From positions 18,149 to 82,148 of the IMG/VR virus record IMGVR_UViG_3300037010_001286: 64,000 bases of DNA, one strand, 5' to 3'. The DNA is from a virus. The first letter of the stretch is position 1. Each line of letters opens with the position of its first letter. Below are positions 1 through 64,000 of the stretch, piece by piece. The notes beneath the pieces were generated by a model that saw nothing but the letters and a program-made list of their open reading frames with translations, did not search any database and had not been told where the DNA came from. Position numbers and translations under genes: made by a program.

Positions 1-21
1 GCTACTACTTTAAAGGATTTA

Positions 22-1338
22 ATGGGAACTTTTAGTTACTATAACCCTAAGACTGAGCAAACTAAGTCTAGTATTAAAGTTACTAAAGGTTCTATTTATG
101 TACCTAGAAATATTAATAAGCTTACTAAGATATTTGGTAATAACTTAGAGATAATTGATAAAACTTTAGTACCCAGTATATCAGCTCCTTTTAGTCTATC
201 TGATACCTTTGATTTAAAACCTGAACAACATGAAGCAATGATAAGTGTTTTGTCTAAATTATTAAAAGGTGATAATTCTGCTGTACTAAAAGCACCCCCT
301 GGGTTTGGTAAATCTTATACATTACCTTACGTTGTAAATTCTTTACAAACAAATACATTGATTATTGTAGATCGAACAAACCTAGCAGAGCAAATGATGA
401 GTGAATTTTCAGCTAATTGTAAAGACCTATCTATTACTGTACTTGGAGGTAAAAATAAAGTACCTACAAGTGTAACTATTGTTACCTTTCAGTTCCTTAT
501 TAGAAATAAGGATTTTATGAAAACTTATAGAGATTTCTTTGGTTTTATTGTAGTAGATGAATGTCACGTTATTGGTAGTGATGTTTTTACTACTGTAGTA
601 GGAAAATTTAATGCTAAATATCGTTTGGGTCTTTCCGCTACACCTACACGTTCAGACTTTATGACAGAACTTCTATTTGATGTAATGGGTACAAGTTTTG
701 TAAGTGGTAAAAGTGCTGATAACTTAAATGTTAATATGGTTATGGTAGATCACCCCGCAAAGTTTGCGTATGTATATGGTAACTATCGAAATGAATATGC
801 TAAGTTTTTAATATACAAAGGAATAGCTTTAGATGTTAAAAGTATCTGTAAAAATTTTAAGACCCTTAATAGATTTGGGTTAATTTATATAACAGAAACT
901 GATGCTCAACTATATTACGCATGGGTATTAAGAAAAGCTGGATTGAGGGTAGGAGTTATTAATAAAGATACCCCCAAAGAAGATAGACTACTATATATCA
1001 AAAAAATGGAAATAGAAGAGCTTGATATAATAATTTCAGGAGCTATTCTACAAAAAGGAATATCTATTAAAAGACTAGACTATATTATAAACCTATCTAA
1101 TTTAACTAAGGAGGCACATGAGCAATTGGTAGGAAGATTGCGTAGACATCATAAAACAAAAAAAGAACCACTATTTCTTGATTTTTTATTTGGAGGTCAT
1201 GCCCTATCTAAATCTTGGGATAGGGAGGAGTTAGCACGTAATCTAAAAAGAGAACATTCTGATAAGTTTACTAAGATAACAATTCAAAAACTTTTAATAG
1301 AAATTAAGAAACAATCTGATAAAGTAAAAAAAACATAA
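22..1338 (+). CDS. SF2 DNA helicase (UvsW/D10-like)
   Basis: ATP-dependent superfamily 2 helicase/translocase, probably acting on recombination and replication intermediates. Visible motifs: P-loop APPGFGKS (residues 91-98), DECH box (179-182), SATPT motif III (205-209) and motif VI QLVGRLRR (368-375), in the right order and spacing for the family. The 438-residue length is close to phage T5 D10-type helicases. ATG at 22 is preceded by AAAGGA, but the reading frame is open to the left edge of the window, so an earlier start cannot be excluded. It heads a tightly packed plus-strand replication operon. Helicase assignment is secure; the precise substrate is inference. Confidence 0.9.
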   Translation: MGTFSYYNPKTEQTKSSIKVTKGSIYVPRNINKLTKIFGNNLEIIDKTLVPSISAPFSLSDTFDLKPEQHEAMISVLSKLLKGDNSAVLKAPPGFGKSYTLPYVVNSLQTNTLIIVDRTNLAEQMMSEFSANCKDLSITVLGGKNKVPTSVTIVTFQFLIRNKDFMKTYRDFFGFIVVDECHVIGSDVFTTVVGKFNAKYRLGLSATPTRSDFMTELLFDVMGTSFVSGKSADNLNVNMVMVDHPAKFAYVYGNYRNEYAKFLIYKGIALDVKSICKNFKTLNRFGLIYITETDAQLYYAWVLRKAGLRVGVINKDTPKEDRLLYIKKMEIEELDIIISGAILQKGISIKRLDYIINLSNLTKEAHEQLVGRLRRHHKTKKEPLFLDFLFGGHALSKSWDREELARNLKREHSDKFTKITIQKLLIEIKKQSDKVKKT

Positions 1339-1348
1339 AAGGATACGC

Positions 1349-1903
1349 ATGGAACTTGAAATATCTAGCAATAGTAAACCACCTAAAACTGTGTACTATG
1401 ATGAGAAAAATAAGACTTATAGTATTTATATCTTTGATGATATTGGATACCCGTTTCAGTATATTAAAGTATTACAAGCATTAGACAAAGCATCAGCTGA
1501 TAGCACAATTAAAATCTTTATTGGCTCTAACGGAGGTCTATTAGATACTACAATTGCTTTAGTAGAACATATAAAAAATTGTAAAGGTACTACAATTGCA
1601 TACGTAAGTTTTGCAGCCAGTGCTGCTACTATATTAGCTCTTGCTTGTGATAAAGTTTATCTATATCAGAACTCATACTTTATGTGTCATAACTTCTCAA
1701 CAAGAGGTTCAGGAAAAGGCGCAGAATTAAAGGCTAGAGCTGCCTTTGATGATGCGTGGTCTAAGCTTGTCTTTGCTAGTTTGTACAAAGGATTTATGAC
1801 TGAAGCTGAGATTGATGAAATGCGTAATGATAAAGACTTTTGGATGCTTCAACCTGAAGTGGAAAATAGACTTCGAGCAATTGATAAACTTTTAGAACAA
1901 TGA
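1349..1903 (+). CDS. ClpP-like serine peptidase
   Basis: ClpP/crotonase-fold peptidase of 184 residues. The oxyanion-type segment FIGSNGG (57-63) matches the ClpP NSPGG region, the nucleophile Ser91 lies in FAASAAT, and His114 in MCHNF; the acidic third member is probably in the C-terminal DKDFWM/AIDKL region. RBS aaaGGAta precedes the ATG; its stop overlaps the next start (ATGA). In phages such enzymes usually process capsids, but here a separate S78 prohead protease exists and this gene sits between a helicase and the polymerase. A regulatory or host-directed proteolysis role is therefore possible. No Clp ATPase is seen in the window. Confidence 0.85.
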   Translation: MELEISSNSKPPKTVYYDEKNKTYSIYIFDDIGYPFQYIKVLQALDKASADSTIKIFIGSNGGLLDTTIALVEHIKNCKGTTIAYVSFAASAATILALACDKVYLYQNSYFMCHNFSTRGSGKGAELKARAAFDDAWSKLVFASLYKGFMTEAEIDEMRNDKDFWMLQPEVENRLRAIDKLLEQ

Positions 1904-2634
1904 ATGTAGCTTTAAAGTTCCTTGAATATTTAAATTCAAGGAGTCCTGAAGCTCCTAGCAAAAGTGTTGAAGAACTCTACAACTTATATAAATATTCTTC
2001 TGTGTTTATTCCCCCTAGTAGTATTACTGTAACCGAGGATACTGTAACCCCTGTTTATCGTTTTAAGGTAGATAAGTTTATAGATCTTGTAAAATATTTA
2101 GATACTATTACCATTCAACAGGAAGATATTGATAGAGTAAATGAGTTTCTTAAATCATGTTCTAAACTAGAAGTCAGGGCTTTTACAAAGATATTGACAA
2201 CACCTAAAAAGATATTTACTCGTTTCTTGCCACTACCTGAGGTTGACCCAGGGCAATGTGTTATTCAAGTAGTACCAAAAAATACTACTCGGTTAATTAT
2301 AAAAGTGTATAAAGGTGATATTAAAGTTTTAAAAGGTAATCCTAGTAAAGAACAACTACTATCCTTGCAAACTAACTTTATACATTATACTGGTATTTTA
2401 TACTTTTTTATTGACGAAGAGTTAATATATTGGTATGATTTTAAGAGTAACTTGCTTACAACAAAGAGAATGTTATATCTAAGTTCTCAAAGAGAGTCCA
2501 AGATTTTAAAAATCTTAACCCCTTATTTCTTTAATAGCTTTGTAGAGGCTTTGAGGTATTATTATACTTCTGAAATAATATTAAAGCCTCTTAAAGGTAC
2601 TTTTAAAGACATCTATATTTTTAAAGGAATGTAA
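1900..2634 (+). CDS. hypothetical protein, 244 aa
   Basis: Not recognised. It overlaps the ClpP-like gene by 4 bases (ATGA) and its stop overlaps the next start (TAATG), so it is translationally coupled inside the replication operon. The sequence is soluble-looking, rich in Lys, Thr and Tyr, without signal peptide, membrane segment or obvious metal motif. No function is proposed beyond a link to the neighbouring replication genes by position. Confidence 0.75.
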   Translation: MNVALKFLEYLNSRSPEAPSKSVEELYNLYKYSSVFIPPSSITVTEDTVTPVYRFKVDKFIDLVKYLDTITIQQEDIDRVNEFLKSCSKLEVRAFTKILTTPKKIFTRFLPLPEVDPGQCVIQVVPKNTTRLIIKVYKGDIKVLKGNPSKEQLLSLQTNFIHYTGILYFFIDEELIYWYDFKSNLLTTKRMLYLSSQRESKILKILTPYFFNSFVEALRYYYTSEIILKPLKGTFKDIYIFKGM

Positions 2635-2828
2635 TGAAAGTTTTAATAGAAAATATCTCTATAATGGGATTGAGACTTACTCATTTTGCCCAACTTATGC
2701 AATACTTAGAGGATAGAGATAGAGAGGGCTGGTACTATGGTAATAGAAAACAGTTTGAAAAAAGACATGAAGAACTACGTCAATGGCTTACTAATACTAT
2801 TGTTTTATTAGGTAATAACAATGGATAA
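2634..2828 (+). CDS. hypothetical protein, 64 aa
   Basis: Small unrecognised protein with two charged helices (EDRDREGWYYG and EKRHEELRQW). It is coupled to the upstream gene by TAATG and its last 8 bases overlap the next small gene. Its place in an unbroken chain of overlapping genes is the main argument that it is real. Confidence 0.65.
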   Translation: MKVLIENISIMGLRLTHFAQLMQYLEDRDREGWYYGNRKQFEKRHEELRQWLTNTIVLLGNNNG

Positions 2829-2997
2829 GTTAGAATATCAAAGGTTAGTTAAAGAAGTTCCACTGTCCAAAACTTGTTTGGATGTTGTAGTCATCCAGGA
2901 TAGATATATAAAACATCTTGAGGCTGTTAATGAAAATTATAGTAATACAATAATAAAATTACGTACTCAAGTTAAAAAACTAAAGGAAAACAAATGA
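2821..2997 (+). CDS. hypothetical protein, 58 aa
   Basis: Small gene beginning ATGGATAAGTTAGAA and ending in a TGA that overlaps the polymerase start (ATGA at 2994). It overlaps the previous gene by 8 bases. The C-terminal half is a Lys-rich amphipathic helix (IIKLRTQVKKLKENK), possibly coiled coil. Function unknown; without it there would be a 165-base hole in an otherwise gap-free operon, and both junctions show translational coupling. Confidence 0.65.
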   Translation: MDKLEYQRLVKEVPLSKTCLDVVVIQDRYIKHLEAVNENYSNTIIKLRTQVKKLKENK

Positions 2998-5567
2998 CAA
3001 TATTTACACTTACACCAAAAGCTGAACCAAAAGCTCTAATTATTCTTCCTGAGAAAGTTTGTAATATGGGAGCAGCTAATTTCCTCCTTACTAAACTTAT
3101 TCAACCTTTAGGACTTAGTGTCAATGACTTTGCATTTGCTGGTGCATATGTTCCTGAAAAAGGTAGATTAAAGAAAGATGACTTTATTTCAGAGTTCAAT
3201 GAAATTTTAAGTTACTGTGAGGTTCATAATATCAAAGTACTTGGTTGTGGTAACTCGGGTTATTATGAGTGGCTTACCGGAGATAAAAAGTTCCAATTAA
3301 ACATTGGTAGAATTGTTAAAGGTATTAACATTGCAGAAGATTTTTCAGTAGCACCTATATTAAATCCAGTTATCCTTAATATGTTTCCTGACCGTGCAAA
3401 AGAATTACATAGAGGAATATCAGCTATCAAAAATTTACTTAGTGGTACTTATACTGACCCAGTTGAAACTCTCGACTTAACCTTAAATGCTATATTAAAA
3501 GACCCTCAAGATATTTACATTCATCTTAAAGCGTGGATTGATGCCCCTGAATTATTTGTGGATATTGAGACAACTGGTCTCGCTTGGTATAATGATAAAA
3601 TATTGACTATAAGCTTTGGGTTAAATGAAAAAGAGGCATTTTGTGTAGCTGTACATGAAAAGTATCATGACACTGAAACTTATATGAAAATAGTCAAGAC
3701 CCTTAAAGCTTTCTTTACACAGTATAAAGGTAAACTTATTGGTCATAACTGGATAGGGTTTGACCAAGCGTTCATTGTACATGAAATTATGAGAGGTTTT
3801 GACTTTTCAATTGACCACGCCCCTATTATCAATATGTTTAATTTAGAGGACTCTATGCTACTCGCTTACGTTGAATATAATTCAACAGAAAGACCTTCTT
3901 TAGGTCTAAAAGAACTAGCATTTTCCTTTATGGGTGAATATGACGCTGATATAGATCAAAAGAACCTATATAATGCTGACCTATATAAGGTAGCAACTTA
4001 TAATAACTATGATGTTATTGCAACGTGTCGTATATGGAAACAATTAAAAGCAGAAGTAGCTGCTGAGAGTTTACCTCTTTATGATGTATATCAAGAGATA
4101 CGTGATATTGCTCATACACTTCTTAAAGTCAAGATGAATGGATTACGTGTTAACAAAGAGGGTGTTAAAGCAGCCATTGCTGAATTAGATGAAATGATTG
4201 TAGATAGTACCCTTAAGTTCCGAGACCATCCAGTTGTTCGTACGGCTGAAGAACTTCTTAATAAAGCAGCTTTTAAAAAGCATAATAGTACTTTGAAAAA
4301 TAAAAAGACTTGGGCAGATTATAAAGCAAATTATTATGAGCCTTTTAATCCTAGTTCCCCAAAGCAAAAGCAATTCCTGTTTTTTGAGGTATTAAATTTG
4401 CCTATTGTTAAAGTAAGTAAAACTTCTAAGCTCCCTAGTACAGATGCAGAGTCTTTTGAAGAATGGATGACTATGGATTTGCCAAAAGATACTCGTGAGG
4501 TATTAGAACTTATACAAGATATTCAAACTGCTGAGAAAGTAAATAACACCTACCTTCGTGCATTTTATGAGAGTAGTGTAGAAGTAAAACCTGGACACTG
4601 GAAAGTATTTACTAACTTTAATAGTACAGGAACAATTAGTGGTCGTTTAAGTAGTTCAGGGGGACTAAACTTCCAAAACTTACCTTCTAATAGTAAATAT
4701 GGTAAACTGATTAAAAAGCTTTTAATTTCAGATGATGGGTATATTATTCTTGCTTCAGACTTTGCTGCTCTTGAAGATAGGTTAATAGCTATTGAGGCTA
4801 ACGATAAAAATAAGCTACGTGTATTTACTGACGGGATTGACGGTCATAGCCTTAATGCCTACGCTTACTTTAAAGATAAGCTTGAAGAGAGAGGAATTAT
4901 TATTGATATTGATAGTGCAAAATCTATTAATAGAATTAAAACTGAAGCTCCTGATTTAAGACAATTGGGTAAATCAGTAACATTTGGTCTAAACTATGGA
5001 AGTAGTCCAAAGAAAATTGCTTCACAGTTAGGTGTTAGTATCCAAGAGGCTGAGAAAATTTATCAAGGATATTGGGAGTTATATGCCCCTACTAAAGCTT
5101 ATAATGACTTAGCTATTGAAGAGGCTAGAACAACAGGAGCAGTGGTATCTACATTTTCAGGGCTACGTGTTAAAATGGCTAGTATTAATGCTAGAGATGA
5201 GTACCTCAGAAGTAAAGAAGAAAGACGTGCAGCTAATTTTAAAATACAGTCGGGTAACTTTCTAACCCTTCGAGCATTGCACGGGTTTCAGAAGGCCATT
5301 GAAGATGCTGATATGTTGGGTAAAGTGTTTGTAACAAATACTGTACATGATAGTCTATATTTGCAATCTAAGGCGGATGAGGAGACTATTAAGTGGGTTA
5401 ATGATACTCTTATAGGTTTGATGTGTAGAGATTATAAAGAAAATCAAGCTATTAAGTTAGAGGCAGAACTTGATTTAGGTTTCTCTCAGAAAGATATGAT
5501 AACTATTAAAAATAACTGCCCTATTAAAGAAATTTCTATAGTTTTAGAAGAACTTCAAGGTCACTAA
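2994..5567 (+). CDS. family A DNA polymerase with 3'-5' exonuclease
   Basis: Replicative DNA polymerase of Pol I type, 857 aa. The DEDDy proofreading domain is intact: Exo I DIETTG (190-195), Exo II HNWIGFD (251-257) and Exo III YNNYD (336-340). In the polymerase domain, motif A is DFAALEDR (589-596), motif B runs from R656 through K660 and F664 to Y668-G669, and motif C is VHDS (784-787). Motif C departs from the usual VHDE. F664 sits at the ribose-selectivity position (F762 in Pol I). The first ~170 residues are not recognised. It starts within the stop of the preceding small gene. With the DnaB-like helicase and TOPRIM primase downstream it forms the core replisome. Confidence 0.95.
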   Translation: MTIFTLTPKAEPKALIILPEKVCNMGAANFLLTKLIQPLGLSVNDFAFAGAYVPEKGRLKKDDFISEFNEILSYCEVHNIKVLGCGNSGYYEWLTGDKKFQLNIGRIVKGINIAEDFSVAPILNPVILNMFPDRAKELHRGISAIKNLLSGTYTDPVETLDLTLNAILKDPQDIYIHLKAWIDAPELFVDIETTGLAWYNDKILTISFGLNEKEAFCVAVHEKYHDTETYMKIVKTLKAFFTQYKGKLIGHNWIGFDQAFIVHEIMRGFDFSIDHAPIINMFNLEDSMLLAYVEYNSTERPSLGLKELAFSFMGEYDADIDQKNLYNADLYKVATYNNYDVIATCRIWKQLKAEVAAESLPLYDVYQEIRDIAHTLLKVKMNGLRVNKEGVKAAIAELDEMIVDSTLKFRDHPVVRTAEELLNKAAFKKHNSTLKNKKTWADYKANYYEPFNPSSPKQKQFLFFEVLNLPIVKVSKTSKLPSTDAESFEEWMTMDLPKDTREVLELIQDIQTAEKVNNTYLRAFYESSVEVKPGHWKVFTNFNSTGTISGRLSSSGGLNFQNLPSNSKYGKLIKKLLISDDGYIILASDFAALEDRLIAIEANDKNKLRVFTDGIDGHSLNAYAYFKDKLEERGIIIDIDSAKSINRIKTEAPDLRQLGKSVTFGLNYGSSPKKIASQLGVSIQEAEKIYQGYWELYAPTKAYNDLAIEEARTTGAVVSTFSGLRVKMASINARDEYLRSKEERRAANFKIQSGNFLTLRALHGFQKAIEDADMLGKVFVTNTVHDSLYLQSKADEETIKWVNDTLIGLMCRDYKENQAIKLEAELDLGFSQKDMITIKNNCPIKEISIVLEELQGH

Positions 5568-5583
5568 AAATAAAGGAAAATAA

Positions 5584-5883
5584 ATGAACGCAGTCTTAGA
5601 AGATTTATTAAATAATGGATGTGAGTTAATAGTAACTAAGAGTAATGAGGGACAACATGCCTATATATTCAAAGGGTTTTATAAGTATGGAGAAGTTCAA
5701 CTAACCCCTATTTTAGAGGGAAAATACGAGGGTAAATTATTATGCACCACTAGATATGGTATTACAAAACATATAAGTTCTTTTGAGGAATTTAAGGAAT
5801 GGAACATACAAGTATGGGAAATTTATAAAGACAGCTTTAAAGGTTGGTCTGCAATTGAGTACCCATTTAATATAGGGGCTTGA
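5584..5883 (+). CDS. hypothetical protein, 99 aa
   Basis: Unrecognised soluble protein with many aromatic residues. RBS aaAGGAaaataa stands just before the ATG, 16 bases after the polymerase stop. One base separates its stop from the next start, so it is part of the same operon. No motif supports a function. Confidence 0.7.
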   Translation: MNAVLEDLLNNGCELIVTKSNEGQHAYIFKGFYKYGEVQLTPILEGKYEGKLLCTTRYGITKHISSFEEFKEWNIQVWEIYKDSFKGWSAIEYPFNIGA

Positions 5884-5884
5884 G

Positions 5885-6247
5885 ATGAAAGTAGCAGAAT
5901 GGAAAGCCAAACGAGCAGTATCTAATACAGTAAGTACAGAGTCTTTGAAGGAAGTTATTAATGATTATGAAAATAAACTCTGTACAATGCACTCACAAAT
6001 TCTTGTTCTTAACAGTGATAAAGAGAGATTAAAAGAGGAGATTAACAATCTTAAAAGTGAGATAAATCGTATTCAGGACACTGCTGATAAATATAGTAGG
6101 TGGTGGACTCAAGAACAAAATAAGGTTCGTAATGAAGTTAAAAGAACCGAAAAGTACAAAAGGTATTCTAAAAGAATAATTGAACTTATTAGAGCTAAGT
6201 GGTGGGTTCGTGGAAGGATGCTTAAATTTCTTTTGAAAGAATTTTAA
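5885..6247 (+). CDS. hypothetical coiled-coil protein, 120 aa
   Basis: Predicted mostly helical protein: residues ~20-75 show a heptad-like Leu/Ile pattern (KERLKEEINNLKSEINRI), followed by a Trp/Arg/Lys-rich basic tail. The basic tail may bind nucleic acid, but that is inference. It is the last gene before the 175-base intergenic inverted-repeat region. Confidence 0.7.
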   Translation: MKVAEWKAKRAVSNTVSTESLKEVINDYENKLCTMHSQILVLNSDKERLKEEINNLKSEINRIQDTADKYSRWWTQEQNKVRNEVKRTEKYKRYSKRIIELIRAKWWVRGRMLKFLLKEF

Positions 6248-6274
6248 CTAATCAATAAGTTTTATTTTTATCCT

Positions 6275-6341
6275 ATAACTACTCATATATGAGTAATTAA
6301 TCTATAAAAAACCGATTAATCATTCATATATGAGTAGTTAT
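6275..6341 (+). repeat. long inverted repeat, candidate replication origin/regulatory dyad
   Basis: Left arm 6276-6302 and right arm 6314-6340 are reverse complements over 27 bp with two mismatches, plus one further A-T pair outside; the 11-base spacer is A-rich. Each arm itself contains the palindrome CTCATATATGAG or its one-mismatch variant, so the region has nested symmetry. It lies in the only sizeable gap between polymerase and DnaB-like helicase genes. It could extrude as a cruciform, bind a dimeric protein at two sites, or fold in the mRNA leader. There is no U-run to make it a simple terminator. Confidence 0.7.
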
Positions 6342-6422
6342 TAATAAACATACAATAGTATTGATTAAGCTTCGTTTTAGGACTTAAAACATATCATTCT
6401 ATATATTATCACAGGAGCCTCC

Positions 6423-7646
6423 ATGAACTTTGAAAAGTTATCACTAATAACTATATTACAACGAAAAGACCCTACACTACTCCAAACATTAAGTGTACAC
6501 CACTTTAAAAAACCTGCTCATAAAACGCTTTTTAAAGCACTCATAAGCTATAACAAACAATTTAGTAAAATCCCTACTGTTGATATATTATCATCTGCCA
6601 TACAGACTCAAATGGACGCTGATAAAGCATCTATATACGTTTCTATGCTAGAGTCGTTCAAAGAATATGATGGAGAACTTCCATCCTCTGAAGAAATTAT
6701 AAAGAACCTTGATGATGCTTATCTTATTGCTAATGTGGATGCTCATATTGAGCAATTAGTTGAAGCCGCTAAATCAAAAGATATTGAAACAGTAAAAAGT
6801 TTACTCAGTAAATTGGACAATTCCGTATCAACTAGTTCCAAAAAGCCTGAAAATATCCTTGATGTAACTTATGAACCCTCTAAAATTCGTACAATAGACT
6901 CTTGTATGGAGTCTATGAGAGCGAATAATCTTAAAATGGGAGGATTAGTACTAATTGGAGGTACTTCGGGAGGCGGAAAAAGTATTTATACCTTGAAACA
7001 ATTAATGTACTCCTTCTCAGTTGATAGAGTTCCTACTTGTTTATTAAATATGGAATTAGGACTTGATGAAACTATTGCACGAATGTATTCCCAGGCAACA
7101 GGAAAAGATTTTTCTGAGGTATATGGAAATACAAATCCATCAGTTGTAGCTAGTGTAAACTCTTGGAAACAAAAATACTTCTCAGGTGATATTGAGTTTA
7201 GAATTAAATCTATCAGATATTCTATTAGTGAAATTGAACATACTATTAGAACTCAAGCAGCTCAAGGCATAGTGCTATTTGGTATTGATTATCTACAAAT
7301 TGCAGATTTAGATGTATCTACTGAAGAGTGGAAACAATTATCTAAGTTAGTAAGACTCCTACACCAACTTACTCAAGAATTACAGATAGTAATTATAAGT
7401 CCTGTTCAAATTAACTTCAGTGACACAAAAATAAAAGATAATGAGCTTCAAGTAACTATCCGAGGCTCAAGAGAGTTAGAATTTAGCTCATCCGTTTTCT
7501 TATTTATTTATCAAACCCAAGAAGAATATAAAGAGAATGTTTGTAGAATTTTTACTGTTAAGGCACGTAATGCTAAGAAACAAATTTATCTAACTCAGAC
7601 CCTTTTCTCACAGATGAATTTTATTGATACAGGGGTAGTATTATAA
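6423..7646 (+). CDS. DnaB-like replicative helicase
   Basis: RecA-fold hexameric helicase, 407 aa. Walker A GGTSGGGKS (179-187), the NMELG segment typical of DnaB, Walker B ending FGIDYLQIAD (287-294) and the IRGSRELEFS motif late in the chain are all visible. The N-terminal ~140 residues are helical and match a DnaB N-terminal interaction domain in position. A strong SD, CAGGAGCC, precedes the ATG. It follows the inverted repeat and is followed by its primase partner, consistent with helicase-primase at the phage fork. Confidence 0.92.
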   Translation: MNFEKLSLITILQRKDPTLLQTLSVHHFKKPAHKTLFKALISYNKQFSKIPTVDILSSAIQTQMDADKASIYVSMLESFKEYDGELPSSEEIIKNLDDAYLIANVDAHIEQLVEAAKSKDIETVKSLLSKLDNSVSTSSKKPENILDVTYEPSKIRTIDSCMESMRANNLKMGGLVLIGGTSGGGKSIYTLKQLMYSFSVDRVPTCLLNMELGLDETIARMYSQATGKDFSEVYGNTNPSVVASVNSWKQKYFSGDIEFRIKSIRYSISEIEHTIRTQAAQGIVLFGIDYLQIADLDVSTEEWKQLSKLVRLLHQLTQELQIVIISPVQINFSDTKIKDNELQVTIRGSRELEFSSSVFLFIYQTQEEYKENVCRIFTVKARNAKKQIYLTQTLFSQMNFIDTGVVL

Positions 7647-7700
7647 TAATCTACTCCAAAAAGTCTATTATAATAGCTATATTATTTTGTTGGAGAAAAA

Positions 7701-8597
7701 ATGCTACGTGAACTAATATTAAATAAATTAGAAGTAGAGGGACGGAAGTGGACTCCTAGCGGTAAAAACTTCATAATCACTCACTGCCTTAACCCTAATC
7801 ATCATGATAAAAAGCCATCATTTGCCATTAATCTTGAGTCAGGATTTGGTAAATGTTTTTCTTGCTCTTTCTCTGTCAATAAGAAATATTGGTTAGATGA
7901 TATGCAAAATGATGAGGATGTAATTGATGAACTTATGAGAGCTTCATTATATAATAAAATAGAGAAGTTATATGATACCAAGGACGTTAAAACTGCTCCA
8001 ACTCTTTATATGCCCAGTGTTAGCAGACCAGTTGAGCCAGGTTGGAGAGGACTTAATAAAGATACAATAGAAAAGTATCAATTATACATTTGTGAGTCAG
8101 GACACTTTCAAGATAGAGTTATATTCCCTATGTGGGATTACAAAGGTAACACTGTTGCTTTTAATTCAAGAGCACTTAACACTCCTTTAGAAGGTATGCA
8201 AAAATATAAATATTCTAAAGGTTTATTTGTAAATGAATTGATATATCCCCCTATTGATAAAGGTGTAAATTATGTAGTACTTGTTGAGGGAATTATGGAT
8301 GCTCTTCTTATGAAGCAAGATGGCATCAATGCAATTTTTAACTTTGGGATAAATATGACTTTCGGTAATAAGAAAATCTCCGAGTTACTTAAAAATGGTA
8401 TTGAAACTATTTATATTGGGTTAGATAATGATACTGCTGGTATTGAAGGAACTGTAAAGTACCTTACAAGTAGCCTTTCAGATTATTTTGAAATTAAACA
8501 CGCTAGAATGTTTAAAGGTCTTGTACCTTACTATATGAGTGGTTGCAAAGACTATGGTGAATTTAAAGAAAAGGAACTTAATGACTATAACAAATGA
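7701..8597 (+). CDS. DNA primase with zinc-binding and TOPRIM domains
   Basis: DnaG/T7-type primase, 298 aa, without a helicase domain. The N-terminal zinc motif uses C29, H34/H35, C52 and C55 (CHC2-like, followed by KKPSF as in DnaG). The TOPRIM fold shows VEGIMDAL (195-202) and the metal-binding GLDNDTAG (240-247). Short length suggests the C-terminal helicase-binding domain is reduced or absent. RBS is TTGGAG. It is downstream of the DnaB-like helicase and overlaps the next gene by 17 bases. Confidence 0.92.
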   Translation: MLRELILNKLEVEGRKWTPSGKNFIITHCLNPNHHDKKPSFAINLESGFGKCFSCSFSVNKKYWLDDMQNDEDVIDELMRASLYNKIEKLYDTKDVKTAPTLYMPSVSRPVEPGWRGLNKDTIEKYQLYICESGHFQDRVIFPMWDYKGNTVAFNSRALNTPLEGMQKYKYSKGLFVNELIYPPIDKGVNYVVLVEGIMDALLMKQDGINAIFNFGINMTFGNKKISELLKNGIETIYIGLDNDTAGIEGTVKYLTSSLSDYFEIKHARMFKGLVPYYMSGCKDYGEFKEKELNDYNK

Positions 8598-8958
8598 GTT
8601 AGCTGAGGCAGTATTAGATATTAAAGACTATAAGGTATATAGTGTATCTATTTATAATACAAATATACGAATTGAAAGATTTAGAATAGTCTCCGGAGTT
8701 ATAGATACCGAAGATTCCTCATATATAGATATTAACCTATATGAATTTATTTACTTATGTACAGTATGGGTAGATAAAAAAGGATATGGTATTCTATCCT
8801 CAACATGGGAGTGTTTTTTAATTGAGTTTACAAGAGGTTTAGTAGCGGAGTGGAGACACCAACCATATATGGAAATTCAAGCTGCCCAGTGGGTTTTAGA
8901 TAATAATAAAAGGAAGAACAATGGGCGTATATTTAGAAACTATGATTCACGAATATAA
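8581..8958 (+). CDS. hypothetical protein, ~125 aa
   Basis: Unrecognised. The frame opens further upstream inside the primase gene, but ATG at 8581 is the best start: it has AAAGGA at the correct distance and overlaps the primase end by only 17 bases. The protein is acidic with beta-like segments. No motif suggests a function. Confidence 0.6.
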   Translation: MTITNELAEAVLDIKDYKVYSVSIYNTNIRIERFRIVSGVIDTEDSSYIDINLYEFIYLCTVWVDKKGYGILSSTWECFLIEFTRGLVAEWRHQPYMEIQAAQWVLDNNKRKNNGRIFRNYDSRI

Positions 8959-9013
8959 TAGCATTATTTTAGATGATACTAAAAAGCTAGTATGTTTTGA
9001 TTCTAGGGTTTAG
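8921..9013 (+). CDS. possible 30-aa peptide
   Basis: Short frame starting ATGGGCGTATAT with AAAAGGAA six bases upstream, overlapping the end of the previous gene. It ends at 9013, overlapping by a few bases the convergent gene ending at 9010. Good SD and operon position are the only support; it may be non-functional. Confidence 0.35.
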   Translation: MGVYLETMIHEYNSIILDDTKKLVCFDSRV

Positions 9014-10422
9014 AATGAGTCCTCGAAAGGTAGACTCATCTGCTCTCCTTTAATTAAATCATAATTTAGTTTAAAAGATATTTCCCCATTCCCTGTAATA
9101 ATTTTATACTTATGTAAAGTTATAGAAAAGTCCTCTTTTACCTCTTTAGTAAGTATGAAATCAATGTTATAATATTGTGCCTTTGCTCTAAAGTACATGT
9201 AACACGAACTACATAACCCCTTCACATTAGTCTTTGTTATAGCACCACAACATTTACACATAAATACTCCTGCACCTGATACATCGGATATTCTACTTCT
9301 AACTATATTATCTCCTAACTTAATGTCAGTTACAGTTATAAATCGGTTATCTAAACCTTTATCAATAAAATCTTCATCAATATTACGATAGTATCTTTCT
9401 CCTGTACTAAGAACTAAACCAATAGGCATATAATCATCATCTAAAATATAGTCTGATACCTTTTCGACCCGGTTTTCAACTCTAAAAAGTACCTTTATTA
9501 GACCATTTGAGAACACTAATAGGTTATTCTCTAGGATTTTGGGAATTATTTGACTAAACTCATTAGCGTTATTTAAAAGGATATTTTGAGTGTGTCTAAT
9601 CTCGATATAGTTAAATTCACTCTCAGGAAAGTATTTTTTCATACTAAAATCAAAGTCAGATAAGTTTACATCAACATTCCCTCTATATAAGTTCAAAATA
9701 CTTTTATAATCTTTTGATAAACAAATAGGAACTAATTGCTTACCGTGTCTACGATTAGCTTTCTTACTAAATATAAATATACACCCAAAGTTATTATAGT
9801 GAAAGTTATTTATAAAGTAGTCACGTACAAGCTTATTAGATAGATTACTTTTAATGCTATTACCACGTTTAATGATATAGTATAGCTTAGACTTCTTACG
9901 ACAACTTTTAGGTATATTTACCAAAACTGCTGGAAATTTAGCATTAGAAAAATCGAAAGACCTTGAAATTCCTTCTAAATGTTCTTCCATATACTCATCT
10001 AAGTGGGTAGGGAGTTTTATATATGTACTAAATAATGTACTTAATTCATGTAAATTCTCAAGGGAATTTAATAAAAACTCAACACCAAGTTTTTCCATAA
10101 TAGACTTATTGAAAATAGAAGCTATAATTTGTTGATGATTTACGGACATTCTTTTAAGTTCTACCCTAGCAGCTGCTAAGTTATCTTCTTGTAACCAATA
10201 ATATACTTTTCCTATATTATCTAACAGAGGTAAATTTTCGGTATTCTTATTTGGAACAATACTTACATTAAATTTTATTGGGGAGTGGATAGTTAAGGAG
10301 ATGATAACCTCAAGTAACTCTTTATTCTCAGGGGAGGATTTATAAAATTCTATGAATTTCTTTGCCCCTAAGTTAGGCAAAGAGTTTTTAATTAATAGAA
10401 TTAGATTAGCAAGTTCATCCAT
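9010..10422 (-). CDS. catalytically dead DNA-ligase-like protein with zinc ribbon and clamp-binding-like tail
   Basis: 470 aa from ATG 10422 (GAGG six bases upstream; overlaps the sigma gene stop). Residues ~10-240 follow the pattern of the ATP ligase encoded at 59214-60506: ENKELLEV and KFNVSIVP match its N-terminal domain, and FPAVLVNIPKSCR aligns with FPVIVQEKLDGVR. The nucleotide-accepting Lys is Ile and the DGE motif is lost. KLYYIIKRGNSI matches the ligase segment KVTFYTRQGNTI. A C4 zinc ribbon (CKCC...CSSC) follows near residues 400-420, and the C-terminus contains QMSLPF, fitting the QxxLxF clamp-binding consensus. Being coupled to the sigma gene, it may be a clamp-linked transcription or replication accessory factor; that is inference. 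Confidence 0.6.
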   Translation of the reverse strand: MDELANLILLIKNSLPNLGAKKFIEFYKSSPENKELLEVIISLTIHSPIKFNVSIVPNKNTENLPLLDNIGKVYYWLQEDNLAAARVELKRMSVNHQQIIASIFNKSIMEKLGVEFLLNSLENLHELSTLFSTYIKLPTHLDEYMEEHLEGISRSFDFSNAKFPAVLVNIPKSCRKKSKLYYIIKRGNSIKSNLSNKLVRDYFINNFHYNNFGCIFIFSKKANRRHGKQLVPICLSKDYKSILNLYRGNVDVNLSDFDFSMKKYFPESEFNYIEIRHTQNILLNNANEFSQIIPKILENNLLVFSNGLIKVLFRVENRVEKVSDYILDDDYMPIGLVLSTGERYYRNIDEDFIDKGLDNRFITVTDIKLGDNIVRSRISDVSGAGVFMCKCCGAITKTNVKGLCSSCYMYFRAKAQYYNIDFILTKEVKEDFSITLHKYKIITGNGEISFKLNYDLIKGEQMSLPFEDSF

Positions 10423-10978
10423 CTTCGACCTCAAAATAATCTTTCATGTGGAGTAGGCAGGTAGTTATAATACGTTTAACTTTAGCACGACTAAAACCAA
10501 CTAACTCACTGATTTTAACTACACTATCCTGTAATATAAAATAATCGTACAGGATACGATGTTCTAATGGCGTTAAGCTTTCTAAATATGTAGAAAACTC
10601 TTCAGCACACTGTAAACGTACTATTTCATCATCTATATCACTTAAACTATGATCTACAAACTCTTCTTCTAAGAGACCAGCAGAAGTAAATGAATGCATC
10701 TCTCTATTAGATTGAACTGACCCAGGACGCACAGTAGAGCTTCCTTTAGGACTATTTCTACCAATATAATCTAAAATAGCACCGGAAACACGTCTATAAG
10801 CATACCCCATATAAAAATTATTCTTACTTTCCTCATATTTTTCTCGTGCTTTAACGTAGGCCAGTAAACCCTCTTGAACTAAATCATCTAGCTCTACATA
10901 GTAGTTAGAACGAAGAAAATACTTATAAGCAATCTTCTCTACAAATTCATAGTCTTTCTTTGGAATTTCTTCTATCAC
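10415..10978 (-). CDS. phage RNA polymerase sigma factor
   Basis: 187-aa sigma70-family protein of the compact sigma28/FliA-like kind. Region 2 spans ~14-75: ELDDLVQEGLLAYVKA is the core-binding helix and FYMGYAYRRVSGAILDYI matches the DNA-melting/-10 helix. Region 4 spans ~133-183 (LTPLEHRILYDYF then the HTH helix KISELVGFSRAKVKRI). Region 3 is short. GTG start with GGGG upstream overlaps the gp46-like gene stop. It probably redirects host RNA polymerase to the ACGATWATW sites in front of virion genes. The operon has its own sigma70 promoter at 14731-14759, which would place sigma synthesis before late transcription. Confidence 0.88.
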   Translation of the reverse strand: MIEEIPKKDYEFVEKIAYKYFLRSNYYVELDDLVQEGLLAYVKAREKYEESKNNFYMGYAYRRVSGAILDYIGRNSPKGSSTVRPGSVQSNREMHSFTSAGLLEEEFVDHSLSDIDDEIVRLQCAEEFSTYLESLTPLEHRILYDYFILQDSVVKISELVGFSRAKVKRIITTCLLHMKDYFEVEDG

Positions 10979-12660
10979 TTTAGACCCCTTTGAGAGTTAA
11001 TTGAAGTTAAGCTAGTAACCCCTTTATCTTTTGTAAAAGTAATAACTGTATCAAACATATTTATAGGCAGTTCTTCATGGTGTGTTATTACATATACAGC
11101 CTTATTCTCACGTATAATCTCTAAGAACTTAGTAACCATACTAATACCCTCATCATCTAATACTCCAAACAGCTCGTCAATTACTAAGTAATTAGTAGAA
11201 ATACCTGTTACTTGCTCTAAAGTAAACAAGGTTGTAATTAGAAGAACTAGAGAAACTCTAGTACGCTCTCCCGCAGATAAATCATTAAATCCTTTTAAGA
11301 TACCTCTATCATAAAATTCATATTCTAACTTACCATTTTTAACAGATACTTTAATGTCGATTGTAAAATCAGTTTTATCTATTAGGTCTTTAAGCACAGT
11401 AACGAATACTTTTCTAAATTTATTAAGATACTCATTAGTAAGTGTTCCATTTTTTATAAAAAGTAAACACTCCTCAACTAATGCAAGTTTCTTATCTAAA
11501 GCATCCATGTCTGAAACAATATCACTTAATTCTTTTTCAATTTCATCCCGTTGTTTAACAATCTTGTCATATGCAGAGTTCTGCTCTGCAACTACCAGTA
11601 ATTTTGATTTTAAAATGTTAATTTTTCCTAAAATAGCAGCCTCATCATCAGCCAAACTTTGTTTTACTCTAGTACACTCATCGTCTAAGGTAGATATAGT
11701 AGAGGTAAGATTACTAATGAAATTTTCTTTTGTACTTTTTTCCTCTATTAATTTGGATAAATCAAGATTTAAAGTATCTTTATCAAGAGTCCCAACTGCC
11801 CCACAAGTAGGACAAATATTAGAAGAATTAATTAGCCTCTCTAACTCAACTATCTTATAGTTTATAAGAGATAACTCAGTATTTAAAGCACTACGCTCCT
11901 CTTTGAGTCCTACTATTTTAAGTCTCGTAGCCTCTACTCCAGCATGTTTAGGGCTACGAGTGACTGCTAAAAGAGACTTAGTTAGAGTATTAATATTTTC
12001 TTCTATTACTGTAACATTTACTTTCTGAAATGAACTAAGTAAGGAGATATTTTTCTCACAATTTCTCATCTTAGTTATTAGAATAACTCTAAGATTTTTA
12101 AGTTCTTTTCGCTCCTCTTTTAATATAGCCTCAGATTGCTGAATAGAGGCTATATTAAAAAATTGAAAAAGTATATTATCCTTATTTGTAGTATCCAAAA
12201 TTGCTTGGAGGGTACTTTGACTAATATAAGTCAAAGCAGAAAATGTATCAAAGTCTAACCCAAGTATATCTTTAATTTGTTTAAGTTGATTTGGAATACC
12301 TTTTACTGAAATATCTACTCCATTTTTAAGTACGGTAATTTTATTAGTATTTCTGTCATTTGTAACTGTATAGTTATCTTTTTCATTGAGAGTAAAATCT
12401 AAGCTAATACTATATGGTTTTCCAGTAATAGAATTATTTACACTCTCAATAGTACCTTTAGGGTTTTTAATATTCTTGTTAAATAGCCCTTGGTAAATAC
12501 TAGAAAAGGTAGCAGTCTTTCCTGAGCCATTAGAACTCTTAAAAGAACTTTCAATATCATTATTGATACCTATAATATAATGAAGCCCCTTCTCTACAGG
12601 TAAAGTAATACTACCAACTGAGAAGAAATTATTTACACTTATCTTTTTAATCTCTAACAT
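10975..12660 (-). CDS. SbcC/gp46-like recombination nuclease ATPase subunit
   Basis: SMC/Rad50-type ATPase, 561 aa. Walker A NGSGKT (44-49), a zinc-hook CPTC (283-286) at the tip of a coiled coil, ABC signature LSAGER (461-466) and Walker B LVIDELFG (492-499) are present. Short arms resemble T4 gp46 and T5 D13 more than cellular SbcC. Start overlaps the end of the nuclease-subunit gene by 14 bases. The complex would resect DNA ends for recombination-dependent replication. Confidence 0.93.
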   Translation of the reverse strand: MLEIKKISVNNFFSVGSITLPVEKGLHYIIGINNDIESSFKSSNGSGKTATFSSIYQGLFNKNIKNPKGTIESVNNSITGKPYSISLDFTLNEKDNYTVTNDRNTNKITVLKNGVDISVKGIPNQLKQIKDILGLDFDTFSALTYISQSTLQAILDTTNKDNILFQFFNIASIQQSEAILKEERKELKNLRVILITKMRNCEKNISLLSSFQKVNVTVIEENINTLTKSLLAVTRSPKHAGVEATRLKIVGLKEERSALNTELSLINYKIVELERLINSSNICPTCGAVGTLDKDTLNLDLSKLIEEKSTKENFISNLTSTISTLDDECTRVKQSLADDEAAILGKINILKSKLLVVAEQNSAYDKIVKQRDEIEKELSDIVSDMDALDKKLALVEECLLFIKNGTLTNEYLNKFRKVFVTVLKDLIDKTDFTIDIKVSVKNGKLEYEFYDRGILKGFNDLSAGERTRVSLVLLITTLFTLEQVTGISTNYLVIDELFGVLDDEGISMVTKFLEIIRENKAVYVITHHEELPINMFDTVITFTKDKGVTSLTSINSQRGLK

Positions 12661-13636
12661 CTTTTAAAACTCCTCTCAAATAATCTTCTAAATCTTGTGA
12701 TATTGGGTAATTGTTTGTTTTAAGTAGAAGGAGTAAAGTATCTATAACCTCAGTTTTTTTATGATTATACAAATCTAGTACTAAATCTTCAAATTCCTCA
12801 GTATTAGCAATCTCTAGAGGCTTAAACTCAAAATTATCTACTAAAGGGTTCTTCATTAACTTTGAAGCTACTTCAGTACTAGGACTACTCTGAACAATAA
12901 CTTTATAAATATGTCTTGAGTCTAAAGATAACCCAGTAAGAACTTCCTCAGCAGTAGTTGTATGTAATATTTTACAAGGTAAATCTAATCTCTCCCAAGT
13001 ATATGAAAGCTCTTTATCCAAGTTAATTAAGAAATATCCACAGTCTCTAGGTAAATCAAAATGTATACTATATGGACTGGATGGGTATGTTACATTTGGA
13101 AATGGAGCATAAGAGTGGTGTATATCCCCTACAAAGCAGTGGTTAAATATCTTAGAAACTTCACCAACATCAATTTCTCCCTTAATAAAAGTACCAAAAT
13201 TAGCTCTAAAATGAGAGAATAATATACTTTGTCTTTGTGAGCTAATATCTTTCTTTTTACTAGCAATAGTTTTACATTTTAAATGTGATACAAAGTATAA
13301 ATCATAATTAGGAATTTTTAATACAACATCCTCCAAGTATGTAAAGCCAACTGCTGGGATAAAATCAAATACTGTCTTATGGTCTGATAAATTTTCGTGG
13401 TTACCTGAAATTACCCATACAATTTTTTCAGCATCTCTTAGAATTTGTATGCCCTCATAAAATACTTTTAATTCCTCTAAGGATACCTTAGCAGTATCAA
13501 AAGTATCTCCACCTAAAATAATGTGAGATGCTGGACATTCTGATAGTAAAGTAAAAAGTTGAAGAAAGCGATTAGAAGCCCAGGTAGGGCTATGACGTAA
13601 GCTTAGGTGAATGTCACTAACAAAAGCCACCTGCAT
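12647..13636 (-). CDS. SbcD/gp47-like metallophosphoesterase nuclease subunit
   Basis: Mre11-type nuclease, 329 aa. Metal motifs in order: SDIHL (D8, H10), GGDTFD (42-47), GNHE (78-81), SHFRANFG (H142) and GDIHH (170-174). It is the catalytic partner of the adjacent Rad50-like ATPase, with overlapping reading frames giving coupled translation. Its own ATG overlaps the stop of the acyl-carrier-like gene (TAATG). Confidence 0.93.
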   Translation of the reverse strand: MQVAFVSDIHLSLRHSPTWASNRFLQLFTLLSECPASHIILGGDTFDTAKVSLEELKVFYEGIQILRDAEKIVWVISGNHENLSDHKTVFDFIPAVGFTYLEDVVLKIPNYDLYFVSHLKCKTIASKKKDISSQRQSILFSHFRANFGTFIKGEIDVGEVSKIFNHCFVGDIHHSYAPFPNVTYPSSPYSIHFDLPRDCGYFLINLDKELSYTWERLDLPCKILHTTTAEEVLTGLSLDSRHIYKVIVQSSPSTEVASKLMKNPLVDNFEFKPLEIANTEEFEDLVLDLYNHKKTEVIDTLLLLLKTNNYPISQDLEDYLRGVLKDVRD

Positions 13637-13863
13637 TAAAGAGCCTCTAAGTAGGAAATAACGTCCTTACCACACTTTAGAGTTGGTAAAACTGAGTCAG
13701 GGATAGCAATATCATATAGCTCTTCAATACCCATAACTGCTGATAATAAGTCTAAAGAGTCTACACGATAAGAAGATAGAGGTACGTAAATGCTAAAATC
13801 TCTTGGGTGGACATGAGCCACCCTAGTTAGTTCTGCTATTACATCATCAACATTTATTACCAT
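13636..13863 (-). CDS. acyl carrier protein homologue
   Basis: 75-aa protein with the acyl-carrier layout: helix I (VDDVIAELTRVAHV), loop, then the phosphopantetheine attachment motif DSLDLL with Ser36, helix II running into IEELYDIAIPD (family pattern ALEEEFDTEIPD), and a final helix. Length and spacing equal bacterial AcpP. If modified by host holo-ACP synthase it could carry an acyl or aminoacyl group. It sits between SSB-like and SbcD-like genes, with AAGGA before its ATG, and no fatty-acid gene is nearby, so the carried group and role are unknown. Alternatives are a decoy for host ACP partners or an apo scaffold. Confidence 0.8.
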   Translation of the reverse strand: MVINVDDVIAELTRVAHVHPRDFSIYVPLSSYRVDSLDLLSAVMGIEELYDIAIPDSVLPTLKCGKDVISYLEAL

Positions 13864-13872
13864 TATAAATCC

Positions 13873-14673
13873 TTAAAATTGAATATCATCCTCATCAATA
13901 TCAATCTGAGGTAGACCATCAGTAGTAGGGGTAGTACCATTACTACCTCCAGCGTTTGTAGCCTCAATCCATTTATTAAATTTCTTAATAGCATCAGAAG
14001 TTACTGCAACGTGTTTTGCAATCTCAGCAGCGTCACGAGGGACTGCCTTCTTAATATCAAAGCAGAAAGCTGGTTGGAAGTTTGTAGGAACTTTAATACT
14101 GCCAACCTCAAAATTCCACTTGAGAACTGGAGTATCTATATTAAGATTATCACAAGCTTCTCCAAATTTATGGTAACTAGTACCATGTAGATAATGTAGG
14201 TAAGGAGCATACGAACCATCTTTTTGTTTAACCATCAATAACAAGATGTTATTAAATGTAACTTTTTTACCTTCATCTTTAAGCTGTTTAATAGTTTTCT
14301 TTGACTTCTTATCTATCATACTTGGAGCATCATAAGGTGAGAAGTAAATGTCAGTAATAATTGTTGTACTAAATGTAGCTACATCATAGTGACTTGATTG
14401 GTACACAGAACCTGCAACAAAAAACTCAAGGGTACTACCTAAATCTTCCCCTTTCTCTTTAACAGTAAGAGTTTTTTTATCAATCACCCAACCACTAATA
14501 AAGTTACCTTTTTTAACACCAGCATCAACCAGTACATCCTCTTTATCATAATTCATTTTAAGAATAGGGAAAGGCATACCGCCCGACGCAGCACCCCCTG
14601 ATACTTTTGCCATTGTTTTTGCAGTTTCTGCATCAAACCCCATTGCGATTAGTTCTTCGTAAGTGTAATTCAT
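13873..14673 (-). CDS. single-stranded DNA-binding protein-like, acidic C-terminal tail
   Basis: 266 aa. The middle is beta-rich, compatible with a phage SSB OB-fold but without an alignable signature. After a Gly/Ser/Thr-rich linker the chain ends in DIDEDDIQF, closely resembling the bacterial SSB tail DDDIPF that docks partner proteins. The N-terminal ~30 residues (EELIAMGFDAETAKTMAK) look like a UBA-type helical hairpin. A sigma70 promoter lies directly upstream, making it the first gene of the SSB-ACP-gp47-gp46-sigma operon. SSB is the best assignment from tail and context; the fold is not proven here. Confidence 0.72.
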   Translation of the reverse strand: MNYTYEELIAMGFDAETAKTMAKVSGGAASGGMPFPILKMNYDKEDVLVDAGVKKGNFISGWVIDKKTLTVKEKGEDLGSTLEFFVAGSVYQSSHYDVATFSTTIITDIYFSPYDAPSMIDKKSKKTIKQLKDEGKKVTFNNILLLMVKQKDGSYAPYLHYLHGTSYHKFGEACDNLNIDTPVLKWNFEVGSIKVPTNFQPAFCFDIKKAVPRDAAEIAKHVAVTSDAIKKFNKWIEATNAGGSNGTTPTTDGLPQIDIDEDDIQF

Positions 14674-14730
14674 GTTTCGGCCTTTATGTCAGTTTTTTAG
14701 AGTTACACGATTAGGTGTTCGTCTATAAGT

Positions 14731-14759
14731 ATTGTACTAGAAATAGAAAGTAATGTCAA
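14731..14759 (-). promoter_or_regulatory. sigma70 promoter for the SSB/recombination/sigma operon
   Basis: Read on the minus strand: TTGACA (14759-14754), 17-base spacer, TACAAT (14736-14731). It lies ~58 bases upstream of the SSB-like ATG and downstream of a hairpin terminator, so it isolates this operon from the dNMP kinase operon. Confidence 0.85.
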
Positions 14760-14785
14760 TAGATTATGAAAAGAATTTTGAAGAA

Positions 14786-14804
14786 CTTGCAGGAAACCTG
14801 CAAG
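14786..14804 (-). terminator. hairpin terminator after dNMP kinase
   Basis: Perfect 8-bp stem CTTGCAGG/CCTGCAAG with a 3-base loop, followed on the minus strand by TTCTTCAAAATTCTTTTC, a loose T-rich tract. It lies 8 bases past the kinase stop and just before the next promoter. Confidence 0.65.
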
Positions 14805-14811
14805 AATTTAA

Positions 14812-15411
14812 TTATGCTTCAGGGGTGGTAGTGTTAGTAGAAGGAGCTGTAGGCTCTACAGGAGGAATAGTATCTTTATCTTCCTCCCAATTAAAGAATT
14901 TTTTTATTTCCTCTGCTAAAACTTCTACTTCAGATAAAAGCTCAGATACACCTTCAGGATTTTCTAATATATAATCAAAAGACTCATAAGTATCTAAAAT
15001 AGTCTCAGACGTGTGTTCATCAATACCTAAGGGAACACTTGGACGAACAATACGAACTTTGAAAGAGCCTGGAAAAATCTCCTCAATAAATCTCCAGTCA
15101 GGGATAATTACAAAGTAGTTAGCTGGAAGATCTTCAATCTTTTTTAGAAGTAGGTCATACCATACAGTATCCCCAAAAATAGGCTTCATTGCTTCAGTAC
15201 CAAGACGTTGTAACATAACTCTATATTCATTATCATTATTTTTACGAATATCTAGTTCTTCTAAAGTAATACCTAAGGTCTCTGCTAAAATTTGTTTTAG
15301 AGGCTCAGCAAAACTAAGTATAGTAGCATAAGGAAGCTTATCTTTTAATAGACGAGCAACTGTGTCTTTTCCATGTCGTTTTTTACCTGATAATTGAATA
15401 ATATGTGCCAT
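14812..15411 (-). CDS. deoxynucleoside monophosphate kinase
   Basis: Phage dNMP kinase (T4 gp1 type), 199 aa, producing dNDPs for DNA synthesis. P-loop GKKRHGKDT occupies residues 9-17 with the first strand HIIQLS. The frame is open seven codons earlier, but ATG 15411 is preferred: AGAAGGA stands 7-8 bases before it and its A overlaps the stop of the small membrane gene. The C-terminus is a Pro/Thr-rich tail. It complements the reductase, ThyX and dCMP deaminase genes at 53-59 kb. Confidence 0.85.
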   Translation of the reverse strand: MAHIIQLSGKKRHGKDTVARLLKDKLPYATILSFAEPLKQILAETLGITLEELDIRKNNDNEYRVMLQRLGTEAMKPIFGDTVWYDLLLKKIEDLPANYFVIIPDWRFIEEIFPGSFKVRIVRPSVPLGIDEHTSETILDTYESFDYILENPEGVSELLSEVEVLAEEIKKFFNWEEDKDTIPPVEPTAPSTNTTTPEA

Positions 15412-15587
15412 TAATAACATCCTTCTACACAACTAAGTGTATATAATTTAATTAGAACTAAAATAAAAGCAAACATTAAAGCTAACCCAACACCATTATT
15501 AACCTCAAAGGTACCATCAAGCCAGTCAGTAATACGTGTATATTTTAGGAAAATCTTATCTCCTAAATTCTTTAGATATTTTTTCAT
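15411..15587 (-). CDS. small membrane protein, 58 aa
   Basis: Unrecognised. N-terminal Lys-rich segment (MKKYLKNLGDKIFLKY), then one membrane helix at ~33-50 (GLALMFAFILVLIKLY) and a short Cys-containing tail. AAGGATT precedes the ATG, and its TAA overlaps the kinase start. It fills the gap between the 5'-nuclease and kinase genes, so it is probably expressed. Confidence 0.65.
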   Translation of the reverse strand: MKKYLKNLGDKIFLKYTRITDWLDGTFEVNNGVGLALMFAFILVLIKLYTLSCVEGCY

Positions 15588-15588
15588 A

Positions 15589-16500
15589 TTAATCCTTCAT
15601 TTTAAAAAATAATTTATCTACGGGAGATAAAGGACAAACCTTACTATACTCCTGTAAGAGTGTCATAGAAAACTCATCATAAGAGTTGCCTAAAGGTCTA
15701 GTAGAGAACTTTACCAAGAACTCTTTCTGTTCTTCTTCAGATAGATCAGCTAAGGTTACAGGCTTAAATAGCTTGTAGTTTAGCTCTATCATATCATCAT
15801 AACTAACAGACTCATCAGGAAGGCATATACCATTAGAGTTAGAGTCAAGAAGTCCTCTAATCTTAAATTTAAGGGTATTAAAGTCAGAATACTTAGGGTA
15901 AAGTCTAATAAAACTCTTAACCCCAAACTTGTGAAGTCCTTTTACATTTTCTTTAGCAGACCCTGCAAATACCTGTAGATAAAATACCCCTAAAGGGTCT
16001 ACCTCATATTCCTCTACACAATTTTTAGAAGTAATAAAACGATTACGTTTTACATTTAGCATTCTAATATTATCAGCAAATAGAAAACTAGCCCAGTCTT
16101 TATCTGAACTCAATAGAGTTACTGTGGTATCAGTATTAGCAAATCTACTAGCAATTATTGAGCCAACGTCATCTGCCTCAATACCACTAATATCAATAAC
16201 ATTACCAAAATAAGAAAGCCAAGGTATAGAATTTCGATATTCTTGTTCAAATATACGCTTTCTTTCTTGCTCTTGGGGAGTAGCTTTCTTATCATTCTCT
16301 TTTCTATGAGATTTATATGCTGGATATATTAGGGAGCGTTTTGTTTTACCTATATCAACTGCAAATACAATTTTAGAGGGTTTTACATTATTACTTCTAC
16401 ATATTCGGGAAATCTCAGAAAAAACACCTAGTAGTGGTCTATGATTGTGGTGTTGATTAAAACACATCAATTTATAGTCTATAACTAAAATTTCAGCCAC
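15589..16500 (-). CDS. 5'-3' exonuclease / flap endonuclease
   Basis: FEN-family nuclease, 303 aa, comparable with T5 D15 and T4 RNase H: removes RNA primers and flaps. Metal residues visible: D8 (LVIDYK), D49 (FAVDIG), the YKSHRK arch (62-67), GIEADD (106-111) and SSDKDW (131-136), followed by the helix-hairpin-helix region. GTG start with a strong AAGGAGG. It complements the polymerase, which lacks a 5'-nuclease domain. Confidence 0.9.
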   Translation of the reverse strand: MAEILVIDYKLMCFNQHHNHRPLLGVFSEISRICRSNNVKPSKIVFAVDIGKTKRSLIYPAYKSHRKENDKKATPQEQERKRIFEQEYRNSIPWLSYFGNVIDISGIEADDVGSIIASRFANTDTTVTLLSSDKDWASFLFADNIRMLNVKRNRFITSKNCVEEYEVDPLGVFYLQVFAGSAKENVKGLHKFGVKSFIRLYPKYSDFNTLKFKIRGLLDSNSNGICLPDESVSYDDMIELNYKLFKPVTLADLSEEEQKEFLVKFSTRPLGNSYDEFSMTLLQEYSKVCPLSPVDKLFFKMKD

Positions 16501-16542
16501 TGTGTCCTCCTTAAAGTTGAAAAAGCATTATATAACCTATAA

Positions 16543-16622
16543 TCTTAAAGAAAACTGAAAGCCTATTTTACGAGGTTTCTTAGAGGTGTCCCAAGACCTA
16601 TTATTGTATTACCCTCTAAGAA
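16543..16622 (+). repeat. duplicated structured element, copy A
   Basis: The 68 bases 16543-16610 match 49489-49556 with only three differences, in the same orientation. Shared hairpin AAGCCT-8-AGGTTT (one G.U). A second, outer stem pairs 16577-16586 with 16613-16622, perfectly over 10 bp, enclosing TGTCCCAAGACCTATTATTG. The copy-specific differences fall in this stem. Both copies lie in divergent promoter regions about 70-80 bases before an ACGATWATW motif. Function unknown. Confidence 0.75.
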
Positions 16623-16692
16623 CTTTAGAGAAATTTTCCTATAACTTTAAGGTTACTTTTAAGAAACTTTTTGTACAATATTACTTCTAAAT

Positions 16693-16701
16693 ACGATTAT
16701 A
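16693..16701 (+). promoter_or_regulatory. late-type promoter motif before Rep
   Basis: ACGATTATA, identical to the elements before tape measure, fibre and hub genes. Predicted start ~16708 would coincide with the first base of the interleaved repeats, 153 bases before the Rep ATG. No clear -35. Confidence 0.55.
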
Positions 16702-16710
16702 TATATGAAG

Positions 16711-16804
16711 ATATTGTAGTGCCGTCCCAGGTACTTGTTAAACAATAGAGCCTTCTTTTGAAGGCACTACAATATGTTTATCTAGGATTGATAAGTACCT
16801 GGGA
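16711..16804 (+). ncRNA. interleaved inverted repeats with pseudoknot topology (Rep leader)
   Basis: Two perfect complementary pairs are interleaved: 16711-16723 with 16763-16775 (13 bp) and 16725-16736 with 16793-16804 (12 bp), order A-B-A'-B'. A third hairpin, GCCTTC/GAAGGC (16750-16755 with 16760-16765), shares three bases with A', so it competes with the first stem. In RNA this is an H-type pseudoknot with an alternative fold. It ends 50 bases before a plasmid-type Rep gene, where plasmids often use such structures to control initiator translation. Confidence 0.65.
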
Positions 16805-16853
16805 AGCCTTGTTAATCTTCTTATAATCATAATTAAATCTGAATGGATTAACT

Positions 16854-17936
16854 ATGAATGAGAGTAAATTTCTTCTTACTTACTTAGATAAGTATCATAA
16901 AATTCAATGTTCAAATATAAAAACAGATAAATATACCTTTAAAAAAGCAGAAGAGGCACTTGAATTTAACTTTATTAGATTTGGTAACTCTTATTTTATT
17001 CCAGCTATTTCAATTGATATTGATTTTAAATCTGATATTTACCGAATAATTTATGACAATAACCTACCTGAACCTACTTTCGTAGTTCATACAGACCGTG
17101 GAACTCATATTCACTGGTTTTTAGAAGTTCCTATTAGTACAGCTAATAAATTCCAGTTAAATTATCTTAATAATCTTATTAATTATCTTCAAGGTCTATT
17201 TGGTGGTGATAAATATGCAACTACTAGAAGTGCTGGGCGTATTTGGAGAAATCCTATTAAGTTCCCTCATATTTTTTCAGGAAATCTTGTATCTTTTTCT
17301 GAATTTACCCTCCCAAAAAAAGAAAAAGTCCAACAAATTGACACTCAATATACTAGCAGAAATAAGTATAAAAAAATTTTAAATATAGATTTTACTAGTG
17401 TTATAGAGGGAACTCGTCACCATACTCTTTTTGAGTATGGACGTGCCTATGCTTATACTACTGGTATAACTAACCCACATGCAGAGATTGAAGCTAAAAA
17501 TGCTTTAATGCCAAATCCATTATCAACTATAGAGGTTAAATCAATAGGTAACTCTATAGATAAATTTATGACTACAAAATATAAAAAGAGTACATACAAT
17601 AGCTCTCAAAAAACAGTAGAATTTAATAGAAAGATAGCTAAAGTACAATCTGATAAGAAACTTACTGAGATAGTTAATAAAATACTTATAAGTATTTCTC
17701 CTATAACTTTAGCAAAAAACCTAACAGCTCGTAAAGCTGCTAAGGTACTTAATATAAGTAAAAATACTTGGACAAAATATGCAAAAGTATTGATTAGTTC
17801 TATTAAAGAGTCCTTACTAACTATAAAAGCTCCATTAAGATACTTACCAATTTCTACTAATTTATACGTAGAAAGAAGTATACCTATGTATAATACTATA
17901 TATTCTAGCAGTATAGTACTAAATAATTCAACATAA
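16854..17936 (+). CDS. plasmid-type Rep/primase (AEP-like replicase)
   Basis: 360 aa, resembling the replicase family of plasmid initiators (ColE2-type Rep, archaeo-eukaryotic primase fold). Candidate catalytic residues: SIDID (D55, D57) as the hDhD motif, THIHW (H85, H87) as the sxH motif, and an Arg in RIWRNP (129-134). EGTRHHTLFEYGRAYAY near 190-205 matches the PriCT-type segment after the primase core, and ARKAAKVLNISKNTWTKYAK near 295-315 is an HTH. It could prime or initiate replication at the structured upstream region. It coexists with a TOPRIM primase, so its role is probably initiation or a second mode of priming. Start ATG has only GGA at the edge of SD range. Confidence 0.7.
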   Translation: MNESKFLLTYLDKYHKIQCSNIKTDKYTFKKAEEALEFNFIRFGNSYFIPAISIDIDFKSDIYRIIYDNNLPEPTFVVHTDRGTHIHWFLEVPISTANKFQLNYLNNLINYLQGLFGGDKYATTRSAGRIWRNPIKFPHIFSGNLVSFSEFTLPKKEKVQQIDTQYTSRNKYKKILNIDFTSVIEGTRHHTLFEYGRAYAYTTGITNPHAEIEAKNALMPNPLSTIEVKSIGNSIDKFMTTKYKKSTYNSSQKTVEFNRKIAKVQSDKKLTEIVNKILISISPITLAKNLTARKAAKVLNISKNTWTKYAKVLISSIKESLLTIKAPLRYLPISTNLYVERSIPMYNTIYSSSIVLNNST

Positions 17937-17983
17937 TCTATACTCAATTGTATATAAAATAATTTTAAGGTGGTATCTATAAA

Positions 17984-18457
17984 GTGGTATTTATTGGAAT
18001 TGACTCTTCTTCTACCAATACAGCAATTGTTGTATTAGATTATAATAGAAATTTACTTGAGTTTACTCTTATTTCCCCTACAAATAAAGATTTAAGAGTT
18101 AGAGGTGCAGAAACTGTATCTTCAGTCCTATCATTTATTCAAAAATTTTCTACAAAAAGCTCTCAGATTGTTATAGAAGCTCCTGCATTTATGGCTAATG
18201 GAAAAGTAGCAGATTTAAGTATGATTGTTGGTGGAATTTTTTATGGATTGATAGATATAGGATATGATTGTTTATTAATTCCCCCATCACAACATAAAAG
18301 TCGTTTTACTGGAAGAGGAAGGATTACAAAAGGTGATACTATACTTTGCCTACCTGAGAGTGTTTTAAATAGTTTTAAAGGTACTTATAAGAAACTTGAT
18401 GATTTAGCAGATGCTTACTCTCTAGCTACATACTTATTACCAGCTACTTCTATCTAA
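17984..18457 (+). CDS. RuvC-like Holliday junction resolvase
   Basis: 157 aa RNase H-fold nuclease. GIDSSST (5-11, D7), IVIEAPAF (E65) and the C-terminal DDLADAYSLA (D139/D140/D143) give the four-acidic RuvC active-site pattern. GTG start with AAGGTGGT 8-10 bases upstream. It would resolve branched recombination intermediates before packaging, complementing the gp46/47-like pair and UvsW-like helicase. Confidence 0.85.
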   Translation: MVFIGIDSSSTNTAIVVLDYNRNLLEFTLISPTNKDLRVRGAETVSSVLSFIQKFSTKSSQIVIEAPAFMANGKVADLSMIVGGIFYGLIDIGYDCLLIPPSQHKSRFTGRGRITKGDTILCLPESVLNSFKGTYKKLDDLADAYSLATYLLPATSI

Positions 18458-18523
18458 TCTTTTTACTATAAATTACCTTAGAATGATTTGTAACAATTTG
18501 TTGGAATAATGGAGTATCTAACT

Positions 18524-18544
18524 TAGAGGGATAATATCCCTCTA
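18524..18544. terminator. bidirectional hairpin between convergent operons
   Basis: TAGAGGGATAATATCCCTCTA, a nearly complete 21-base dyad (stem of 8-9 bp in practice), located between the RuvC-like gene and the end of the late minus-strand operon. T-rich bases follow on the plus side only after ~10 bases, so termination may be weak or factor-assisted. Confidence 0.6.
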
Positions 18545-18549
18545 TACTA

Positions 18550-18594
18550 TCACTTTTTAGGTTTAGGTGTTTTACCTTTAGGTGCACAGGCCAT
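18550..18594 (-). CDS. 14-aa basic peptide MACAPKGKTPKPKK
   Basis: Tiny frame with an excellent SD (AAAGGAGAGT immediately before the ATG) at the very end of the late operon, just before the hairpin at 18524. Product is Lys/Pro-rich with one Cys. The RBS quality and exact position argue for translation; function is unknown. Confidence 0.5.
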   Translation of the reverse strand: MACAPKGKTPKPKK

Positions 18595-18647
18595 ATACTC
18601 TCCTTTACTTTATATTTAATAAAATATATTATATAAATATTTGCTTA

Positions 18648-19115
18648 TTAATTTATAGCAAAAAAGCTACCTCTTTTATCTTTGAACCACATTGCAAAAG
18701 CCATAAAATCAGGTGTTGTTATAGGCATTTTTGTACCATTACTAAATCTAATTATGGTATTTATAGTGGTATCTGTCAATGTATTTGTGAGTGTTGCAGC
18801 TATATAACCTACCGTTAGTGCAGTAATAGTAGACTGTGCATCTTCATCTAGTGGTACTTGGTATGTTACTCCGTTAAGAGTATAAGGTAATCCTATAGCT
18901 TTTAACTGTGATGAGGTTAGCTCAACAGGAGGTTTAGCAACCCATTTATTTCCATCAAATATATAATCATCAGATGGTTTATCAGGAATTAAAACATAAT
19001 CAGTATTGGGTCCAATAACTACTTCAGTAAGTTCTTGTGTATCCTCATCAAATACACTCTCTATCAGATTCGGTTGAGTTAGTGCAAAGTTTCCAGTTTT
19101 TTCATTATAGTACAT
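18648..19115 (-). CDS. tail-fibre-associated protein (DUF4376-like C-terminus)
   Basis: 155 aa. The end (DFMAFAMWFKDKRGSFFAI) and the preceding TYQVPLDEDAQSTITALT pattern resemble the DUF4376-type domains found in fibre tips or fibre assembly proteins. The N-terminus (MYYNEKTGNFALT) matches short fibre-associated proteins. TAATG-type coupling with the YadA-like fibre gene upstream supports a role in assembling or capping that fibre. Confidence 0.55.
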   Translation of the reverse strand: MYYNEKTGNFALTQPNLIESVFDEDTQELTEVVIGPNTDYVLIPDKPSDDYIFDGNKWVAKPPVELTSSQLKAIGLPYTLNGVTYQVPLDEDAQSTITALTVGYIAATLTNTLTDTTINTIIRFSNGTKMPITTPDFMAFAMWFKDKRGSFFAIN

Positions 19116-20191
19116 TATATGACCTCTACAGTATTAATTCTACACATCCAATGGATAGTAGTTGATGCAGCACCTGTTACAGATACTGATAAAGCCCCAT
19201 TTGTTGTATCTGCTGATATAGAAACAGCACTTGCTGTTATCCAACTCTCTGAATCACCAAATGTTAAGTTAATAGTAGGAGTTCCTACTAGAGTAGTAGA
19301 TGAGGCATTTGCACCACGTTTAATTAACCCAGTAGTATTCCACTGTCCTGCTTTACCTGTTCCAGTATTTATAGCAACTATTTCAATATCAAAGGAGACT
19401 GCATTATTATTTTGAAGTGTACATTGATTAGTTGCAGAAACTGCATTAGTGTCTGATTTTAATATAGTAGCTGTAGCGTCTGTTGTTATAGCACCAAGTC
19501 CGAGTTGACCAAGTTGATATGCGCCATTTATGCCACTGAAAGGTGTTCCAATTACTGCTCTACCTGATATACCATTTGTGTGACTTCTAAACCCCATTGC
19601 TATAGAAGCAGTACCTGAGGCTACGTTTGAGTAACCCATTGCTATAGAAGAACCCCCCGATGCAATATTATTATTCCCCATAGCTACAGATGCGAAATTA
19701 GATGATGTATTTGCGTACCCCAGCGATATAGAAGCAGTACTAGACGCAGTATTGTTGTATCCTATTGCCACAGAGGAGTAACTAGATGATGTATTTGCAT
19801 ATCCCATCGATATAGAAGCACTACCGGATGAAATACTATTATATCCAGTAACTATAGAATAAGGACCGGATGCTACTTGATTAGCACTGGTTCTATAAGT
19901 TTGCAAATCAATCGCACCAGTCCCTCTAACGTTTCCCCCTTTTGCTGTACCATCAGGAATATTAGTGGATAGAGCACCTGAGCCTACATATACCCCATTA
20001 TTATACATCATAGGCATTTGTAATATTAAATCAGTAGCAAACTGTGTACTACCATAGTTTACTTCATCATCGTTGGTACCTATAAGTACAGCATCTCTCA
20101 TCACCTGAGATGCACCTTGCCCTACTTTATAAGTTATCCTACTAGGACTTATGACAGCCCCGTAGCTATTTCCCTCAATTCCTGAGTTCAT
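19115..20191 (-). CDS. tail fibre with YadA/Hia-like head repeats
   Basis: 358 aa. Residues ~110-205 carry at least seven 14-residue repeats of the form SIAMGYxNxAS(G/S), the left-handed beta-roll repeat of YadA-type trimeric adhesin heads. Adhesin use suggests host-surface or glycan binding. It starts MNSGIEGNSYGA and is coupled to its neighbours by 1-base overlaps. Probably trimeric and distal in the fibre. Confidence 0.75.
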   Translation of the reverse strand: MNSGIEGNSYGAVISPSRITYKVGQGASQVMRDAVLIGTNDDEVNYGSTQFATDLILQMPMMYNNGVYVGSGALSTNIPDGTAKGGNVRGTGAIDLQTYRTSANQVASGPYSIVTGYNSISSGSASISMGYANTSSSYSSVAIGYNNTASSTASISLGYANTSSNFASVAMGNNNIASGGSSIAMGYSNVASGTASIAMGFRSHTNGISGRAVIGTPFSGINGAYQLGQLGLGAITTDATATILKSDTNAVSATNQCTLQNNNAVSFDIEIVAINTGTGKAGQWNTTGLIKRGANASSTTLVGTPTINLTFGDSESWITASAVSISADTTNGALSVSVTGAASTTIHWMCRINTVEVI

Positions 20192-20574
20192 TATAAGTTT
20201 CCTGCTCTAGTGATAATAATGTTAAATGATTCGGCATTTTGGGTTGAAAATTTCAATGACCATCCACTTTGTAGAACTATCCCTTTATTGCTTATAGGTT
20301 GAGACCAAGCTGGAACCGTTGCAGATGCTGTCACTGCTGATACAATAAGTTCTTGGATAAGATAGTTTGTAGTTCCATTAGATAAGAACATACGAACCAT
20401 TCCAGCAGTTGTATTACCAGTAGCAGTGATATACATATCATCTATCCGCATACCATTACCTGAGGCTGTGACAAGTGTTCCTAAGGTTCCTGACCCATCT
20501 CTATTAGAGTTAGCTGTTGATATATTTACTGCACCATTGATTGGTGTACTTGCATATTGTGGTGTTGTTGCCAT
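20191..20574 (-). CDS. small fibre/decoration protein, 127 aa
   Basis: Thr/Ser/Ala-rich beta protein with pattern MVRMFLSNGTTNYLIQELIV and SNKGIVLQSGWSLKF, similar in composition to small head-fibre or tail-decoration proteins. No enzyme motif. It lies between the collagen-like and YadA-like fibre genes with start/stop overlaps, so a virion fibre component is likely. Confidence 0.55.
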   Translation of the reverse strand: MATTPQYASTPINGAVNISTANSNRDGSGTLGTLVTASGNGMRIDDMYITATGNTTAGMVRMFLSNGTTNYLIQELIVSAVTASATVPAWSQPISNKGIVLQSGWSLKFSTQNAESFNIIITRAGNL

Positions 20575-22793
20575 TAAATTACTCCTATAAGTTGATTAAG
20601 TTGGTGATTTACTATTACTAAATCTGTTGAACCTAATAATGTATTTCCATTAACAGTTCTTATGTTTGTTCCGCTTACCAGTGTTGGTTGAAATGCTGTA
20701 CTATCTAAACCATCTAATAGATCGGCATTAAGGTTCGTGACTTTAGTTGTACTTGCTACTGTTAAAGGTGAAGTACCTGTTGCAACTGTCGAAATAAGTT
20801 GAGTTCCACTAATATTTGCAGGGAATGTAACGTTTTTGCTTCTATCATACGACTCGACATTTCTTCGTCCAGCAGGATAACCACCAAACCATTCGATATT
20901 TCCAAGTGTAATTGGGTTTGAGTTAATTGACACATTTGTAGAGTTAAAGGTAACACGTACTGCTTTTGATTTATCAGATGTTGAAGCAGAAGGATAATAA
21001 GCGAGTGTATTATGTGGAATATATACATGCCCTGGCCATACATTAACTGGACCCGATACTACCAAGTTCCATGAAGAATCAGCAGCATCTTGTTCCTCTA
21101 TCTTTATATAAATTGTATTTCCATTAGTATAAAGGTAAGCATAGAACTTATTAAGGTAAAAGTAATTATTTACTGCATTACTATCCCAAGTTATACGCCA
21201 TGAATTAGTAGAATTTGCTGGAATAATTGCTGGAAGTGCTGTTGAACCTTGACCTTCACCAATCATCATATCTGCAAGGTTATTTGCGGATACTCTAGTA
21301 CTTGTAGTCCATGTTGTACCGTCTGTAGACTCTTCTTGAATAGATGGTGGTATAAATCTAAACTTATTAGTCATTTCTCCGTGAATTAATGCCATTTCTT
21401 CAACAGATGGATTACCAAGATTATATGTTACTGTATTATTTGAAAAATTTACACCTGTATATGAACTTGCTGAAATTCTACCACTCCCATCTCTTATAAT
21501 AATGGTGTTTGCGTTATTCGTAGTTGAAGCAGTTACACCATTTAATGAAGTAGCGTTTACATTAGTAACTCCTGAACCATTACCACTGAAGTTAGTAGCA
21601 GTTACTGTTCCAGTAAAGGTTGGTGAAACTAGTGGTGCTCTACTTGTATCAATTGGGTGTATATGATCGGCTCTTGCTACTGTTGTACTAGTTCCTATTG
21701 TAGCTGTACCATCCATAGAAGGAAGCGTTGAACTTAGTGTTGTAATATTGTTAAAGCTTGTTCCTGTAGCTACACCTATATTTGGAGTAACTAGAGTTTT
21801 ATTTGATAAAGTTTCTATACCATCTAACGTAGCTAATTCTCCGGATATTGGGAGGGTAACTGTTGTATTTCCTGTTACTGTTAAAGTAGTATCAAAGGAG
21901 CCTGAAGTAGTTAAATTTCCACCAAGTGTAATAGTTTTACCATCATTGTTTACACCAGTTCCACCATTAGTTCCTAATACTATTCCAGTTACGTTACTAG
22001 CTGTACCTGTTGTATTTTGATTAAATATAGGAAAAGTACAATTTACTAAATTACCTGATGATGGAGTACCAAGATCAGGAGTAATTAAAGATGGAGAAAC
22101 TAATGGTGCTTTTAAATCAAGAGCTTCTTGAGTTACTATAGATATTGGTTTATTTAAATCACTAGTATTATCTACTAATCCCAATCCTACATCAGATTTA
22201 TCAAGAGTAATTTCACCAATCTTACCCGAAACACTAAGTACTTTTGGTTCTATTGAATCAATCCACTGTGCTTCTGTTCCTACAAAACCATTCTGTACGG
22301 CAATATCATATGTAGATAACCCAATAGGTCCAGTATCACCTTTAGGTCCTGCAGGTCCTTGTGGTCCAGTATCGCCTACAGGTCCTTGTGGTCCAATAGG
22401 TCCAATTGGTCCTTGTGGTCCAGTATCACCCTGTAGTCCTTGTGGTCCAATAGGTCCAGTATCACCTTTAGGTCCTTGTGGCCCAGTATCACCTTTAGGT
22501 CCTGCAGGTCCTTGTGACCCAGTATCACCTTTAGGTCCTTGTGGCCCAGTATCACCTTTAGGTCCTGCAGGTCCTTGTGACCCAGTATCACCTTTAGGTC
22601 CTGCAGGTCCTTGTGGTCCAGTATCACCCTGTAGTCCTTGTGGTCCAATAGGTCCAGTATCACCTTTAGGTCCAATAGGTCCAATTGGTCCTTGTGGCCC
22701 AGTATCGCCTTTAGGTCCTACAGGTCCTTGTACTCCTTGAGTACCAACAGGAGATAGTGTAATAGTATTTGTTTGTGTATTTAATGTTATCAC
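20574..22793 (-). CDS. collagen-like tail fibre
   Basis: 739 aa. Residues ~20-160 are an almost uninterrupted Gly-X-Y tract ([13 protein letters not shown] units) that should form a triple helix. This is followed by beta-rich fibre modules including [12 protein letters not shown] and [10 protein letters not shown] motifs common in phage fibres, and a C-terminal [16 protein letters not shown] region typical of fibre tips. The final ~20 residues are hydrophobic. Likely host-recognition or side fibre. Confidence 0.85.
22313..22742 (-). repeat. Gly-X-Y coding repeat tract
   Basis: Tandem 18- and 27-base variants encoding [21 protein letters not shown] units such as ggtccttgtggtccagtatc recur many times, so the tract is prone to slippage and length variation between isolates. 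Confidence 0.85.
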
Positions 22794-23098
22794 GGAGTTA
22801 CTCCTTTATGTATTATAAAGATACCACCAAATAAGAATTTATTATTATTTATATCAATCTCTAAAATAACATCATAATTAAAAATACCAACTCCTATAGA
22901 GGACATCTTATGAGCATTTATATTAATAATAAAAGTATTTTCACCTGTAATTATACAATAAGGAGATACATCAACTGAACCAATAAACATTTTTGGAATA
23001 CGTGAACCTATAGGTTCTCCTAAATCAACTGATAGACTAAAATCATCATTAGTTCTACCTGATAATGGAACATTAGTATCCTCATAATTCATTTGCAA
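22790..23098 (-). CDS. hypothetical protein, 102 aa (virion-associated?)
   Basis: Unrecognised beta-rich protein ([16 protein letters not shown]-like strands; start [12 protein letters not shown]). It overlaps the outer-spanin gene end by 10 bases and the collagen-like fibre start by 4. Bridging position between lysis and fibre genes; no motif. Confidence 0.55.
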
Positions 23099-23346
23099 AC
23101 CTCTTTAGACGCTAGTAGCTTCTCTGCGTATTCTTTAACCATTTCATAATTCAATAAAGCCTTAGCTACAATATCGTGGCTATTTGTATAACTTTTATTA
23201 TCTATCATAGGTTTTTCTACATCAGGGGTTACACATTTTTGCGGTACATACACAATTTTAGGTTCAGGCTGTTCAGCTGTGCATCCATTAAAACTGATAA
23301 CTATTGAGATACTGCATAGAATCGTTACAATCGTTTGATGTTTCAT
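23089..23346 (-). CDS. outer-membrane spanin lipoprotein (Rz1-like)
   Basis: 85 aa. Signal sequence MKHQTIVTILCSISIVISFNGC with a lipobox SFNG-C (Cys22), then a Pro-containing periplasmic stretch. Its first 59 bases are nested out of frame in the end of the inner spanin gene, the classic Rz/Rz1 arrangement. It indicates a Gram-negative host with an outer membrane. Confidence 0.8.
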   Translation of the reverse strand: MKHQTIVTILCSISIVISFNGCTAEQPEPKIVYVPQKCVTPDVEKPMIDNKSYTNSHDIVAKALLNYEMVKEYAEKLLASKEVCK

Positions 23347-23644
23347 TTTTATCTCTCCATTTTTCTATTTCTATAGTTTTTGTTACGTACTTTGTATCTA
23401 TCTTATGTAACACAGTAGGTAATTTAGCCATAGATGCGTTATAATCCGCCTTATTTGCTAATATAATATCGTTCTGAATATGTAGATAAGCTTCACTTTC
23501 ATTTAATTTTACTTGTAAAGCTGAGTTATCCTTTTTAAGAGATAGTATTTCACTATTTAAATGTTCAATATACGAAAGTAAAACCCCAGTAATTAAAACA
23601 ATTACAACCTCTAACCAATACTGTTTAATTAATCCAATCCACAT
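23288..23644 (-). CDS. inner-membrane spanin (Rz-like)
   Basis: 118 aa. N-terminal membrane anchor (residues ~8-28, WLEVVIVLITGVLLSYI) followed by a long periplasmic coiled coil (EHLNSEILSLKKDNSALQVK). Directly downstream of endolysin; pairs with the nested lipoprotein to fuse inner and outer membranes at lysis. Confidence 0.8.
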   Translation of the reverse strand: MWIGLIKQYWLEVVIVLITGVLLSYIEHLNSEILSLKKDNSALQVKLNESEAYLHIQNDIILANKADYNASMAKLPTVLHKIDTKYVTKTIEIEKWRDKNETSNDCNDSMQYLNSYQF

Positions 23645-23653
23645 TTTTTCTCC

Positions 23654-24229
23654 TTACCAATATTTAAATGTTTTGGATTCAACTTTTGCATATTGTGCTC
23701 CATATTTAAAAATATTTTGCGAATATTCATAGTTTATATCACAATTACTTCTACAAGTAGTAATCCCTTTATAGGTAAAACAACTTTTACCTCTATGGCA
23801 TTGCTCTTTAGCTTTACTCCATTCTGCTATCTTAGCACGACTAATCTCTTTAATAACTAAACCACCTCCGTTATATACCTGATAGGTTACCCATAGTCCG
23901 TATTGAGGTTTATATACTGATTTCATAATTACAGCTTGTGCTTTTAGCTGGTCGGGGATTGCAATTATACTTTTAATACCATTTGATTTTAAAGTTTTTT
24001 GCCAAACTCTATAAGTAATTTGGGGTAAACCCTCAGACCCAACACCATCACGAGATATTATATTTCGACATTCACTCTCTTGTTGAAGTTGTCCAACACC
24101 ATATTGGTAAGGAAAGTCTACTCCAAATTGAGAATAATGCGCTTTTCGTACTTCTTGAATATATAGCTCACATCTTTGTTGTGCATAAGAAAATGATATA
24201 ACTAAGATAAGAAGTACAAAAGCTTTCAT
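23654..24229 (-). CDS. secreted endolysin, lytic-transglycosylase-like
   Basis: 191 aa. Sec signal peptide MKAFVLLILVISFSYA, then a lysozyme/SLT-like core: GVGQLQQES (catalytic candidate E51) followed by EGLPQIT, the usual G-x-x-QI motif. Seven or more Cys in the C-terminal half suggest disulfides in the periplasm. Export by the host secretion pathway means the adjacent holin may act as trigger rather than release pore. Follows holin in the cassette. Confidence 0.75.
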   Translation of the reverse strand: MKAFVLLILVISFSYAQQRCELYIQEVRKAHYSQFGVDFPYQYGVGQLQQESECRNIISRDGVGSEGLPQITYRVWQKTLKSNGIKSIIAIPDQLKAQAVIMKSVYKPQYGLWVTYQVYNGGGLVIKEISRAKIAEWSKAKEQCHRGKSCFTYKGITTCRSNCDINYEYSQNIFKYGAQYAKVESKTFKYW

Positions 24230-24504
24230 TACCCACCCATTGCAAAGCAGTAGATAATGATTACATAAAGTGCAATAACAACGCTTGTTAATTGCCAGTT
24301 ATCATCATTACTCCAATCAACTATTGGAAATAATGATTTTCTAATTATATGAGCAGTTAATACACCTGCTGTTACTAATAAGAACTTAGATAATACAAGC
24401 TGAATTATAGCTGGTAAACTCTCATAATAACCACTAACAAATACATATATTAATGATAAACTTACTACTAAAACAAACCCTACTCTTTTTAATTCTTTCA
24501 TCAT
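24229..24504 (-). CDS. holin
   Basis: 91 aa with three hydrophobic segments (~8-24, ~34-52, ~72-88) and a Lys/Arg-rich start, matching class I holin topology. Start overlaps the upstream gene by 4 bases and the stop abuts the endolysin ATG. Confidence 0.7.
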   Translation of the reverse strand: MMKELKRVGFVLVVSLSLIYVFVSGYYESLPAIIQLVLSKFLLVTAGVLTAHIIRKSLFPIVDWSNDDNWQLTSVVIALYVIIIYCFAMGG

Positions 24505-24815
24505 ACGCTAACCTTTAAAATAAATGTCATAGCGGAGCCAATTACAGCTGTTATCAACATCCATACTATTTTACTTAAGTTCTTTTCTATATGTTCTATT
24601 CTTTCATTTTGTCTTTTAAAACTATCATGCTCTGTTATTACGTGTGATGTAAACTCTTGTCTTAATAGACGAATATCTGAAGCTATTTCATTCTGCTTTT
24701 CTATAGCTGTTTCTATCTTAGATAATGTTTTATTCATCTGAGTAAGCTCCCGACTTAGTAACAGATGCTCTCCTTCTAACTTTTGTACCCTAGGTGCTAT
24801 ATCAATATCAATCAT
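24501..24815 (-). CDS. coiled-coil protein with C-terminal membrane helix (XhlA-like)
   Basis: 104 aa. Residues 5-80 form a heptad-rich helix (SRELTQMNKTLSKIETAIEK), and residues ~84-100 are a membrane segment (IVWMLITAVIGSAMTFIL). This architecture matches XhlA/hemolysin-like accessory holins. In the lysis cassette with overlapping starts. Confidence 0.65.
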   Translation of the reverse strand: MIDIDIAPRVQKLEGEHLLLSRELTQMNKTLSKIETAIEKQNEIASDIRLLRQEFTSHVITEHDSFKRQNERIEHIEKNLSKIVWMLITAVIGSAMTFILKVSV

Positions 24816-25213
24816 TTTTTACCCTTCATTTCCACTAAATTAATCTTATCAGATGTATCTTTATTCCAGTGTGAACTACCAAAAATTCTAACTGCATAGT
24901 ATATAAGATACGTTCTAATTTTAGATACCCCATTAAATAAAAGCATCTCTTTCAACAACTTATCACAACTTTCTCTTTGTAATTGCATACAAGTATATAA
25001 CCCATCATGTATTATGGAAGGTTTCAATAAGTCATCTTCAAATGGGTTACCTATAATGTTCCAAAATAATTTAGGTATAGAAGCACCATCAGTTATAAAA
25101 CCTGATTTAATAGTAACTTTAATTGAATCATTTTCATAACCAAAATTATCTTGTAACTTCCAAAAACCATTTCCCATTTCTTCAAGGGATATATCACCAT
25201 TAAACTGTTTCAT
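24812..25213 (-). CDS. DUF1353 family protein
   Basis: 133 aa with the DUF1353 signature: SGFITDGASIPKLFW, then KPSIIHDGLY and a Cys/Asp-Lys helix. The family is common in phage lysis or tail regions, of unproven function (the HD-like pair suggests a fold related to peptidoglycan or membrane processes). Coupled to neighbours by ATGA-type overlap. Confidence 0.75.
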   Translation of the reverse strand: MKQFNGDISLEEMGNGFWKLQDNFGYENDSIKVTIKSGFITDGASIPKLFWNIIGNPFEDDLLKPSIIHDGLYTCMQLQRESCDKLLKEMLLFNGVSKIRTYLIYYAVRIFGSSHWNKDTSDKINLVEMKGKK

Positions 25214-25632
25214 TATGAAATTCTTATAAGTCCAGTAGTATCTGTTGGGTCAGGAAATTGTATCGTAAAATCTCCACCAGTTGTTGATATATCAGAACCA
25301 AAATCAAGAACACAAACAGCCGCATTATTTCTAGAACTATTATAAATTAATGCACCTCGTGAAGTAATAGTAACTGCCTGCCATCTAGGGTCTGTAGTAA
25401 AATCTAATATAGAAACATTATTTACAATAGAGGTACTAAAGCCTGATAAGGTAATACCTCCTGCCGTATATCCTGTTCCTGTTATTTCCCCATTAGTTGT
25501 ATAACTAGTAGTACTACTATCTAAAGTAGCATCACTGCTATATAGTGCAATCATATAGGTATCAGTTGATGTATGAATACCTGAATATAGCTCTTTTAAA
25601 TATGAGTCACATACTCCTGCTTTTATTGCCAT
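25213..25632 (-). CDS. phage structural protein, 139 aa
   Basis: Belongs by pattern to a widespread small phage protein group starting MAIKAGVCDSYLKELYSGIH, with TYMIALYSS, TAGGITLSG and a terminal FPDPTDTTGLIRI. Usually located among tail fibre genes and thought virion-associated; function not established. First gene after the late promoter at 25741, so it leads the lysis transcript. Confidence 0.6.
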   Translation of the reverse strand: MAIKAGVCDSYLKELYSGIHTSTDTYMIALYSSDATLDSSTTSYTTNGEITGTGYTAGGITLSGFSTSIVNNVSILDFTTDPRWQAVTITSRGALIYNSSRNNAAVCVLDFGSDISTTGGDFTIQFPDPTDTTGLIRIS

Positions 25633-25740
25633 AGATTATCCTTTAATTATGTGAGGTACTCTAACTACATAAGATATTAGTTTTGTTGTTATATAATTAA
25701 TTTACTAACTATAATAGCTTAAAAAGTTAATTTACATACC

Positions 25741-25749
25741 TATAATCGT
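25741..25749 (-). promoter_or_regulatory. late-type promoter motif, lysis operon
   Basis: ACGATTATA on the minus strand in the only large gap of the distal late region, 109 bases before the gene at 25632. Leader contains TTATGT/ACATAA complementary blocks. Would drive lysis genes separately. Confidence 0.6.
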
Positions 25750-25797
25750 ATTTACTTTTAGTTAAATTACGAAGTAATATTACATAACTATATATCA

Positions 25798-26199
25798 TTA
25801 ATATGAAGTTTGAAAATGAGTAACGTCAGGAGATTTAGTCCAAAAACCTCCCCATACGTTATTCTCATTTAAAGATTCCCAATACTCACCTATAGGTCTT
25901 AGTAGGTCAATATCATAAGTTAGATTAAACTCCTCAAAACCATCAGATAAAAAGAAGTTCAAGTCTATAGCAAGTCTCTTAAGGTGCTTAGAGGTTTTTG
26001 TAAATTCCTTCTTTTTACCTGGAATTAATTGTAGACCACTCTCTGTTTCTTCTAAGCTTTTTCCATGTAGATATAAAAGTTGTAACTCATAAGGTCTAAA
26101 GGTTTCCCCAAAAGATACCTTAAAACCTGTATTTTCAATATAACTTAATAAACTAATAACATCTTTGACAAAATTACATTGAGTCTTAATTATATTCAT
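25798..26199 (-). CDS. M15-type peptidase (VanY/L-Ala-D-Glu endopeptidase-like)
   Basis: 133 aa. Metallopeptidase M15 hallmarks: FGETFRP, SKHLKRLAIDLNFF (His and Asp ligands, H-x6-D) and DVTHFQ (third ligand) with WGGFW before it, as in T5-type endolysin peptidases. No signal peptide. It could be a second endolysin or a virion-associated entry peptidase, being next to a tail fibre gene. A transglycosylase-like enzyme is encoded 1.6 kb away. Confidence 0.82.
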   Translation of the reverse strand: MNIIKTQCNFVKDVISLLSYIENTGFKVSFGETFRPYELQLLYLHGKSLEETESGLQLIPGKKKEFTKTSKHLKRLAIDLNFFLSDGFEEFNLTYDIDLLRPIGEYWESLNENNVWGGFWTKSPDVTHFQTSY

Positions 26200-26208
26200 A
26201 ATATAACT

Positions 26209-26973
26209 CTATGACATTGCTAATGAAGGAAACATATGTACCTCAGTTGTACTTTTTACAAAGTATCTAAAGGTATCAACACTATTAGCAGCGGTAGATA
26301 ACACAGCTTTATTTCCTCCAGGAAATTTATATGCACTTCCCCAAGTTATTGTTCTAGAACCTGTAGAATCTTGTATTAGTATAATATGCCCGGATTCTCC
26401 AACTACTAACCCAGTTGGGTTAGCAAGTGTTATAGAGTTTGTCAAAGTAATTATATAATTATTATAAGTATTCATTGTAGGAGTATAGTTAGCTGACTTA
26501 GTAGCAGTTAGTGTAGTACCTACCCCTAAAAGAGCCTTATTAGTTACTGATGCATCAAACTGTTGCTTTGTTATTGGGTTCATTGCACTGGTAGCATCTC
26601 CATTAAGAGATAAAGATCCTGTTAAAGTACCACCACTTTGTTTAAGAAATGTACTATTTGCATCTGTTTGTTTAAGAAATGTACTATTTGCATCTGTTTG
26701 TTTAAGAAATGTGTTAGCTGCATCTGTTTGCGTAAGAAATGTACTATTTGCATCTGTTTGTTTAAGAAATATGTTAGCTGCATCTGTTTGCGTAAGAAAT
26801 GTACTATTTGCATCTGTTTGCGTAAGAAATGTACTATTTGCATCTATTTGTTTAAGAAATATACTATCTACTTCTATTCTCGAGTAAAGCTTACTAATAT
26901 TAGAGTTAATAATAAGTCTCCAGGCCGTTGCACCTACCTCTAGAGTTTCTAATCCATTTGCTAATACTGCCAT
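26209..26973 (-). CDS. tail fibre with tandem 10-residue repeats
   Basis: 254 aa. Residues ~35-115 contain about eight 10-residue repeats (TDANSTFLKQ / TDAANTFLKQ), giving a rod-like fibre shaft. The C-terminal part (LANPTGLVVGESGHIILIQD, TWGSAYKFPGG) is the beta-rich knob common in phage fibres. A late-type promoter motif is 22 bases upstream. Confidence 0.75.
   Translation of the reverse strand: MAVLANGLETLEVGATAWRLIINSNISKLYSRIEVDSIFLKQIDANSTFLTQTDANSTFLTQTDAANIFLKQTDANSTFLTQTDAANTFLKQTDANSTFLKQTDANSTFLKQSGGTLTGSLSLNGDATSAMNPITKQQFDASVTNKALLGVGTTLTATKSANYTPTMNTYNNYIITLTNSITLANPTGLVVGESGHIILIQDSTGSRTITWGSAYKFPGGNKAVLSTAANSVDTFRYFVKSTTEVHMFPSLAMS
26641..26879 (-). repeat. eight 30-bp tandem coding repeats
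   Basis: Direct, in-frame 30-bp units; two are identical, the others differ at a few positions (tttaag/cgtaag; gtactatttg/gtgttagctg). No spacers, hence not CRISPR. Encodes the fibre shaft. Confidence 0.9.
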
Positions 26974-26994
26974 TTAATTCTCCTTATGTTATTT

Positions 26995-27003
26995 TATAAT
27001 CGT
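26995..27003 (-). promoter_or_regulatory. late-type promoter motif, fibre gene
   Basis: Minus-strand ACGATTATA 22 bases before the ATG at 26973, followed by AAATAAC and the SD AAGGAG. It overlaps the end of the tail-tip gene. Confidence 0.7.
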
Positions 27004-29138
27004 TACTGTATATCTGTTGAAGAAACTACTGCTAATACCTTATCAGACTTAAATACCCCTAATTGAGTCTCTACATAATAATTACCACTACTAGTAACAT
27101 CATAGGTTATATAAGTCTCATATGATCTAGGGGTAATTGTTCCTACTAAAGTATCATCTTGATAGATATTAAATACTCCCTCTACTTTACCCTCATCTTC
27201 TCCAGCAGTAATAGTATCACAGTTTCTATAATTAGCTCCAGCTAATCGTACGCAAGGAGTAAATTGTAGAGTAGCTTTTCCTACACCCGGTATGACTGAT
27301 ATACCATTAACTTTATAAGGAGTTTCCACAGAAAAAGTATAAGTATAATCTTGACTAATCTCAGGAGATTTACTATACTGGTTTTCTGCAAAAACTTTTA
27401 TTGTTGGGGTTATAGTTGTAATAGGTATCTTTGGTTGTTGATTTCCACTATAGGAGCTTACCCAAAAATCTTCCCCAATAGTATGAGTAGTAATTTTATC
27501 TTGTATTCCTCTTAGGATATTTGAGAACTTAAATACAGTACTAGAAACTTTAACTACAGTACTAAATGATATTGCTTCATCCCCCCAGTAAGCAGTATTT
27601 ACTATTCGTTGTAAGTCCGAATCATTACCTGATATAGGATACATTGTACTATCTAAATTTTCTACAGTTATTACTAAAGTTCTATCAATAGTATCTCCTG
27701 AAAGATACTCTATATTTGTAACCGTACCATACGCCCAAGGGCTAAAAGGTATCATTGTATTAGTTGTCTCATATCCTTTAAGATCAGTTATATAAACATC
27801 ACTTTTATAAGAAGCAGCTACGTGAACAGCTCTATTAGTAGAGTTTTCTGCAGTAACTGGAAATATCTTCATTCTACTTGGAGCATGAGTAATAGTATAG
27901 TTTGGAGCTAAACTAATAGAACTTATAGATGGTAATTGCATAGCTTGGTGTACTGAGAAAATATCTTCCATAGCTTCTATAGAAAAATATGAGTCTTTTA
28001 CAGCATCACCTGTAGTTTTAATAACACGAAATACTAATGTCTTATTATCAGTTAAATATGAATCAGAAAAAGTAAATGCTGTACCAATTAAAAAGTTAGG
28101 AAAGTCAAACGGGCTTATTTTAAAAGTTAGTGTAGCTAAAGGATATGATAACTTCTTAAAGTTAAAAGCCGCTAATTGATTTAATGCTTCATCAGTATTA
28201 ACACATGATAAATCTATATCAATATTGTTTATAAATCCAGCAGCAGTAACATTGGCATGGTTAGTTAAGGATATTGTATCAAGTTTTGGTGTTTGATTTC
28301 CAGTAATATTTGCATACTTAAAAGTAAAAGTATTTGGGAGTTCAGCTCTACTTGATCTAGTAATCTTTATATCATCAGCTATATCTACATCTATATTTTG
28401 TAGAGTATTAATATCATAGTCTAATCTTAATAACTTATAATAATATTTACCTATTACTGTATTATAATATAGAAGTCCATTCGTATATCGTAATATCTCT
28501 TGTACCCAATCCATACCTTTTTTGCTAACATTAATAACCATACTTAAACCAAGTTTTTCATGATAAAGAGTGGCAGCTGCATCTTCAAATGAACTTGAAT
28601 CAATTAAGTATGTAGGTATTTTTAAAAGCTTAACCATAATATCATAAAGTATAAATGCTGGATTAGCATTTGTAATAGATATAGAACTACTTCCAGTAGT
28701 TGTATTAATACTTTTAGTTCCAATAATTCTATTATAGGTACTATAACCTACTAAAGATGAGCAAGATTCTATATCAGTTCTTCCTACTAAAATTCCATAA
28801 TAAGGAACTGTTCGTACATTATCCCCAATGTATGCTTGAGGAAATACTATATAGGATACATCTTTATATGTTAAAGCCTTTCCAGTCTTAGTTGTTAAAT
28901 AACTATCTGCAGTTGTTTGAGATCCAGTATAAAATGTAAGAGTTGAATCACTAAAAGATGAACCATATACTTCACTAGCTATACCAGTTTTTGCTAAAAA
29001 AGTGGCTGCATTAGTAGTTATATTCCCTGACCATACTTTATTTTCTTGTAGATAAAATCCATATAAGTTATCTATCCTTTCACTAAAAGCATATGCCATA
29101 TCTAAGAAATATGAATAACCCGATATAGTCTGTCCCAT
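27003..29138 (-). CDS. tail tip / central hub protein
   Basis: 711 aa. Large beta-rich protein immediately downstream of the DUF2163-like hub, the position of TipJ/gpJ-like central fibre proteins. The region with WVQEILRYTNGLLYY and KITRSSRAELPNTFTFKYAN matches hub domains, and the C-terminal ~100 residues (NGISVIPGVGKATLQFTPC) look like fibronectin-III modules. Presumably contacts the cell during DNA delivery. Confidence 0.65.
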   Translation of the reverse strand: MGQTISGYSYFLDMAYAFSERIDNLYGFYLQENKVWSGNITTNAATFLAKTGIASEVYGSSFSDSTLTFYTGSQTTADSYLTTKTGKALTYKDVSYIVFPQAYIGDNVRTVPYYGILVGRTDIESCSSLVGYSTYNRIIGTKSINTTTGSSSISITNANPAFILYDIMVKLLKIPTYLIDSSSFEDAAATLYHEKLGLSMVINVSKKGMDWVQEILRYTNGLLYYNTVIGKYYYKLLRLDYDINTLQNIDVDIADDIKITRSSRAELPNTFTFKYANITGNQTPKLDTISLTNHANVTAAGFINNIDIDLSCVNTDEALNQLAAFNFKKLSYPLATLTFKISPFDFPNFLIGTAFTFSDSYLTDNKTLVFRVIKTTGDAVKDSYFSIEAMEDIFSVHQAMQLPSISSISLAPNYTITHAPSRMKIFPVTAENSTNRAVHVAASYKSDVYITDLKGYETTNTMIPFSPWAYGTVTNIEYLSGDTIDRTLVITVENLDSTMYPISGNDSDLQRIVNTAYWGDEAISFSTVVKVSSTVFKFSNILRGIQDKITTHTIGEDFWVSSYSGNQQPKIPITTITPTIKVFAENQYSKSPEISQDYTYTFSVETPYKVNGISVIPGVGKATLQFTPCVRLAGANYRNCDTITAGEDEGKVEGVFNIYQDDTLVGTITPRSYETYITYDVTSSGNYYVETQLGVFKSDKVLAVVSSTDIQ

Positions 29139-29147
29139 TTTACTTCC

Positions 29148-29387
29148 TTATTTCTTATCCGGAGTATCTTGATAAATTGGTTTATTAGTTAAATTAGCAT
29201 AATATATACAATTACCTTTTATATAAGTTGTTCCATATATTAAAGGAACAACCCTGGAGGAGGAATTATCAGGTATTTGGAAGTCATCTAAACCACTTGG
29301 AGATGCGGAAGTAGGACCAGGAGGTACAGGCATAAATAAGAATACTGCTACTAGTAAAACTACTGTAATAATAAGTAACCAAGGCAT
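29148..29387 (-). CDS. small membrane-anchored tail-tip assembly protein
   Basis: 79 aa. N-terminal hydrophobic helix (WLLIITVVLLVAVFLFM) followed by a Pro/Ser-rich linker and SRVVPLIYGTTYIKGN, a segment resembling the N-terminus of tail-tip proteins in which VP.vYG precedes hub domains. It may be a split-off part of the tip protein. Coupled by overlap to the DUF2163-like gene. Confidence 0.5.
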   Translation of the reverse strand: MPWLLIITVVLLVAVFLFMPVPPGPTSASPSGLDDFQIPDNSSSRVVPLIYGTTYIKGNCIYYANLTNKPIYQDTPDKK

Positions 29388-30124
29388 TATATAGACTCCG
29401 TAGCTGGATTTTTTGTAGGAATAAAAGGAAATCCCCCGAAATTTGCTAAATTATTAAATTTAGATTCACATTGTGATAATGACTTATCACAACCTTTTGA
29501 AAAACTAATTGTAGTTGGAATATCTAGTAATATAGTATCTAAAGTAACAGTATTTCCTATATGAGAAGTAATATATGCAGTTTCTCCAAGGTCTGTATTA
29601 ATAGACCCTCCCATAAAAGTTCCATTTGCTACAGTGCTTAGAGTTGTACTAGTAATACTATCTCTATTTTGAGAAACAGTAAATACATTAGTACTTATTG
29701 TATGAGCTTGTTTAGAAATTCCACACTGTCCCTCATATAATATAAATGAACAAGAAGTTCCATAAGTTCTATAAGGAACAATACTATCAAATACGGCCTC
29801 TTTACGTTTTAGGGTAGCTGTTACTTGTTTTTTATTTCTGTCAAAAACTACTTGTGTAACAATACCTGAAAATATTTCAAATCCTGAGGAGAAATCATAG
29901 ATAGTTATCTCTACTTCACTTGAAGGTGAGTTTAAAACAAAATATTTAAAAGGATAAGTATCTTGAGGGAGGTCTAAACGTACTTCTGCATTAGTAAGCT
30001 CTATACTTATTTCTGTACGAGTAATAGCGGAGGGAATATACTCATTACCCATAAAAGTAATAGTATATTCAGATGATGAGTACGTTGAAACTTTCCCTTG
30101 AAAAGTTATTTTGTATAAATCCAT
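29387..30124 (-). CDS. tail hub protein, DUF2163/BR0599-like
   Basis: 245 aa. The conserved C-terminus GCDKSLSQCESKF...NFGGFPFIP and middle RTYGTSCSFILYEGQCG are diagnostic of the DUF2163/phage_BR0599 group (gene-transfer-agent and siphophage hub). Paired Cys residues may form a disulfide or metal site. Late-type promoter motif 33 bases upstream. Confidence 0.8.
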   Translation of the reverse strand: MDLYKITFQGKVSTYSSSEYTITFMGNEYIPSAITRTEISIELTNAEVRLDLPQDTYPFKYFVLNSPSSEVEITIYDFSSGFEIFSGIVTQVVFDRNKKQVTATLKRKEAVFDSIVPYRTYGTSCSFILYEGQCGISKQAHTISTNVFTVSQNRDSITSTTLSTVANGTFMGGSINTDLGETAYITSHIGNTVTLDTILLDIPTTISFSKGCDKSLSQCESKFNNLANFGGFPFIPTKNPATESI

Positions 30125-30136
30125 CTTATTTAATCC

Positions 30137-31201
30137 CTAGGTAACATATAGTGTACTATAATCGTTATATAATTCTATTAAAGATAATTTAACACTACTA
30201 AAATTTATATCATCTAAATCAAACGTTAGAGTATCTGTATTTAGTCTACAATAATATAAAAAGTTTACTTCAGGACATGAACTTGTAAAACTAGTAGGAA
30301 TAATATCAACCAAATTAAGTTTCTCACAAGACTCATTATTACTATTTATATACTCTTCAACAGATAATACTTGACTAGCAAAACCAATCTCAGGAAAGTA
30401 TAAAATCTTATTAACAAATGTATATGTAGTAGCTGTATATGATTTCTTTATTAAAATATAATTTGTTCCACTAACAGGAATATCATCAAATGTAAACGCA
30501 TTATTTCTAGCATTAAATAAAAAGGTACGATATTTTCCTTGTACCGAAGTAAACCAATTAAGTACTAATACTCTATCTTGTACTGTATTTTGTTTTAGAA
30601 TAACTTCAAAGGATTTTGCAGGATTTGCGTTAGTAACTATTTGTTGTTTTTGATATATTTGACCATTTATATCATAATAAGCATTAATAGTTTCATTTAC
30701 ACTATCATAAATATCAAAAGGGAATAAAGTATTTCCATACATAGGTTTACTTGTTGTTGGTATAGTACTATAACTATCCTGCCCTGGTGCTTTCCAAGTT
30801 ACTGAATAATTTCCTGCTGTAGCCCCTATAAATCTAACCTTAATAGAGCATATTCCATTCGGTAAAGTTATTGTACCTACTCCAATTCCTAACCCTAAGT
30901 CTATATAAGTAGCAGCTACTAAAGTACCATTTATAATAATTTCTACCGTAGTATTAGTAGCTGTAATCTTAAACGTATATAACCCATAAGAAGGTAGGAG
31001 TAAATCTCCTGTTAGTAATATTAAAGAAGATGCTGGAGTAGTATAATAAATACTAGGACTTTCTGATAAGTCATCTTCATAATGTATACGAATTAACTTA
31101 TTAGATATACCATAAACAGTTTCTACATTATTTGCAGCTATAAATGTAGAAGGAGTTATATACCCTGTACAATCATAGTGTTTAACTAGAAATCTTTTCA
31201 T
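30137..31201 (-). CDS. distal tail structural protein, 354 aa
   Basis: Contains an N-terminal beta domain (DLLLPSYGLYTFKITA...) and a C-terminal segment VLNWFTSVQGKYRTFLFNARNN recalling the F-x-W/F-L motif of DUF2460-like tail proteins that couple tape measure to hub. Its stop codes past the hub promoter, and its start overlaps the neighbouring gene. Tail component by position. Confidence 0.5.
   Translation of the reverse strand: MKRFLVKHYDCTGYITPSTFIAANNVETVYGISNKLIRIHYEDDLSESPSIYYTTPASSLILLTGDLLLPSYGLYTFKITATNTTVEIIINGTLVAATYIDLGLGIGVGTITLPNGICSIKVRFIGATAGNYSVTWKAPGQDSYSTIPTTSKPMYGNTLFPFDIYDSVNETINAYYDINGQIYQKQQIVTNANPAKSFEVILKQNTVQDRVLVLNWFTSVQGKYRTFLFNARNNAFTFDDIPVSGTNYILIKKSYTATTYTFVNKILYFPEIGFASQVLSVEEYINSNNESCEKLNLVDIIPTSFTSSCPEVNFLYYCRLNTDTLTFDLDDINFSSVKLSLIELYNDYSTLYVT
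30157..30165 (-). promoter_or_regulatory. late-type promoter motif, tail hub operon
   Basis: Minus-strand ACGATTATA within the last codons of the upstream tail gene, 33 bases before the hub ATG (30124). Confidence 0.65.
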
Positions 31202-32412
31202 GAGTACTCCAGTAGAGATATATTGTGCTTTTGTCCCATAGAACTCTCGTAGGATGATGCAGATGACTTAGAAGGAATCATTAAACGAACTGGTATTATC
31301 CAATCCCCTAATTTACAAGATATAGGTTTTAAAACTGTTATTGAGGTAGCTGTAACATTAGTAATTTTTAATAATATCGCAGCTTGTTCTGTATTATAGA
31401 TTACACAGTAATCCCCAATATGAAATACACCATTATAAGTATCACATGGTATTATATTTACTGAGGATAAAGTAGCAGTTGATTTAGTAGCAAAAGCCCA
31501 TAAAGGTTGATACATTTTATCATATAATCCACTATATATTGTATTCTCAACAAAACTAGATAAACTTGCAGTATTTGTAGTTATAGAATAGTTTATATTA
31601 ACTTTTGATGTATCCATAATTGCTATTCTTCTCTCCTTACCACTGGTACTTGTAAAAATATTAGTCTTATAAGCATAACTCTCACTATAAGAGTGTCTAT
31701 CAGGATAAATAGAATAAATAACTATTGGTTGACGTGTAATAGCTAGGTAAATATATATTGTAACTTTATCAAAATATATTGGTAAAAAATCAGCTACATC
31801 TGAATCTCCTGAAAGTAATTTTGCAGTAATTTTAAGAGTAGCTTGTCCTAAAGGAGCTATTACTTGTCCTATATCTATACCCGATAATATACAACCAAAG
31901 TTTACTGGTATATCATGGGAAATTAAAGTTATTGGGTCAGTTCTTTTATTATAAATAGTTAAAGTTAGGTCTTTATCAGCTGTTATTACTCCAAATATAA
32001 GCTCTCTATTAGATGGGTAAGTTAATACCTCTGTGCTTGATAGAGATATTAATGATTCATTGGTTATTAACCCTGGATTAATATTAGTAGTACCCAAAGT
32101 ATTAAATACTGGTGGTAAAATATTATTTATAACATAAGAGCCTGGTGAAGTTGATATATAACTTGCATAGTAACTAATAATACCTATTAAGCCTGATAAT
32201 ATATTATTATTTATCTTAATATTACTATATATTAAATCAGGAGTAAATAGTATATTACCTTTTTTTGTTTCAAAAGTAGTTACATTACCAACGTAAGAAG
32301 TAGTTGCTATAGATACTGAGGTAATTATTATAGAACCACTAATAACAGTAATAGAACCTATGTTACTACTTCGTGAAACACCATTAACAGATTCTATAGT
32401 TGGTGATGCCAT
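31198..32412 (-). CDS. tail structural protein, 404 aa
   Basis: Unrecognised, Ser/Thr/Ile-rich, beta-sheet-like throughout, starting MASPTIESVNGVSRSSN. No enzyme motif. Between the tape measure and hub genes, so probably a tail-tip or side-fibre component. Confidence 0.5.
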   Translation of the reverse strand: MASPTIESVNGVSRSSNIGSITVISGSIIITSVSIATTSYVGNVTTFETKKGNILFTPDLIYSNIKINNNILSGLIGIISYYASYISTSPGSYVINNILPPVFNTLGTTNINPGLITNESLISLSSTEVLTYPSNRELIFGVITADKDLTLTIYNKRTDPITLISHDIPVNFGCILSGIDIGQVIAPLGQATLKITAKLLSGDSDVADFLPIYFDKVTIYIYLAITRQPIVIYSIYPDRHSYSESYAYKTNIFTSTSGKERRIAIMDTSKVNINYSITTNTASLSSFVENTIYSGLYDKMYQPLWAFATKSTATLSSVNIIPCDTYNGVFHIGDYCVIYNTEQAAILLKITNVTATSITVLKPISCKLGDWIIPVRLMIPSKSSASSYESSMGQKHNISLLEYS

Positions 32413-32418
32413 ATTTTA

Positions 32419-33753
32419 CTACTCGATAGCTAAAGCATGTTTATTATTTATATCTAATGGAAAGCTCATATACTGTTTTGTACCAACTTGTATATTCATA
32501 ATAAAATTAGGAAGTACGCCATAATGTTTAAATAGATTATGAACTTGTCCTATTGGTTTATATTCTGTATTATCAGTAAATGTAGTATTTATTCCTGCTA
32601 TAATTGGTGCTAAATAAATCTCCCCTGTTAATGAATTATATCCAGCAGTAGTAAATGGAGAAGGTGTTATCATATCTATATAACCCTGACTAGAATTAAT
32701 AGAGGATGTAACTCCTGAACCATACCACACACCCTCATAACTAATATAATAAAGGGAACCTGTAGTGTAAGAAGCAGATTGTACTAATTCTCTTTCTGAA
32801 AAGTTACCATAACATACTTCTCCTCCATTAAAATTGAATAATTTATCAACCATACCACCATAAAAGTATTGGAAACCTAACTTTTGGCTTACTAAAAAGT
32901 CAGAAGAAAGTCCAAGATAAAAGTGGTTTGAATCTGCAATAAAATTAAAGAATACTGAGTTATGTGGATGATTCATATCCGGAGTTTTTAAATAAAAATA
33001 ATCATAAATTAAAGAATCATCTGTACTTAATAGACCAGGTTGTCTATTTACTGGTTTAGTATTATCAAAACCACTATTTCTAAAAATATATAATTTAGCA
33101 TTAATATAATCATATTTAAAAGAATAATATATAGTATTACCATAAGTAGTTACTGAGCTTACGTATAACTCTGATGATTTATACCCATAAGAAAATTTAC
33201 GAGTACCACACATAGCAGTAACACTCATTATTGATGTAATAATAGATCCACTATCATAATATGTGTATTGATTACCTAAAGTATATTCAACATTATTATA
33301 ATATACATCAAAATCTACAGTTGAATAACCATCTAAAATTGTAGATGAAATTTGTACCTTATTAGCTGGGTAAACTGAGTAATTATATAGGTAAAAATAC
33401 TCAGGATTTGTACCTCCATTATTATAAGATATATTATGCCGTAAGAAGTAATCATAATTAGTATTAAACATCCTTGGGGCTAACCATAAACCATATGTCT
33501 CACAATATTCTAAATTAGTATTTCTTGTATACCCATATAGTGCAACATCTGTAGTATTAATAGTTGATACAGGAGTTTTAGTGATATTTAGAACATTATA
33601 TACAGGACCATACCCTTGGTCAAACATCTCAGTAGTTACCTTTTTATTTACTGTCCACCCTGCAGCTGTAAACTGACGTTCTAGAAAGTCAATAACATTA
33701 GTTGGGCTTCCTTGATAAAACATATAAGAGTCTTTCTCATTATGATAGTACAT
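32419..33753 (-). CDS. tail structural protein, 444 aa
   Basis: Tyr/Asn-rich beta protein. The N-terminus (SYMFYQGSPTNVIDFLERQFTAAGW) resembles the start of the gene just upstream (LFTDLKQLMSDAGWKR), and both end with a (Y/F)...AL.(I/L)E tail, suggesting an ancient paralogous pair. Likely tail-tip-attached, possibly receptor or glycan binding. Confidence 0.5.
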   Translation of the reverse strand: MYYHNEKDSYMFYQGSPTNVIDFLERQFTAAGWTVNKKVTTEMFDQGYGPVYNVLNITKTPVSTINTTDVALYGYTRNTNLEYCETYGLWLAPRMFNTNYDYFLRHNISYNNGGTNPEYFYLYNYSVYPANKVQISSTILDGYSTVDFDVYYNNVEYTLGNQYTYYDSGSIITSIMSVTAMCGTRKFSYGYKSSELYVSSVTTYGNTIYYSFKYDYINAKLYIFRNSGFDNTKPVNRQPGLLSTDDSLIYDYFYLKTPDMNHPHNSVFFNFIADSNHFYLGLSSDFLVSQKLGFQYFYGGMVDKLFNFNGGEVCYGNFSERELVQSASYTTGSLYYISYEGVWYGSGVTSSINSSQGYIDMITPSPFTTAGYNSLTGEIYLAPIIAGINTTFTDNTEYKPIGQVHNLFKHYGVLPNFIMNIQVGTKQYMSFPLDINNKHALAIE

Positions 33754-33765
33754 ACTATTTTCCTT

Positions 33766-35268
33766 TTATAATTCTAGTGCATAATAATGATTACCAATAG
33801 GTACATCGGCATCAGGTAATACTATATAATCTTTAGAGTTAATTGTTATAATACTTTCCGGAGTTGCTTGAGAACTAGATATAGCATAAACTCCATCTAC
33901 TATACCTAAATAAGAAGTTCCATACCAAACACTTATAGCAGTCATAAATACAGAGTTAGAAATAGATAAGAAAGAACTAATATCCCCCGTAATATGTCCA
34001 ACGGATGCACTAATATAACCATTATATCCTAATCTATAACTATTATTAGTACTATATAATATACCACTTCTAAAATCGGTGTTATCTACCATAGTCCATA
34101 ATCTATCAGCAGTAGTAGTAGTACCAGCAGTAAACACATTATTACCATCAGAACCTAGTGTTTTAATTTTACCAACATACCCAATTTGATACAATGGAGT
34201 ACTTCTAGTTGCAGTTATGTCTAATAGCTTATATGCAATAATAACTCTATCAGTTGTTACAGATAACCAATATTTTACTATTTCTGTTGAAAAAGGAGGT
34301 ACACTACATAGGTATTTAGTTACAGCCTCTGTCCCTACCTGGATAGTATCTGCAGGAGAGTGTCCTGATACATTTACATCAGCGGTAAATAGACTAGTCT
34401 TTAAATAAATATTATTACTACTATTTACCCCAATAACAACCTCTATATCATGTCCGTTAGAGCAAGTATTCCTATAAGTCCCTCCCTCTAATACTCCAAC
34501 ACCATTAGTTATTAAATCAGTAACATAAGCATCAGTACTAAGTACTGGAGTAGTTTTATTAACTAATGCTAATATATCAGCAGCTGTTAGTACTTTTGAC
34601 CAAGTTACTAATTGGTCAAAAGTAAACAAAGTATAAGTTCCACCTATAGAATAAAGAATAGGATAGTATAGATTTGTATTTGCTATAGAGTCTATGACTA
34701 TTTGCTGTACCAAAGTAGAATTTACATATAATGTTAATGTTCTTGTAGTAGTTGAGAAAGTAAATGTAAGTAATTCCCAGCTTTTGCCTGTATAATCACT
34801 AAAGTAGTTTTCCATTAAGTATAATAACGGAGGAAAACCTTTATATATACATGCATCTTTATCAAAGTCTAAATCTATTCCATATCTATTAGTACTAGAA
34901 TTATAACATCCACGTAAAAATGCAGTACTAATCTGTGAATCTGCCCTTAATACTGAGTTTGCCATATTTACCCAAACAGTAATAGAAAACTCTGTAGGGT
35001 AATTAGAAAATACAGTAGCATCTAAATTAGTTTGGACATATGGACCAGTAAGCGTTGCTCCAGGATACATCATAATCCCTGTAGTTGTTGAATATCTACC
35101 AGGAGCAGCTAAAATAGTTCCTGAAGGAGTATATTTTAAAGATTTAGAAGAGGTTACAGTTGAAATAGTGCTATAATCAAGCCTCTTCCATCCTGCATCA
35201 CTCATTAGTTGTTTTAAATCAGTAAATAAACTATTCATATTCTTATTAATACCTATTTTAGATGCCAT
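33766..35268 (-). CDS. tail protein with LamG-like lectin domain
   Basis: 500 aa. Residues ~60-245 have the LamG/concanavalin pattern: YPTEFSITVWVN, YGIDLDFDKDA, WELLTFTFSTTTRTLTLYVN, then TLFTFDQLVTWSKVLTAADI, the standard end of LamG_3 domains. This suggests carbohydrate binding. Directly downstream of the tape measure gene. Confidence 0.7.
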   Translation of the reverse strand: MASKIGINKNMNSLFTDLKQLMSDAGWKRLDYSTISTVTSSKSLKYTPSGTILAAPGRYSTTTGIMMYPGATLTGPYVQTNLDATVFSNYPTEFSITVWVNMANSVLRADSQISTAFLRGCYNSSTNRYGIDLDFDKDACIYKGFPPLLYLMENYFSDYTGKSWELLTFTFSTTTRTLTLYVNSTLVQQIVIDSIANTNLYYPILYSIGGTYTLFTFDQLVTWSKVLTAADILALVNKTTPVLSTDAYVTDLITNGVGVLEGGTYRNTCSNGHDIEVVIGVNSSNNIYLKTSLFTADVNVSGHSPADTIQVGTEAVTKYLCSVPPFSTEIVKYWLSVTTDRVIIAYKLLDITATRSTPLYQIGYVGKIKTLGSDGNNVFTAGTTTTADRLWTMVDNTDFRSGILYSTNNSYRLGYNGYISASVGHITGDISSFLSISNSVFMTAISVWYGTSYLGIVDGVYAISSSQATPESIITINSKDYIVLPDADVPIGNHYYALEL

Positions 35269-35277
35269 GTTTACTCC

Positions 35278-38200
35278 CTAGTGCTTGACTACGTTATTTA
35301 TAATTTGTCTACCAGCTCTTGAAGTTAAGTAAGACTCTATAACTGAAGGATCAATAGAATTTACAATAACAACCTCAGATTGAGTAGAAGAAGACTGTTG
35401 AGGGGCTTTAGAATTTCCTGCCTCTTTAATTGCTGCCATGTCTTTTCTACTAAGAACATACTCACCAGTTTGTAGAGTTGCAGGAACCTCATCACTTCGT
35501 AATCCTGTTCTATTATCGTTATAGACATAACCCCCTGTGTGGAAAGTTTGTGCTTTAATTTGTGCAACTTGTTGCATACCAACCGCAATAGCTCCTGCAG
35601 CAGCTATTGGAGCTAAAAAAGTGCCGCCAGGTAATAATCCAGCATCTCTATAAGCATTTGATGCTGCCATGTAGGTATTAACTATTGCAGAAGCAACTTG
35701 TAGAGCTTGTGAAGCTCTCAAAGCTGCCTTTGATCTCTTCCCTGATAGTAGAAAAGCTGTTTGAGCAATCTCATTTAATCCTTGGAAACCAACTTGAGCA
35801 GATTTAAGCTGCATACCCATTTGAGCCTCTTGTGCATCTGCAGCTGCTTTATTTTGAGCAATAATAGTATCGTTTGTAATTCTATTACGTTCTATTTTTA
35901 TTCTATCGATTTCATCTTGAATAGCTTGTAGAGCTGCTGCATCAGATTGCATTTTTGCTGCTTGATTTAATGTATCTTCTTGGTTATTTAAAGTATCAAT
36001 TTGAGTATTAGCATTAGCTGCATATTTGTCAAAGTTAGCTTGTGTTCTTTCTGCATACTCTTTATAAGTAACTTTATTTAATCCAAAACCAGTAGATAGG
36101 GCACTAGGGCCTGATGCGTCAGCTCTATTAGCTAATTCATTTTCCCTAGCAGCTCTAGTTGCTAGAATTTGTTTAGCTCTATCCTCCCCTACTGAGGAAC
36201 CTAAAGAACTTAACTGTGCTTGTCTTTCTAATTCATCTGTGTATTTTTTAGTAGTTTCTAGAAGGTCTTGATATTCAGCATTGATTCTACGACTAGCAAT
36301 AATTTCTTGAGCAGTAGCTGCTGTGGCTTTTGCTCTATTTTCAGCTATCTTTTCAGTAGTTTGAACTATGTCCTTATCAGTAGCTAAAATTTCCTGATTA
36401 GCTTCTTCTAATTTTTTAACTAGCTCATTATGTTTCTCAAGATTACCTGAACCATTCTGATTAAATTCTTCTATTTCCTTAGTTATATCTTCTCGTTTTT
36501 TTAGTAATTGTGTTAATAATTCTGATTTCTCTGCCTGCATACGCATAGTACTAGCAATTCTTTCTTCATATATCTCACTTTGTTTTCTAGCTTCTAAAGA
36601 AGTATCATTTGCTCTATCTAATGCGTCATTTGCCTCTTTTTGTTCTTGTGTAGTTCGTTCTAAGGCATCACTAAGATTAGTATATAAAGCTACTCTTTTC
36701 TCATCTAAAGCAATACCATCTTGTTTTAGATTATTTATTTCTCCTAATGTTAATAATTGTTCTTTTACAGAGTTTAGTTTATCAATATTCTCTTGTGGGC
36801 CAGTATAATTCTGAACCATATCAGTAACCATACCTGCTGCTACTGTTCTTTTTGTTTGATCTTCCTCTGATAACCCTTTTTTATTAGTACTCAAAGTAGC
36901 TTTAAAATTTTCAATAGCTAATAGTTTATCAGATGTAGTACCTTTAAAATTTGCTAGGAATGTTTTTATTTCATCTGCAACAGGTTTACCAGCCCCATCC
37001 ATAACCTTAACCAATTGGTTTGTTAGGTTTTTTTCATCACCAAATAAAGCATTTATATTCTTGTCAATAATTTCAAGAGTTGCTCTTATTCTATCATTAA
37101 CATCATCACTAGCATTATAAGCCTTATTAATTTCTTCAACTTGAGCAGTAAGGGCTTTAATAGTACTTTCCGGAACTGATTGATGAACCTGGGTTGGAGT
37201 ATCAGCAGGTATAGTACTACTACCAGTAACCAAAGGTATAGAAGTTGGGATATTAAAACGCCCATTCGCTCCAGTTGTTGTATATAACTGTGCTGATGGA
37301 GAAGTATCTGTATGATACTTTCCATTATCATCTTGTATTAATATTCGATTTCCACCTTGTCTATACGGGTTTTTATCTGTTGCTAAGGATACATGGACTG
37401 TATCCTTCTCTAAAATTAGCTGAGCAATATTAGCCATTAATTTAGCATTAGATTTAATAAGCTCAAATACCTCTACAGGAGTCTTATTAGGTATATTTAT
37501 ATCTGCTCCTAACCCTTTTGTATGGTCAGAATTTGGTACTCCTCCTACCTTTTGATTTACAACTGGGTCTCTAACTCCACTAGATACATGAACATTTAGT
37601 CCATTATCTCTCATATATAATATAAGGTTAGTAAGTCTCTCGAAGTTATTCTTTATAGGATCACTAATAGCATACATTAGATTATTAATCTCTTCACCTT
37701 TTACATTTGTATGAACTAATTCTCCTCGTACTTCATCAGCTGATTTCCCTACTGTTTGTTGTGCATTAACTGTAGGAGTATTTGCTATAATATTTTGTTG
37801 TCCTGAAGCTACTCTAGCTTTATTATATGATTCTATTAGAACATTTAGCAACGTAGTTAATTTTGATACATTATCTTTATTATTAAAATCAGCAGCTGTT
37901 AAATCTTTTTGGATACCTCCAACTGTATTTTGAAATTGAGTAAGCTTATTAAGTAAAGCAGTATCAGATTGTGGAACTGTTTTTATTATTTGAGCTATAG
38001 AAGCAGATATGGAACTAGCAAAGTTAATCATAGCTGTTTTAGTATTATCTCCAGCAGCACTAAGAGTAGTACTTGAGAAGTCATTAGGGTGTTTATTCAT
38101 ATCTTGATATGCTAATACATTAGTTTTAGCGATAGTAAGATTAGAGTGAGCATCAGCTAGTGTAGCAAGTACCTTCGTTTGTTCTCTAAGTGTTTTAACA

Positions 38201-41200
38201 AGTTCCTGTTCTTTATATAATTGTTCTGTAAGGGCTGCTCTTTGATTAACATCTGTTGTAGCTCTAATTTGGTCAAGAGTATTTCTTACTTTTTGTTCGG
38301 CTACTGCTAATTGAGTAACTCTACTAGTCTCTGAGCCTACATCTTTAATAGAAGCATAAGCAGCAGCAGCCGCAGCAGCTACTAACGTAAATAATACTAC
38401 TAATGGGTGTCTTTCTACAACCCCAAGGGCTGCAGCCAATCTCTCTTTTAATACAGTAGATAATCCTACAACAGCTGTTGTAGTAGCTTCAACACCATTA
38501 ACCATTTCAGTAGTAGTTCGTACAAATGTACCTGAAACCATTAAACTTTGTACTGCTATCCAAGAAGATTTTAATAATTCAAGATTTGCAATAGCTTTAC
38601 TTACAACAAAAGCAGATGCAAAGACAGCTCCAAGTATTTTTAGATTTTCAATTGTACCACTAGTAAATTCACCCATATGTCTATTTAAAACATCTAAAAC
38701 CTGAACAGTTCCATCTACAGCATTCTTAGCTGTTGGTAGTAATGTACCAGCAGTCTTATTAAATGCAATTCCTAAAGAGTTTCCTAATTTTTCCCAAGTA
38801 ATTGCATAACTTTCAGTAACATAGGCAGCTTTATCAACTTCACCTTTAACCCCTGCATTAAGGGTTTGAAGGTGTCTAAAAAACTCGTCAGCATTATTAC
38901 GAAGTAATGTAACAGACTGTAAAGCTTGTACATCCATACCTTTTGTAATTCTTGCGAAATCTGAGTCAGAAATATTCTTTAATTTAGAAACAAACTCTGT
39001 CATTGCTGCGTTAGACTCATTTACACCCATTTTTAGTCTAGCAGAAAATTCAGCTTGACTTACACCCATAGATGTAAAGAAATTAACTGCCTCTTTACTA
39101 GTATCCCCAATAAATGAAGATAATCTACGAACCTGAGTTCCAATAGTAGATGCATTAACCCCTGCATTAGAGAAGGCAATTGCCATAGCATCAACAGCAT
39201 TACGAGTAAATCCTACTGATTTAGCAGCAGCTAAAGCATAGTTTGCAAGTGTACCAATATCTTGAGTAGATAGGCGTGATTGGTTAGCTACATATGCTAA
39301 TGAATCACCCATAGCCTCTATATTTGGTACAGAGTCTCCATAAACTTCCATATAAGATATTAAAGCACTTGCTGATGATTGAAAAGTATCCCCAGTTAAT
39401 CTAGCCATCTTAATAATAATTTCAGTCGCACTAACTACTTCCGATTTATCAAAACCAGCACGTCCTAATGCTAAGGCAGTTTCATTAATATCTTTTAAAG
39501 AACCTCCAAATTGTGTACCAAGGTCTGCAAGTCTACCCTCTAATTTTGTTGCAGAGTCTGAGGACATATCAAGTACTGCAGATAGAGTATGAATAGCTTG
39601 GTCATACTCTAACATATAGGAAATACCTTCTGAAAGTGCTTGAGTAACCTGCGATATTCCAGCATATAAAGAAGTATAGGCTAAAACTCTTCCTCCAATA
39701 TTCTGTAACCACTTAGTAAAACTTAAGTCATTAAGTTGTGCATTAAGATGTTTAGTAATTTCTGAGCTTTCAGCTAACTTTTTATTAATGTTTTGTAATT
39801 GAGCACTACCTTCTTTAATTGTAGTTGAAAAGTTAGTACTAGTTGTAAAACTTTCATCAAATTGCTGCTTCGCTCTTCGTACACGTTCAAGTTGTTGGCC
39901 TAGTAATTCAATCTGATGTTGAGCTTGGTCAAGACTAGAATCTTTAGCCCAATTAGTTTTAGCATTTTTTAGTCTCTCTAACTCCCCAATTTGTGATATA
40001 TATTTCTTAATAGTATTATCAAACCCAACATCGATAGTAGACTTACTATCGAAACTTTGTTTTAATGAGCTAAACTTATCTTTTAAGATATTTATGTCAC
40101 TACCTGTAGCAATTAATTCACCACGTAGTGCCTCTAAACTATGTAAACCTAAATCTTTATTACCAGGATTTAAATTTGCATTTGCTTCTATCTTATTTTC
40201 ATACTCATTTATCTGTCTTAATAGTCCTAACTTCTTATTTAAGTCTGATAACTCTGAACTTGCTACTTTAGGAGACGCCTCTCCTCCCTTTGTTTTACTA
40301 GAAAGATTAGTATTAATAGACTCTATCTGTCTTTTAAGAGCCTCAAGAGTACTTGTAGAAGTAGTACGAAGAGACTGTCCAATTCTATCTACTTCTGCTA
40401 ATAAACTTTTTGCTGCTTCTTTAGCATTAATAAAGTTTTTAGAAAGATTTACATCTTCTTTTGTACTAAGAGCTAAATCTGCTAAATTTCCAGTATTACC
40501 TGTTGCAGTATTTATCTTCTTAGTATAATTATTAACATCTTTAGTACTTAAAGAAGTAGGGGTTAATGTAAGTAATTTTTTTCTTTTCTCTATTTCAGCA
40601 TCTAATAGCTTAAGTACCTTTTGTCCAGTTTTTAAGTCCTCAATTGATGCACTATACTTCTGAGATTCTAAACTCTTATTTAGTAACTCACGTCTCTTTT
40701 CTAATAGTGCTATATCACTTACTAATACTGATTTTGACTCTTTTTGTTGTTTTAATAGTGTATTTTGAGTTTCTAAAAGAGACTTATATGTTAAATCCAT
40801 AGATTTTAATAGTGTATCAGTTTGTTGATTATTTAGTTTTCCACTAACTATTTTATCTTTAGAATTATCTAAAGTAGTTATAGCTTTATTCTTTTCAGGA
40901 CTTTTCAAATCAAGAGATTTAAATTTTCTAGAAGCTTCCTCAACTTTTAAAATAGTAGCATAATATTTTTCCATATCTCGATTAAGCTTACCGAGTTGAG
41001 TACCTCTACCAGTAGTTATTAAGATATTATTAACAGCAGATAATTTATCTTTGAGAGAAGTTAAAATTGTATCAGAAACTCCTAAACCTTTTAAAGCTGT
41101 TAAGAGATTTTGGATATTTATATTTGCACCTTTAGCTGTACCACTTAATTGGTCATTAAATCCCTTAAAAGTACCAGTAACTGCTGCTAATTTTGTATTT

Positions 41201-41514
41201 AAACCTGCTAAAACTTGGGTAAATGCTTCCCAAGCAGGGTGGTCTTTATCATCGGCGGCTTTAGAGCGTTTGAATTTATCAAAGCGGTCTGTAGTAATCT
41301 TAACCTTTTCACTAAGACTCTGAATATCCTCAGAAAGGTCTTGATACCCTCTTTGTGCTTTTGATAATGCAGTATCATTACCTTTAAAAACAACGGAAGC
41401 CGCTTGTTCTAACTCCCCTACACGTTTAAACGTATTTACCAAGTCTCTATCAATCTTGTCGAGACCCTTTGATATAAATTCAACCCCAAAACTAAGTGTT
41501 TTATCAGTAGCCAT
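35278..41514 (-). CDS. tape measure protein with embedded M15 peptidase domain
   Basis: 2,078 aa. Long coiled coils at both ends, a central region typical of phage tape measures (SDSATKLEGRLADLG..., AMADSLAY-like helices), hydrophobic segment near residue 1,035 and a classic end HTGGYVYND...LQTGEYVLSRKDM. Residues ~1,285-1,390 hold an M15_3-type peptidase: SSGVRDPVVNQKVGG, SDHTKGLGADI (His/Asp ligands) and DTVHVSL (third ligand). This would cut peptidoglycan peptides during DNA entry. By the usual ~0.15 nm per residue, tail length should be near 300 nm. Late motif 30 bases upstream. Confidence 0.92.
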   Translation of the reverse strand: MATDKTLSFGVEFISKGLDKIDRDLVNTFKRVGELEQAASVVFKGNDTALSKAQRGYQDLSEDIQSLSEKVKITTDRFDKFKRSKAADDKDHPAWEAFTQVLAGLNTKLAAVTGTFKGFNDQLSGTAKGANINIQNLLTALKGLGVSDTILTSLKDKLSAVNNILITTGRGTQLGKLNRDMEKYYATILKVEEASRKFKSLDLKSPEKNKAITTLDNSKDKIVSGKLNNQQTDTLLKSMDLTYKSLLETQNTLLKQQKESKSVLVSDIALLEKRRELLNKSLESQKYSASIEDLKTGQKVLKLLDAEIEKRKKLLTLTPTSLSTKDVNNYTKKINTATGNTGNLADLALSTKEDVNLSKNFINAKEAAKSLLAEVDRIGQSLRTTSTSTLEALKRQIESINTNLSSKTKGGEASPKVASSELSDLNKKLGLLRQINEYENKIEANANLNPGNKDLGLHSLEALRGELIATGSDINILKDKFSSLKQSFDSKSTIDVGFDNTIKKYISQIGELERLKNAKTNWAKDSSLDQAQHQIELLGQQLERVRRAKQQFDESFTTSTNFSTTIKEGSAQLQNINKKLAESSEITKHLNAQLNDLSFTKWLQNIGGRVLAYTSLYAGISQVTQALSEGISYMLEYDQAIHTLSAVLDMSSDSATKLEGRLADLGTQFGGSLKDINETALALGRAGFDKSEVVSATEIIIKMARLTGDTFQSSASALISYMEVYGDSVPNIEAMGDSLAYVANQSRLSTQDIGTLANYALAAAKSVGFTRNAVDAMAIAFSNAGVNASTIGTQVRRLSSFIGDTSKEAVNFFTSMGVSQAEFSARLKMGVNESNAAMTEFVSKLKNISDSDFARITKGMDVQALQSVTLLRNNADEFFRHLQTLNAGVKGEVDKAAYVTESYAITWEKLGNSLGIAFNKTAGTLLPTAKNAVDGTVQVLDVLNRHMGEFTSGTIENLKILGAVFASAFVVSKAIANLELLKSSWIAVQSLMVSGTFVRTTTEMVNGVEATTTAVVGLSTVLKERLAAALGVVERHPLVVLFTLVAAAAAAAYASIKDVGSETSRVTQLAVAEQKVRNTLDQIRATTDVNQRAALTEQLYKEQELVKTLREQTKVLATLADAHSNLTIAKTNVLAYQDMNKHPNDFSSTTLSAAGDNTKTAMINFASSISASIAQIIKTVPQSDTALLNKLTQFQNTVGGIQKDLTAADFNNKDNVSKLTTLLNVLIESYNKARVASGQQNIIANTPTVNAQQTVGKSADEVRGELVHTNVKGEEINNLMYAISDPIKNNFERLTNLILYMRDNGLNVHVSSGVRDPVVNQKVGGVPNSDHTKGLGADINIPNKTPVEVFELIKSNAKLMANIAQLILEKDTVHVSLATDKNPYRQGGNRILIQDDNGKYHTDTSPSAQLYTTTGANGRFNIPTSIPLVTGSSTIPADTPTQVHQSVPESTIKALTAQVEEINKAYNASDDVNDRIRATLEIIDKNINALFGDEKNLTNQLVKVMDGAGKPVADEIKTFLANFKGTTSDKLLAIENFKATLSTNKKGLSEEDQTKRTVAAGMVTDMVQNYTGPQENIDKLNSVKEQLLTLGEINNLKQDGIALDEKRVALYTNLSDALERTTQEQKEANDALDRANDTSLEARKQSEIYEERIASTMRMQAEKSELLTQLLKKREDITKEIEEFNQNGSGNLEKHNELVKKLEEANQEILATDKDIVQTTEKIAENRAKATAATAQEIIASRRINAEYQDLLETTKKYTDELERQAQLSSLGSSVGEDRAKQILATRAARENELANRADASGPSALSTGFGLNKVTYKEYAERTQANFDKYAANANTQIDTLNNQEDTLNQAAKMQSDAAALQAIQDEIDRIKIERNRITNDTIIAQNKAAADAQEAQMGMQLKSAQVGFQGLNEIAQTAFLLSGKRSKAALRASQALQVASAIVNTYMAASNAYRDAGLLPGGTFLAPIAAAGAIAVGMQQVAQIKAQTFHTGGYVYNDNRTGLRSDEVPATLQTGEYVLSRKDMAAIKEAGNSKAPQQSSSTQSEVVIVNSIDPSVIESYLTSRAGRQIINNVVKH

Positions 41515-41543
41515 TATTAGCCTTTACTCGTAAGTTACTCTTA

Positions 41544-41552
41544 TATAATCGT
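41544..41552 (-). promoter_or_regulatory. late-type promoter motif, tape measure
   Basis: Minus-strand GCGATAACGATTATATAAG contains ACGATTATA 30 bases before the tape measure ATG, in the gap after the tail chaperone pair. Confidence 0.7.
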
Positions 41553-41558
41553 TATCGC

Positions 41559-42242
41559 TTACCCTTGTTTTACTTTAGCTAACTCTAACTCCATTTGATT
41601 TTTCTTCTTAGTTTCTATACTATTATTTATTAATACAGAAAATGTACAAAAAGTTTGTGTTTGGTCAAACCACCCGCCTGGGTCAGGTAAGAAGCCAGCC
41701 TTAAATATATTATAAGCCTCAATACCTACAGATAAAATATTAAAGTCCATATCATAAACTGGACAGTGTGTATATAGATTATTATTTATAATCAATTTAA
41801 AATCCGGGGATTTATCCTGCTCCCCCAAAAATCCACAGTTTCTACTACTTTGTAATCTTTTTCTCTTACATACTTCACAATTCCAATTTTCTGATGATAA
41901 AACATCAGAAAAATATAAGTCTGAAGTTGTAATAAGACTTTGATAGTCTTTTTGGCTTAAACTGGATACTTTTATAATATAGGCTGCAATCTCTTTCATA
42001 ATGGAACTTGAAAATGCAGAAAAGTGTAATACACTATCTTCTACTGTTTCTATCCTTACAATAGCTATCTCACATACCCTATAAACATATTCTTCAGTTT
42101 TCCCTGAGTTATATATAGCAGTAACAGTATTAAGTTCACGTAGGGATAATGTATTAAATATAACAGTAACCTCCGGTATAGAGGCTTCCTGATATACTAT
42201 AGGAGTATAATAGTGAAGTTGTTTATGCAGTAGCACTTGCAA
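41559..42242 (-). CDS. tail assembly chaperone, distal frame
   Basis: 227 aa if started at TTG 42242. Contains SLRELNTVTAIYNSG and Cys pairs (CEVCKRKRL). No ATG or SD stands near the beginning: the frame opens at ~42265 inside the end of the upstream gene, offset by +1. This arrangement, between tail tube and tape measure genes, is where siphophages encode a G/GT-type frameshifted chaperone. A frameshift product is plausible but no canonical slippery site is evident. Confidence 0.6.
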   Translation of the reverse strand: MQVLLHKQLHYYTPIVYQEASIPEVTVIFNTLSLRELNTVTAIYNSGKTEEYVYRVCEIAIVRIETVEDSVLHFSAFSSSIMKEIAAYIIKVSSLSQKDYQSLITTSDLYFSDVLSSENWNCEVCKRKRLQSSRNCGFLGEQDKSPDFKLIINNNLYTHCPVYDMDFNILSVGIEAYNIFKAGFLPDPGGWFDQTQTFCTFSVLINNSIETKKKNQMELELAKVKQG

Positions 42243-42654
42243 CAGTCTCTGTGCTAAACGTACCTAAAAATAGGTCTGTATGCTCAGGTTTACGAGTAAT
42301 ATTAGCAATTACATTTGCAATTTCAGTAATAATGTCAAAAGGGAGAGCCTCAATAGAGCTATCGTCCATAAATCCATTTGCGTCTTTTACAAATTTCAAT
42401 TGAGCTGAGTTTTTATCAGTGATATTTTCCCAACCAACTACACCACGTTTAACTAAACCCCAGTTAAATGAACCTGATGCAAAACTAATTGTAGCATCAT
42501 CTTGACTTACTTTTGTAAGACCGTCCTCAAGTTTAGTGAAACTTTTCTTATCAAGTCGTTTAATTGTTACAGAAAATGGACTTTCATCGCCTCTACAAGA
42601 TACAGGAATGTATTTAAAAGTTTCAGAATTATTTGAATTTGTAATTAATGCCAT
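42223..42654 (-). CDS. tail assembly chaperone, proximal frame
   Basis: 143 aa, between tail tube and tape measure genes, the standard location for the G-like chaperone. Helix-rich C-terminus ending TETVASATA overlaps the next frame by 20 bases. RBS AAGGAG precedes the ATG. Expected to coat the tape measure before tube polymerisation. Confidence 0.65.
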   Translation of the reverse strand: MALITNSNNSETFKYIPVSCRGDESPFSVTIKRLDKKSFTKLEDGLTKVSQDDATISFASGSFNWGLVKRGVVGWENITDKNSAQLKFVKDANGFMDDSSIEALPFDIITEIANVIANITRKPEHTDLFLGTFSTETVASATA

Positions 42655-42681
42655 AATTTCTCCTTAATTTAATCAAAAGTA

Positions 42682-42698
42682 GAGGGTATAGAACCCTC
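42682..42698 (-). terminator. hairpin terminator after tail tube gene
   Basis: Minus strand GAGGGT-5-ACCCTC followed by TACTTTTGATT. Located just after the tail tube stop, it would shape a short, abundant tail tube message with partial read-through to chaperones. Confidence 0.65.
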
Positions 42699-42705
42699 AA
42701 TTAGT

Positions 42706-43734
42706 TTACATATGTGCTATATAAACAGCCTCACCTAGAGTTGCATCTTCATAAGCTTCAAATTCAATTTTGTTTTCAAGAATACCATCAGCATTTTCAA
42801 TAGAAACAGAGGTATATCGAACACGAGGGAACCAAATAGCAAACTTATGTGAGCCTGATGTCATCTCTAGATAAACAGAGGCGTCTGTATTATTTTTAAA
42901 CTTATTAAGCTCAGAGTAATCAGAGAAAACAACTGATAAGGAACCTTTAATTTGTTTCTTAGTAATAGCTTTTGCAGTAATACCAGCAGAAGTAATAGCT
43001 TCACGGTCTACAACAGTATTATCAATTGAGAAAGAAAGGTCTTTTGCCTCGTAATTTACCCCACTAATTGTAAATGTAGCGTTTTTACCAACATAAGGGT
43101 TTTCAACAAGAGCAGTACCTGAAATAATTGGCTCCCCTGAAGCAGTTGTATAACCCGAAGCACCTAAATCAAAAGAAATAGAAGCAACATTCGCAACTGG
43201 AAAGTCAAACTTGACACTTGAAGGAACAACCCCAGTATAAGTAATAGTTTGACTATCACTAGCATCACACCCAAGGAATTGTTTAATAGCTAAGGAAGGT
43301 TGACTTCCACAAGGTTTAGCAAGTTTGTATAAAGTTGCTACACCAGTATCAGAAGCTCCAGCTTCATAAATCTGTTTAGCAGGAGTATGACCAGCATCAG
43401 AATATCCAATAAATGCACCTGCTGCAAGACCCGGAGCTTCTACAATACCAAGAGCAACTTCTAAAAGGGCAGAACCATTTAGAGCTGTACTTCCGGTACC
43501 AAGAGGGATAAGCTCAACGCCACATTTTCCACTTCCAAAGATTTTTCCAGCCATTTTAGGTTGGGATACGAAAGAGTTCTTAATAGCTTTACGCTCAATA
43601 GAGTCTCCTTCAGGTTTGAGTGCGGTATCAGATGTTACTTCAACAACGTCAGATGAATGGAATGTACCACCAGCATTAAATGTTGATTCTTTAATGATTG
43701 CATAAACCGCACTATTAGAACGATAAAGAGCCAT
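42706..43734 (-). CDS. major tail tube protein
   Basis: 342 aa. Tail-tube-like: N-terminal AVYAIIKESTFNAGGTF, repeated beta strands, and an Ig-like insertion around 170-230 (SVKFDFPVANVASISFDLGA). Position after the tail-completion genes, its own late motif 32 bases upstream and a terminator downstream all fit a highly expressed tube subunit. Confidence 0.82.
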   Translation of the reverse strand: MALYRSNSAVYAIIKESTFNAGGTFHSSDVVEVTSDTALKPEGDSIERKAIKNSFVSQPKMAGKIFGSGKCGVELIPLGTGSTALNGSALLEVALGIVEAPGLAAGAFIGYSDAGHTPAKQIYEAGASDTGVATLYKLAKPCGSQPSLAIKQFLGCDASDSQTITYTGVVPSSVKFDFPVANVASISFDLGASGYTTASGEPIISGTALVENPYVGKNATFTISGVNYEAKDLSFSIDNTVVDREAITSAGITAKAITKKQIKGSLSVVFSDYSELNKFKNNTDASVYLEMTSGSHKFAIWFPRVRYTSVSIENADGILENKIEFEAYEDATLGEAVYIAHM

Positions 43735-43765
43735 GTAATGTCCTTTGAGATTAGTATGTCATTCT

Positions 43766-43774
43766 TATTATCGT
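43766..43774 (-). promoter_or_regulatory. late-type promoter motif, tail tube
   Basis: Minus-strand ACGATAATA followed by AGAATGACATAC, 32 bases before the tail tube ATG. Confidence 0.7.
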
Positions 43775-43792
43775 AGAGTATCTAAAATAGTG

Positions 43793-44203
43793 TTAAACAA
43801 GCCGTTTTATGTATCTAATTTGTAATTGTAATTGAGCAATTGAATATGGCATTAGAAGGCCTCCGTCTCTTTTAAAAGAAGTTATCATTCCCTCAACACA
43901 ATTAGTCTTAATATATGTATTAGCTTCAATAACTCCTTGAGTTACTTCAACTAAATCTGACAAGTTATCTTCTGTATTAGACCCACGTTGTTTATTATAT
44001 ATATAAATAGGAATATTTGCAGAAATAAATGCTTTACTATTAGTAAGATTTTCTCTATTTACAGTGTCACTTTCATAAACAATAGCTATAGCAGGAAACT
44101 CTTTAATATCAGTCCATACTGGGATAATATTTTTATATACTTTTTTGAACTGTCTAGTATTTTCTAAATCCACACAAATCGCATCTATAACTTCTGTTCT
44201 CAT
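43793..44203 (-). CDS. tail terminator/completion protein
   Basis: 136 aa. FKKVYKNIIPVWTDIKEFPAIAIVYE and the terminal QLQLQIRYI match the fold pattern of gpU/HK97 gp10-11-type tail terminators (alpha/beta with short loops). Directly upstream of the tail tube gene; 4-base overlap with the connector gene. Confidence 0.65.
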   Translation of the reverse strand: MRTEVIDAICVDLENTRQFKKVYKNIIPVWTDIKEFPAIAIVYESDTVNRENLTNSKAFISANIPIYIYNKQRGSNTEDNLSDLVEVTQGVIEANTYIKTNCVEGMITSFKRDGGLLMPYSIAQLQLQIRYIKRLV

Positions 44204-44736
44204 AGTTGACCTCTCATTAAAATTAAATCATCTAATATATCATGCATCGATGGTATTTCCTTACCACTCTCATCTAAAAACCTCTCAATATCTGTTCGTT
44301 TTAACATAGCTTTATCCATCCAATTCTCCCAGCTAGGAGTAGTTCCATCTTTTCTTTTTGGAGAACCATTATTAGTATATTCAGCATAGTCTAATTTTTG
44401 TCCATTAGCAATACCAACACTAGCAACAATACTAATAATACGTTTTGTTTCTGAAGTATTAAATCTTGATGTAACATCCGCTCTAATAGTATCTCTAAGG
44501 CTTGGTTTATTACCGCCATTAAAGTGAGGAGCATCAGAGTCATCAGGGCGTTGTTTATGTTGTTTTATAATATTTTCAGCAGCAGGAACAGATAGTTTCT
44601 TATAAAGTTCTTTCTTCCATTTTGTTACCTCTTCATTTGCAATAATTCCAAAATTTTTTGCAATATCATCTGTTATCTTATTTAAGCTAAGAATAAAATG
44701 TTTAGCTAATTTATAAGAAGTACCAGGGGTAAACAT
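44200..44736 (-). CDS. neck / head-tail joining protein (HK97 gp10-like)
   Basis: 178 aa. DYAEYTNNGSPKRKDGTTP matches the conserved Y-A-x-Y-x-N-G/E-x-G segment of HK97 gp10-type neck proteins, followed by a helical C-terminus. Placed between the connector adaptor and tail terminator as in HK97-like phages. Confidence 0.65.
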   Translation of the reverse strand: MFTPGTSYKLAKHFILSLNKITDDIAKNFGIIANEEVTKWKKELYKKLSVPAAENIIKQHKQRPDDSDAPHFNGGNKPSLRDTIRADVTSRFNTSETKRIISIVASVGIANGQKLDYAEYTNNGSPKRKDGTTPSWENWMDKAMLKRTDIERFLDESGKEIPSMHDILDDLILMRGQL

Positions 44737-44738
44737 AA

Positions 44739-45284
44739 TTAAAGCTTAAATATTTTAAATGCTTGAAGGGTTGTATCAGTTAAGTAAGAAATTTTATCTA
44801 CTGGTCTAACTGATTGTTTAATATCTGAAGATACCATAGAGAAATTTTCTAAGTTCTTAGTAATATCTGTATACATTTTTTTACCAATAGAAAACATAGC
44901 ATTTAATAAACTAGGAGGAATATCAGTATAATTTGTAAAACCTACACTGTAAGTAATAATAATATTATCTACACCAGTAGGAAAAGTATTATCAGGAATA
45001 TAAATACTGTTTCCAGTTGTTATAATACTTGATATATCTAAAGCTACACCACCTACTATAATAGAGTTTACACTTGTAATTCTACCTTTTGTAGTATAAA
45101 GTTTTTTAGAATTTTTGCCATCATGATATTCTACAAGAGTACGTGGGTTTATAGAAATATCGTAGGTATTATAGATATAGTCTTCAACTTGAGCAAGTAG
45201 TTGAGAAGCAAAAGAAATAATTTCAACATCTTCCCCGGAAATATCTAAATACTGAATGAAATAGGCAATTAACTCCGGGGTCAT
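44739..45284 (-). CDS. head-tail connector adaptor (HK97 gp6-like)
   Basis: 181 aa. LLAQVEDYIYNTYDI, RTLVEYHDGKNSKKLYT, then ITSVNSIIVGG and IIITYSVGF follow the standard pattern of gp6-like adaptors (helix, then 'YdG', 'V.v...G', 'v.Y.aGy'). Located after capsid genes, before neck protein. Confidence 0.75.
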   Translation of the reverse strand: MTPELIAYFIQYLDISGEDVEIISFASQLLAQVEDYIYNTYDISINPRTLVEYHDGKNSKKLYTTKGRITSVNSIIVGGVALDISSIITTGNSIYIPDNTFPTGVDNIIITYSVGFTNYTDIPPSLLNAMFSIGKKMYTDITKNLENFSMVSSDIKQSVRPVDKISYLTDTTLQAFKIFKL

Positions 45285-45296
45285 ATATAATCCTTA

Positions 45297-45497
45297 TTAC
45301 TTTTTAGTAAATTTATCTTCTTCTGTTACATCTTCCACTTTATCTTTAGTAGCTTTTACTGTTTTAACTTCAGAAAAAACCTCAGGAAATGTATTTAAAA
45401 GATACTTAGCATCTTTGTCAGCAACTGTGTATTGACAACCAGTAACAAAATCAATATCAACAGCTGTAATACCTTTACCAGTAAATAATAATTCCAT
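45297..45497 (-). CDS. hypothetical head protein, 66 aa
   Basis: Unrecognised acidic/lysine-rich protein starting MELLFTGKGITAVDID and ending DKVEDVTEEDKFTKK. In the position of small head-completion genes between capsid and connector; RBS aaGGAA upstream. Confidence 0.5.
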   Translation of the reverse strand: MELLFTGKGITAVDIDFVTGCQYTVADKDAKYLLNTFPEVFSEVKTVKATKDKVEDVTEEDKFTKK

Positions 45498-45545
45498 TTA
45501 TATTCCTTAAATCTTAACTCAGACATGATGCACATGCCTCGGCTA

Positions 45546-45576
45546 AAATAAAAAGAAAGAGTGGGAATACCCACTC
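45546..45576 (-). terminator. strong rho-independent terminator after capsid gene
   Basis: Minus strand: GAGTGGG-TATT-CCCACTC (7-bp GC-rich stem, 4-base loop) followed immediately by TTTCTTTTTATTTT. It lies 6 bases past the capsid stop, as expected for a dedicated capsid mRNA. Confidence 0.88.
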
Positions 45577-45581
45577 AGTTC

Positions 45582-46781
45582 TTAAAGATTTACAACTGCA
45601 ACTACAGGAGTAGCAACAACTGAAAGTTTTTTGAAGTCAAGATCACGGTAACCAACATAAAGAGTTGAACTTGAAACAGCTTTACGCTCTTCTTCAAGAC
45701 CAACTGCTCCACGGTCAGCAATACCGAAGAAACGTTTATTAACAACAAGTACCGCAGTTTTAGTTCCAGGAGTAGTAGTATCAACTACACCAAGAGCAGT
45801 CAAGTTACTAGGGATATAAGCAGAAGCAACGATTGGCATACCATATAGTTTACCGATTTCTCCAGTAAGAATAGTAGCAGCTTGACCATATTTATCAACT
45901 GTCATAACCTCAGGGATAGCCAACATATCATAAGCAACATTGACAGGTGCAATAATAGCAAGGTCTGTCAAATTCAACCCATAAACTCCAAGTTTCTTAC
46001 GAGCAGCAAGTACTACTGCTGCAGTAATTTTAGCAGCACCACCATCAACAGTCATACCAGCAGATACAGCCATTTTTAGCAATCCGTCAAATGCTTTACG
46101 AACATCATTAGCATTAGTAAAAGTAGTATCACCAGCAATAATGCCTTGTTCAGAAGCACGAGCCAATGATTGTGACAATTCTTGTTTTACCAAATCCATA
46201 ACTGCAACTACAGCATCTTGGTCAGCTTGGTCTGTAACACTTACAAGTGTTTTGATACGATTAGTAGCAAAAGTTACTTTCCCAGCAGCAATTGTTGACT
46301 CAATAGCATCTGCACCAGGAGCAATCAAGTATGCAGTAGCATCAGTAGTACGACCAGGAATACTAAATTGGTTGCGATTAGCAGGCATTTGTAATTTAGA
46401 AAACAACGGCTCAATCATCAACTCAGCTTCAAGCATAGTCAACATCTGACCACTAAATTCTTCAGCCAACCAACTAGAAATATCAGCAGGAACAAGAGCT
46501 TTTTCAACTAATCCAGCTACCTCTTTATACTCTGCAAAAGATGATGCAGGGCGACCTGTTAGAATAGATTTAAGATGAAGATTAGCTCCAATTTCTTTAG
46601 CTTTAGCAATTTCTTTATCAGAAACTACGGTGTCATCAAACGATGTTTTACGCTCAGATAGTACACCAAGCTCTTTATGTAGCTCTTCTAGTTGTTTTTC
46701 AGAAGCAGATTTTGTTTCTGCTAGTTCAAGTTTAAGAGTTTCTAACTCTTTTGCCATTTTATCAAAAGCTTCGATTGCCAT
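45582..46781 (-). CDS. HK97-fold major capsid protein
   Basis: 399 aa. N-terminal ~50 residues form a charged coiled coil (KELETLKLELAETKSASEK), the delta/scaffold domain normally removed by the protease. Residues ~100-399 are typical of phage capsid family HK97: SGQMLTMLEAELMIEPLFSKL, TDATAYLIAPGADAIE, KTLVSVTDQADQD, EQGIIAGDT. Strong SD AAGGAG. Codon use is richer in GCA/ACA than neighbours, as in highly expressed genes. Terminator directly downstream. Confidence 0.92.
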   Translation of the reverse strand: MAIEAFDKMAKELETLKLELAETKSASEKQLEELHKELGVLSERKTSFDDTVVSDKEIAKAKEIGANLHLKSILTGRPASSFAEYKEVAGLVEKALVPADISSWLAEEFSGQMLTMLEAELMIEPLFSKLQMPANRNQFSIPGRTTDATAYLIAPGADAIESTIAAGKVTFATNRIKTLVSVTDQADQDAVVAVMDLVKQELSQSLARASEQGIIAGDTTFTNANDVRKAFDGLLKMAVSAGMTVDGGAAKITAAVVLAARKKLGVYGLNLTDLAIIAPVNVAYDMLAIPEVMTVDKYGQAATILTGEIGKLYGMPIVASAYIPSNLTALGVVDTTTPGTKTAVLVVNKRFFGIADRGAVGLEEERKAVSSSTLYVGYRDLDFKKLSVVATPVVAVVNL

Positions 46782-46793
46782 TATGGAATCTCC

Positions 46794-47990
46794 TTAATAT
46801 TTTAAATGTGAATTTACTGTTAAATCAATTGCTTGACGTAGCTTAAGTAAATTATCAATATAATCGTCTGTAGCCTCAGAACTCGCTACATAAGACAAAA
46901 CCTGCTCAAAAGAAAGAACATTAGGTAGTTGACCTTCATCCTCAGCCTTTTTGGAATCATCGCCCTCAGCATTTTGGATGTTAATTTCGTTACCATCTTC
47001 ATCAGTTAGTGGTGTATCAAGAGTATTATCGTCTATTTCTTTTTCAACTGTCTCTAAGTCTAAAATAAATTTAGTAATATCTTCAGGAACTTCCTCAATT
47101 ACTTTAATTTCTACCATTTCTTCATAGTGTTTTAGAAGATGTTTTGCAGCTAAAATCTTAGTTTCTTTACTATATACTAACTCATCTTGGACACTTTTAA
47201 GTGCAGCAAATGCAGATTGGACTCCACCTTTACTTACAATAAGTTTACCCTCAATAAACTCGTGATGAGGGAATTTCCAAGAACTTTTCTTTTCAAGGTC
47301 TCCTACAACTAAATAAGCTTCCTCAATCACCTCTTTAGTGGCATCAGAACTAATAGTATCAAGAAGGATAGATTTGTCTACTTCATTCCAACGTTTATTA
47401 GATATTTCTTTATTTTTAATTTTTTTAGCACAAGAAAGGGTATGAGTACTAGTAGCTTTACTTGCTAGTAAACAACTACCGTTAGCACAAGGAGATTGTG
47501 TTAGAGTAGTAAAAATAGAATCTTGATTATCCGGTACTGCTACAATAGAAACCTCTAAAAGCTCAACAGATTTATAGTAGTAAATGTCAGCTAAGGCATC
47601 ATAAACACTATCAAGTGGCTTAAATCCTATAGAAAGTGTTTTTAATATACGATTTTTAACAGCATAATATACTTTTTCATTAAGAACTTGGTGGACTTCT
47701 GCAGTAATCTCTAGTCCATCTAGTGTTACATTAATGTCAATAACTTTACCAACAGGTTCTTGATTATCATGGTAAGATAATAGAATTGGGTTTTTCTTAA
47801 AATTATCTAAGTTATACCCACTAGGAAGAACTGAATCTCCACTACGGTCTACAACAACTTGACCGTTATCATCAAGGAATCTATTAGCAAACCCCTTAAT
47901 ATAAATAATGTCTGCGTTATTAGGACTACCAGGAGTACCTAAATCCTTAACAATCTCTAAGTCGTTCATTACTAATGTTAGTTTATCCAT
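46794..47990 (-). CDS. prohead protease (S78) with C-terminal extension
   Basis: 398 aa. Residues 1-165 are the S78 protease: KGFAN, SGDSVLP, NPILLSYHD (H74), VGKVIDI, KTLSIGF (S120) and LLEVSIVAVP. The remaining ~235 residues exceed the usual length. They include a Trp/His domain (KRWNEVDKSILL ... WKFPHHEFIEGKLIVSKGG ... AAKHLLKHYEEM) known attached to other phage head proteins, and an acidic C-terminus that may act as scaffold. Late motif 41 bases upstream. Confidence 0.88.
   Translation of the reverse strand: MDKLTLVMNDLEIVKDLGTPGSPNNADIIYIKGFANRFLDDNGQVVVDRSGDSVLPSGYNLDNFKKNPILLSYHDNQEPVGKVIDINVTLDGLEITAEVHQVLNEKVYYAVKNRILKTLSIGFKPLDSVYDALADIYYYKSVELLEVSIVAVPDNQDSIFTTLTQSPCANGSCLLASKATSTHTLSCAKKIKNKEISNKRWNEVDKSILLDTISSDATKEVIEEAYLVVGDLEKKSSWKFPHHEFIEGKLIVSKGGVQSAFAALKSVQDELVYSKETKILAAKHLLKHYEEMVEIKVIEEVPEDITKFILDLETVEKEIDDNTLDTPLTDEDGNEINIQNAEGDDSKKAEDEGQLPNVLSFEQVLSYVASSEATDDYIDNLLKLRQAIDLTVNSHLKY
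46859..46867 (-). promoter_or_regulatory. possible internal late promoter for capsid gene
   Basis: ACGATTATA on the minus strand inside the protease C-terminal coding region, 78 bases before the capsid ATG. Coding constraint could explain it by chance (Asp-Asp-Tyr codons), but a private promoter fits the private terminator after the gene. Confidence 0.4.
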
Positions 47991-48030
47991 TAATAGTCCC
48001 TTTTAAACTTTCTTTTAATATATATATTAA

Positions 48031-48039
48031 GATTATCGT
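48031..48039 (-). promoter_or_regulatory. late-type promoter motif, prohead protease
   Basis: Minus-strand ACGATAATC, one mismatch from consensus, 41 bases before the protease ATG. A dyad TTAATATATATATTAA follows directly and would form a leader hairpin. Confidence 0.6.
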
Positions 48040-48063
48040 TAATAATCACTATGAGTGTGTATA

Positions 48064-49416
48064 TTACGGTGCTGGCGGAGTTACAGCACCATTAGAAGCT
48101 CCTCCAGTTGGATTTGTACTTCCTGAACCACCAGTAGATGGAGCTGTTCCAACCCCTGAAAGTGAAGCACCATCTTGTACATATGTTGCACCAGTACCAA
48201 ATAAGTAAGCTGCAAGAATATTCTTATCTGCATTATCAACTGCTACTTTTGGTAATCCAATCATATTACGACCCTCATTAAGTGTTGCAAGACCAGTAGC
48301 ATATAAAGTTTTTGCAGCCTCAGCACGTACATCTAAACTAGTTTCAAGCTCTACAACTCTATCTAAATCAAAGGTGAAAGATAATCTAGGGTTCTTATAC
48401 TTACCACGTAAGAAAAGAGTAATAGAGTCCTCTAATTTATATAAGTAAGGACGTACAGCAGTATTAAAGACTACTTTCATCAAATCTTGAGGTTTTGATG
48501 TTGAAGTATTTTCACCCCCAAGTACTAATGCGTTAAGTTTAAATACACGAAGAACTCTTTTATCACTAATATGTAAAGAATCAAGTAACTTTGAGTCGTG
48601 AGGGGATACCTGAATTGGTTTATATGTAATTCCCCCTGGAAGTACAGCAGTACCACCTCTATTAACTCCACCTTGTCCATACATCATAGCGAACTGGTCT
48701 TGAAGTGCACTTACTTGTTCAGGGCTGAGAGCATATTCAGACTCTAATAATCCTGTAAGTAGACTTGAATTTGCATAGAAACTCTTTAAGTCCTCTAACG
48801 CATAACCCTCAAGTAATAGAGTATCAAATAGAGGTCGTACAGCAGGAACTCCATAGTACATATTATTAAGAGTAGGATTTCTTACAATACATACCTCATC
48901 ATAATTATAAGTAATTTTATCTTTCCAAATAACACCTTTAATATAATTACTAGGGTCAGGAACTATTTTAACAGAAGATGGAGAACCTAAAAACCAAGAT
49001 TCAAGATTTCCTTTATTAGTTTCAAGAGTCATAAAAGAAGTACCTGATAGTAGAATAGCTTGAATATTTAGCTCAATCAACTCACCCCAAGTAAAGAATG
49101 GATTTGGGGATTGAACCCAAGCATTTAGTTTATCTTTTTTTGGTAAAGGTAAAAGTTCTCCAGTATCACTAAGTACTCCAATTTTTGGTACTGCTTGACT
49201 GGCTGCTTTTGTAATATAATCAACACAACTAAATATTAACTCACTAGTATGTAAAGTATTTTCCTCAGAGAGTTTTGCTAAACTACCTTTACCACCATCA
49301 TAACTCTTAGCAGCTTCAGCATTATTTCTACTAGCTTTAGTATTAACGAAAACAGAAGTACCTACATTGTTATTAGATTTATTTTCTTTCTTTGAGAAAA
49401 AATTAAAAATTCCCAC
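48064..49416 (-). CDS. portal protein
   Basis: 450 aa from GTG 49416 (protein start GIFNFFSKK, the usual siphophage portal beginning) with AAGGGGGG just upstream. An ATG 37 codons earlier is open, but that stretch lies in the duplicated non-coding element and contains the promoter motif, so it is not the start. Portal features: FTWGELIELNIQAILLSGTSFM, GSPSSVKIVPDPSN, a helix-rich core and Gly/Ser/Thr-rich C-terminus. Followed by protease and capsid in standard HK97 order. Confidence 0.9.
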   Translation of the reverse strand: MGIFNFFSKKENKSNNNVGTSVFVNTKASRNNAEAAKSYDGGKGSLAKLSEENTLHTSELIFSCVDYITKAASQAVPKIGVLSDTGELLPLPKKDKLNAWVQSPNPFFTWGELIELNIQAILLSGTSFMTLETNKGNLESWFLGSPSSVKIVPDPSNYIKGVIWKDKITYNYDEVCIVRNPTLNNMYYGVPAVRPLFDTLLLEGYALEDLKSFYANSSLLTGLLESEYALSPEQVSALQDQFAMMYGQGGVNRGGTAVLPGGITYKPIQVSPHDSKLLDSLHISDKRVLRVFKLNALVLGGENTSTSKPQDLMKVVFNTAVRPYLYKLEDSITLFLRGKYKNPRLSFTFDLDRVVELETSLDVRAEAAKTLYATGLATLNEGRNMIGLPKVAVDNADKNILAAYLFGTGATYVQDGASLSGVGTAPSTGGSGSTNPTGGASNGAVTPPAP

Positions 49417-49448
49417 TAGACCCCCCTTGGAGTATACATCAATTAACT

Positions 49449-49457
49449 TATTATCGT
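49449..49457 (-). promoter_or_regulatory. late-type promoter motif, portal
   Basis: Minus-strand ACGATAATA 33 bases before the GTG start of the portal gene; it stands at the head of the entire minus-strand virion block. Confidence 0.7.
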
Positions 49458-49488
49458 CAAAGTAAGAAAATAAGTAATTTTTACATTT

Positions 49489-49572
49489 TCTTAAAGAAAA
49501 CTGAAAGCCTATTTTACGAGGTTTCATAAGGGTGTCCCAAGACCTATTATTGTATTCCCCTTTAAATACTTT
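49489..49572 (+). repeat. duplicated structured element, copy B
   Basis: 49489-49556 matches 16543-16610 at 65 of 68 positions. The shared AAGCCT/AGGTTT hairpin is unchanged. In the outer stem, a G-C pair of copy A is A-T here and an A-T pair is G.T, keeping a 6-bp stem (49527-49532 with 49559-49564), while four outer pairs are weakened. Lies between divergent late motifs for portal and terminase genes, close to the terminase small subunit gene, so a packaging or transcription role is possible. Confidence 0.72.
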
Positions 49573-49625
49573 TTCTATAAAACCTCTAATTTTTATCTAT
49601 AAACATTACAGGTTTTCTCTAGGTA

Positions 49626-49634
49626 ACGATAATT
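49626..49634 (+). promoter_or_regulatory. late-type promoter motif, terminase operon
   Basis: GTAACGATAATTAAATAAG on the plus strand, 24 bases before the ATG at 49658; mirrors the portal site, giving divergent late transcription. Confidence 0.65.
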
Positions 49635-49657
49635 AAATAAGCAATAGGAGATTAAAT

Positions 49658-49912
49658 ATGAAAGTTAATTTAAAGAGTTCACCATTAAAAAGAATATTAT
49701 CAATAGATGATTCTATAATAACTTTTGAATGTGTATGTGGAAAAACTTTTCAACAAGAAGCTAGTTCATTTACACCATTAACTAGATGTTCTGCTTGTAC
49801 AGCTGGTGTTGAATTAATCATTCCTTTAACTCCTATAGAGAAAGAAGAATTAGGAAATTACATGTTTATGAATGTTCTTTGTGAGTATAATAATAAATTT
49901 GTGAGAGTATAA
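49658..49912 (+). CDS. zinc-ribbon protein, 84 aa
   Basis: Not recognised as a family. FECVCGKTF and TRCSAC give four Cys (C-x-C...C-x2-C) typical of a small zinc ribbon. First gene of the terminase operon, AGGAG upstream, 1 base before the next start. Could bind DNA or regulate packaging. Confidence 0.6.
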   Translation: MKVNLKSSPLKRILSIDDSIITFECVCGKTFQQEASSFTPLTRCSACTAGVELIIPLTPIEKEELGNYMFMNVLCEYNNKFVRV

Positions 49913-49913
49913 T

Positions 49914-50411
49914 ATGAATATGGACTTAGTTAGTAAAGCATCACAAGAAGTTGGTGAATTATCTCCTGATGTTATAGCTAAATTAGAGAGTGACTTAGTA
50001 TTTACTGAATGTGAAGCCCCTAGTAAGCCTATATCTCTAGTAGAAAGAGCTGTATGTGAGCTTAGGGCTGATAAGAAGTCAAATGCGTATATTGCTTCCT
50101 ACTTAGGAATACCTTTAATTGATGTTAAACGTATTCTTTCTAGAAGTGTAGTTAAAGAGTTTTTACAAACTCTTATAAATGCTCAATATGATCTATCTAA
50201 GGAGTATAGATTAGAGATAATGAGTAAAATAATTGACTCTAAGATTAGAGAGATTGAAGAAGATATGGCTGGAGATTATAAAGGTGCTACTAAGAAAGAC
50301 CTAGTAGACTTAATTATGCTACAAGATTCCTTACTCAAAGAACGAGAGAAAAAAGAGCTTGGAGCTAACGAGGATACTTATATCACATTATTACAGCAGA
50401 TTACTAAATGA
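49914..50411 (+). CDS. terS: terminase small subunit
   Basis: 165 aa. N-terminal helical DNA-binding part with an HTH (ADKKSNAYIASYLGIPLIDVKRILS), a central helical stretch for oligomerisation and C-terminal KEREKKELGANEDTYITLLQQI. Overlaps the large subunit start by 4 bases. Assignment by HTH plus adjacency; sequence signature alone is weak. Confidence 0.75.
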   Translation: MNMDLVSKASQEVGELSPDVIAKLESDLVFTECEAPSKPISLVERAVCELRADKKSNAYIASYLGIPLIDVKRILSRSVVKEFLQTLINAQYDLSKEYRLEIMSKIIDSKIREIEEDMAGDYKGATKKDLVDLIMLQDSLLKEREKKELGANEDTYITLLQQITK

Positions 50412-51802
50412 TAGCAGAAGATTTTGAGGAAAATTTAATACAAGAGGAAGTTTTACTTACTCAAGATGTAACAGTATATCAATCAATTGTTAATAAAATT
50501 GATTATAATGCTTCTGCTAGAGCTTTAAAGTTTAAACCACACCCAGCACAGCAGATTGTATTTGATACAGTTGCTAGCAGAGCTTTTGATGTTATTACAT
50601 TAGCTTGTGGTAGACGTTTTGGTAAATCTGAAGTTATGTCAGCTATTGCTTCGACTGAGCTTCTAATACCTAATGCTAGAGTACTTCTTGTAACTCCTAC
50701 ATTTGCTAATGCTAAAGCTATCTATGATAAGGTTGAATTAGCTATTATAAAGCTTGGTTTAAAAATTAAATCTAAAGATATTAAGTTACTTACATTTACT
50801 CTTGAATATGGTCAAACTATTATTTGTGCAACCCCTAAATCTATCTCTAATGTACTTGGTTTTAAATATTCACTGGTTATATTTGATGAGTCTCAGGATA
50901 TATCTGACCTTATGGAGATTTGGGAAAATAAAATTAACCCAGCACAAGCAGACTATGGACTCCAAGAAGATGGGTTTATGTATTCTAAAACAATGTTTAT
51001 TGGAACAGTTCGTGACTATGATAATGACTTCTATATTCCTTTTGAACGTGGTGAGTTAAAACTACCGGGGTATATTTCATTTAATTTCCCAACATCTGCA
51101 AATCCTTATATTTCAAAAGAATATTTGGCTAAGAAGGAAGCAACACTTCCTAAGAAAACATTTGATATGGAATATAGAGGAATTTGGCAATCTTTAAGAG
51201 ATTCATTAGTATATTTTTCTTTTAATCAAGAAACATCTATTATAAAACGAGAAGAAGTTTACCATATACTTGATAACCCTAAGGTATGTATATCCGGTAT
51301 TGACTTTGGATTTGATGATAATACAAGTTACTTATTAGGTGTTGTAGAACCATTAACTGGAATTATAACAATTATTAGAGAATATAAGGAGTCACAACAA
51401 GCTTTAGAATATCATGTTTCAAAATTTAGAGAAATAGAGAGTAGTGTAAAATATTTATCAATACATAGATATGCTGATCCATCTGCTGTTCAACTAATCC
51501 ATGATATGTCAGTTACTTATGGATATTATGTTAATAAAGCAAATAATAAGATTGATGAAGGTGTAGATAAAGTTAATAGCCTATTTCATCAAGGTAAATT
51601 GAGAATTTCTGAAGAGTGTGTAGAGTTAATTAGTGAAATTAAAAATTTATCTTGGAAAAATCCAAAAACAAAAGAAGTTGCTAGAACTAAACGACATAAA
51701 CACTTTGACTTATCTTTATCTTCCTTAAGATACTTAGTATATACATGGGAACAGCAAAAAGATTTATCGATAATTATAATTCCATCAGGGAGAGCTAAAT
51801 GA
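50408..51802 (+). CDS. terL: terminase large subunit
   Basis: 464 aa packaging motor and nuclease. Walker A ACGRRFGKS (66-74), Walker B LVIFDE (156-161), coupling motif MFIGTVR (196-202). RNase H-type nuclease acids: GIDFGFDD (D299), YADPSA (D357) and KHFDLSLSSLRY (D434). All catalytic positions appear intact. Overlaps both neighbours by 4 bases. Confidence 0.95.
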   Translation: MIAEDFEENLIQEEVLLTQDVTVYQSIVNKIDYNASARALKFKPHPAQQIVFDTVASRAFDVITLACGRRFGKSEVMSAIASTELLIPNARVLLVTPTFANAKAIYDKVELAIIKLGLKIKSKDIKLLTFTLEYGQTIICATPKSISNVLGFKYSLVIFDESQDISDLMEIWENKINPAQADYGLQEDGFMYSKTMFIGTVRDYDNDFYIPFERGELKLPGYISFNFPTSANPYISKEYLAKKEATLPKKTFDMEYRGIWQSLRDSLVYFSFNQETSIIKREEVYHILDNPKVCISGIDFGFDDNTSYLLGVVEPLTGIITIIREYKESQQALEYHVSKFREIESSVKYLSIHRYADPSAVQLIHDMSVTYGYYVNKANNKIDEGVDKVNSLFHQGKLRISEECVELISEIKNLSWKNPKTKEVARTKRHKHFDLSLSSLRYLVYTWEQQKDLSIIIIPSGRAK

Positions 51803-52257
51803 ATTTTAAAGAATGGTATGATATTAACCCATATAAATATAAAATAGATAGTTATAATCTTTCTGAGAAAGAAAAGCAAAAACTAACTCCAGTTGTTACT
51901 TCAAGTTCATTTTTGACAGAAGCTAGAAAGTACTACCTAGAATTTGTACAACGTAAACAAAGATATATTGTTCCTGACTTTGTACGTTCAGAGTTTCCTA
52001 TATTTTATAGGAAAAGATATTTTTCAATATTAAATTATTATGATTTAGATAATGAGTTAAAGTATATTATAAAACATATTCCTGAAGCAGTTGCTTTAAA
52101 AGATTCAATTATTCTTAAAGACTCTTATAAAGACCTACTATCTTCTGAGATGAAATTCTTTGATTTATCTTTAGAAGATGGACTTCGTGAAGTCATCCGA
52201 GTTAAACATGATGACCGTGTTTTAGGATTTAAATTTAAAGTAGATAGACCAAAATGA
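51799..52257 (+). CDS. hypothetical protein, 152 aa
   Basis: Unrecognised. Tyr/Lys/Glu-rich and helical (NLSEKEKQKLTPVV, FVQRKQRYIVPDF). Coupled to the terminase stop by ATGA and to the next gene likewise, SD GGGAGAG. Possibly head or packaging related by position. Confidence 0.6.
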   Translation: MNFKEWYDINPYKYKIDSYNLSEKEKQKLTPVVTSSSFLTEARKYYLEFVQRKQRYIVPDFVRSEFPIFYRKRYFSILNYYDLDNELKYIIKHIPEAVALKDSIILKDSYKDLLSSEMKFFDLSLEDGLREVIRVKHDDRVLGFKFKVDRPK

Positions 52258-52520
52258 TAAAAAAGAATAGAAGTAAATTAACAGATGCTGAAAAGGCATT
52301 TTTAGTTGATAACTATTTATACTTATCTGATGAAGCAATAGCAGATATTCTAAATTTAGCTAGTGCTACCACAGCACGTAAAATAAGAAGTAATTTAGGT
52401 CTTTCAAGAAGTGGAAAGAGACTTAAAGAATTTATTAAAGAGGTTCCACTTATTATTTGGCTACAGAGAGATTTATATACTTCTAATAATTTTGAAAATA
52501 GTATAAATTTAAGTATTTAA
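52254..52520 (+). CDS. small HTH protein, 88 aa
   Basis: Contains an HTH of the type KLTDAEKAFLVDNYLYLSDEAIADIL followed by TARKIRSNLGLSR, as in phage DNA-binding or homing-endonuclease-associated regulators. Last gene of the terminase operon, directly before a strong sigma70 promoter it might influence. Confidence 0.65.
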   Translation: MIKKNRSKLTDAEKAFLVDNYLYLSDEAIADILNLASATTARKIRSNLGLSRSGKRLKEFIKEVPLIIWLQRDLYTSNNFENSINLSI

Positions 52521-52521
52521 C

Positions 52522-52550
52522 TTGACAAACATGCTTTTGTATGATATACT
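52522..52550 (+). promoter_or_regulatory. sigma70 promoter for nucleotide-metabolism operon
   Basis: TTGACA (52522-52527), 17-base spacer, TATACT (52545-52550), 25 bases before the ATG at 52576 with AAGGAG. Same hexamers as the tandem promoters at the right end. Confidence 0.9.
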
Positions 52551-52575
52551 CTTATTAAATTAACAAGGAGTTAAA

Positions 52576-53046
52576 ATGTTACTTGAAATTGTTTCAAAAA
52601 ACCAAATAGTAGACGGTATTTTACTTCCATTTTTTCCTGAAGCTATGGAAATGAATAAAAAGGTAGATCCAAGTTTTGATAGGATTCTATCACAGCTTAA
52701 TGATGCTTATACAGACTTCTTAATTAGTGAAACTCTAGAGGATAGATTTGAAGCTTTTGTTACTTATGGATTCTCATATCTACAGGGATTAGTTTATTTA
52801 GTACATTATCCCGATGATGATAAATTGGAATTGATGGAAGTACGAGCTACATACTTTACTGACTTGTTTATTATGTTTACTAAATTTATTGGAAGACGCC
52901 TAAATGAACAACAAGTAGGTCTTATTGGTAGTGTAATATCTATGGCTTTGGAGCAGTTTGCTATTTCTAAGTTGTCTAAGAGTACTGATGTTATTGAGTA
53001 TAACAATATTCTAAGTAATTTGTTTGCGAAGTTAGAGTCAGTATAA
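52576..53046 (+). CDS. hypothetical protein, 156 aa
   Basis: Unrecognised helical, acidic protein. First gene after the promoter, therefore likely among the earliest products of this operon. Stop overlaps the next start (TAATG). Confidence 0.65.
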   Translation: MLLEIVSKNQIVDGILLPFFPEAMEMNKKVDPSFDRILSQLNDAYTDFLISETLEDRFEAFVTYGFSYLQGLVYLVHYPDDDKLELMEVRATYFTDLFIMFTKFIGRRLNEQQVGLIGSVISMALEQFAISKLSKSTDVIEYNNILSNLFAKLESV

Positions 53047-53285
53047 TGGATAAGGTGCTGAATTGCCAAGAGGCAGTCAGCCTCTTGGAAGACTATTTTT
53101 TAGGGACTACTCAGTCTGTATTATCAGGCAGATATGGTATTTCTGAAAAAGCAGTCTATAATATTCTATATCTTTTAACATACAAAGAATGTACTAAAGA
53201 ATTTGTATATAGATATGGTGGTGTTGCACCTTATCTAATAGAGCTGGCTAAACGTAAACAGCGTGGACTTGGTAGAGTTAAATGA
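53046..53285 (+). CDS. small HTH protein, 79 aa
   Basis: Contains QSVLSGRYGISEKAVYNILYLL, a clear helix-turn-helix, and a basic C-terminus KRKQRGLGRVK. Reminiscent of phage transcription regulators. Overlaps both neighbours (TAATG, ATGA). Target unknown. Confidence 0.65.
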   Translation: MDKVLNCQEAVSLLEDYFLGTTQSVLSGRYGISEKAVYNILYLLTYKECTKEFVYRYGGVAPYLIELAKRKQRGLGRVK

Positions 53286-53578
53286 GAAAAATTGAGCTAC
53301 TTCTATTTGTAAGTAATGTACTTGCTAATCCAAATAATGAGGTATTAGTAGTGTATAATGAAAACAATATAATTACTCATATTTTTATTGCCTCTAACAC
53401 TGGAGATAAACTTCTAAGATTAGAAGGCCCTTTCAAAAATTTAGATGAAGTACTAAATTTTATAAGAAATATTAAAGCAACTCCAAACTTTGATATATAT
53501 CTACAGTTTACTTTTGTAGAGTCTCCTGATAGCATTAAGATTTACAATAGTATTTGTAAGATAAAATACTTTAGTTAA
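53282..53578 (+). CDS. hypothetical protein, 98 aa
   Basis: Unrecognised alpha/beta protein (EVLVVYNENNIITHIFIASN). Coupled to the preceding HTH gene by ATGA. No motif. Confidence 0.6.
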   Translation: MRKIELLLFVSNVLANPNNEVLVVYNENNIITHIFIASNTGDKLLRLEGPFKNLDEVLNFIRNIKATPNFDIYLQFTFVESPDSIKIYNSICKIKYFS

Positions 53579-53599
53579 AAATTTATTTAAAGGTTGAAC

Positions 53600-54604
53600 A
53601 TGTCCCTACTACCTATTGAGACCCCTAACCCACTATTTGGTAAGTATTTATACCCCTCTGCTAAAGCATTGATGGAGCAACAACAAGATATTGCTTGGTT
53701 TGCTCAAGAGATTAAAGTTGAAAATGATATACATGACTATCTACATAATATGTCAAAAGATAGTTATAATTTAGTTACTGTAACTCTTACTAACTTTGTT
53801 GAAATAGAACAAAGTGTAGGAGAAATATGGGATACTATTAGTACTTGGTTTCCACACTCTGAGATTGATGGTGCTTGTAAACAAATAGCTGCTATGGAGA
53901 AGTCTGTACATGCTTTCTTTTATCAAAAGATGTCAGATACTCTTAATATTGATCCTGAGGATACTGCAAAAGTACAACAAGATGTTGCTGCAATCAAAAA
54001 TAAACTTGACTATGTTAAGTCAATTACTAAAAATTTATCAAAAAATAAATTATTATCATTAGCTATGGTATCAATGATAGAACAGGTACTTCTATTTAGT
54101 AACTTTGCTATGTTAAAATCTTTTAAAGCTAACGGTCATAAGTTAATACCTAATACTCTGACTGGTGTTGATTATGTTGTAAATGATGAGGTACTCCACG
54201 GAGTATTTGCGGCTTACTTACATAATACTTATATTGAGGAATATAAAGAACTTCACGGTTATTTTAATCATGATAAACATAATAAAGACCTTAAAGAATT
54301 AACAGAGTCAATTGTATCTTATGAAGATGCTATTATTGATTATACTTTCCAAGCAAACTTGCCTATTAATGATATTACTGCAAGTCAGTTGAAGGCTTTT
54401 ATTCGCTCACGGGCTAATCTAGTTCTAGTTGATTTAGGATGTGAACCTTTATACCAAATTGTGGATAATCCAATTGCTGATTGGTTTTATAAAGGAGCTA
54501 ATTCTATAAAATTACATGATTTCTTTTCGGCAGGTAGTAATCAATATAAAAGAAGCTGGTCTTTATCAGCATTTTCAAGAAAACCATATTTAGAGGTAAA
54601 ATAA
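53600..54604 (+). CDS. nrdB: ribonucleotide reductase small subunit (class I)
   Basis: 334 aa from ATG 53600 (AAAGG upstream; a TTG two codons earlier is less likely). Ferritin-like R2: Glu in VEIEQSV (first ligand), H and radical Tyr in SVHAFFY, MIEQVLLFSNFA (Glu204 equivalent) and NDEVLH (Glu238/His241 equivalents). In the first ligand helix the usual E-x2-H reads K-x2-H (MEKSVH), with Glu one position earlier, so the metal site may be atypical. Overlaps the large subunit start by one base. Confidence 0.9.
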   Translation: MSLLPIETPNPLFGKYLYPSAKALMEQQQDIAWFAQEIKVENDIHDYLHNMSKDSYNLVTVTLTNFVEIEQSVGEIWDTISTWFPHSEIDGACKQIAAMEKSVHAFFYQKMSDTLNIDPEDTAKVQQDVAAIKNKLDYVKSITKNLSKNKLLSLAMVSMIEQVLLFSNFAMLKSFKANGHKLIPNTLTGVDYVVNDEVLHGVFAAYLHNTYIEEYKELHGYFNHDKHNKDLKELTESIVSYEDAIIDYTFQANLPINDITASQLKAFIRSRANLVLVDLGCEPLYQIVDNPIADWFYKGANSIKLHDFFSAGSNQYKRSWSLSAFSRKPYLEVK

Positions 54605-56331
54605 TGAGTAATACAAAATATGAAAGATTATCACATAAAAGAAAACAACTACAAAATGATGGATTAGCACCATCCTGGCTTAGTACTGCTGGTTACCAAT
54701 TGTTAGTAAATCAAAACTACTTAGATACTGCAGAGACCCCAAAAGATATGTATACTAGGATTGCTAAACGTGCAGCAGAACTAACTAAGTTTGAAATTCC
54801 TAAAGACTTTGGCTATGATACATGGTTTGACTGCTTTTTTGATGTAATGTGGAAAGGGTGGTTATCTCCTTCTACTCCTGTACTAACAAATATGGGAAAT
54901 AACCGTGGACATCCTATATCATGTTCGGGGACCTACGTTGGTGACTCTATTGCTTCCTTTTATGAAGCAAGAAAAGAGATGGCACAACTTACTCAACGTG
55001 GTTATGGTACTTCTACTTGCTTAGATCCAATACGCCCAAGAGGTAGTGCAATTTCTAGTGGTGGTACTGCAAATGGTATTATGCAATTTGCTAAAGGTGT
55101 AGTTGCAGATATGGAGGATGTGTCTCAAGGTAATTCTCGTAGAGGCAGCTGTGGTCAATATTTAAACCCTCTACATGATGATTTTGAAGAACTTGCAAAT
55201 CAGATTATTGCTAATGATATGGGATGGAATATTGGTTGGAATATAACTGATGAGTTTGAAGAGTTATTTCAACGAGACTTTGACTTAGCTGATACTATTT
55301 GGTGTAAACTACTTAAAACTAAAGCTACAAAAGGTAAAGGATATTTCTTTTTTGTTGATAAAGTAAATAGACATCGACCCCAAGTCTATATTGATAAAGG
55401 CTTTAAGGTAAGACACTCTAATTTATGTGGAGAAATTACGTTGATGTCAGATGAAGAACACTCATTTACTTGTGTATTATCTTCTGTAAATATTGCAAAC
55501 TATGATGAGTGGAGAGATACAAAGTTATTTCAAATAAGTACTATTTTCCTTGATGCTATTATTGAGGATATGCTGATTAAGGCCAAACAAGAAAAAGGAT
55601 TTGAGCGTATTGTTGCCTTTACTGAGAAGTCAAGAGCACAAGGACTTGGTGTATTAGGTTTATCTACTTATTACCAAAAGAAATCATGGGCATTTGGTGA
55701 TTTTAGTTCTATTCAATTTAATCAGATGTTTTTTAAGGAAATGAATAAGGAAACTCTTAAAGCTTCTAAGATGTTAGCTAAAGAACTTGGAGAACCTGAG
55801 TGGATGGTTGGATATGGTGAACGTTGTTCTCATCGTATAGCTCTACCTCCTACTAAATCTACCTCTATTATTCAAGGTGGGGTTAGTGAAGGTATTCAAC
55901 CTGTATATGCTAATGTATTTGAGCAAGATACTGCTGGTGGCACTGTATATCGTATTAATCCAGTTCTTTTGGATATTATGAAAGAACGTGATATGTATAC
56001 TGAGGAAGTTATGAGACGTATTGCTGAGGACCAGGGTTCGGTACAAGGAGAAGATTGGCTTACAGACCATGAAAAAGCTGTATTCAGAACTGCTTTTGAA
56101 GTATCTCAAGAGTCTATCCTTTTAATGGCTGCTCATAGACAGCGGGAAGTAGACCAAGGACAGTCTGTTAATCTCTTCTTTACTGCTGACGAGACTGAGG
56201 AAGAAATAGCAAGAATCCATGATATTGCTTTTAAAGACCCTTATATTCATAGTTTATACTATCTACAATCTCAGAATAAAGCTATGAAACATAAGATTGA
56301 TAAAGATGAGTGTTTGTCCTGCCATTCTTGA
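54604..56331 (+). CDS. nrdA: ribonucleotide reductase large subunit (class I)
   Basis: 575 aa, lacking the N-terminal ATP-cone. Active-site residues: HPISCSG near 107 (Cys225 equivalent), SNLCGEI near 275 (thiyl Cys439 and Glu441 equivalents), FTCVLSSVN near 290 (Cys462 equivalent), SLYYLQS (radical-transfer Tyr pair) and the C-terminal redox CLSC. Loss of the cone implies no dATP activity inhibition, a common phage feature. Pairs with the adjacent small subunit. Confidence 0.93.
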   Translation: MSNTKYERLSHKRKQLQNDGLAPSWLSTAGYQLLVNQNYLDTAETPKDMYTRIAKRAAELTKFEIPKDFGYDTWFDCFFDVMWKGWLSPSTPVLTNMGNNRGHPISCSGTYVGDSIASFYEARKEMAQLTQRGYGTSTCLDPIRPRGSAISSGGTANGIMQFAKGVVADMEDVSQGNSRRGSCGQYLNPLHDDFEELANQIIANDMGWNIGWNITDEFEELFQRDFDLADTIWCKLLKTKATKGKGYFFFVDKVNRHRPQVYIDKGFKVRHSNLCGEITLMSDEEHSFTCVLSSVNIANYDEWRDTKLFQISTIFLDAIIEDMLIKAKQEKGFERIVAFTEKSRAQGLGVLGLSTYYQKKSWAFGDFSSIQFNQMFFKEMNKETLKASKMLAKELGEPEWMVGYGERCSHRIALPPTKSTSIIQGGVSEGIQPVYANVFEQDTAGGTVYRINPVLLDIMKERDMYTEEVMRRIAEDQGSVQGEDWLTDHEKAVFRTAFEVSQESILLMAAHRQREVDQGQSVNLFFTADETEEEIARIHDIAFKDPYIHSLYYLQSQNKAMKHKIDKDECLSCHS

Positions 56332-56332
56332 A

Positions 56333-56938
56333 ATGAATTATCTCTTAATTTATCAATCTTTAATAAAAAGTAGGGTTACTAATCCTACTTCCTCCTCTTA
56401 CTATGAGAAACATCATATTATTCCAAAATCTCACGGGGGTTTAAACTCCCCCGATAATATTGTTAAACTCACTGCAAGAGAGCATTACTTAGCTCATTGG
56501 TTACTGACTAAAATTTATCCTAACTGTCCTAAAATGTTGAGTGCATTTTCTTTAATGGCGGGGCAATTAAGCCCAACTAGTCGTCGTAATTTTACTGCAT
56601 CACAATATGAACGATGTAAACTAGCACATTCAAAAGCTACAAAGATTAGACGTGCTAATGGGTTTAATCCAATGAATAGTCCTAAGGCTAGAAAGAAAAT
56701 TAGTGATTGGATGAAAGTTAATAATCCCTCTACTAAAAATCCTCATAAAATAAATACAGCACAACCAGTAGATGTTTATTTCTTAGATGGTACTATAAAA
56801 TCATATAGATATAAATTAGAAGCCTCAAAGGACTTAAACGTTCCTTACTGGTCTATAAAGAACTCTTCAAGAAAGGGTATTGGTATTCCAAAATACAATA
56901 TATCTAAAGTTATAGAGGTACCAAAAACTAAAGGTTAA
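56333..56938 (+). CDS. HNH homing endonuclease
   Basis: 201 aa from ATG 56333 (the frame also opens inside nrdA, but MNYLLIYQSLI is the family start). YEKHHIIPKSHGG and NIVKLTAREHYLAHWLL form the HNH fold, and the C-terminus (PVDVYFLDG, SRKGIGIP) resembles NUMOD-type DNA-binding modules. It begins one base after the nrdA stop without a good SD, as expected for a free-standing selfish gene inserted behind a conserved reductase gene. Confidence 0.85.
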   Translation: MNYLLIYQSLIKSRVTNPTSSSYYEKHHIIPKSHGGLNSPDNIVKLTAREHYLAHWLLTKIYPNCPKMLSAFSLMAGQLSPTSRRNFTASQYERCKLAHSKATKIRRANGFNPMNSPKARKKISDWMKVNNPSTKNPHKINTAQPVDVYFLDGTIKSYRYKLEASKDLNVPYWSIKNSSRKGIGIPKYNISKVIEVPKTKG

Positions 56939-56993
56939 GTTAGAATTAATATAGATTAGTATATCATTTTTAAAACTAAAAAAAAGGAAAAAT

Positions 56994-57299
56994 ATGCTAA
57001 TTTATGAAAACTACGTTATTGAGAAAGTAGACAACCTAAATTTTAAAGTTTATAAACTTGGCAAGAATAGTGCTAATAATGAAGTACAAAAGGATGTTAC
57101 TTATCATGCAGACTTACAACAAGCACTTATTAAATTAAGAAAGCTTATTCATAGTGATAAATTTTTTAATTCTGTAACTACTGTTGATTCAGCCATTAAA
57201 AAAATTGAAGAAATTGATAAAGATTTTATTAGTTTCCTTAATTCTTTTACTATAAAGAAACTACAAAAAGCTTTTGAGGTAGAAGTAAAAACTGCATGA
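56994..57299 (+). CDS. hypothetical protein, 101 aa
   Basis: Unrecognised helical, lysine-rich protein (ALIKLRKLIHSDKFFNSV). AAAAGGAAAA stands before the ATG; stop overlaps the next start (ATGA). Confidence 0.6.
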   Translation: MLIYENYVIEKVDNLNFKVYKLGKNSANNEVQKDVTYHADLQQALIKLRKLIHSDKFFNSVTTVDSAIKKIEEIDKDFISFLNSFTIKKLQKAFEVEVKTA

Positions 57300-57559
57300 C
57301 TTCTCATTTATGTGTAATTTGTACTTCTTGTAATACAATTGCTCTTAACTCTTCCTGTGAGTGCGGATTAGTAGCTTCTAAAGAAAGTGATAATCCTAAA
57401 AGTTGTTTATATGTGTTTAGTGACTCTCCTGATAATATTGTTCTTGCAAAAGTTTGGACAGACGCATCAGGAGTAGTCTCTTTTTTAAAGAGATATAAAG
57501 ATTTATCTATATCTCGTATAGTTTTAGTTGATGCAAAGGAAAAAAATGACATATCTTGA
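57296..57559 (+). CDS. small Cys-rich protein, 87 aa
   Basis: N-terminal CVICTSCN and SSCECG give a possible zinc knuckle; the rest is alpha/beta (LYVFSDSPDNIVLAKVW). Unrecognised. Overlaps the ThyX gene by 14 bases. Confidence 0.6.
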   Translation: MTSHLCVICTSCNTIALNSSCECGLVASKESDNPKSCLYVFSDSPDNIVLAKVWTDASGVVSFLKRYKDLSISRIVLVDAKEKNDIS

Positions 57560-58508
57560 AGAAATAAAGTCTAGAAATCTTACTTATATAAGTAGGGTAG
57601 CTATAAAAGAAAATATTTATGGTGATAATATAGCAGAAGTAATACACTTTGACTTTGGTCGTGCTAATTTATCTGATGATTCTAGAATAGAGGCAGTTAC
57701 TTTAATTGCTGCTACTTGTTATGCTAATCCAAATGCTATTGGTCGTTCCTCTTTGTTTGATAGACTTGAACAAGAGTCCTTAGGTCTCCCTTCTAGCTCT
57801 TTTGAGTTTATCCCAGTATTATTGGATAAAGAACGTGTATCAACTCTTCTTAATTTATTCGATAAATTACCAAAATCTCGAGTAGCTATACCAAATGTTA
57901 TAGCTTTTGGTGAAATGTTAGAAGATAAGGTGTTAATTACAAATTATAGAGCCTTATTTTTTGATTACCAACTACTTATTGAGTGTGGTGTTGAATGTGA
58001 GGATATTACTAAGTGGTATAATACAGAGGAAGAGTGTAAAATACTCTCTGATAAGTTTAAAGTATTTTTATCTCATATCGATACTAATACACGTACCCAG
58101 TATATAAGACACCGTAGAGCGGCTTGGCAAGAGCTTAGTAGACGTTATGTGTCTAATAAAAAAGCAGAAATTAAATATTATATTTCTAACACAATGCAAG
58201 ATGTATATAGTAAATTTGATAAAGAAGGAGAGGATAGTTATGTACATCTAGATATTACTACTACGTTACTTGTTGATTTGTGTACTAATCATTATAATAC
58301 AGCTATTGCTAAGGGTATAGCACCACAAGATGCACGTAGAATCTTACCACAAGCTATGTATACCTTAGTGTGGTCAGGATTCCTTCCAAGTTCCTTGGAA
58401 AACTTTTTTAAACTACGAGATGACTCCCACGCACAATGGGAAATTAGACAATTAGCTATTGCTAAGAAAGAGCTTATTAATTATAAGGAGGATAAACATG
58501 AATTTTAA
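57546..58508 (+). CDS. thyX: flavin-dependent thymidylate synthase
   Basis: 320 aa from ATG 57546 (AAAGGAAA upstream; an earlier in-frame ATG is buried in the previous gene). The ThyX motif RHRRAAWQELSRRY (RHRx7S) lies at ~188-201. Makes dTMP from dUMP with FAD and folate, independent of ThyA. Acts with the dCMP deaminase two genes downstream. End overlaps the co-chaperonin gene. Confidence 0.93.
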   Translation: MTYLEEIKSRNLTYISRVAIKENIYGDNIAEVIHFDFGRANLSDDSRIEAVTLIAATCYANPNAIGRSSLFDRLEQESLGLPSSSFEFIPVLLDKERVSTLLNLFDKLPKSRVAIPNVIAFGEMLEDKVLITNYRALFFDYQLLIECGVECEDITKWYNTEEECKILSDKFKVFLSHIDTNTRTQYIRHRRAAWQELSRRYVSNKKAEIKYYISNTMQDVYSKFDKEGEDSYVHLDITTTLLVDLCTNHYNTAIAKGIAPQDARRILPQAMYTLVWSGFLPSSLENFFKLRDDSHAQWEIRQLAIAKKELINYKEDKHEF

Positions 58509-58779
58509 CCCAACTGCTGGATATGTATTAGTAGGTTTCCCAAAAGAGGAACCAAAAAATCCTAATGCTATTATTTTAAATATTGATGGAGGTAAAAAAG
58601 AACTACCATCACATGGTACTGTATTAAAGTTAGCTTCAGAAGATACACAAACAGGGTATACTGTTGGAGATAGAGTTTACTTTAATAAGTATGCAGGCAT
58701 TGATTTGGTTTTAGACGATGTTAAATATAGTGTGCTAAAGCACGAGGATATTTTTGGTTATGAAACAAGCGAGATTTAA
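58498..58779 (+). CDS. GroES-like co-chaperonin
   Basis: 93 aa from ATG 58498 with a strong AGGAGG. Cpn10 pattern: GYVLVGFPKEEPKNPNAIIL, HGTVLKLA, YTVGDRVYFNKYAG, YSVLKHEDIFGY. The mobile loop (~20-30) lies in KEEPKNPN-AIIL with a hydrophobic IIL tripeptide for GroEL docking. Comparable to T4 gp31, which replaces host GroES for capsid folding. Located among nucleotide genes. Confidence 0.85.
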   Translation: MNFNPTAGYVLVGFPKEEPKNPNAIILNIDGGKKELPSHGTVLKLASEDTQTGYTVGDRVYFNKYAGIDLVLDDVKYSVLKHEDIFGYETSEI

Positions 58780-59170
58780 CGAAGCCCATATGAGGGCTGC
58801 AATGGTATATGGAGAACTTTCTTATTGTAAGAGACGACAAGTTGGGGCTTTGCTAGTAAGCCCTGATAATAGACCTTTATTATCCGGATATAATGGTACG
58901 TCTCCAGGTCGTAATAACTGCTGTGAGGGTGAAGATGGTACTACACTATCTAATGTTCACCACGCTGAGGCTAATTTAATTTGTAATGCTGCAAAAAATG
59001 GTATAGCAACGAAAGGTTGTACTATGTTTATTACAACAAGTCCTTGTATTTCTTGTGCAAAGCTGATAGAAGCAGCAGGAATTACTGAAGTTTACTTTAA
59101 AGACTTGTATAAAGATTTAGCTGGGGTTGATTATTTAAAGGAAGCAGGTATTTCTATAAGCCAACTTTAA
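58760..59170 (+). CDS. dCMP deaminase
   Basis: 136 aa from ATG 58760, overlapping the co-chaperonin end by 20 bases. Zinc deaminase motifs HHAEANLI (HAE near 67-69) and TSPCISCAKLI (PCxxC near 94-98), plus an N-terminal SYCKRRQVGALLV. Supplies dUMP for ThyX. Confidence 0.9.
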   Translation: MKQARFNEAHMRAAMVYGELSYCKRRQVGALLVSPDNRPLLSGYNGTSPGRNNCCEGEDGTTLSNVHHAEANLICNAAKNGIATKGCTMFITTSPCISCAKLIEAAGITEVYFKDLYKDLAGVDYLKEAGISISQL

Positions 59171-59176
59171 CTTTTG

Positions 59177-59200
59177 TTGAGATATTCTTTTATATCTCAA
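59177..59200 (+). other. mRNA hairpin before ligase gene
   Basis: Perfect 9-bp stem TTGAGATAT/ATATCTCAA with a 6-base loop, placed between the deaminase stop and the ligase SD (TTAGGAA). No U-run; may be an RNA processing or stability element rather than a terminator. Confidence 0.55.
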
Positions 59201-59213
59201 CTTAGGAATACAT

Positions 59214-60506
59214 ATGGCATACAAAATATTAACTCTAATAAAAGAAACTAAAGGAACTCTTGCAAAAGAGGAAATTCTTCATAAAGAAAAGGATAATACG
59301 GATTTAAAGGATTTATTATTTCTTACTTTTAACCCCTTTTTAAACTTTGGTATTAAAAATTTAAAGCTAACCAAATCTTCTGCAACAAATCCCAAAGACT
59401 TTCACAAAAAATTTATGGATATTGCAAAATTTCTATCAGAAAACTCAATTAATGCTGAGCATCTAAGAAATACTATAAATTTCCTTGAGCAGTTAGAGAA
59501 AGAAACTCAAGACATATATACTGCTGTAATTACAAAAAGTTTGTCTATCGGATTAGCTGCAAAATCTATAAATAAAATTATCCCTGGTCTAATACCAACA
59601 TTTGAGTGTATGTTAGCAGAACCTACAATGGGCACTTCAGAGTTTCCAGTAATTGTGCAAGAGAAATTAGATGGAGTAAGATGTATTATGGTAAAAAAAG
59701 AAGGTAAAGTAACCTTTTATACTCGTCAAGGTAATACAATTCCCCTATTATTATTATCTAAACGTATTTCAGAACTTCCACATGATAACTTTATACTGGA
59801 TGGGGAGCTTTTACTAAAAGGAACTGATAGAAAAAATACATCAGGTAAGATAAATTCTTTAATGAAGAGTGGTTATAATAAAGAAATTGATGAGTTAGTA
59901 GAATATTACATATTTGATTTTATGTCTCTTGAGGAGTGGGAGTCAAAATCGTCGCGGTTTACTAATTTTAATAGAACTGGAGAAGTATTGGGATTAGTAA
60001 ACATACTAGGAGAGCCTTTCTTCATTCCAAAACAGACAATTGCTTATGCTGAAGAGGATATTCATAGATTTTATAAAGAGATTAGGGCTAATTTAGGAGA
60101 GGGAGTTATCATTAAAACAGATACTCCTTATGAGTGGAAGAGAAGTAAGAGCTGGACAAAGATGAAAGCTATTTGTATGACAACTCTACAGATTATTGAT
60201 TTTGTAGAAGGTAAGGGTAAACACGCAGGAAAGGTAGGAGCAATTACTTGTAAATCAGCAGACGGACTGGTTACAGTAAATGTTAATCCGAAAACTGATG
60301 AAATACGTCAATATATTACTGAAAATCAGAAAAAATTACGATATTCGCTAATAGAAGTTCTATTTAATGAGTTAATTAGTGATAAATCGGGTGGTTATAG
60401 TCTATTCCTACCAAGAATGGCTGATAATTGGCAAAGATTTGATAAAACTCATCCTGATACCCTTGAAGATATTAAAAAAGAGGTGTTATCTACTGTAAAT
60501 CAATAA
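59214..60506 (+). CDS. ATP-dependent DNA ligase
   Basis: 430 aa. Motif I EKLDGVR with the AMP-accepting Lys151, motif III DGELLLKG (196-203), YYIFDFM, GEGVIIKTD and the final KMKA motif; N-terminal helical domain (LLFLTFNPFLNFGIKNLKL) as in T4/T5 ligases. Seals nicks after 5'-nuclease processing. A degenerate homologue lies at 9010-10422. A gene-free AT-rich region follows. Confidence 0.93.
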   Translation: MAYKILTLIKETKGTLAKEEILHKEKDNTDLKDLLFLTFNPFLNFGIKNLKLTKSSATNPKDFHKKFMDIAKFLSENSINAEHLRNTINFLEQLEKETQDIYTAVITKSLSIGLAAKSINKIIPGLIPTFECMLAEPTMGTSEFPVIVQEKLDGVRCIMVKKEGKVTFYTRQGNTIPLLLLSKRISELPHDNFILDGELLLKGTDRKNTSGKINSLMKSGYNKEIDELVEYYIFDFMSLEEWESKSSRFTNFNRTGEVLGLVNILGEPFFIPKQTIAYAEEDIHRFYKEIRANLGEGVIIKTDTPYEWKRSKSWTKMKAICMTTLQIIDFVEGKGKHAGKVGAITCKSADGLVTVNVNPKTDEIRQYITENQKKLRYSLIEVLFNELISDKSGGYSLFLPRMADNWQRFDKTHPDTLEDIKKEVLSTVNQ

Positions 60507-60514
60507 AATATGCC

Positions 60515-60540
60515 AAAATATACTGTTTTAGTGTATTTTT
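60515..60540 (+). terminator. AT-rich hairpin after ligase gene
   Basis: AAAATATACT pairs with AGTGTATTTT (10 bp, one G.T) around a 5-base loop, ending in T5, nine bases after the ligase stop. Low GC makes it a moderate terminator candidate. Confidence 0.5.
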
Positions 60541-60780
60541 GCCTAAAATAATCAAAAAATCAATAAAAATTGCTTATTTTAATGGTTTTTTGCTAAAAAT
60601 TATATAAAATAGTTGATTTTTATCAATAAATAGGCTAATTTTTGATAAATTTGTGATAAAATCATCACAAAATACACTTAATTATACACTAAAAAGATAG
60701 TATATACTATTATTTTAATATATAATTAAGATTATATGAACTATAATATGTAGTTATTTTACTAAATAAAAAGGAAATTT
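60541..60780. other. AT-rich intergenic region
   Basis: About 240 bases with extremely low GC. It holds repeated TTGATWWWTATCA-like words, a perfect 8-bp hairpin TTTGTGAT/ATCACAAA, and TATA-type boxes upstream of the NUDIX gene, whose SD is AAAAGGAAA. No frame with an SD is seen. Could be a promoter region or an unwinding element. Confidence 0.5.
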
Positions 60781-61404
60781 ATGAGTCAAAATGTTAATAT
60801 CATAGCAGTGCCTATTGTAACAATTAAAGAGGAGTTATTAGGTACTACTGCAACTCCTGTAAATTCTGTTGAAGAGATTTCTAAGTTTCTTGAAGATGCT
60901 GAGTTCGCATTACGAAGTAATCTAGAAAAAGACTTTGCTTGGAAGCAAGTAATCCCTTATGTAGTAGTACGAGATATTGAGACTGGTGATGTATTAACTT
61001 ATACTCGTTCTACTAATGGTGGGGAAGATAGATTGCATAATAAAAAATCAGTTGGTATTGGTGGTCATATTGATGAAACTGAAGATACACAAGAGTTATC
61101 TAATTATGACTTACTTGTTAGTAGTATGGTTCGAGAGGTTAGAGAGGAGTTAGGACTAAACACTACTCCTGATAATTTTAAGCTACTAGGTATTATTAAT
61201 GATGATACTGATGAAGTAGGGCAGGTTCATATTGGTATTGTTTATGAGCTTATAATTGGTGCACGTAAGTATAATCTTAATAGTGGAGAGCAGGATATTC
61301 TTATTGAGCGTAGTTGGGAAAGTATTGAATCATTAAAAGCTATTGATAACTTAGAGGCTTGGTCTATTCTAGCCCTAGATTTAGTAACTAATAGTGTGTC
61401 TTAG
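60781..61404 (+). CDS. NUDIX hydrolase
   Basis: 207 aa. Nudix box GGHIDETE ... REVREELGL (Gx5E then REUxEExGU) is recognisable, but about ten residues are inserted in the middle of it. Possible roles: sanitising oxidised dNTPs or hydrolysing a signalling nucleotide. Upstream region is AT-rich; downstream gene 18 bases away. Confidence 0.8.
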   Translation: MSQNVNIIAVPIVTIKEELLGTTATPVNSVEEISKFLEDAEFALRSNLEKDFAWKQVIPYVVVRDIETGDVLTYTRSTNGGEDRLHNKKSVGIGGHIDETEDTQELSNYDLLVSSMVREVREELGLNTTPDNFKLLGIINDDTDEVGQVHIGIVYELIIGARKYNLNSGEQDILIERSWESIESLKAIDNLEAWSILALDLVTNSVS

Positions 61405-61422
61405 AGTTAAAAATAAAATCTA

Positions 61423-61662
61423 ATGAAAAATGATAAGAAATCTTATCCAAAATTGGTTATGACCTCAAAGTTATCTTGTGATGTTTTTATAGATACAGTA
61501 AGGTGTGCTACTATTACTGTTAATGAAGATGGATTACATCCTCAACTTGATATAACATTTGTAGGTAGTTTCAATGACTTTGAGCTTCTACGTTTTATGA
61601 TTGAAGAAGCTTATTCAGAACTTTATAAATCAGCTACCAATAAGCTTGATTTAGATTATTAA
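61423..61662 (+). CDS. hypothetical protein, 79 aa
   Basis: Unrecognised alpha/beta protein (CDVFIDTVRCATITVNEDGL ...). Follows the NUDIX gene closely without a strong SD. Followed by hairpin and gene-free DNA. Confidence 0.55.
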   Translation: MKNDKKSYPKLVMTSKLSCDVFIDTVRCATITVNEDGLHPQLDITFVGSFNDFELLRFMIEEAYSELYKSATNKLDLDY

Positions 61663-61675
61663 TAATACTTTTAAT

Positions 61676-61695
61676 AATACTGTGATAGCAGTATT
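61676..61695 (+). terminator. hairpin after 61662 gene
   Basis: AATACTG-6-CAGTATT, a perfect 7-bp stem 13 bases after the stop, followed by TTATATCT. Probably ends or attenuates the nucleotide-metabolism transcript. Confidence 0.5.
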
Positions 61696-61747
61696 TATAT
61701 CTAAAATGAAGTGTTTTTAGTATAAAAAACTAAGATCGCAATATTTT

Positions 61748-61756
61748 ACGATAATT
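61748..61756 (+). promoter_or_regulatory. late-type promoter motif before gene-free region
   Basis: TTTTACGATAATTGG on the plus strand. No gene starts within 500 bases downstream with a usable SD, so it would produce a non-coding transcript or a very long leader. Confidence 0.5.
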
Positions 61757-62250
61757 GGTACAGTCCATGTGGGACTGCAGACCAAACATGAATTTACCTT
61801 TAAGAGCTTATCTGAAGGTATTTTCCTGGTAGGTGCTTTCTTGTATGAATATCTTATTCAGCCTCTGAAGTCGTTTAAGGGGTTGATAGGGTATTTATTC
61901 GACAGTTTAGAAACGAACTATAGTTATGTATCTGAGCCTTTTAAGGCTGTGTAGGGTACCATGAAGATAACTAGCTGATTACGATAAGCTTATCTTCCTA
62001 AGACTTATCGAAGCACAAATATTTACCTGAAATCTTGGCATAAAGAATTTGGAAGTATAGTTTAGTAACAAATGGAGCTACTATAAATCACAAGCTCAAT
62101 TCCATCAAAGTACCTATTAATCATGTTACCCCTGAGTATTTGGGTATAACATGAAATCTTTGATGGCTATAAAGAAACTTACTAAGTAGTGTAAAACAGT
62201 GATTCCGACTTTATGGGTCATTCTATTATGGGGCAGTACCATAAGTTTCT
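61757..62250 (+). ncRNA. candidate structured non-coding RNA
   Basis: Gene-free segment rich in perfect inverted repeats: CAGTCC/GGACTG (61761-61777), AGCCT/AGGCT (61935-61948), GAAGATAA/TTATCTTC (61963-61997), GAGCT/AGCTC (62075-62097), a three-tier stem CCATCAAAG/CTTTGATGG with inner TCATGTTA/TAACATGA and ACCC/GGGT (62102-62166), and TTATGG/CCATAA (62226-62244). GGTAC at 61757 can pair with GTACC at 61956. One 61-codon GTG frame (61769-61954) lacks an SD. No tRNA, intron core or known RNA signature was recognised. The whole gap is 61663-62323. Confidence 0.5.
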
Positions 62251-62323
62251 ACCATCTTTCCTAATCCTTCAGCAAACTCTTATATTTTTTCTTATATACT
62301 TTCCTAAATACAAAGGAGAGTCT

Positions 62324-62701
62324 ATGGCACATAATAAAGATCTAGCGGATAAACAACGTGTTTCAAAGTTAGACAGAGAAATTATTGATAAACTTCATAT
62401 CCTACGTGAGCTTATTGAGGCTAATACAAAGCATCTTATGAGTCTTATGAAGAATAATGTCTCTACAATGGAGAAATTATCTACAGAAGAGTTTACCAAA
62501 ACAATTCAAACAAATTATAAAGTTTGGATTGAGAATGAAAAGCTACTTCAAAAACTTTGGAAATTTAGTGGTGATGAGGGGTATATCCGAACCTGGTATT
62601 TTCCAGCTTGTTCTTGTCCTAAAATGGACAATGATGATGCTTGGCCGCATGGCCCTTATATTAAAAGTAAATCTTGTATAATTCACGGTTGGGAGGAATA
62701 A
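62324..62701 (+). CDS. hypothetical protein, 125 aa
   Basis: Unrecognised. ATG 62324 with AAAGGAGAG is preferred over an open frame from 62213. Helical N-terminal half (KLDREIIDKLHILRELIEAN), then a C-terminal segment with Cys/His (FPACSCPKMDN ... CIIHGW) resembling a metal site. Confidence 0.65.
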   Translation: MAHNKDLADKQRVSKLDREIIDKLHILRELIEANTKHLMSLMKNNVSTMEKLSTEEFTKTIQTNYKVWIENEKLLQKLWKFSGDEGYIRTWYFPACSCPKMDNDDAWPHGPYIKSKSCIIHGWEE

Positions 62702-62704
62702 TAA

Positions 62705-62860
62705 ATGGATATGGAACATATGTTTCTTGTTGGATTAGCAGTTGCCTTAGGAGTATTGGTTGCTCCTTATGTTTTTAGCCTACTTCTTATTGTATTTTTA
62801 AGTATATTCGTTGTTGTAGCTACGGCTATAGCTGCAGTAGTAAAGTTTGTATCAAAATGA
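62705..62860 (+). CDS. small membrane protein, 51 aa
   Basis: ATG with GGGAGG upstream. Two adjacent hydrophobic stretches (LVGLAVALGVLVAPYVF and LLLIVFLSIFVVVATAIAA). Overlaps the next start by ATGA. Function unknown; possible antiholin, superinfection or host-membrane effector. Confidence 0.6.
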   Translation: MDMEHMFLVGLAVALGVLVAPYVFSLLLIVFLSIFVVVATAIAAVVKFVSK

Positions 62861-63078
62861 GAACATATACCTTTGGTAGAGCTTTCTACTTAATGAAGTA
62901 TGGCGGTAAGATTTGTAAGTCAACTCGTACATCTTATAGAATCATTAATGATACCATTTGGGAATTTAATGATTCTTTAAATTCTTGGGTAATATGTCTA
63001 CATATTTACTCTGATGAGGTTATGGGTAGCTGGGAGGAGGTTCATCAATGTCCAAAAATTCCTGCGAAACATTCTTGA
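62857..63078 (+). CDS. hypothetical protein, 73 aa (weak DUF2829-like pattern)
   Basis: Compact beta-type protein YTFGRAFYLMKYGGKI ... IWEFNDS ... SWEEV. The start 'F..A..lm..G' and terminal W-E pattern recall DUF2829/Tad2-like small phage proteins, but the match is weak. Coupled to the preceding membrane gene by ATGA and overlaps the next. Confidence 0.5.
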   Translation: MRTYTFGRAFYLMKYGGKICKSTRTSYRIINDTIWEFNDSLNSWVICLHIYSDEVMGSWEEVHQCPKIPAKHS

Positions 63079-63212
63079 TAGAGCTATTAGTAGTTCTACT
63101 TATTTTTGTTTGTACTTTGCTGATGCCTCAAACACTACCTGTATTACTTATAGAGTTGATAAGTTTAGTTGGACTAATTCTTATGCTTGTAGGTTGTACA
63201 TTTAGAGATTAG
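63048..63212 (+). CDS. small membrane protein, 54 aa
   Basis: ATG 63048 has the strongest SD in the area (GGGAGGAGG). Two hydrophobic segments (FLIELLVVLLIFVCTLLM and VLLIELISLVGLILMLVGC). The second frame through this DNA lacks an SD. Its end LVGCTFRD carries a Cys after the helix. Function unknown. Confidence 0.6.
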   Translation: MSKNSCETFLIELLVVLLIFVCTLLMPQTLPVLLIELISLVGLILMLVGCTFRD

Positions 63213-63310
63213 CTTTTACAGATATAGAAATTATGTGGTGAAGATATAGCTGCTGTTATCTTCAAAACTACTAGTAAAGCAGTATTATTAATTCAAATAA
63301 TGGAGAACAT

Positions 63311-63463
63311 ATGAGAGCAATAACTGGATTTATTCTATTGGTATCTTGGGTAGCAGGATTTGTAATTGCAAAAGGTTTTTGGAGTACAGTATTTTGTATA
63401 ATCCCTTTGTGGTCTTGGTACTTAGTTGTAGAGAAACTTCTAATATCCTTCAAGTTAATTTGA
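63311..63463 (+). CDS. small membrane protein, 50 aa
   Basis: ATG 63311 preceded by TGGAGAA. Two hydrophobic segments (ITGFILLVSWVAGFVIA and STVFCIIPLWSWYLVV). A hairpin GAAGATA/TATCTTC (63240-63263) lies upstream. Last gene before the right-end region. Confidence 0.55.
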   Translation: MRAITGFILLVSWVAGFVIAKGFWSTVFCIIPLWSWYLVVEKLLISFKLI

Positions 63464-63484
63464 GGCTTAGGTCAGATACCCTTT

Positions 63485-63528
63485 CACTCCCTTAATGTCG
63501 GGAGTGACCCTATAATTATTTTTTTTTT
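63485..63528 (+). terminator. rho-independent terminator
   Basis: CACTCCC-8-GGGAGTG perfect 7-bp GC-rich stem, then ACCCTATAATTATTTTTTTTT. Marks the right border of the small-gene cluster. Confidence 0.85.
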
Positions 63529-63870
63529 ATTAAAGTTCCTTTTTAGATTGCTATAATACATTTTTAGATTATGATAGTACCCTCCAATAACCTCCGAGTT
63601 CCTTTTATGTCGGGAGTGTAACTTTCAAAAATTTCGTAATTTCCACCCTGCGACTCCAACGACCTTAAACGAAACTTAAACCCCCCTTTAAACCCCCTTA
63701 AAAAGCCCCCTAAAAGTAACACACGATAACAGCCTCTAACATATCTCCCCGTGTGTGTGTAGGATAGTAACACGAGATTAACTTTATATTCATTTTAGAT
63801 TACATTTAAGGTTCTTTTAAGTAACTGTGTAGTATTTATTAATTCCTTATAAGGTGCGCGTATGTATCCC
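63529..63870. other. gene-free right-end region with C-tracts
   Basis: No supported gene. Contains a second copy of ATGTCGGGAGTG (63607-63618; first copy 63495-63506 in the terminator) and three C5-6 runs at ~63680-63711 (G-runs on the minus strand), unusual for this AT-rich genome. Resembles a terminal or early-control region of a phage genome. Confidence 0.5.
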
Positions 63871-63887
63871 GTGATAACTTTTTATCC

Positions 63888-63916
63888 TTGACACGTTTAC
63901 CTTGTTTCACTATACT
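63888..63916 (+). promoter_or_regulatory. strong sigma70 promoter, copy 1
   Basis: TTGACA (63888-63893), 17-base spacer, TATACT (63911-63916). An SD-like AGCGGAGGGAGTG follows at 63929-63941. Directed to genes outside the window. Confidence 0.9.
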
Positions 63917-63969
63917 GTCATTCAGTTAAGCGGAGGGAGTGAAAAGTTATATCATATAACTTTTTATCC

Positions 63970-63998
63970 TTGACACGTTTACCTTGTTTCACTATACT
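63970..63998 (+). promoter_or_regulatory. strong sigma70 promoter, copy 2
   Basis: TTGACA (63970-63975), 17-base spacer, TATACT (63993-63998); identical to copy 1, 82 bases downstream. Tandem strong promoters are typical of immediate-early phage regions. Confidence 0.9.
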
Positions 63999-64000
63999 GT

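What the first reader, a model, noticed from the sequence alone, without database searches (positions are those of the whole stretch)
61663..62323. 660-base gene-free segment with late-type promoter and many perfect hairpins
Starts with ACGATAATT, contains at least six perfect inverted repeats including a three-tier stem at 62102-62166, and no frame with an SD. In a genome with otherwise overlapping genes this is striking and suggests a structured RNA of about 0.5 kb or a cis-acting DNA site.
Basis: partly seen in the sequence, partly recalled or inferred. Interest (0 to 1): 0.7.

Follow-up and report, generated by a model that had tools for sequence, protein, structure and literature searches.

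The report
New structured phage RNA beside tRNA
A roughly 500-base gap in a phage genome holds a gene for an elaborately folded, pseudoknotted RNA that makes no protein; a related phage carries a matching RNA elsewhere in its genome, directly before its only tRNA, and it fits no catalogued RNA family.

Summary
Window 61663-62323 contains the longest ORF-free stretch of the window. It folds better than dinucleotide shuffles (z about -4) and better than 46 other stretches sampled across the window.

It is a structured noncoding RNA on the + strand. The only related phage found (G001, IMG/VR, 89.7 kb, otherwise collinear) carries a homologous RNA at a non-syntenic place, about 30 bases upstream of its only tRNA (Arg-CCT). 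The shared 247-column core (61855-62101) has stops in every frame of both strands in both phages. It supports nine helices, with 61 pairs and three or four pseudoknots. Seventeen pairs change on both sides and still pair (0 of 500 shuffles). Scanning Rfam gave no credible match; GOLLD and ROOL models found nothing in either phage. Blast and pattern searches of phage, plasmid, IMG/VR and GTDB collections gave no further member.

In the window the tRNA position holds a degenerate tRNA-like element ending in ACCA (62173-62254; tentative).

Best reading: founding pair of a new family of large ornate phage RNAs that works like GOLLD/ROOL, but is a member of neither. Structured RNA is near certain; function is inferred.

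The parts
61676..61695 (+). Perfect 8-bp hairpin (AATACTGTGATAGCAGTATT) between the upstream ORF and the promoter-like motif; probably the end of the upstream transcript, not part of the conserved RNA
   Evidence: Sequence; MFE fold; no T-run, not called as a terminator
61747..61756 (+). Promoter-like motif TACGATAATT
   Evidence: Same ACGATAAT motif upstream of the major tail gene in both phages and of other SD-led genes; ACGATAA found 13 times in the window against 5.3 expected. Function inferred
61757..61854 (+). 5' part of the RNA, beginning with hairpin GGTACAGTCCATGTGGGACTGCAGACC; poorly conserved (98 nt here, about 370 nt in G001)
61855..62101 (+). Conserved core of the RNA: nine helices, 61 base pairs, three or four pseudoknots
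   Evidence: Homologue at G001:C1:75478-75686 minus strand; 17 compensatory pairs, 0 of 500 shuffles as high
61858..61886 (+). Hairpin Pa (61858-61866 : 61878-61886, 9 bp)
   Evidence: 1 two-sided and 2 one-sided changes, all pairing
61871..61916 (+). Pb (61871-61876 : 61911-61916, 6 bp), pseudoknot with the Pa loop
   Evidence: UCGUUU:AAACGA in window, UCGAUU:AAUCGA in G001
61889..62028 (+). Pc (61889-61899 : 62018-62028, 11 positions), long-range helix closing the central domain; two U.U mismatches here, 11 of 11 paired in G001
   Evidence: 3 two-sided changes
61921..61973 (+). Pi (61921-61925 : 61969-61973, 5 bp) carrying a 38-nt insertion relative to G001
   Evidence: 4 of 5 pairs changed on both sides
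61974..62014 (+). Ph hairpin with conserved loop UCUUCC
   Evidence: 6 two-sided changes in the stem, loop unchanged
61994..62055 (+). Pd: CUUCC in the Ph loop (61994-61998) with GGAAG (62051-62055), a pseudoknot or kissing contact
   Evidence: Invariant in both, so not tested by covariation; would explain why the loop is conserved
62056..62097 (+). 3' H-type pseudoknot: Pe (62056-62061 : 62080-62085) and Pf (62075-62079 : 62093-62097)
   Evidence: Pe UAUAGU:ACUAUA here, UACUGU:ACAGUA in G001, 2 two-sided changes; Pf invariant
62102..62166 (+). Three-tier hairpin directly 3' of the core; G001 has a shorter hairpin at the same place
62173..62254 (+). Degenerate tRNA-like element: 7-bp acceptor, 5-bp/7-nt T-like arm adjoining it, A-CCA end; occupies the place of the tRNA-Arg(CCT) of G001
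   Evidence: One of 2 such patterns in both strands of 64 kb; 6 of 5000 local shuffles; four-armed fold -15.7 against MFE -16.6 kcal/mol. Not called by ARAGORN or by the Rfam tRNA model. Tentative

Best explanation
A gene for a noncoding RNA of about 0.5 kb, transcribed from the + strand from the ACGATAAT motif at 61747-61756 (start near 61760) to about 62254. It is one of two known members of a new family of large structured phage RNAs. Shown: a conserved, non-coding 247-nt core folded into nine helices with pseudoknots, a variable 5' part, a 3' hairpin, and in the sister phage a tRNA directly after it. Inferred: the RNA is made during infection, its 3' end is released by processing at the tRNA (or, in the window, at the tRNA-like remnant), and the folded RNA itself is the product, acting as a stable RNA scaffold or assembly in the manner of the phage RNAs GOLLD and ROOL. 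Likelihoods: structured + strand RNA 0.95; stand-alone RNA gene and not a leader 0.8; GOLLD/ROOL-like scaffold function 0.35.
For: A homologue in a second phage at 80-81% identity in two blocks (E = 5e-23). 17 two-sided pairing changes in 61 pairs, 98.4% of cells paired, 0 of 500 shuffles as high, and 0-1 when partners are slid by 1-3 columns. A helix search repeated on randomised alignments, so that helix choice is part of the null, never reached the observed score (0 of 400 under each of three nulls). Stops in all six frames of the core in both phages. Genomes collinear over window 22-60506, while the RNA lies beyond one end of that block here and beyond the other end in G001, with different neighbours, so the RNA is kept as a unit of its own. 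In G001 a TTGACT-N17-TATAAT promoter (11 of 12) precedes it, and the tRNA-Arg at its 3' end is the only tRNA of that 89.7-kb record. GOLLD and ROOL are likewise phage RNAs near tRNAs, and GOLLD has a conserved 3' and a variable 5' region (PMC12286853).
Against: Only two sequences, so each two-sided change is a single comparison. The core alone has no unusual nested folding energy (z = -0.75 and -1.3). Alignment in the variable middle (Pi, 5' side of Ph) depends on MAFFT. No transcript data. No terminator was found. The scaffold function rests on analogy alone.
Confidence: 0.78

Rival explanations
1. A long cis-regulatory leader (5' UTR, riboswitch-like) of the gene at 62324.
For: It lies directly upstream of a gene with a good SD, same strand, and no terminator separates them.
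Against: The gene at 62324 has no significant homologue in G001. There the RNA is followed by a tRNA and an unrelated gene. A leader would be expected to move with its gene.
Confidence: 0.1
2. An RNA that serves tRNA maturation or turnover in cis: a structured leader or ribozyme that processes the attached phage tRNA.
For: Immediate adjacency to the only tRNA in G001 and to a tRNA-like element in the window. Phage theta ribozymes next to tRNAs are a precedent (PMC10879173).
Against: [quoted passage not shown] no Rfam ribozyme matches. In the window the tRNA is degenerate while the RNA core is kept, so the RNA does not seem to exist for the sake of the tRNA.
Confidence: 0.08
3. A cis-acting DNA site (replication origin, packaging or recombination site).
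For: Many inverted repeats; accessory region near the record end.
Against: 17 compensatory changes, many in long-range or pseudoknotted helices with loops of up to about 118 nt, and G-U pairs kept on the + strand: patterns of single-stranded RNA folding. A promoter-like motif precedes it in both phages.
Confidence: 0.03
4. A decayed mobile intron or other mobile RNA element.
For: It moved relative to its neighbours; HNH endonuclease at 56306-56938, and large insertions in nrdA and polA of G001.
Against: No group I or II intron model matches, it interrupts no gene in either phage, and no endonuclease or reverse transcriptase is attached to it.
Confidence: 0.02

Closest known systems
GOLLD RNA (Rfam RF02032)
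   Same: Large structured RNA of phages, often near tRNAs, with conserved 3' region and less conserved 5' region, pseudoknots and kissing loops (PMC12286853)
   Different: No match of the GOLLD model in either phage at E <= 10; the RNA is smaller (about 0.5-0.6 kb against often more than 0.8 kb); here the tRNA follows the RNA, whereas in GOLLD tRNAs are near it or in its linker
ROOL RNA (Rfam RF03087)
   Same: Similar length (ROOL env-120 is 659 nt), phage-encoded, near tRNA islands, several pseudoknots (PMC12286853)
   Different: No match of the ROOL model; [quoted passage not shown]
Theta ribozymes (tRNA-associated HDV-like ribozymes of gut phages)
   Same: Pseudoknotted phage RNA next to a tRNA
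   Different: Small, placed 3' of the tRNA with the cleavage site at its 3' end (PMC10879173); this RNA is large and 5' of the tRNA
tmRNA
   Same: Several pseudoknots together with a tRNA-like end
   Different: In tmRNA the tRNA-like domain is made from both ends of the molecule (own knowledge); in G001 a complete separate tRNA follows the RNA. Neither ARAGORN nor Rfam calls a tmRNA

Membership tests
GOLLD | Matches the GOLLD covariance model (416 positions) | tested here: not met
   No match at E <= 10 in G000 or G001; none in local Rfam scans at E <= 10. No true GOLLD was run as a positive control
GOLLD | Encoded by a phage or prophage near tRNA | tested here: met
   Phage replication and structural genes; tRNA-Arg directly 3' in G001
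GOLLD | Conserved 3' region with variable 5' region | tested here: met
   Similarity starts at window 61855 (a weaker short match near 61802); upstream parts differ in sequence and length
GOLLD | Assembles into an RNA-only homo-oligomeric cage | not testable with these tools
   Needs cryo-EM or mass photometry
ROOL | Matches the ROOL covariance model (574 positions) | tested here: not met
   No match; the control genomes also gave none, so sensitivity was not shown by a positive control
Any Rfam 15 family | Match at gathering threshold, or a convincing weaker match | tested here: not met
   Window: no match at gathering threshold; chance-level matches only at E <= 10. G001: the RNA stretch gave only the adjacent tRNA
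Structured noncoding RNA | Compensatory base-pair changes between homologues | tested here: met
   17 two-sided changes in 61 pairs, 0 of 500 shuffles; helix search on randomised alignments 0 of 400
Structured noncoding RNA | Absence of a conserved reading frame | tested here: met
   Two or more stops in every frame of both strands in both phages
tRNA (62173-62254) | Recognised by ARAGORN or the Rfam tRNA model | tested here: not met
tRNA (62173-62254) | 7-bp acceptor with NCCA end and adjoining 5-bp/7-nt T arm | tested here: met
   found after the fact, T-loop GGCAGTA is not canonical

The most novel reading that the evidence does not exclude
The two phages carry the first two members of a distinct class of ornate phage RNA, unrelated in sequence to GOLLD and ROOL, that folds through several pseudoknots into a defined tertiary or homo-oligomeric particle. 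Its 3' end is defined by a covalently attached tRNA or tRNA mimic.
Probability: 0.3. Interest if true: 0.82.

Novelty: new variant of a known kind. Interest (0 to 1): 0.62.

Why it matters
GOLLD and ROOL have unknown functions, and it is open whether cage-like RNAs are a common phage strategy. A third family unrelated in sequence but with the same circumstances (phage, tRNA next door, conserved 3' and variable 5' part) would point to a convergent role of such RNAs in infection. Its small conserved core (247 nt) would be convenient for probing and structure work. The tRNA replaced by a degenerate tRNA-like end suggests a test of whether the tRNA is needed for 3'-end formation rather than for translation.

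Tried and rejected
Homologue searches without a true hit: blastn (distant) of phages with the 1-kb stretch, the G001 RNA and the core; plasmids. GTDB pattern: three matches without flanking similarity. The Morganella phage match has no flanking similarity. Protein queries to IMG/VR for the neighbouring genes found nothing; NrdA found G001, PolA found G001 and two weak contigs. Covariance model R1 found only the two members in held sequence and none in two unrelated bacterial genomes. Introns: no model matches. Coding: rejected by stops. The candidate gaps of G001 near its record end are repeat-rich, not homologous. I first used a wrong accession for GOLLD (RF01998 is a group II intron family), corrected.

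Full report
Setting. The window is the last 64 kb of an 82,148-base virus record (G000). Its genes are those of a tailed phage with PolA, DnaB-like helicase, primase, SbcCD, NrdA/B, ThyX and ATP-dependent ligase. It has no nucleotide-level match among the phages at hand. The one close relative found is IMGVR_UViG_3300042874_000086 (G001, 89,672 bases), reached through NrdA.

Observation. 61663-62323 is bounded by a 79-aa ORF and an SD-led gene. 61663-62212 is the longest stretch of the window without an ORF of at least 62 aa. MFE z is -4.0 on + and -4.75 on -. Among 46 other 661-nt stretches on the + strand none has a larger energy gain over its shuffles; one, at 52881, comes close.

Homologue. 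Searching G001 with the stretch found 61992-62101 at 80% identity, E = 5e-23. A second block, 61855-61918, matches at 81% in the same order and orientation. Between the blocks the window has 73 and G001 35 bases; upstream the two differ in length and sequence. In G001 the RNA is preceded by TTGACT-N17-TATAAT, and about 30 bases after the core comes a tRNA-Arg(CCT). All other parts of G001 were fetched and contain no tRNA.

Synteny. Window 22-60506 and G001 73.2-7.0 kb are collinear in inverse orientation. The RNA lies outside this block in both, but beyond opposite ends: after the ligase in the window, 2.3 kb before the UvsW-like helicase gene in G001. The gene downstream of the tRNA in G001 (127 aa) has its homologue at record position 16.3 kb in G000, just after a cluster of three tRNAs at 14.5-15.6 kb, and no RNA copy is there. 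The genes flanking the RNA in the window have no significant homologue in G001. The RNA is thus conserved apart from its neighbours, which argues against a leader of one gene.

Fold. On the alignment of the 247-column core (A3) helices were found by a mechanical search for stems kept in both sequences and by RNAalifold. The combined structure has Pa, Pb, Pc, Pi, Ph, Pd, Pe and Pf (nine helices as counted, 61 pairs). 120 of 122 cells are standard pairs, 17 pairs change on both sides, and 3 on one side. No shuffle of 500 reaches this; sliding the partners gives at most one two-sided change. As helices were chosen on the same data, the search was repeated on three kinds of randomised alignments of the two ungapped blocks: none of 400 each reached the observed score. 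Pb crosses Pa and Pc; Pf crosses Pe; Pd joins the conserved loop of Ph to GGAAG just before Pe and crosses Pc. Pd and Pf do not vary, so they are proposed, not proven. Seven cells are G-U on the + strand and would be A-C on the other, which with the tRNA and the promoter direction sets the + strand.

Limits. The nested folding energy of the core alone is ordinary (z -0.75 in the window, -1.3 in G001). The strong z-score belongs to the whole 61757-62254 (z -4.6) and to the hairpins at 61663-61756 (z -4.3), the latter outside the conserved RNA.

Ends. The 5' end is proposed at the ACGATAAT motif. The same motif lies 34-37 bases upstream of the start of the major tail protein gene in both phages, and about 25-40 bases upstream of other SD-led genes. 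It looks like a phage promoter; its class is not tested. At the 3' end both RNAs have a hairpin after the core and then, in G001, a tRNA. In the window 62173-62254 resembles a tRNA in its acceptor stem, A-CCA end, T-like arm and length. Such a pattern occurs twice in 64 kb and in 6 of 5000 shuffles of 62102-62323. It fails ARAGORN and the Rfam tRNA model. I hold it as a degenerate tRNA or tRNA mimic at about even odds.

Known families. No Rfam family reaches its gathering score in the window, and the weaker matches are at chance level; in G001 only the tRNA matches. GOLLD (RF02032) and ROOL (RF03087) models do not match either phage, although no true GOLLD or ROOL was run as a positive control. 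GOLLD and ROOL are phage RNAs near tRNAs, of unknown function, that form RNA-only cages (PMC12286853). The present RNA shares phage origin, tRNA adjacency, size class, multiple pseudoknots and the conserved-3'/variable-5' plan, but not the sequence model. It works like them at most by analogy and is not filed as a member.

Mechanism. Most likely the RNA is the end product: transcribed during infection, released at the tRNA or tRNA-like end, and folded into a compact particle. Shown: conservation, non-coding nature, fold, strand, tRNA linkage in one phage. Inferred: promoter, processing, particle, role.

Noticed in passing
window 43768 (-), 49626 (+), 61748 (+); L141:4049, L141:17973, L142:14250 (-), L004:2141, L004:14617: ACGATAAT motif recurs about 25-40 bases upstream of SD-led start codons in both phages, including the major tail gene of each; a candidate phage-specific promoter.
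   Followed up: partly
L004 7138-9906 (G001 nrdA): NrdA of G001 is 922 aa with an in-frame insertion of about 345 aa that looks like an intein; the window's nrdA (54604-56331) has no insertion.
   Followed up: no
G001:C1:65332-67465 (polA): PolA of G001 matches in three pieces separated by about 1-kb insertions (inteins or introns); the window's polA is uninterrupted.
   Followed up: no
window 56306-56938: Free-standing HNH homing endonuclease directly after nrdA; G001 has a different HNH-like ORF at the same place.
   Followed up: no
window 52881-53541: Second largest folding-energy gain of the sampled stretches (about 31 kcal/mol below shuffles), over short genes and gaps between 52576 and 53594.
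   Followed up: no
L139 14543-15619 (G000 record 14.5-15.6 kb): The window's phage carries tRNA-Met, tRNA-Arg(TCT) and tRNA-Leu about 18 kb from the other record end, next to the homologue of the gene that follows RNA plus tRNA in G001.
   Followed up: partly
L004 16282-17050: Degenerate tandem repeats (AACTTTAAAGATTCCC / CTAACGGTAACTTTTAAG) near the record end of G001, with repeated GTTCCATATGGAAC palindromes nearby.
   Followed up: no
window 61802-61809 and 62092-62097: AAGAGCTT upstream of the core is kept in both phages and could pair with AAGCTC, an alternative to Pf; a possible switch or closing helix.
   Followed up: no
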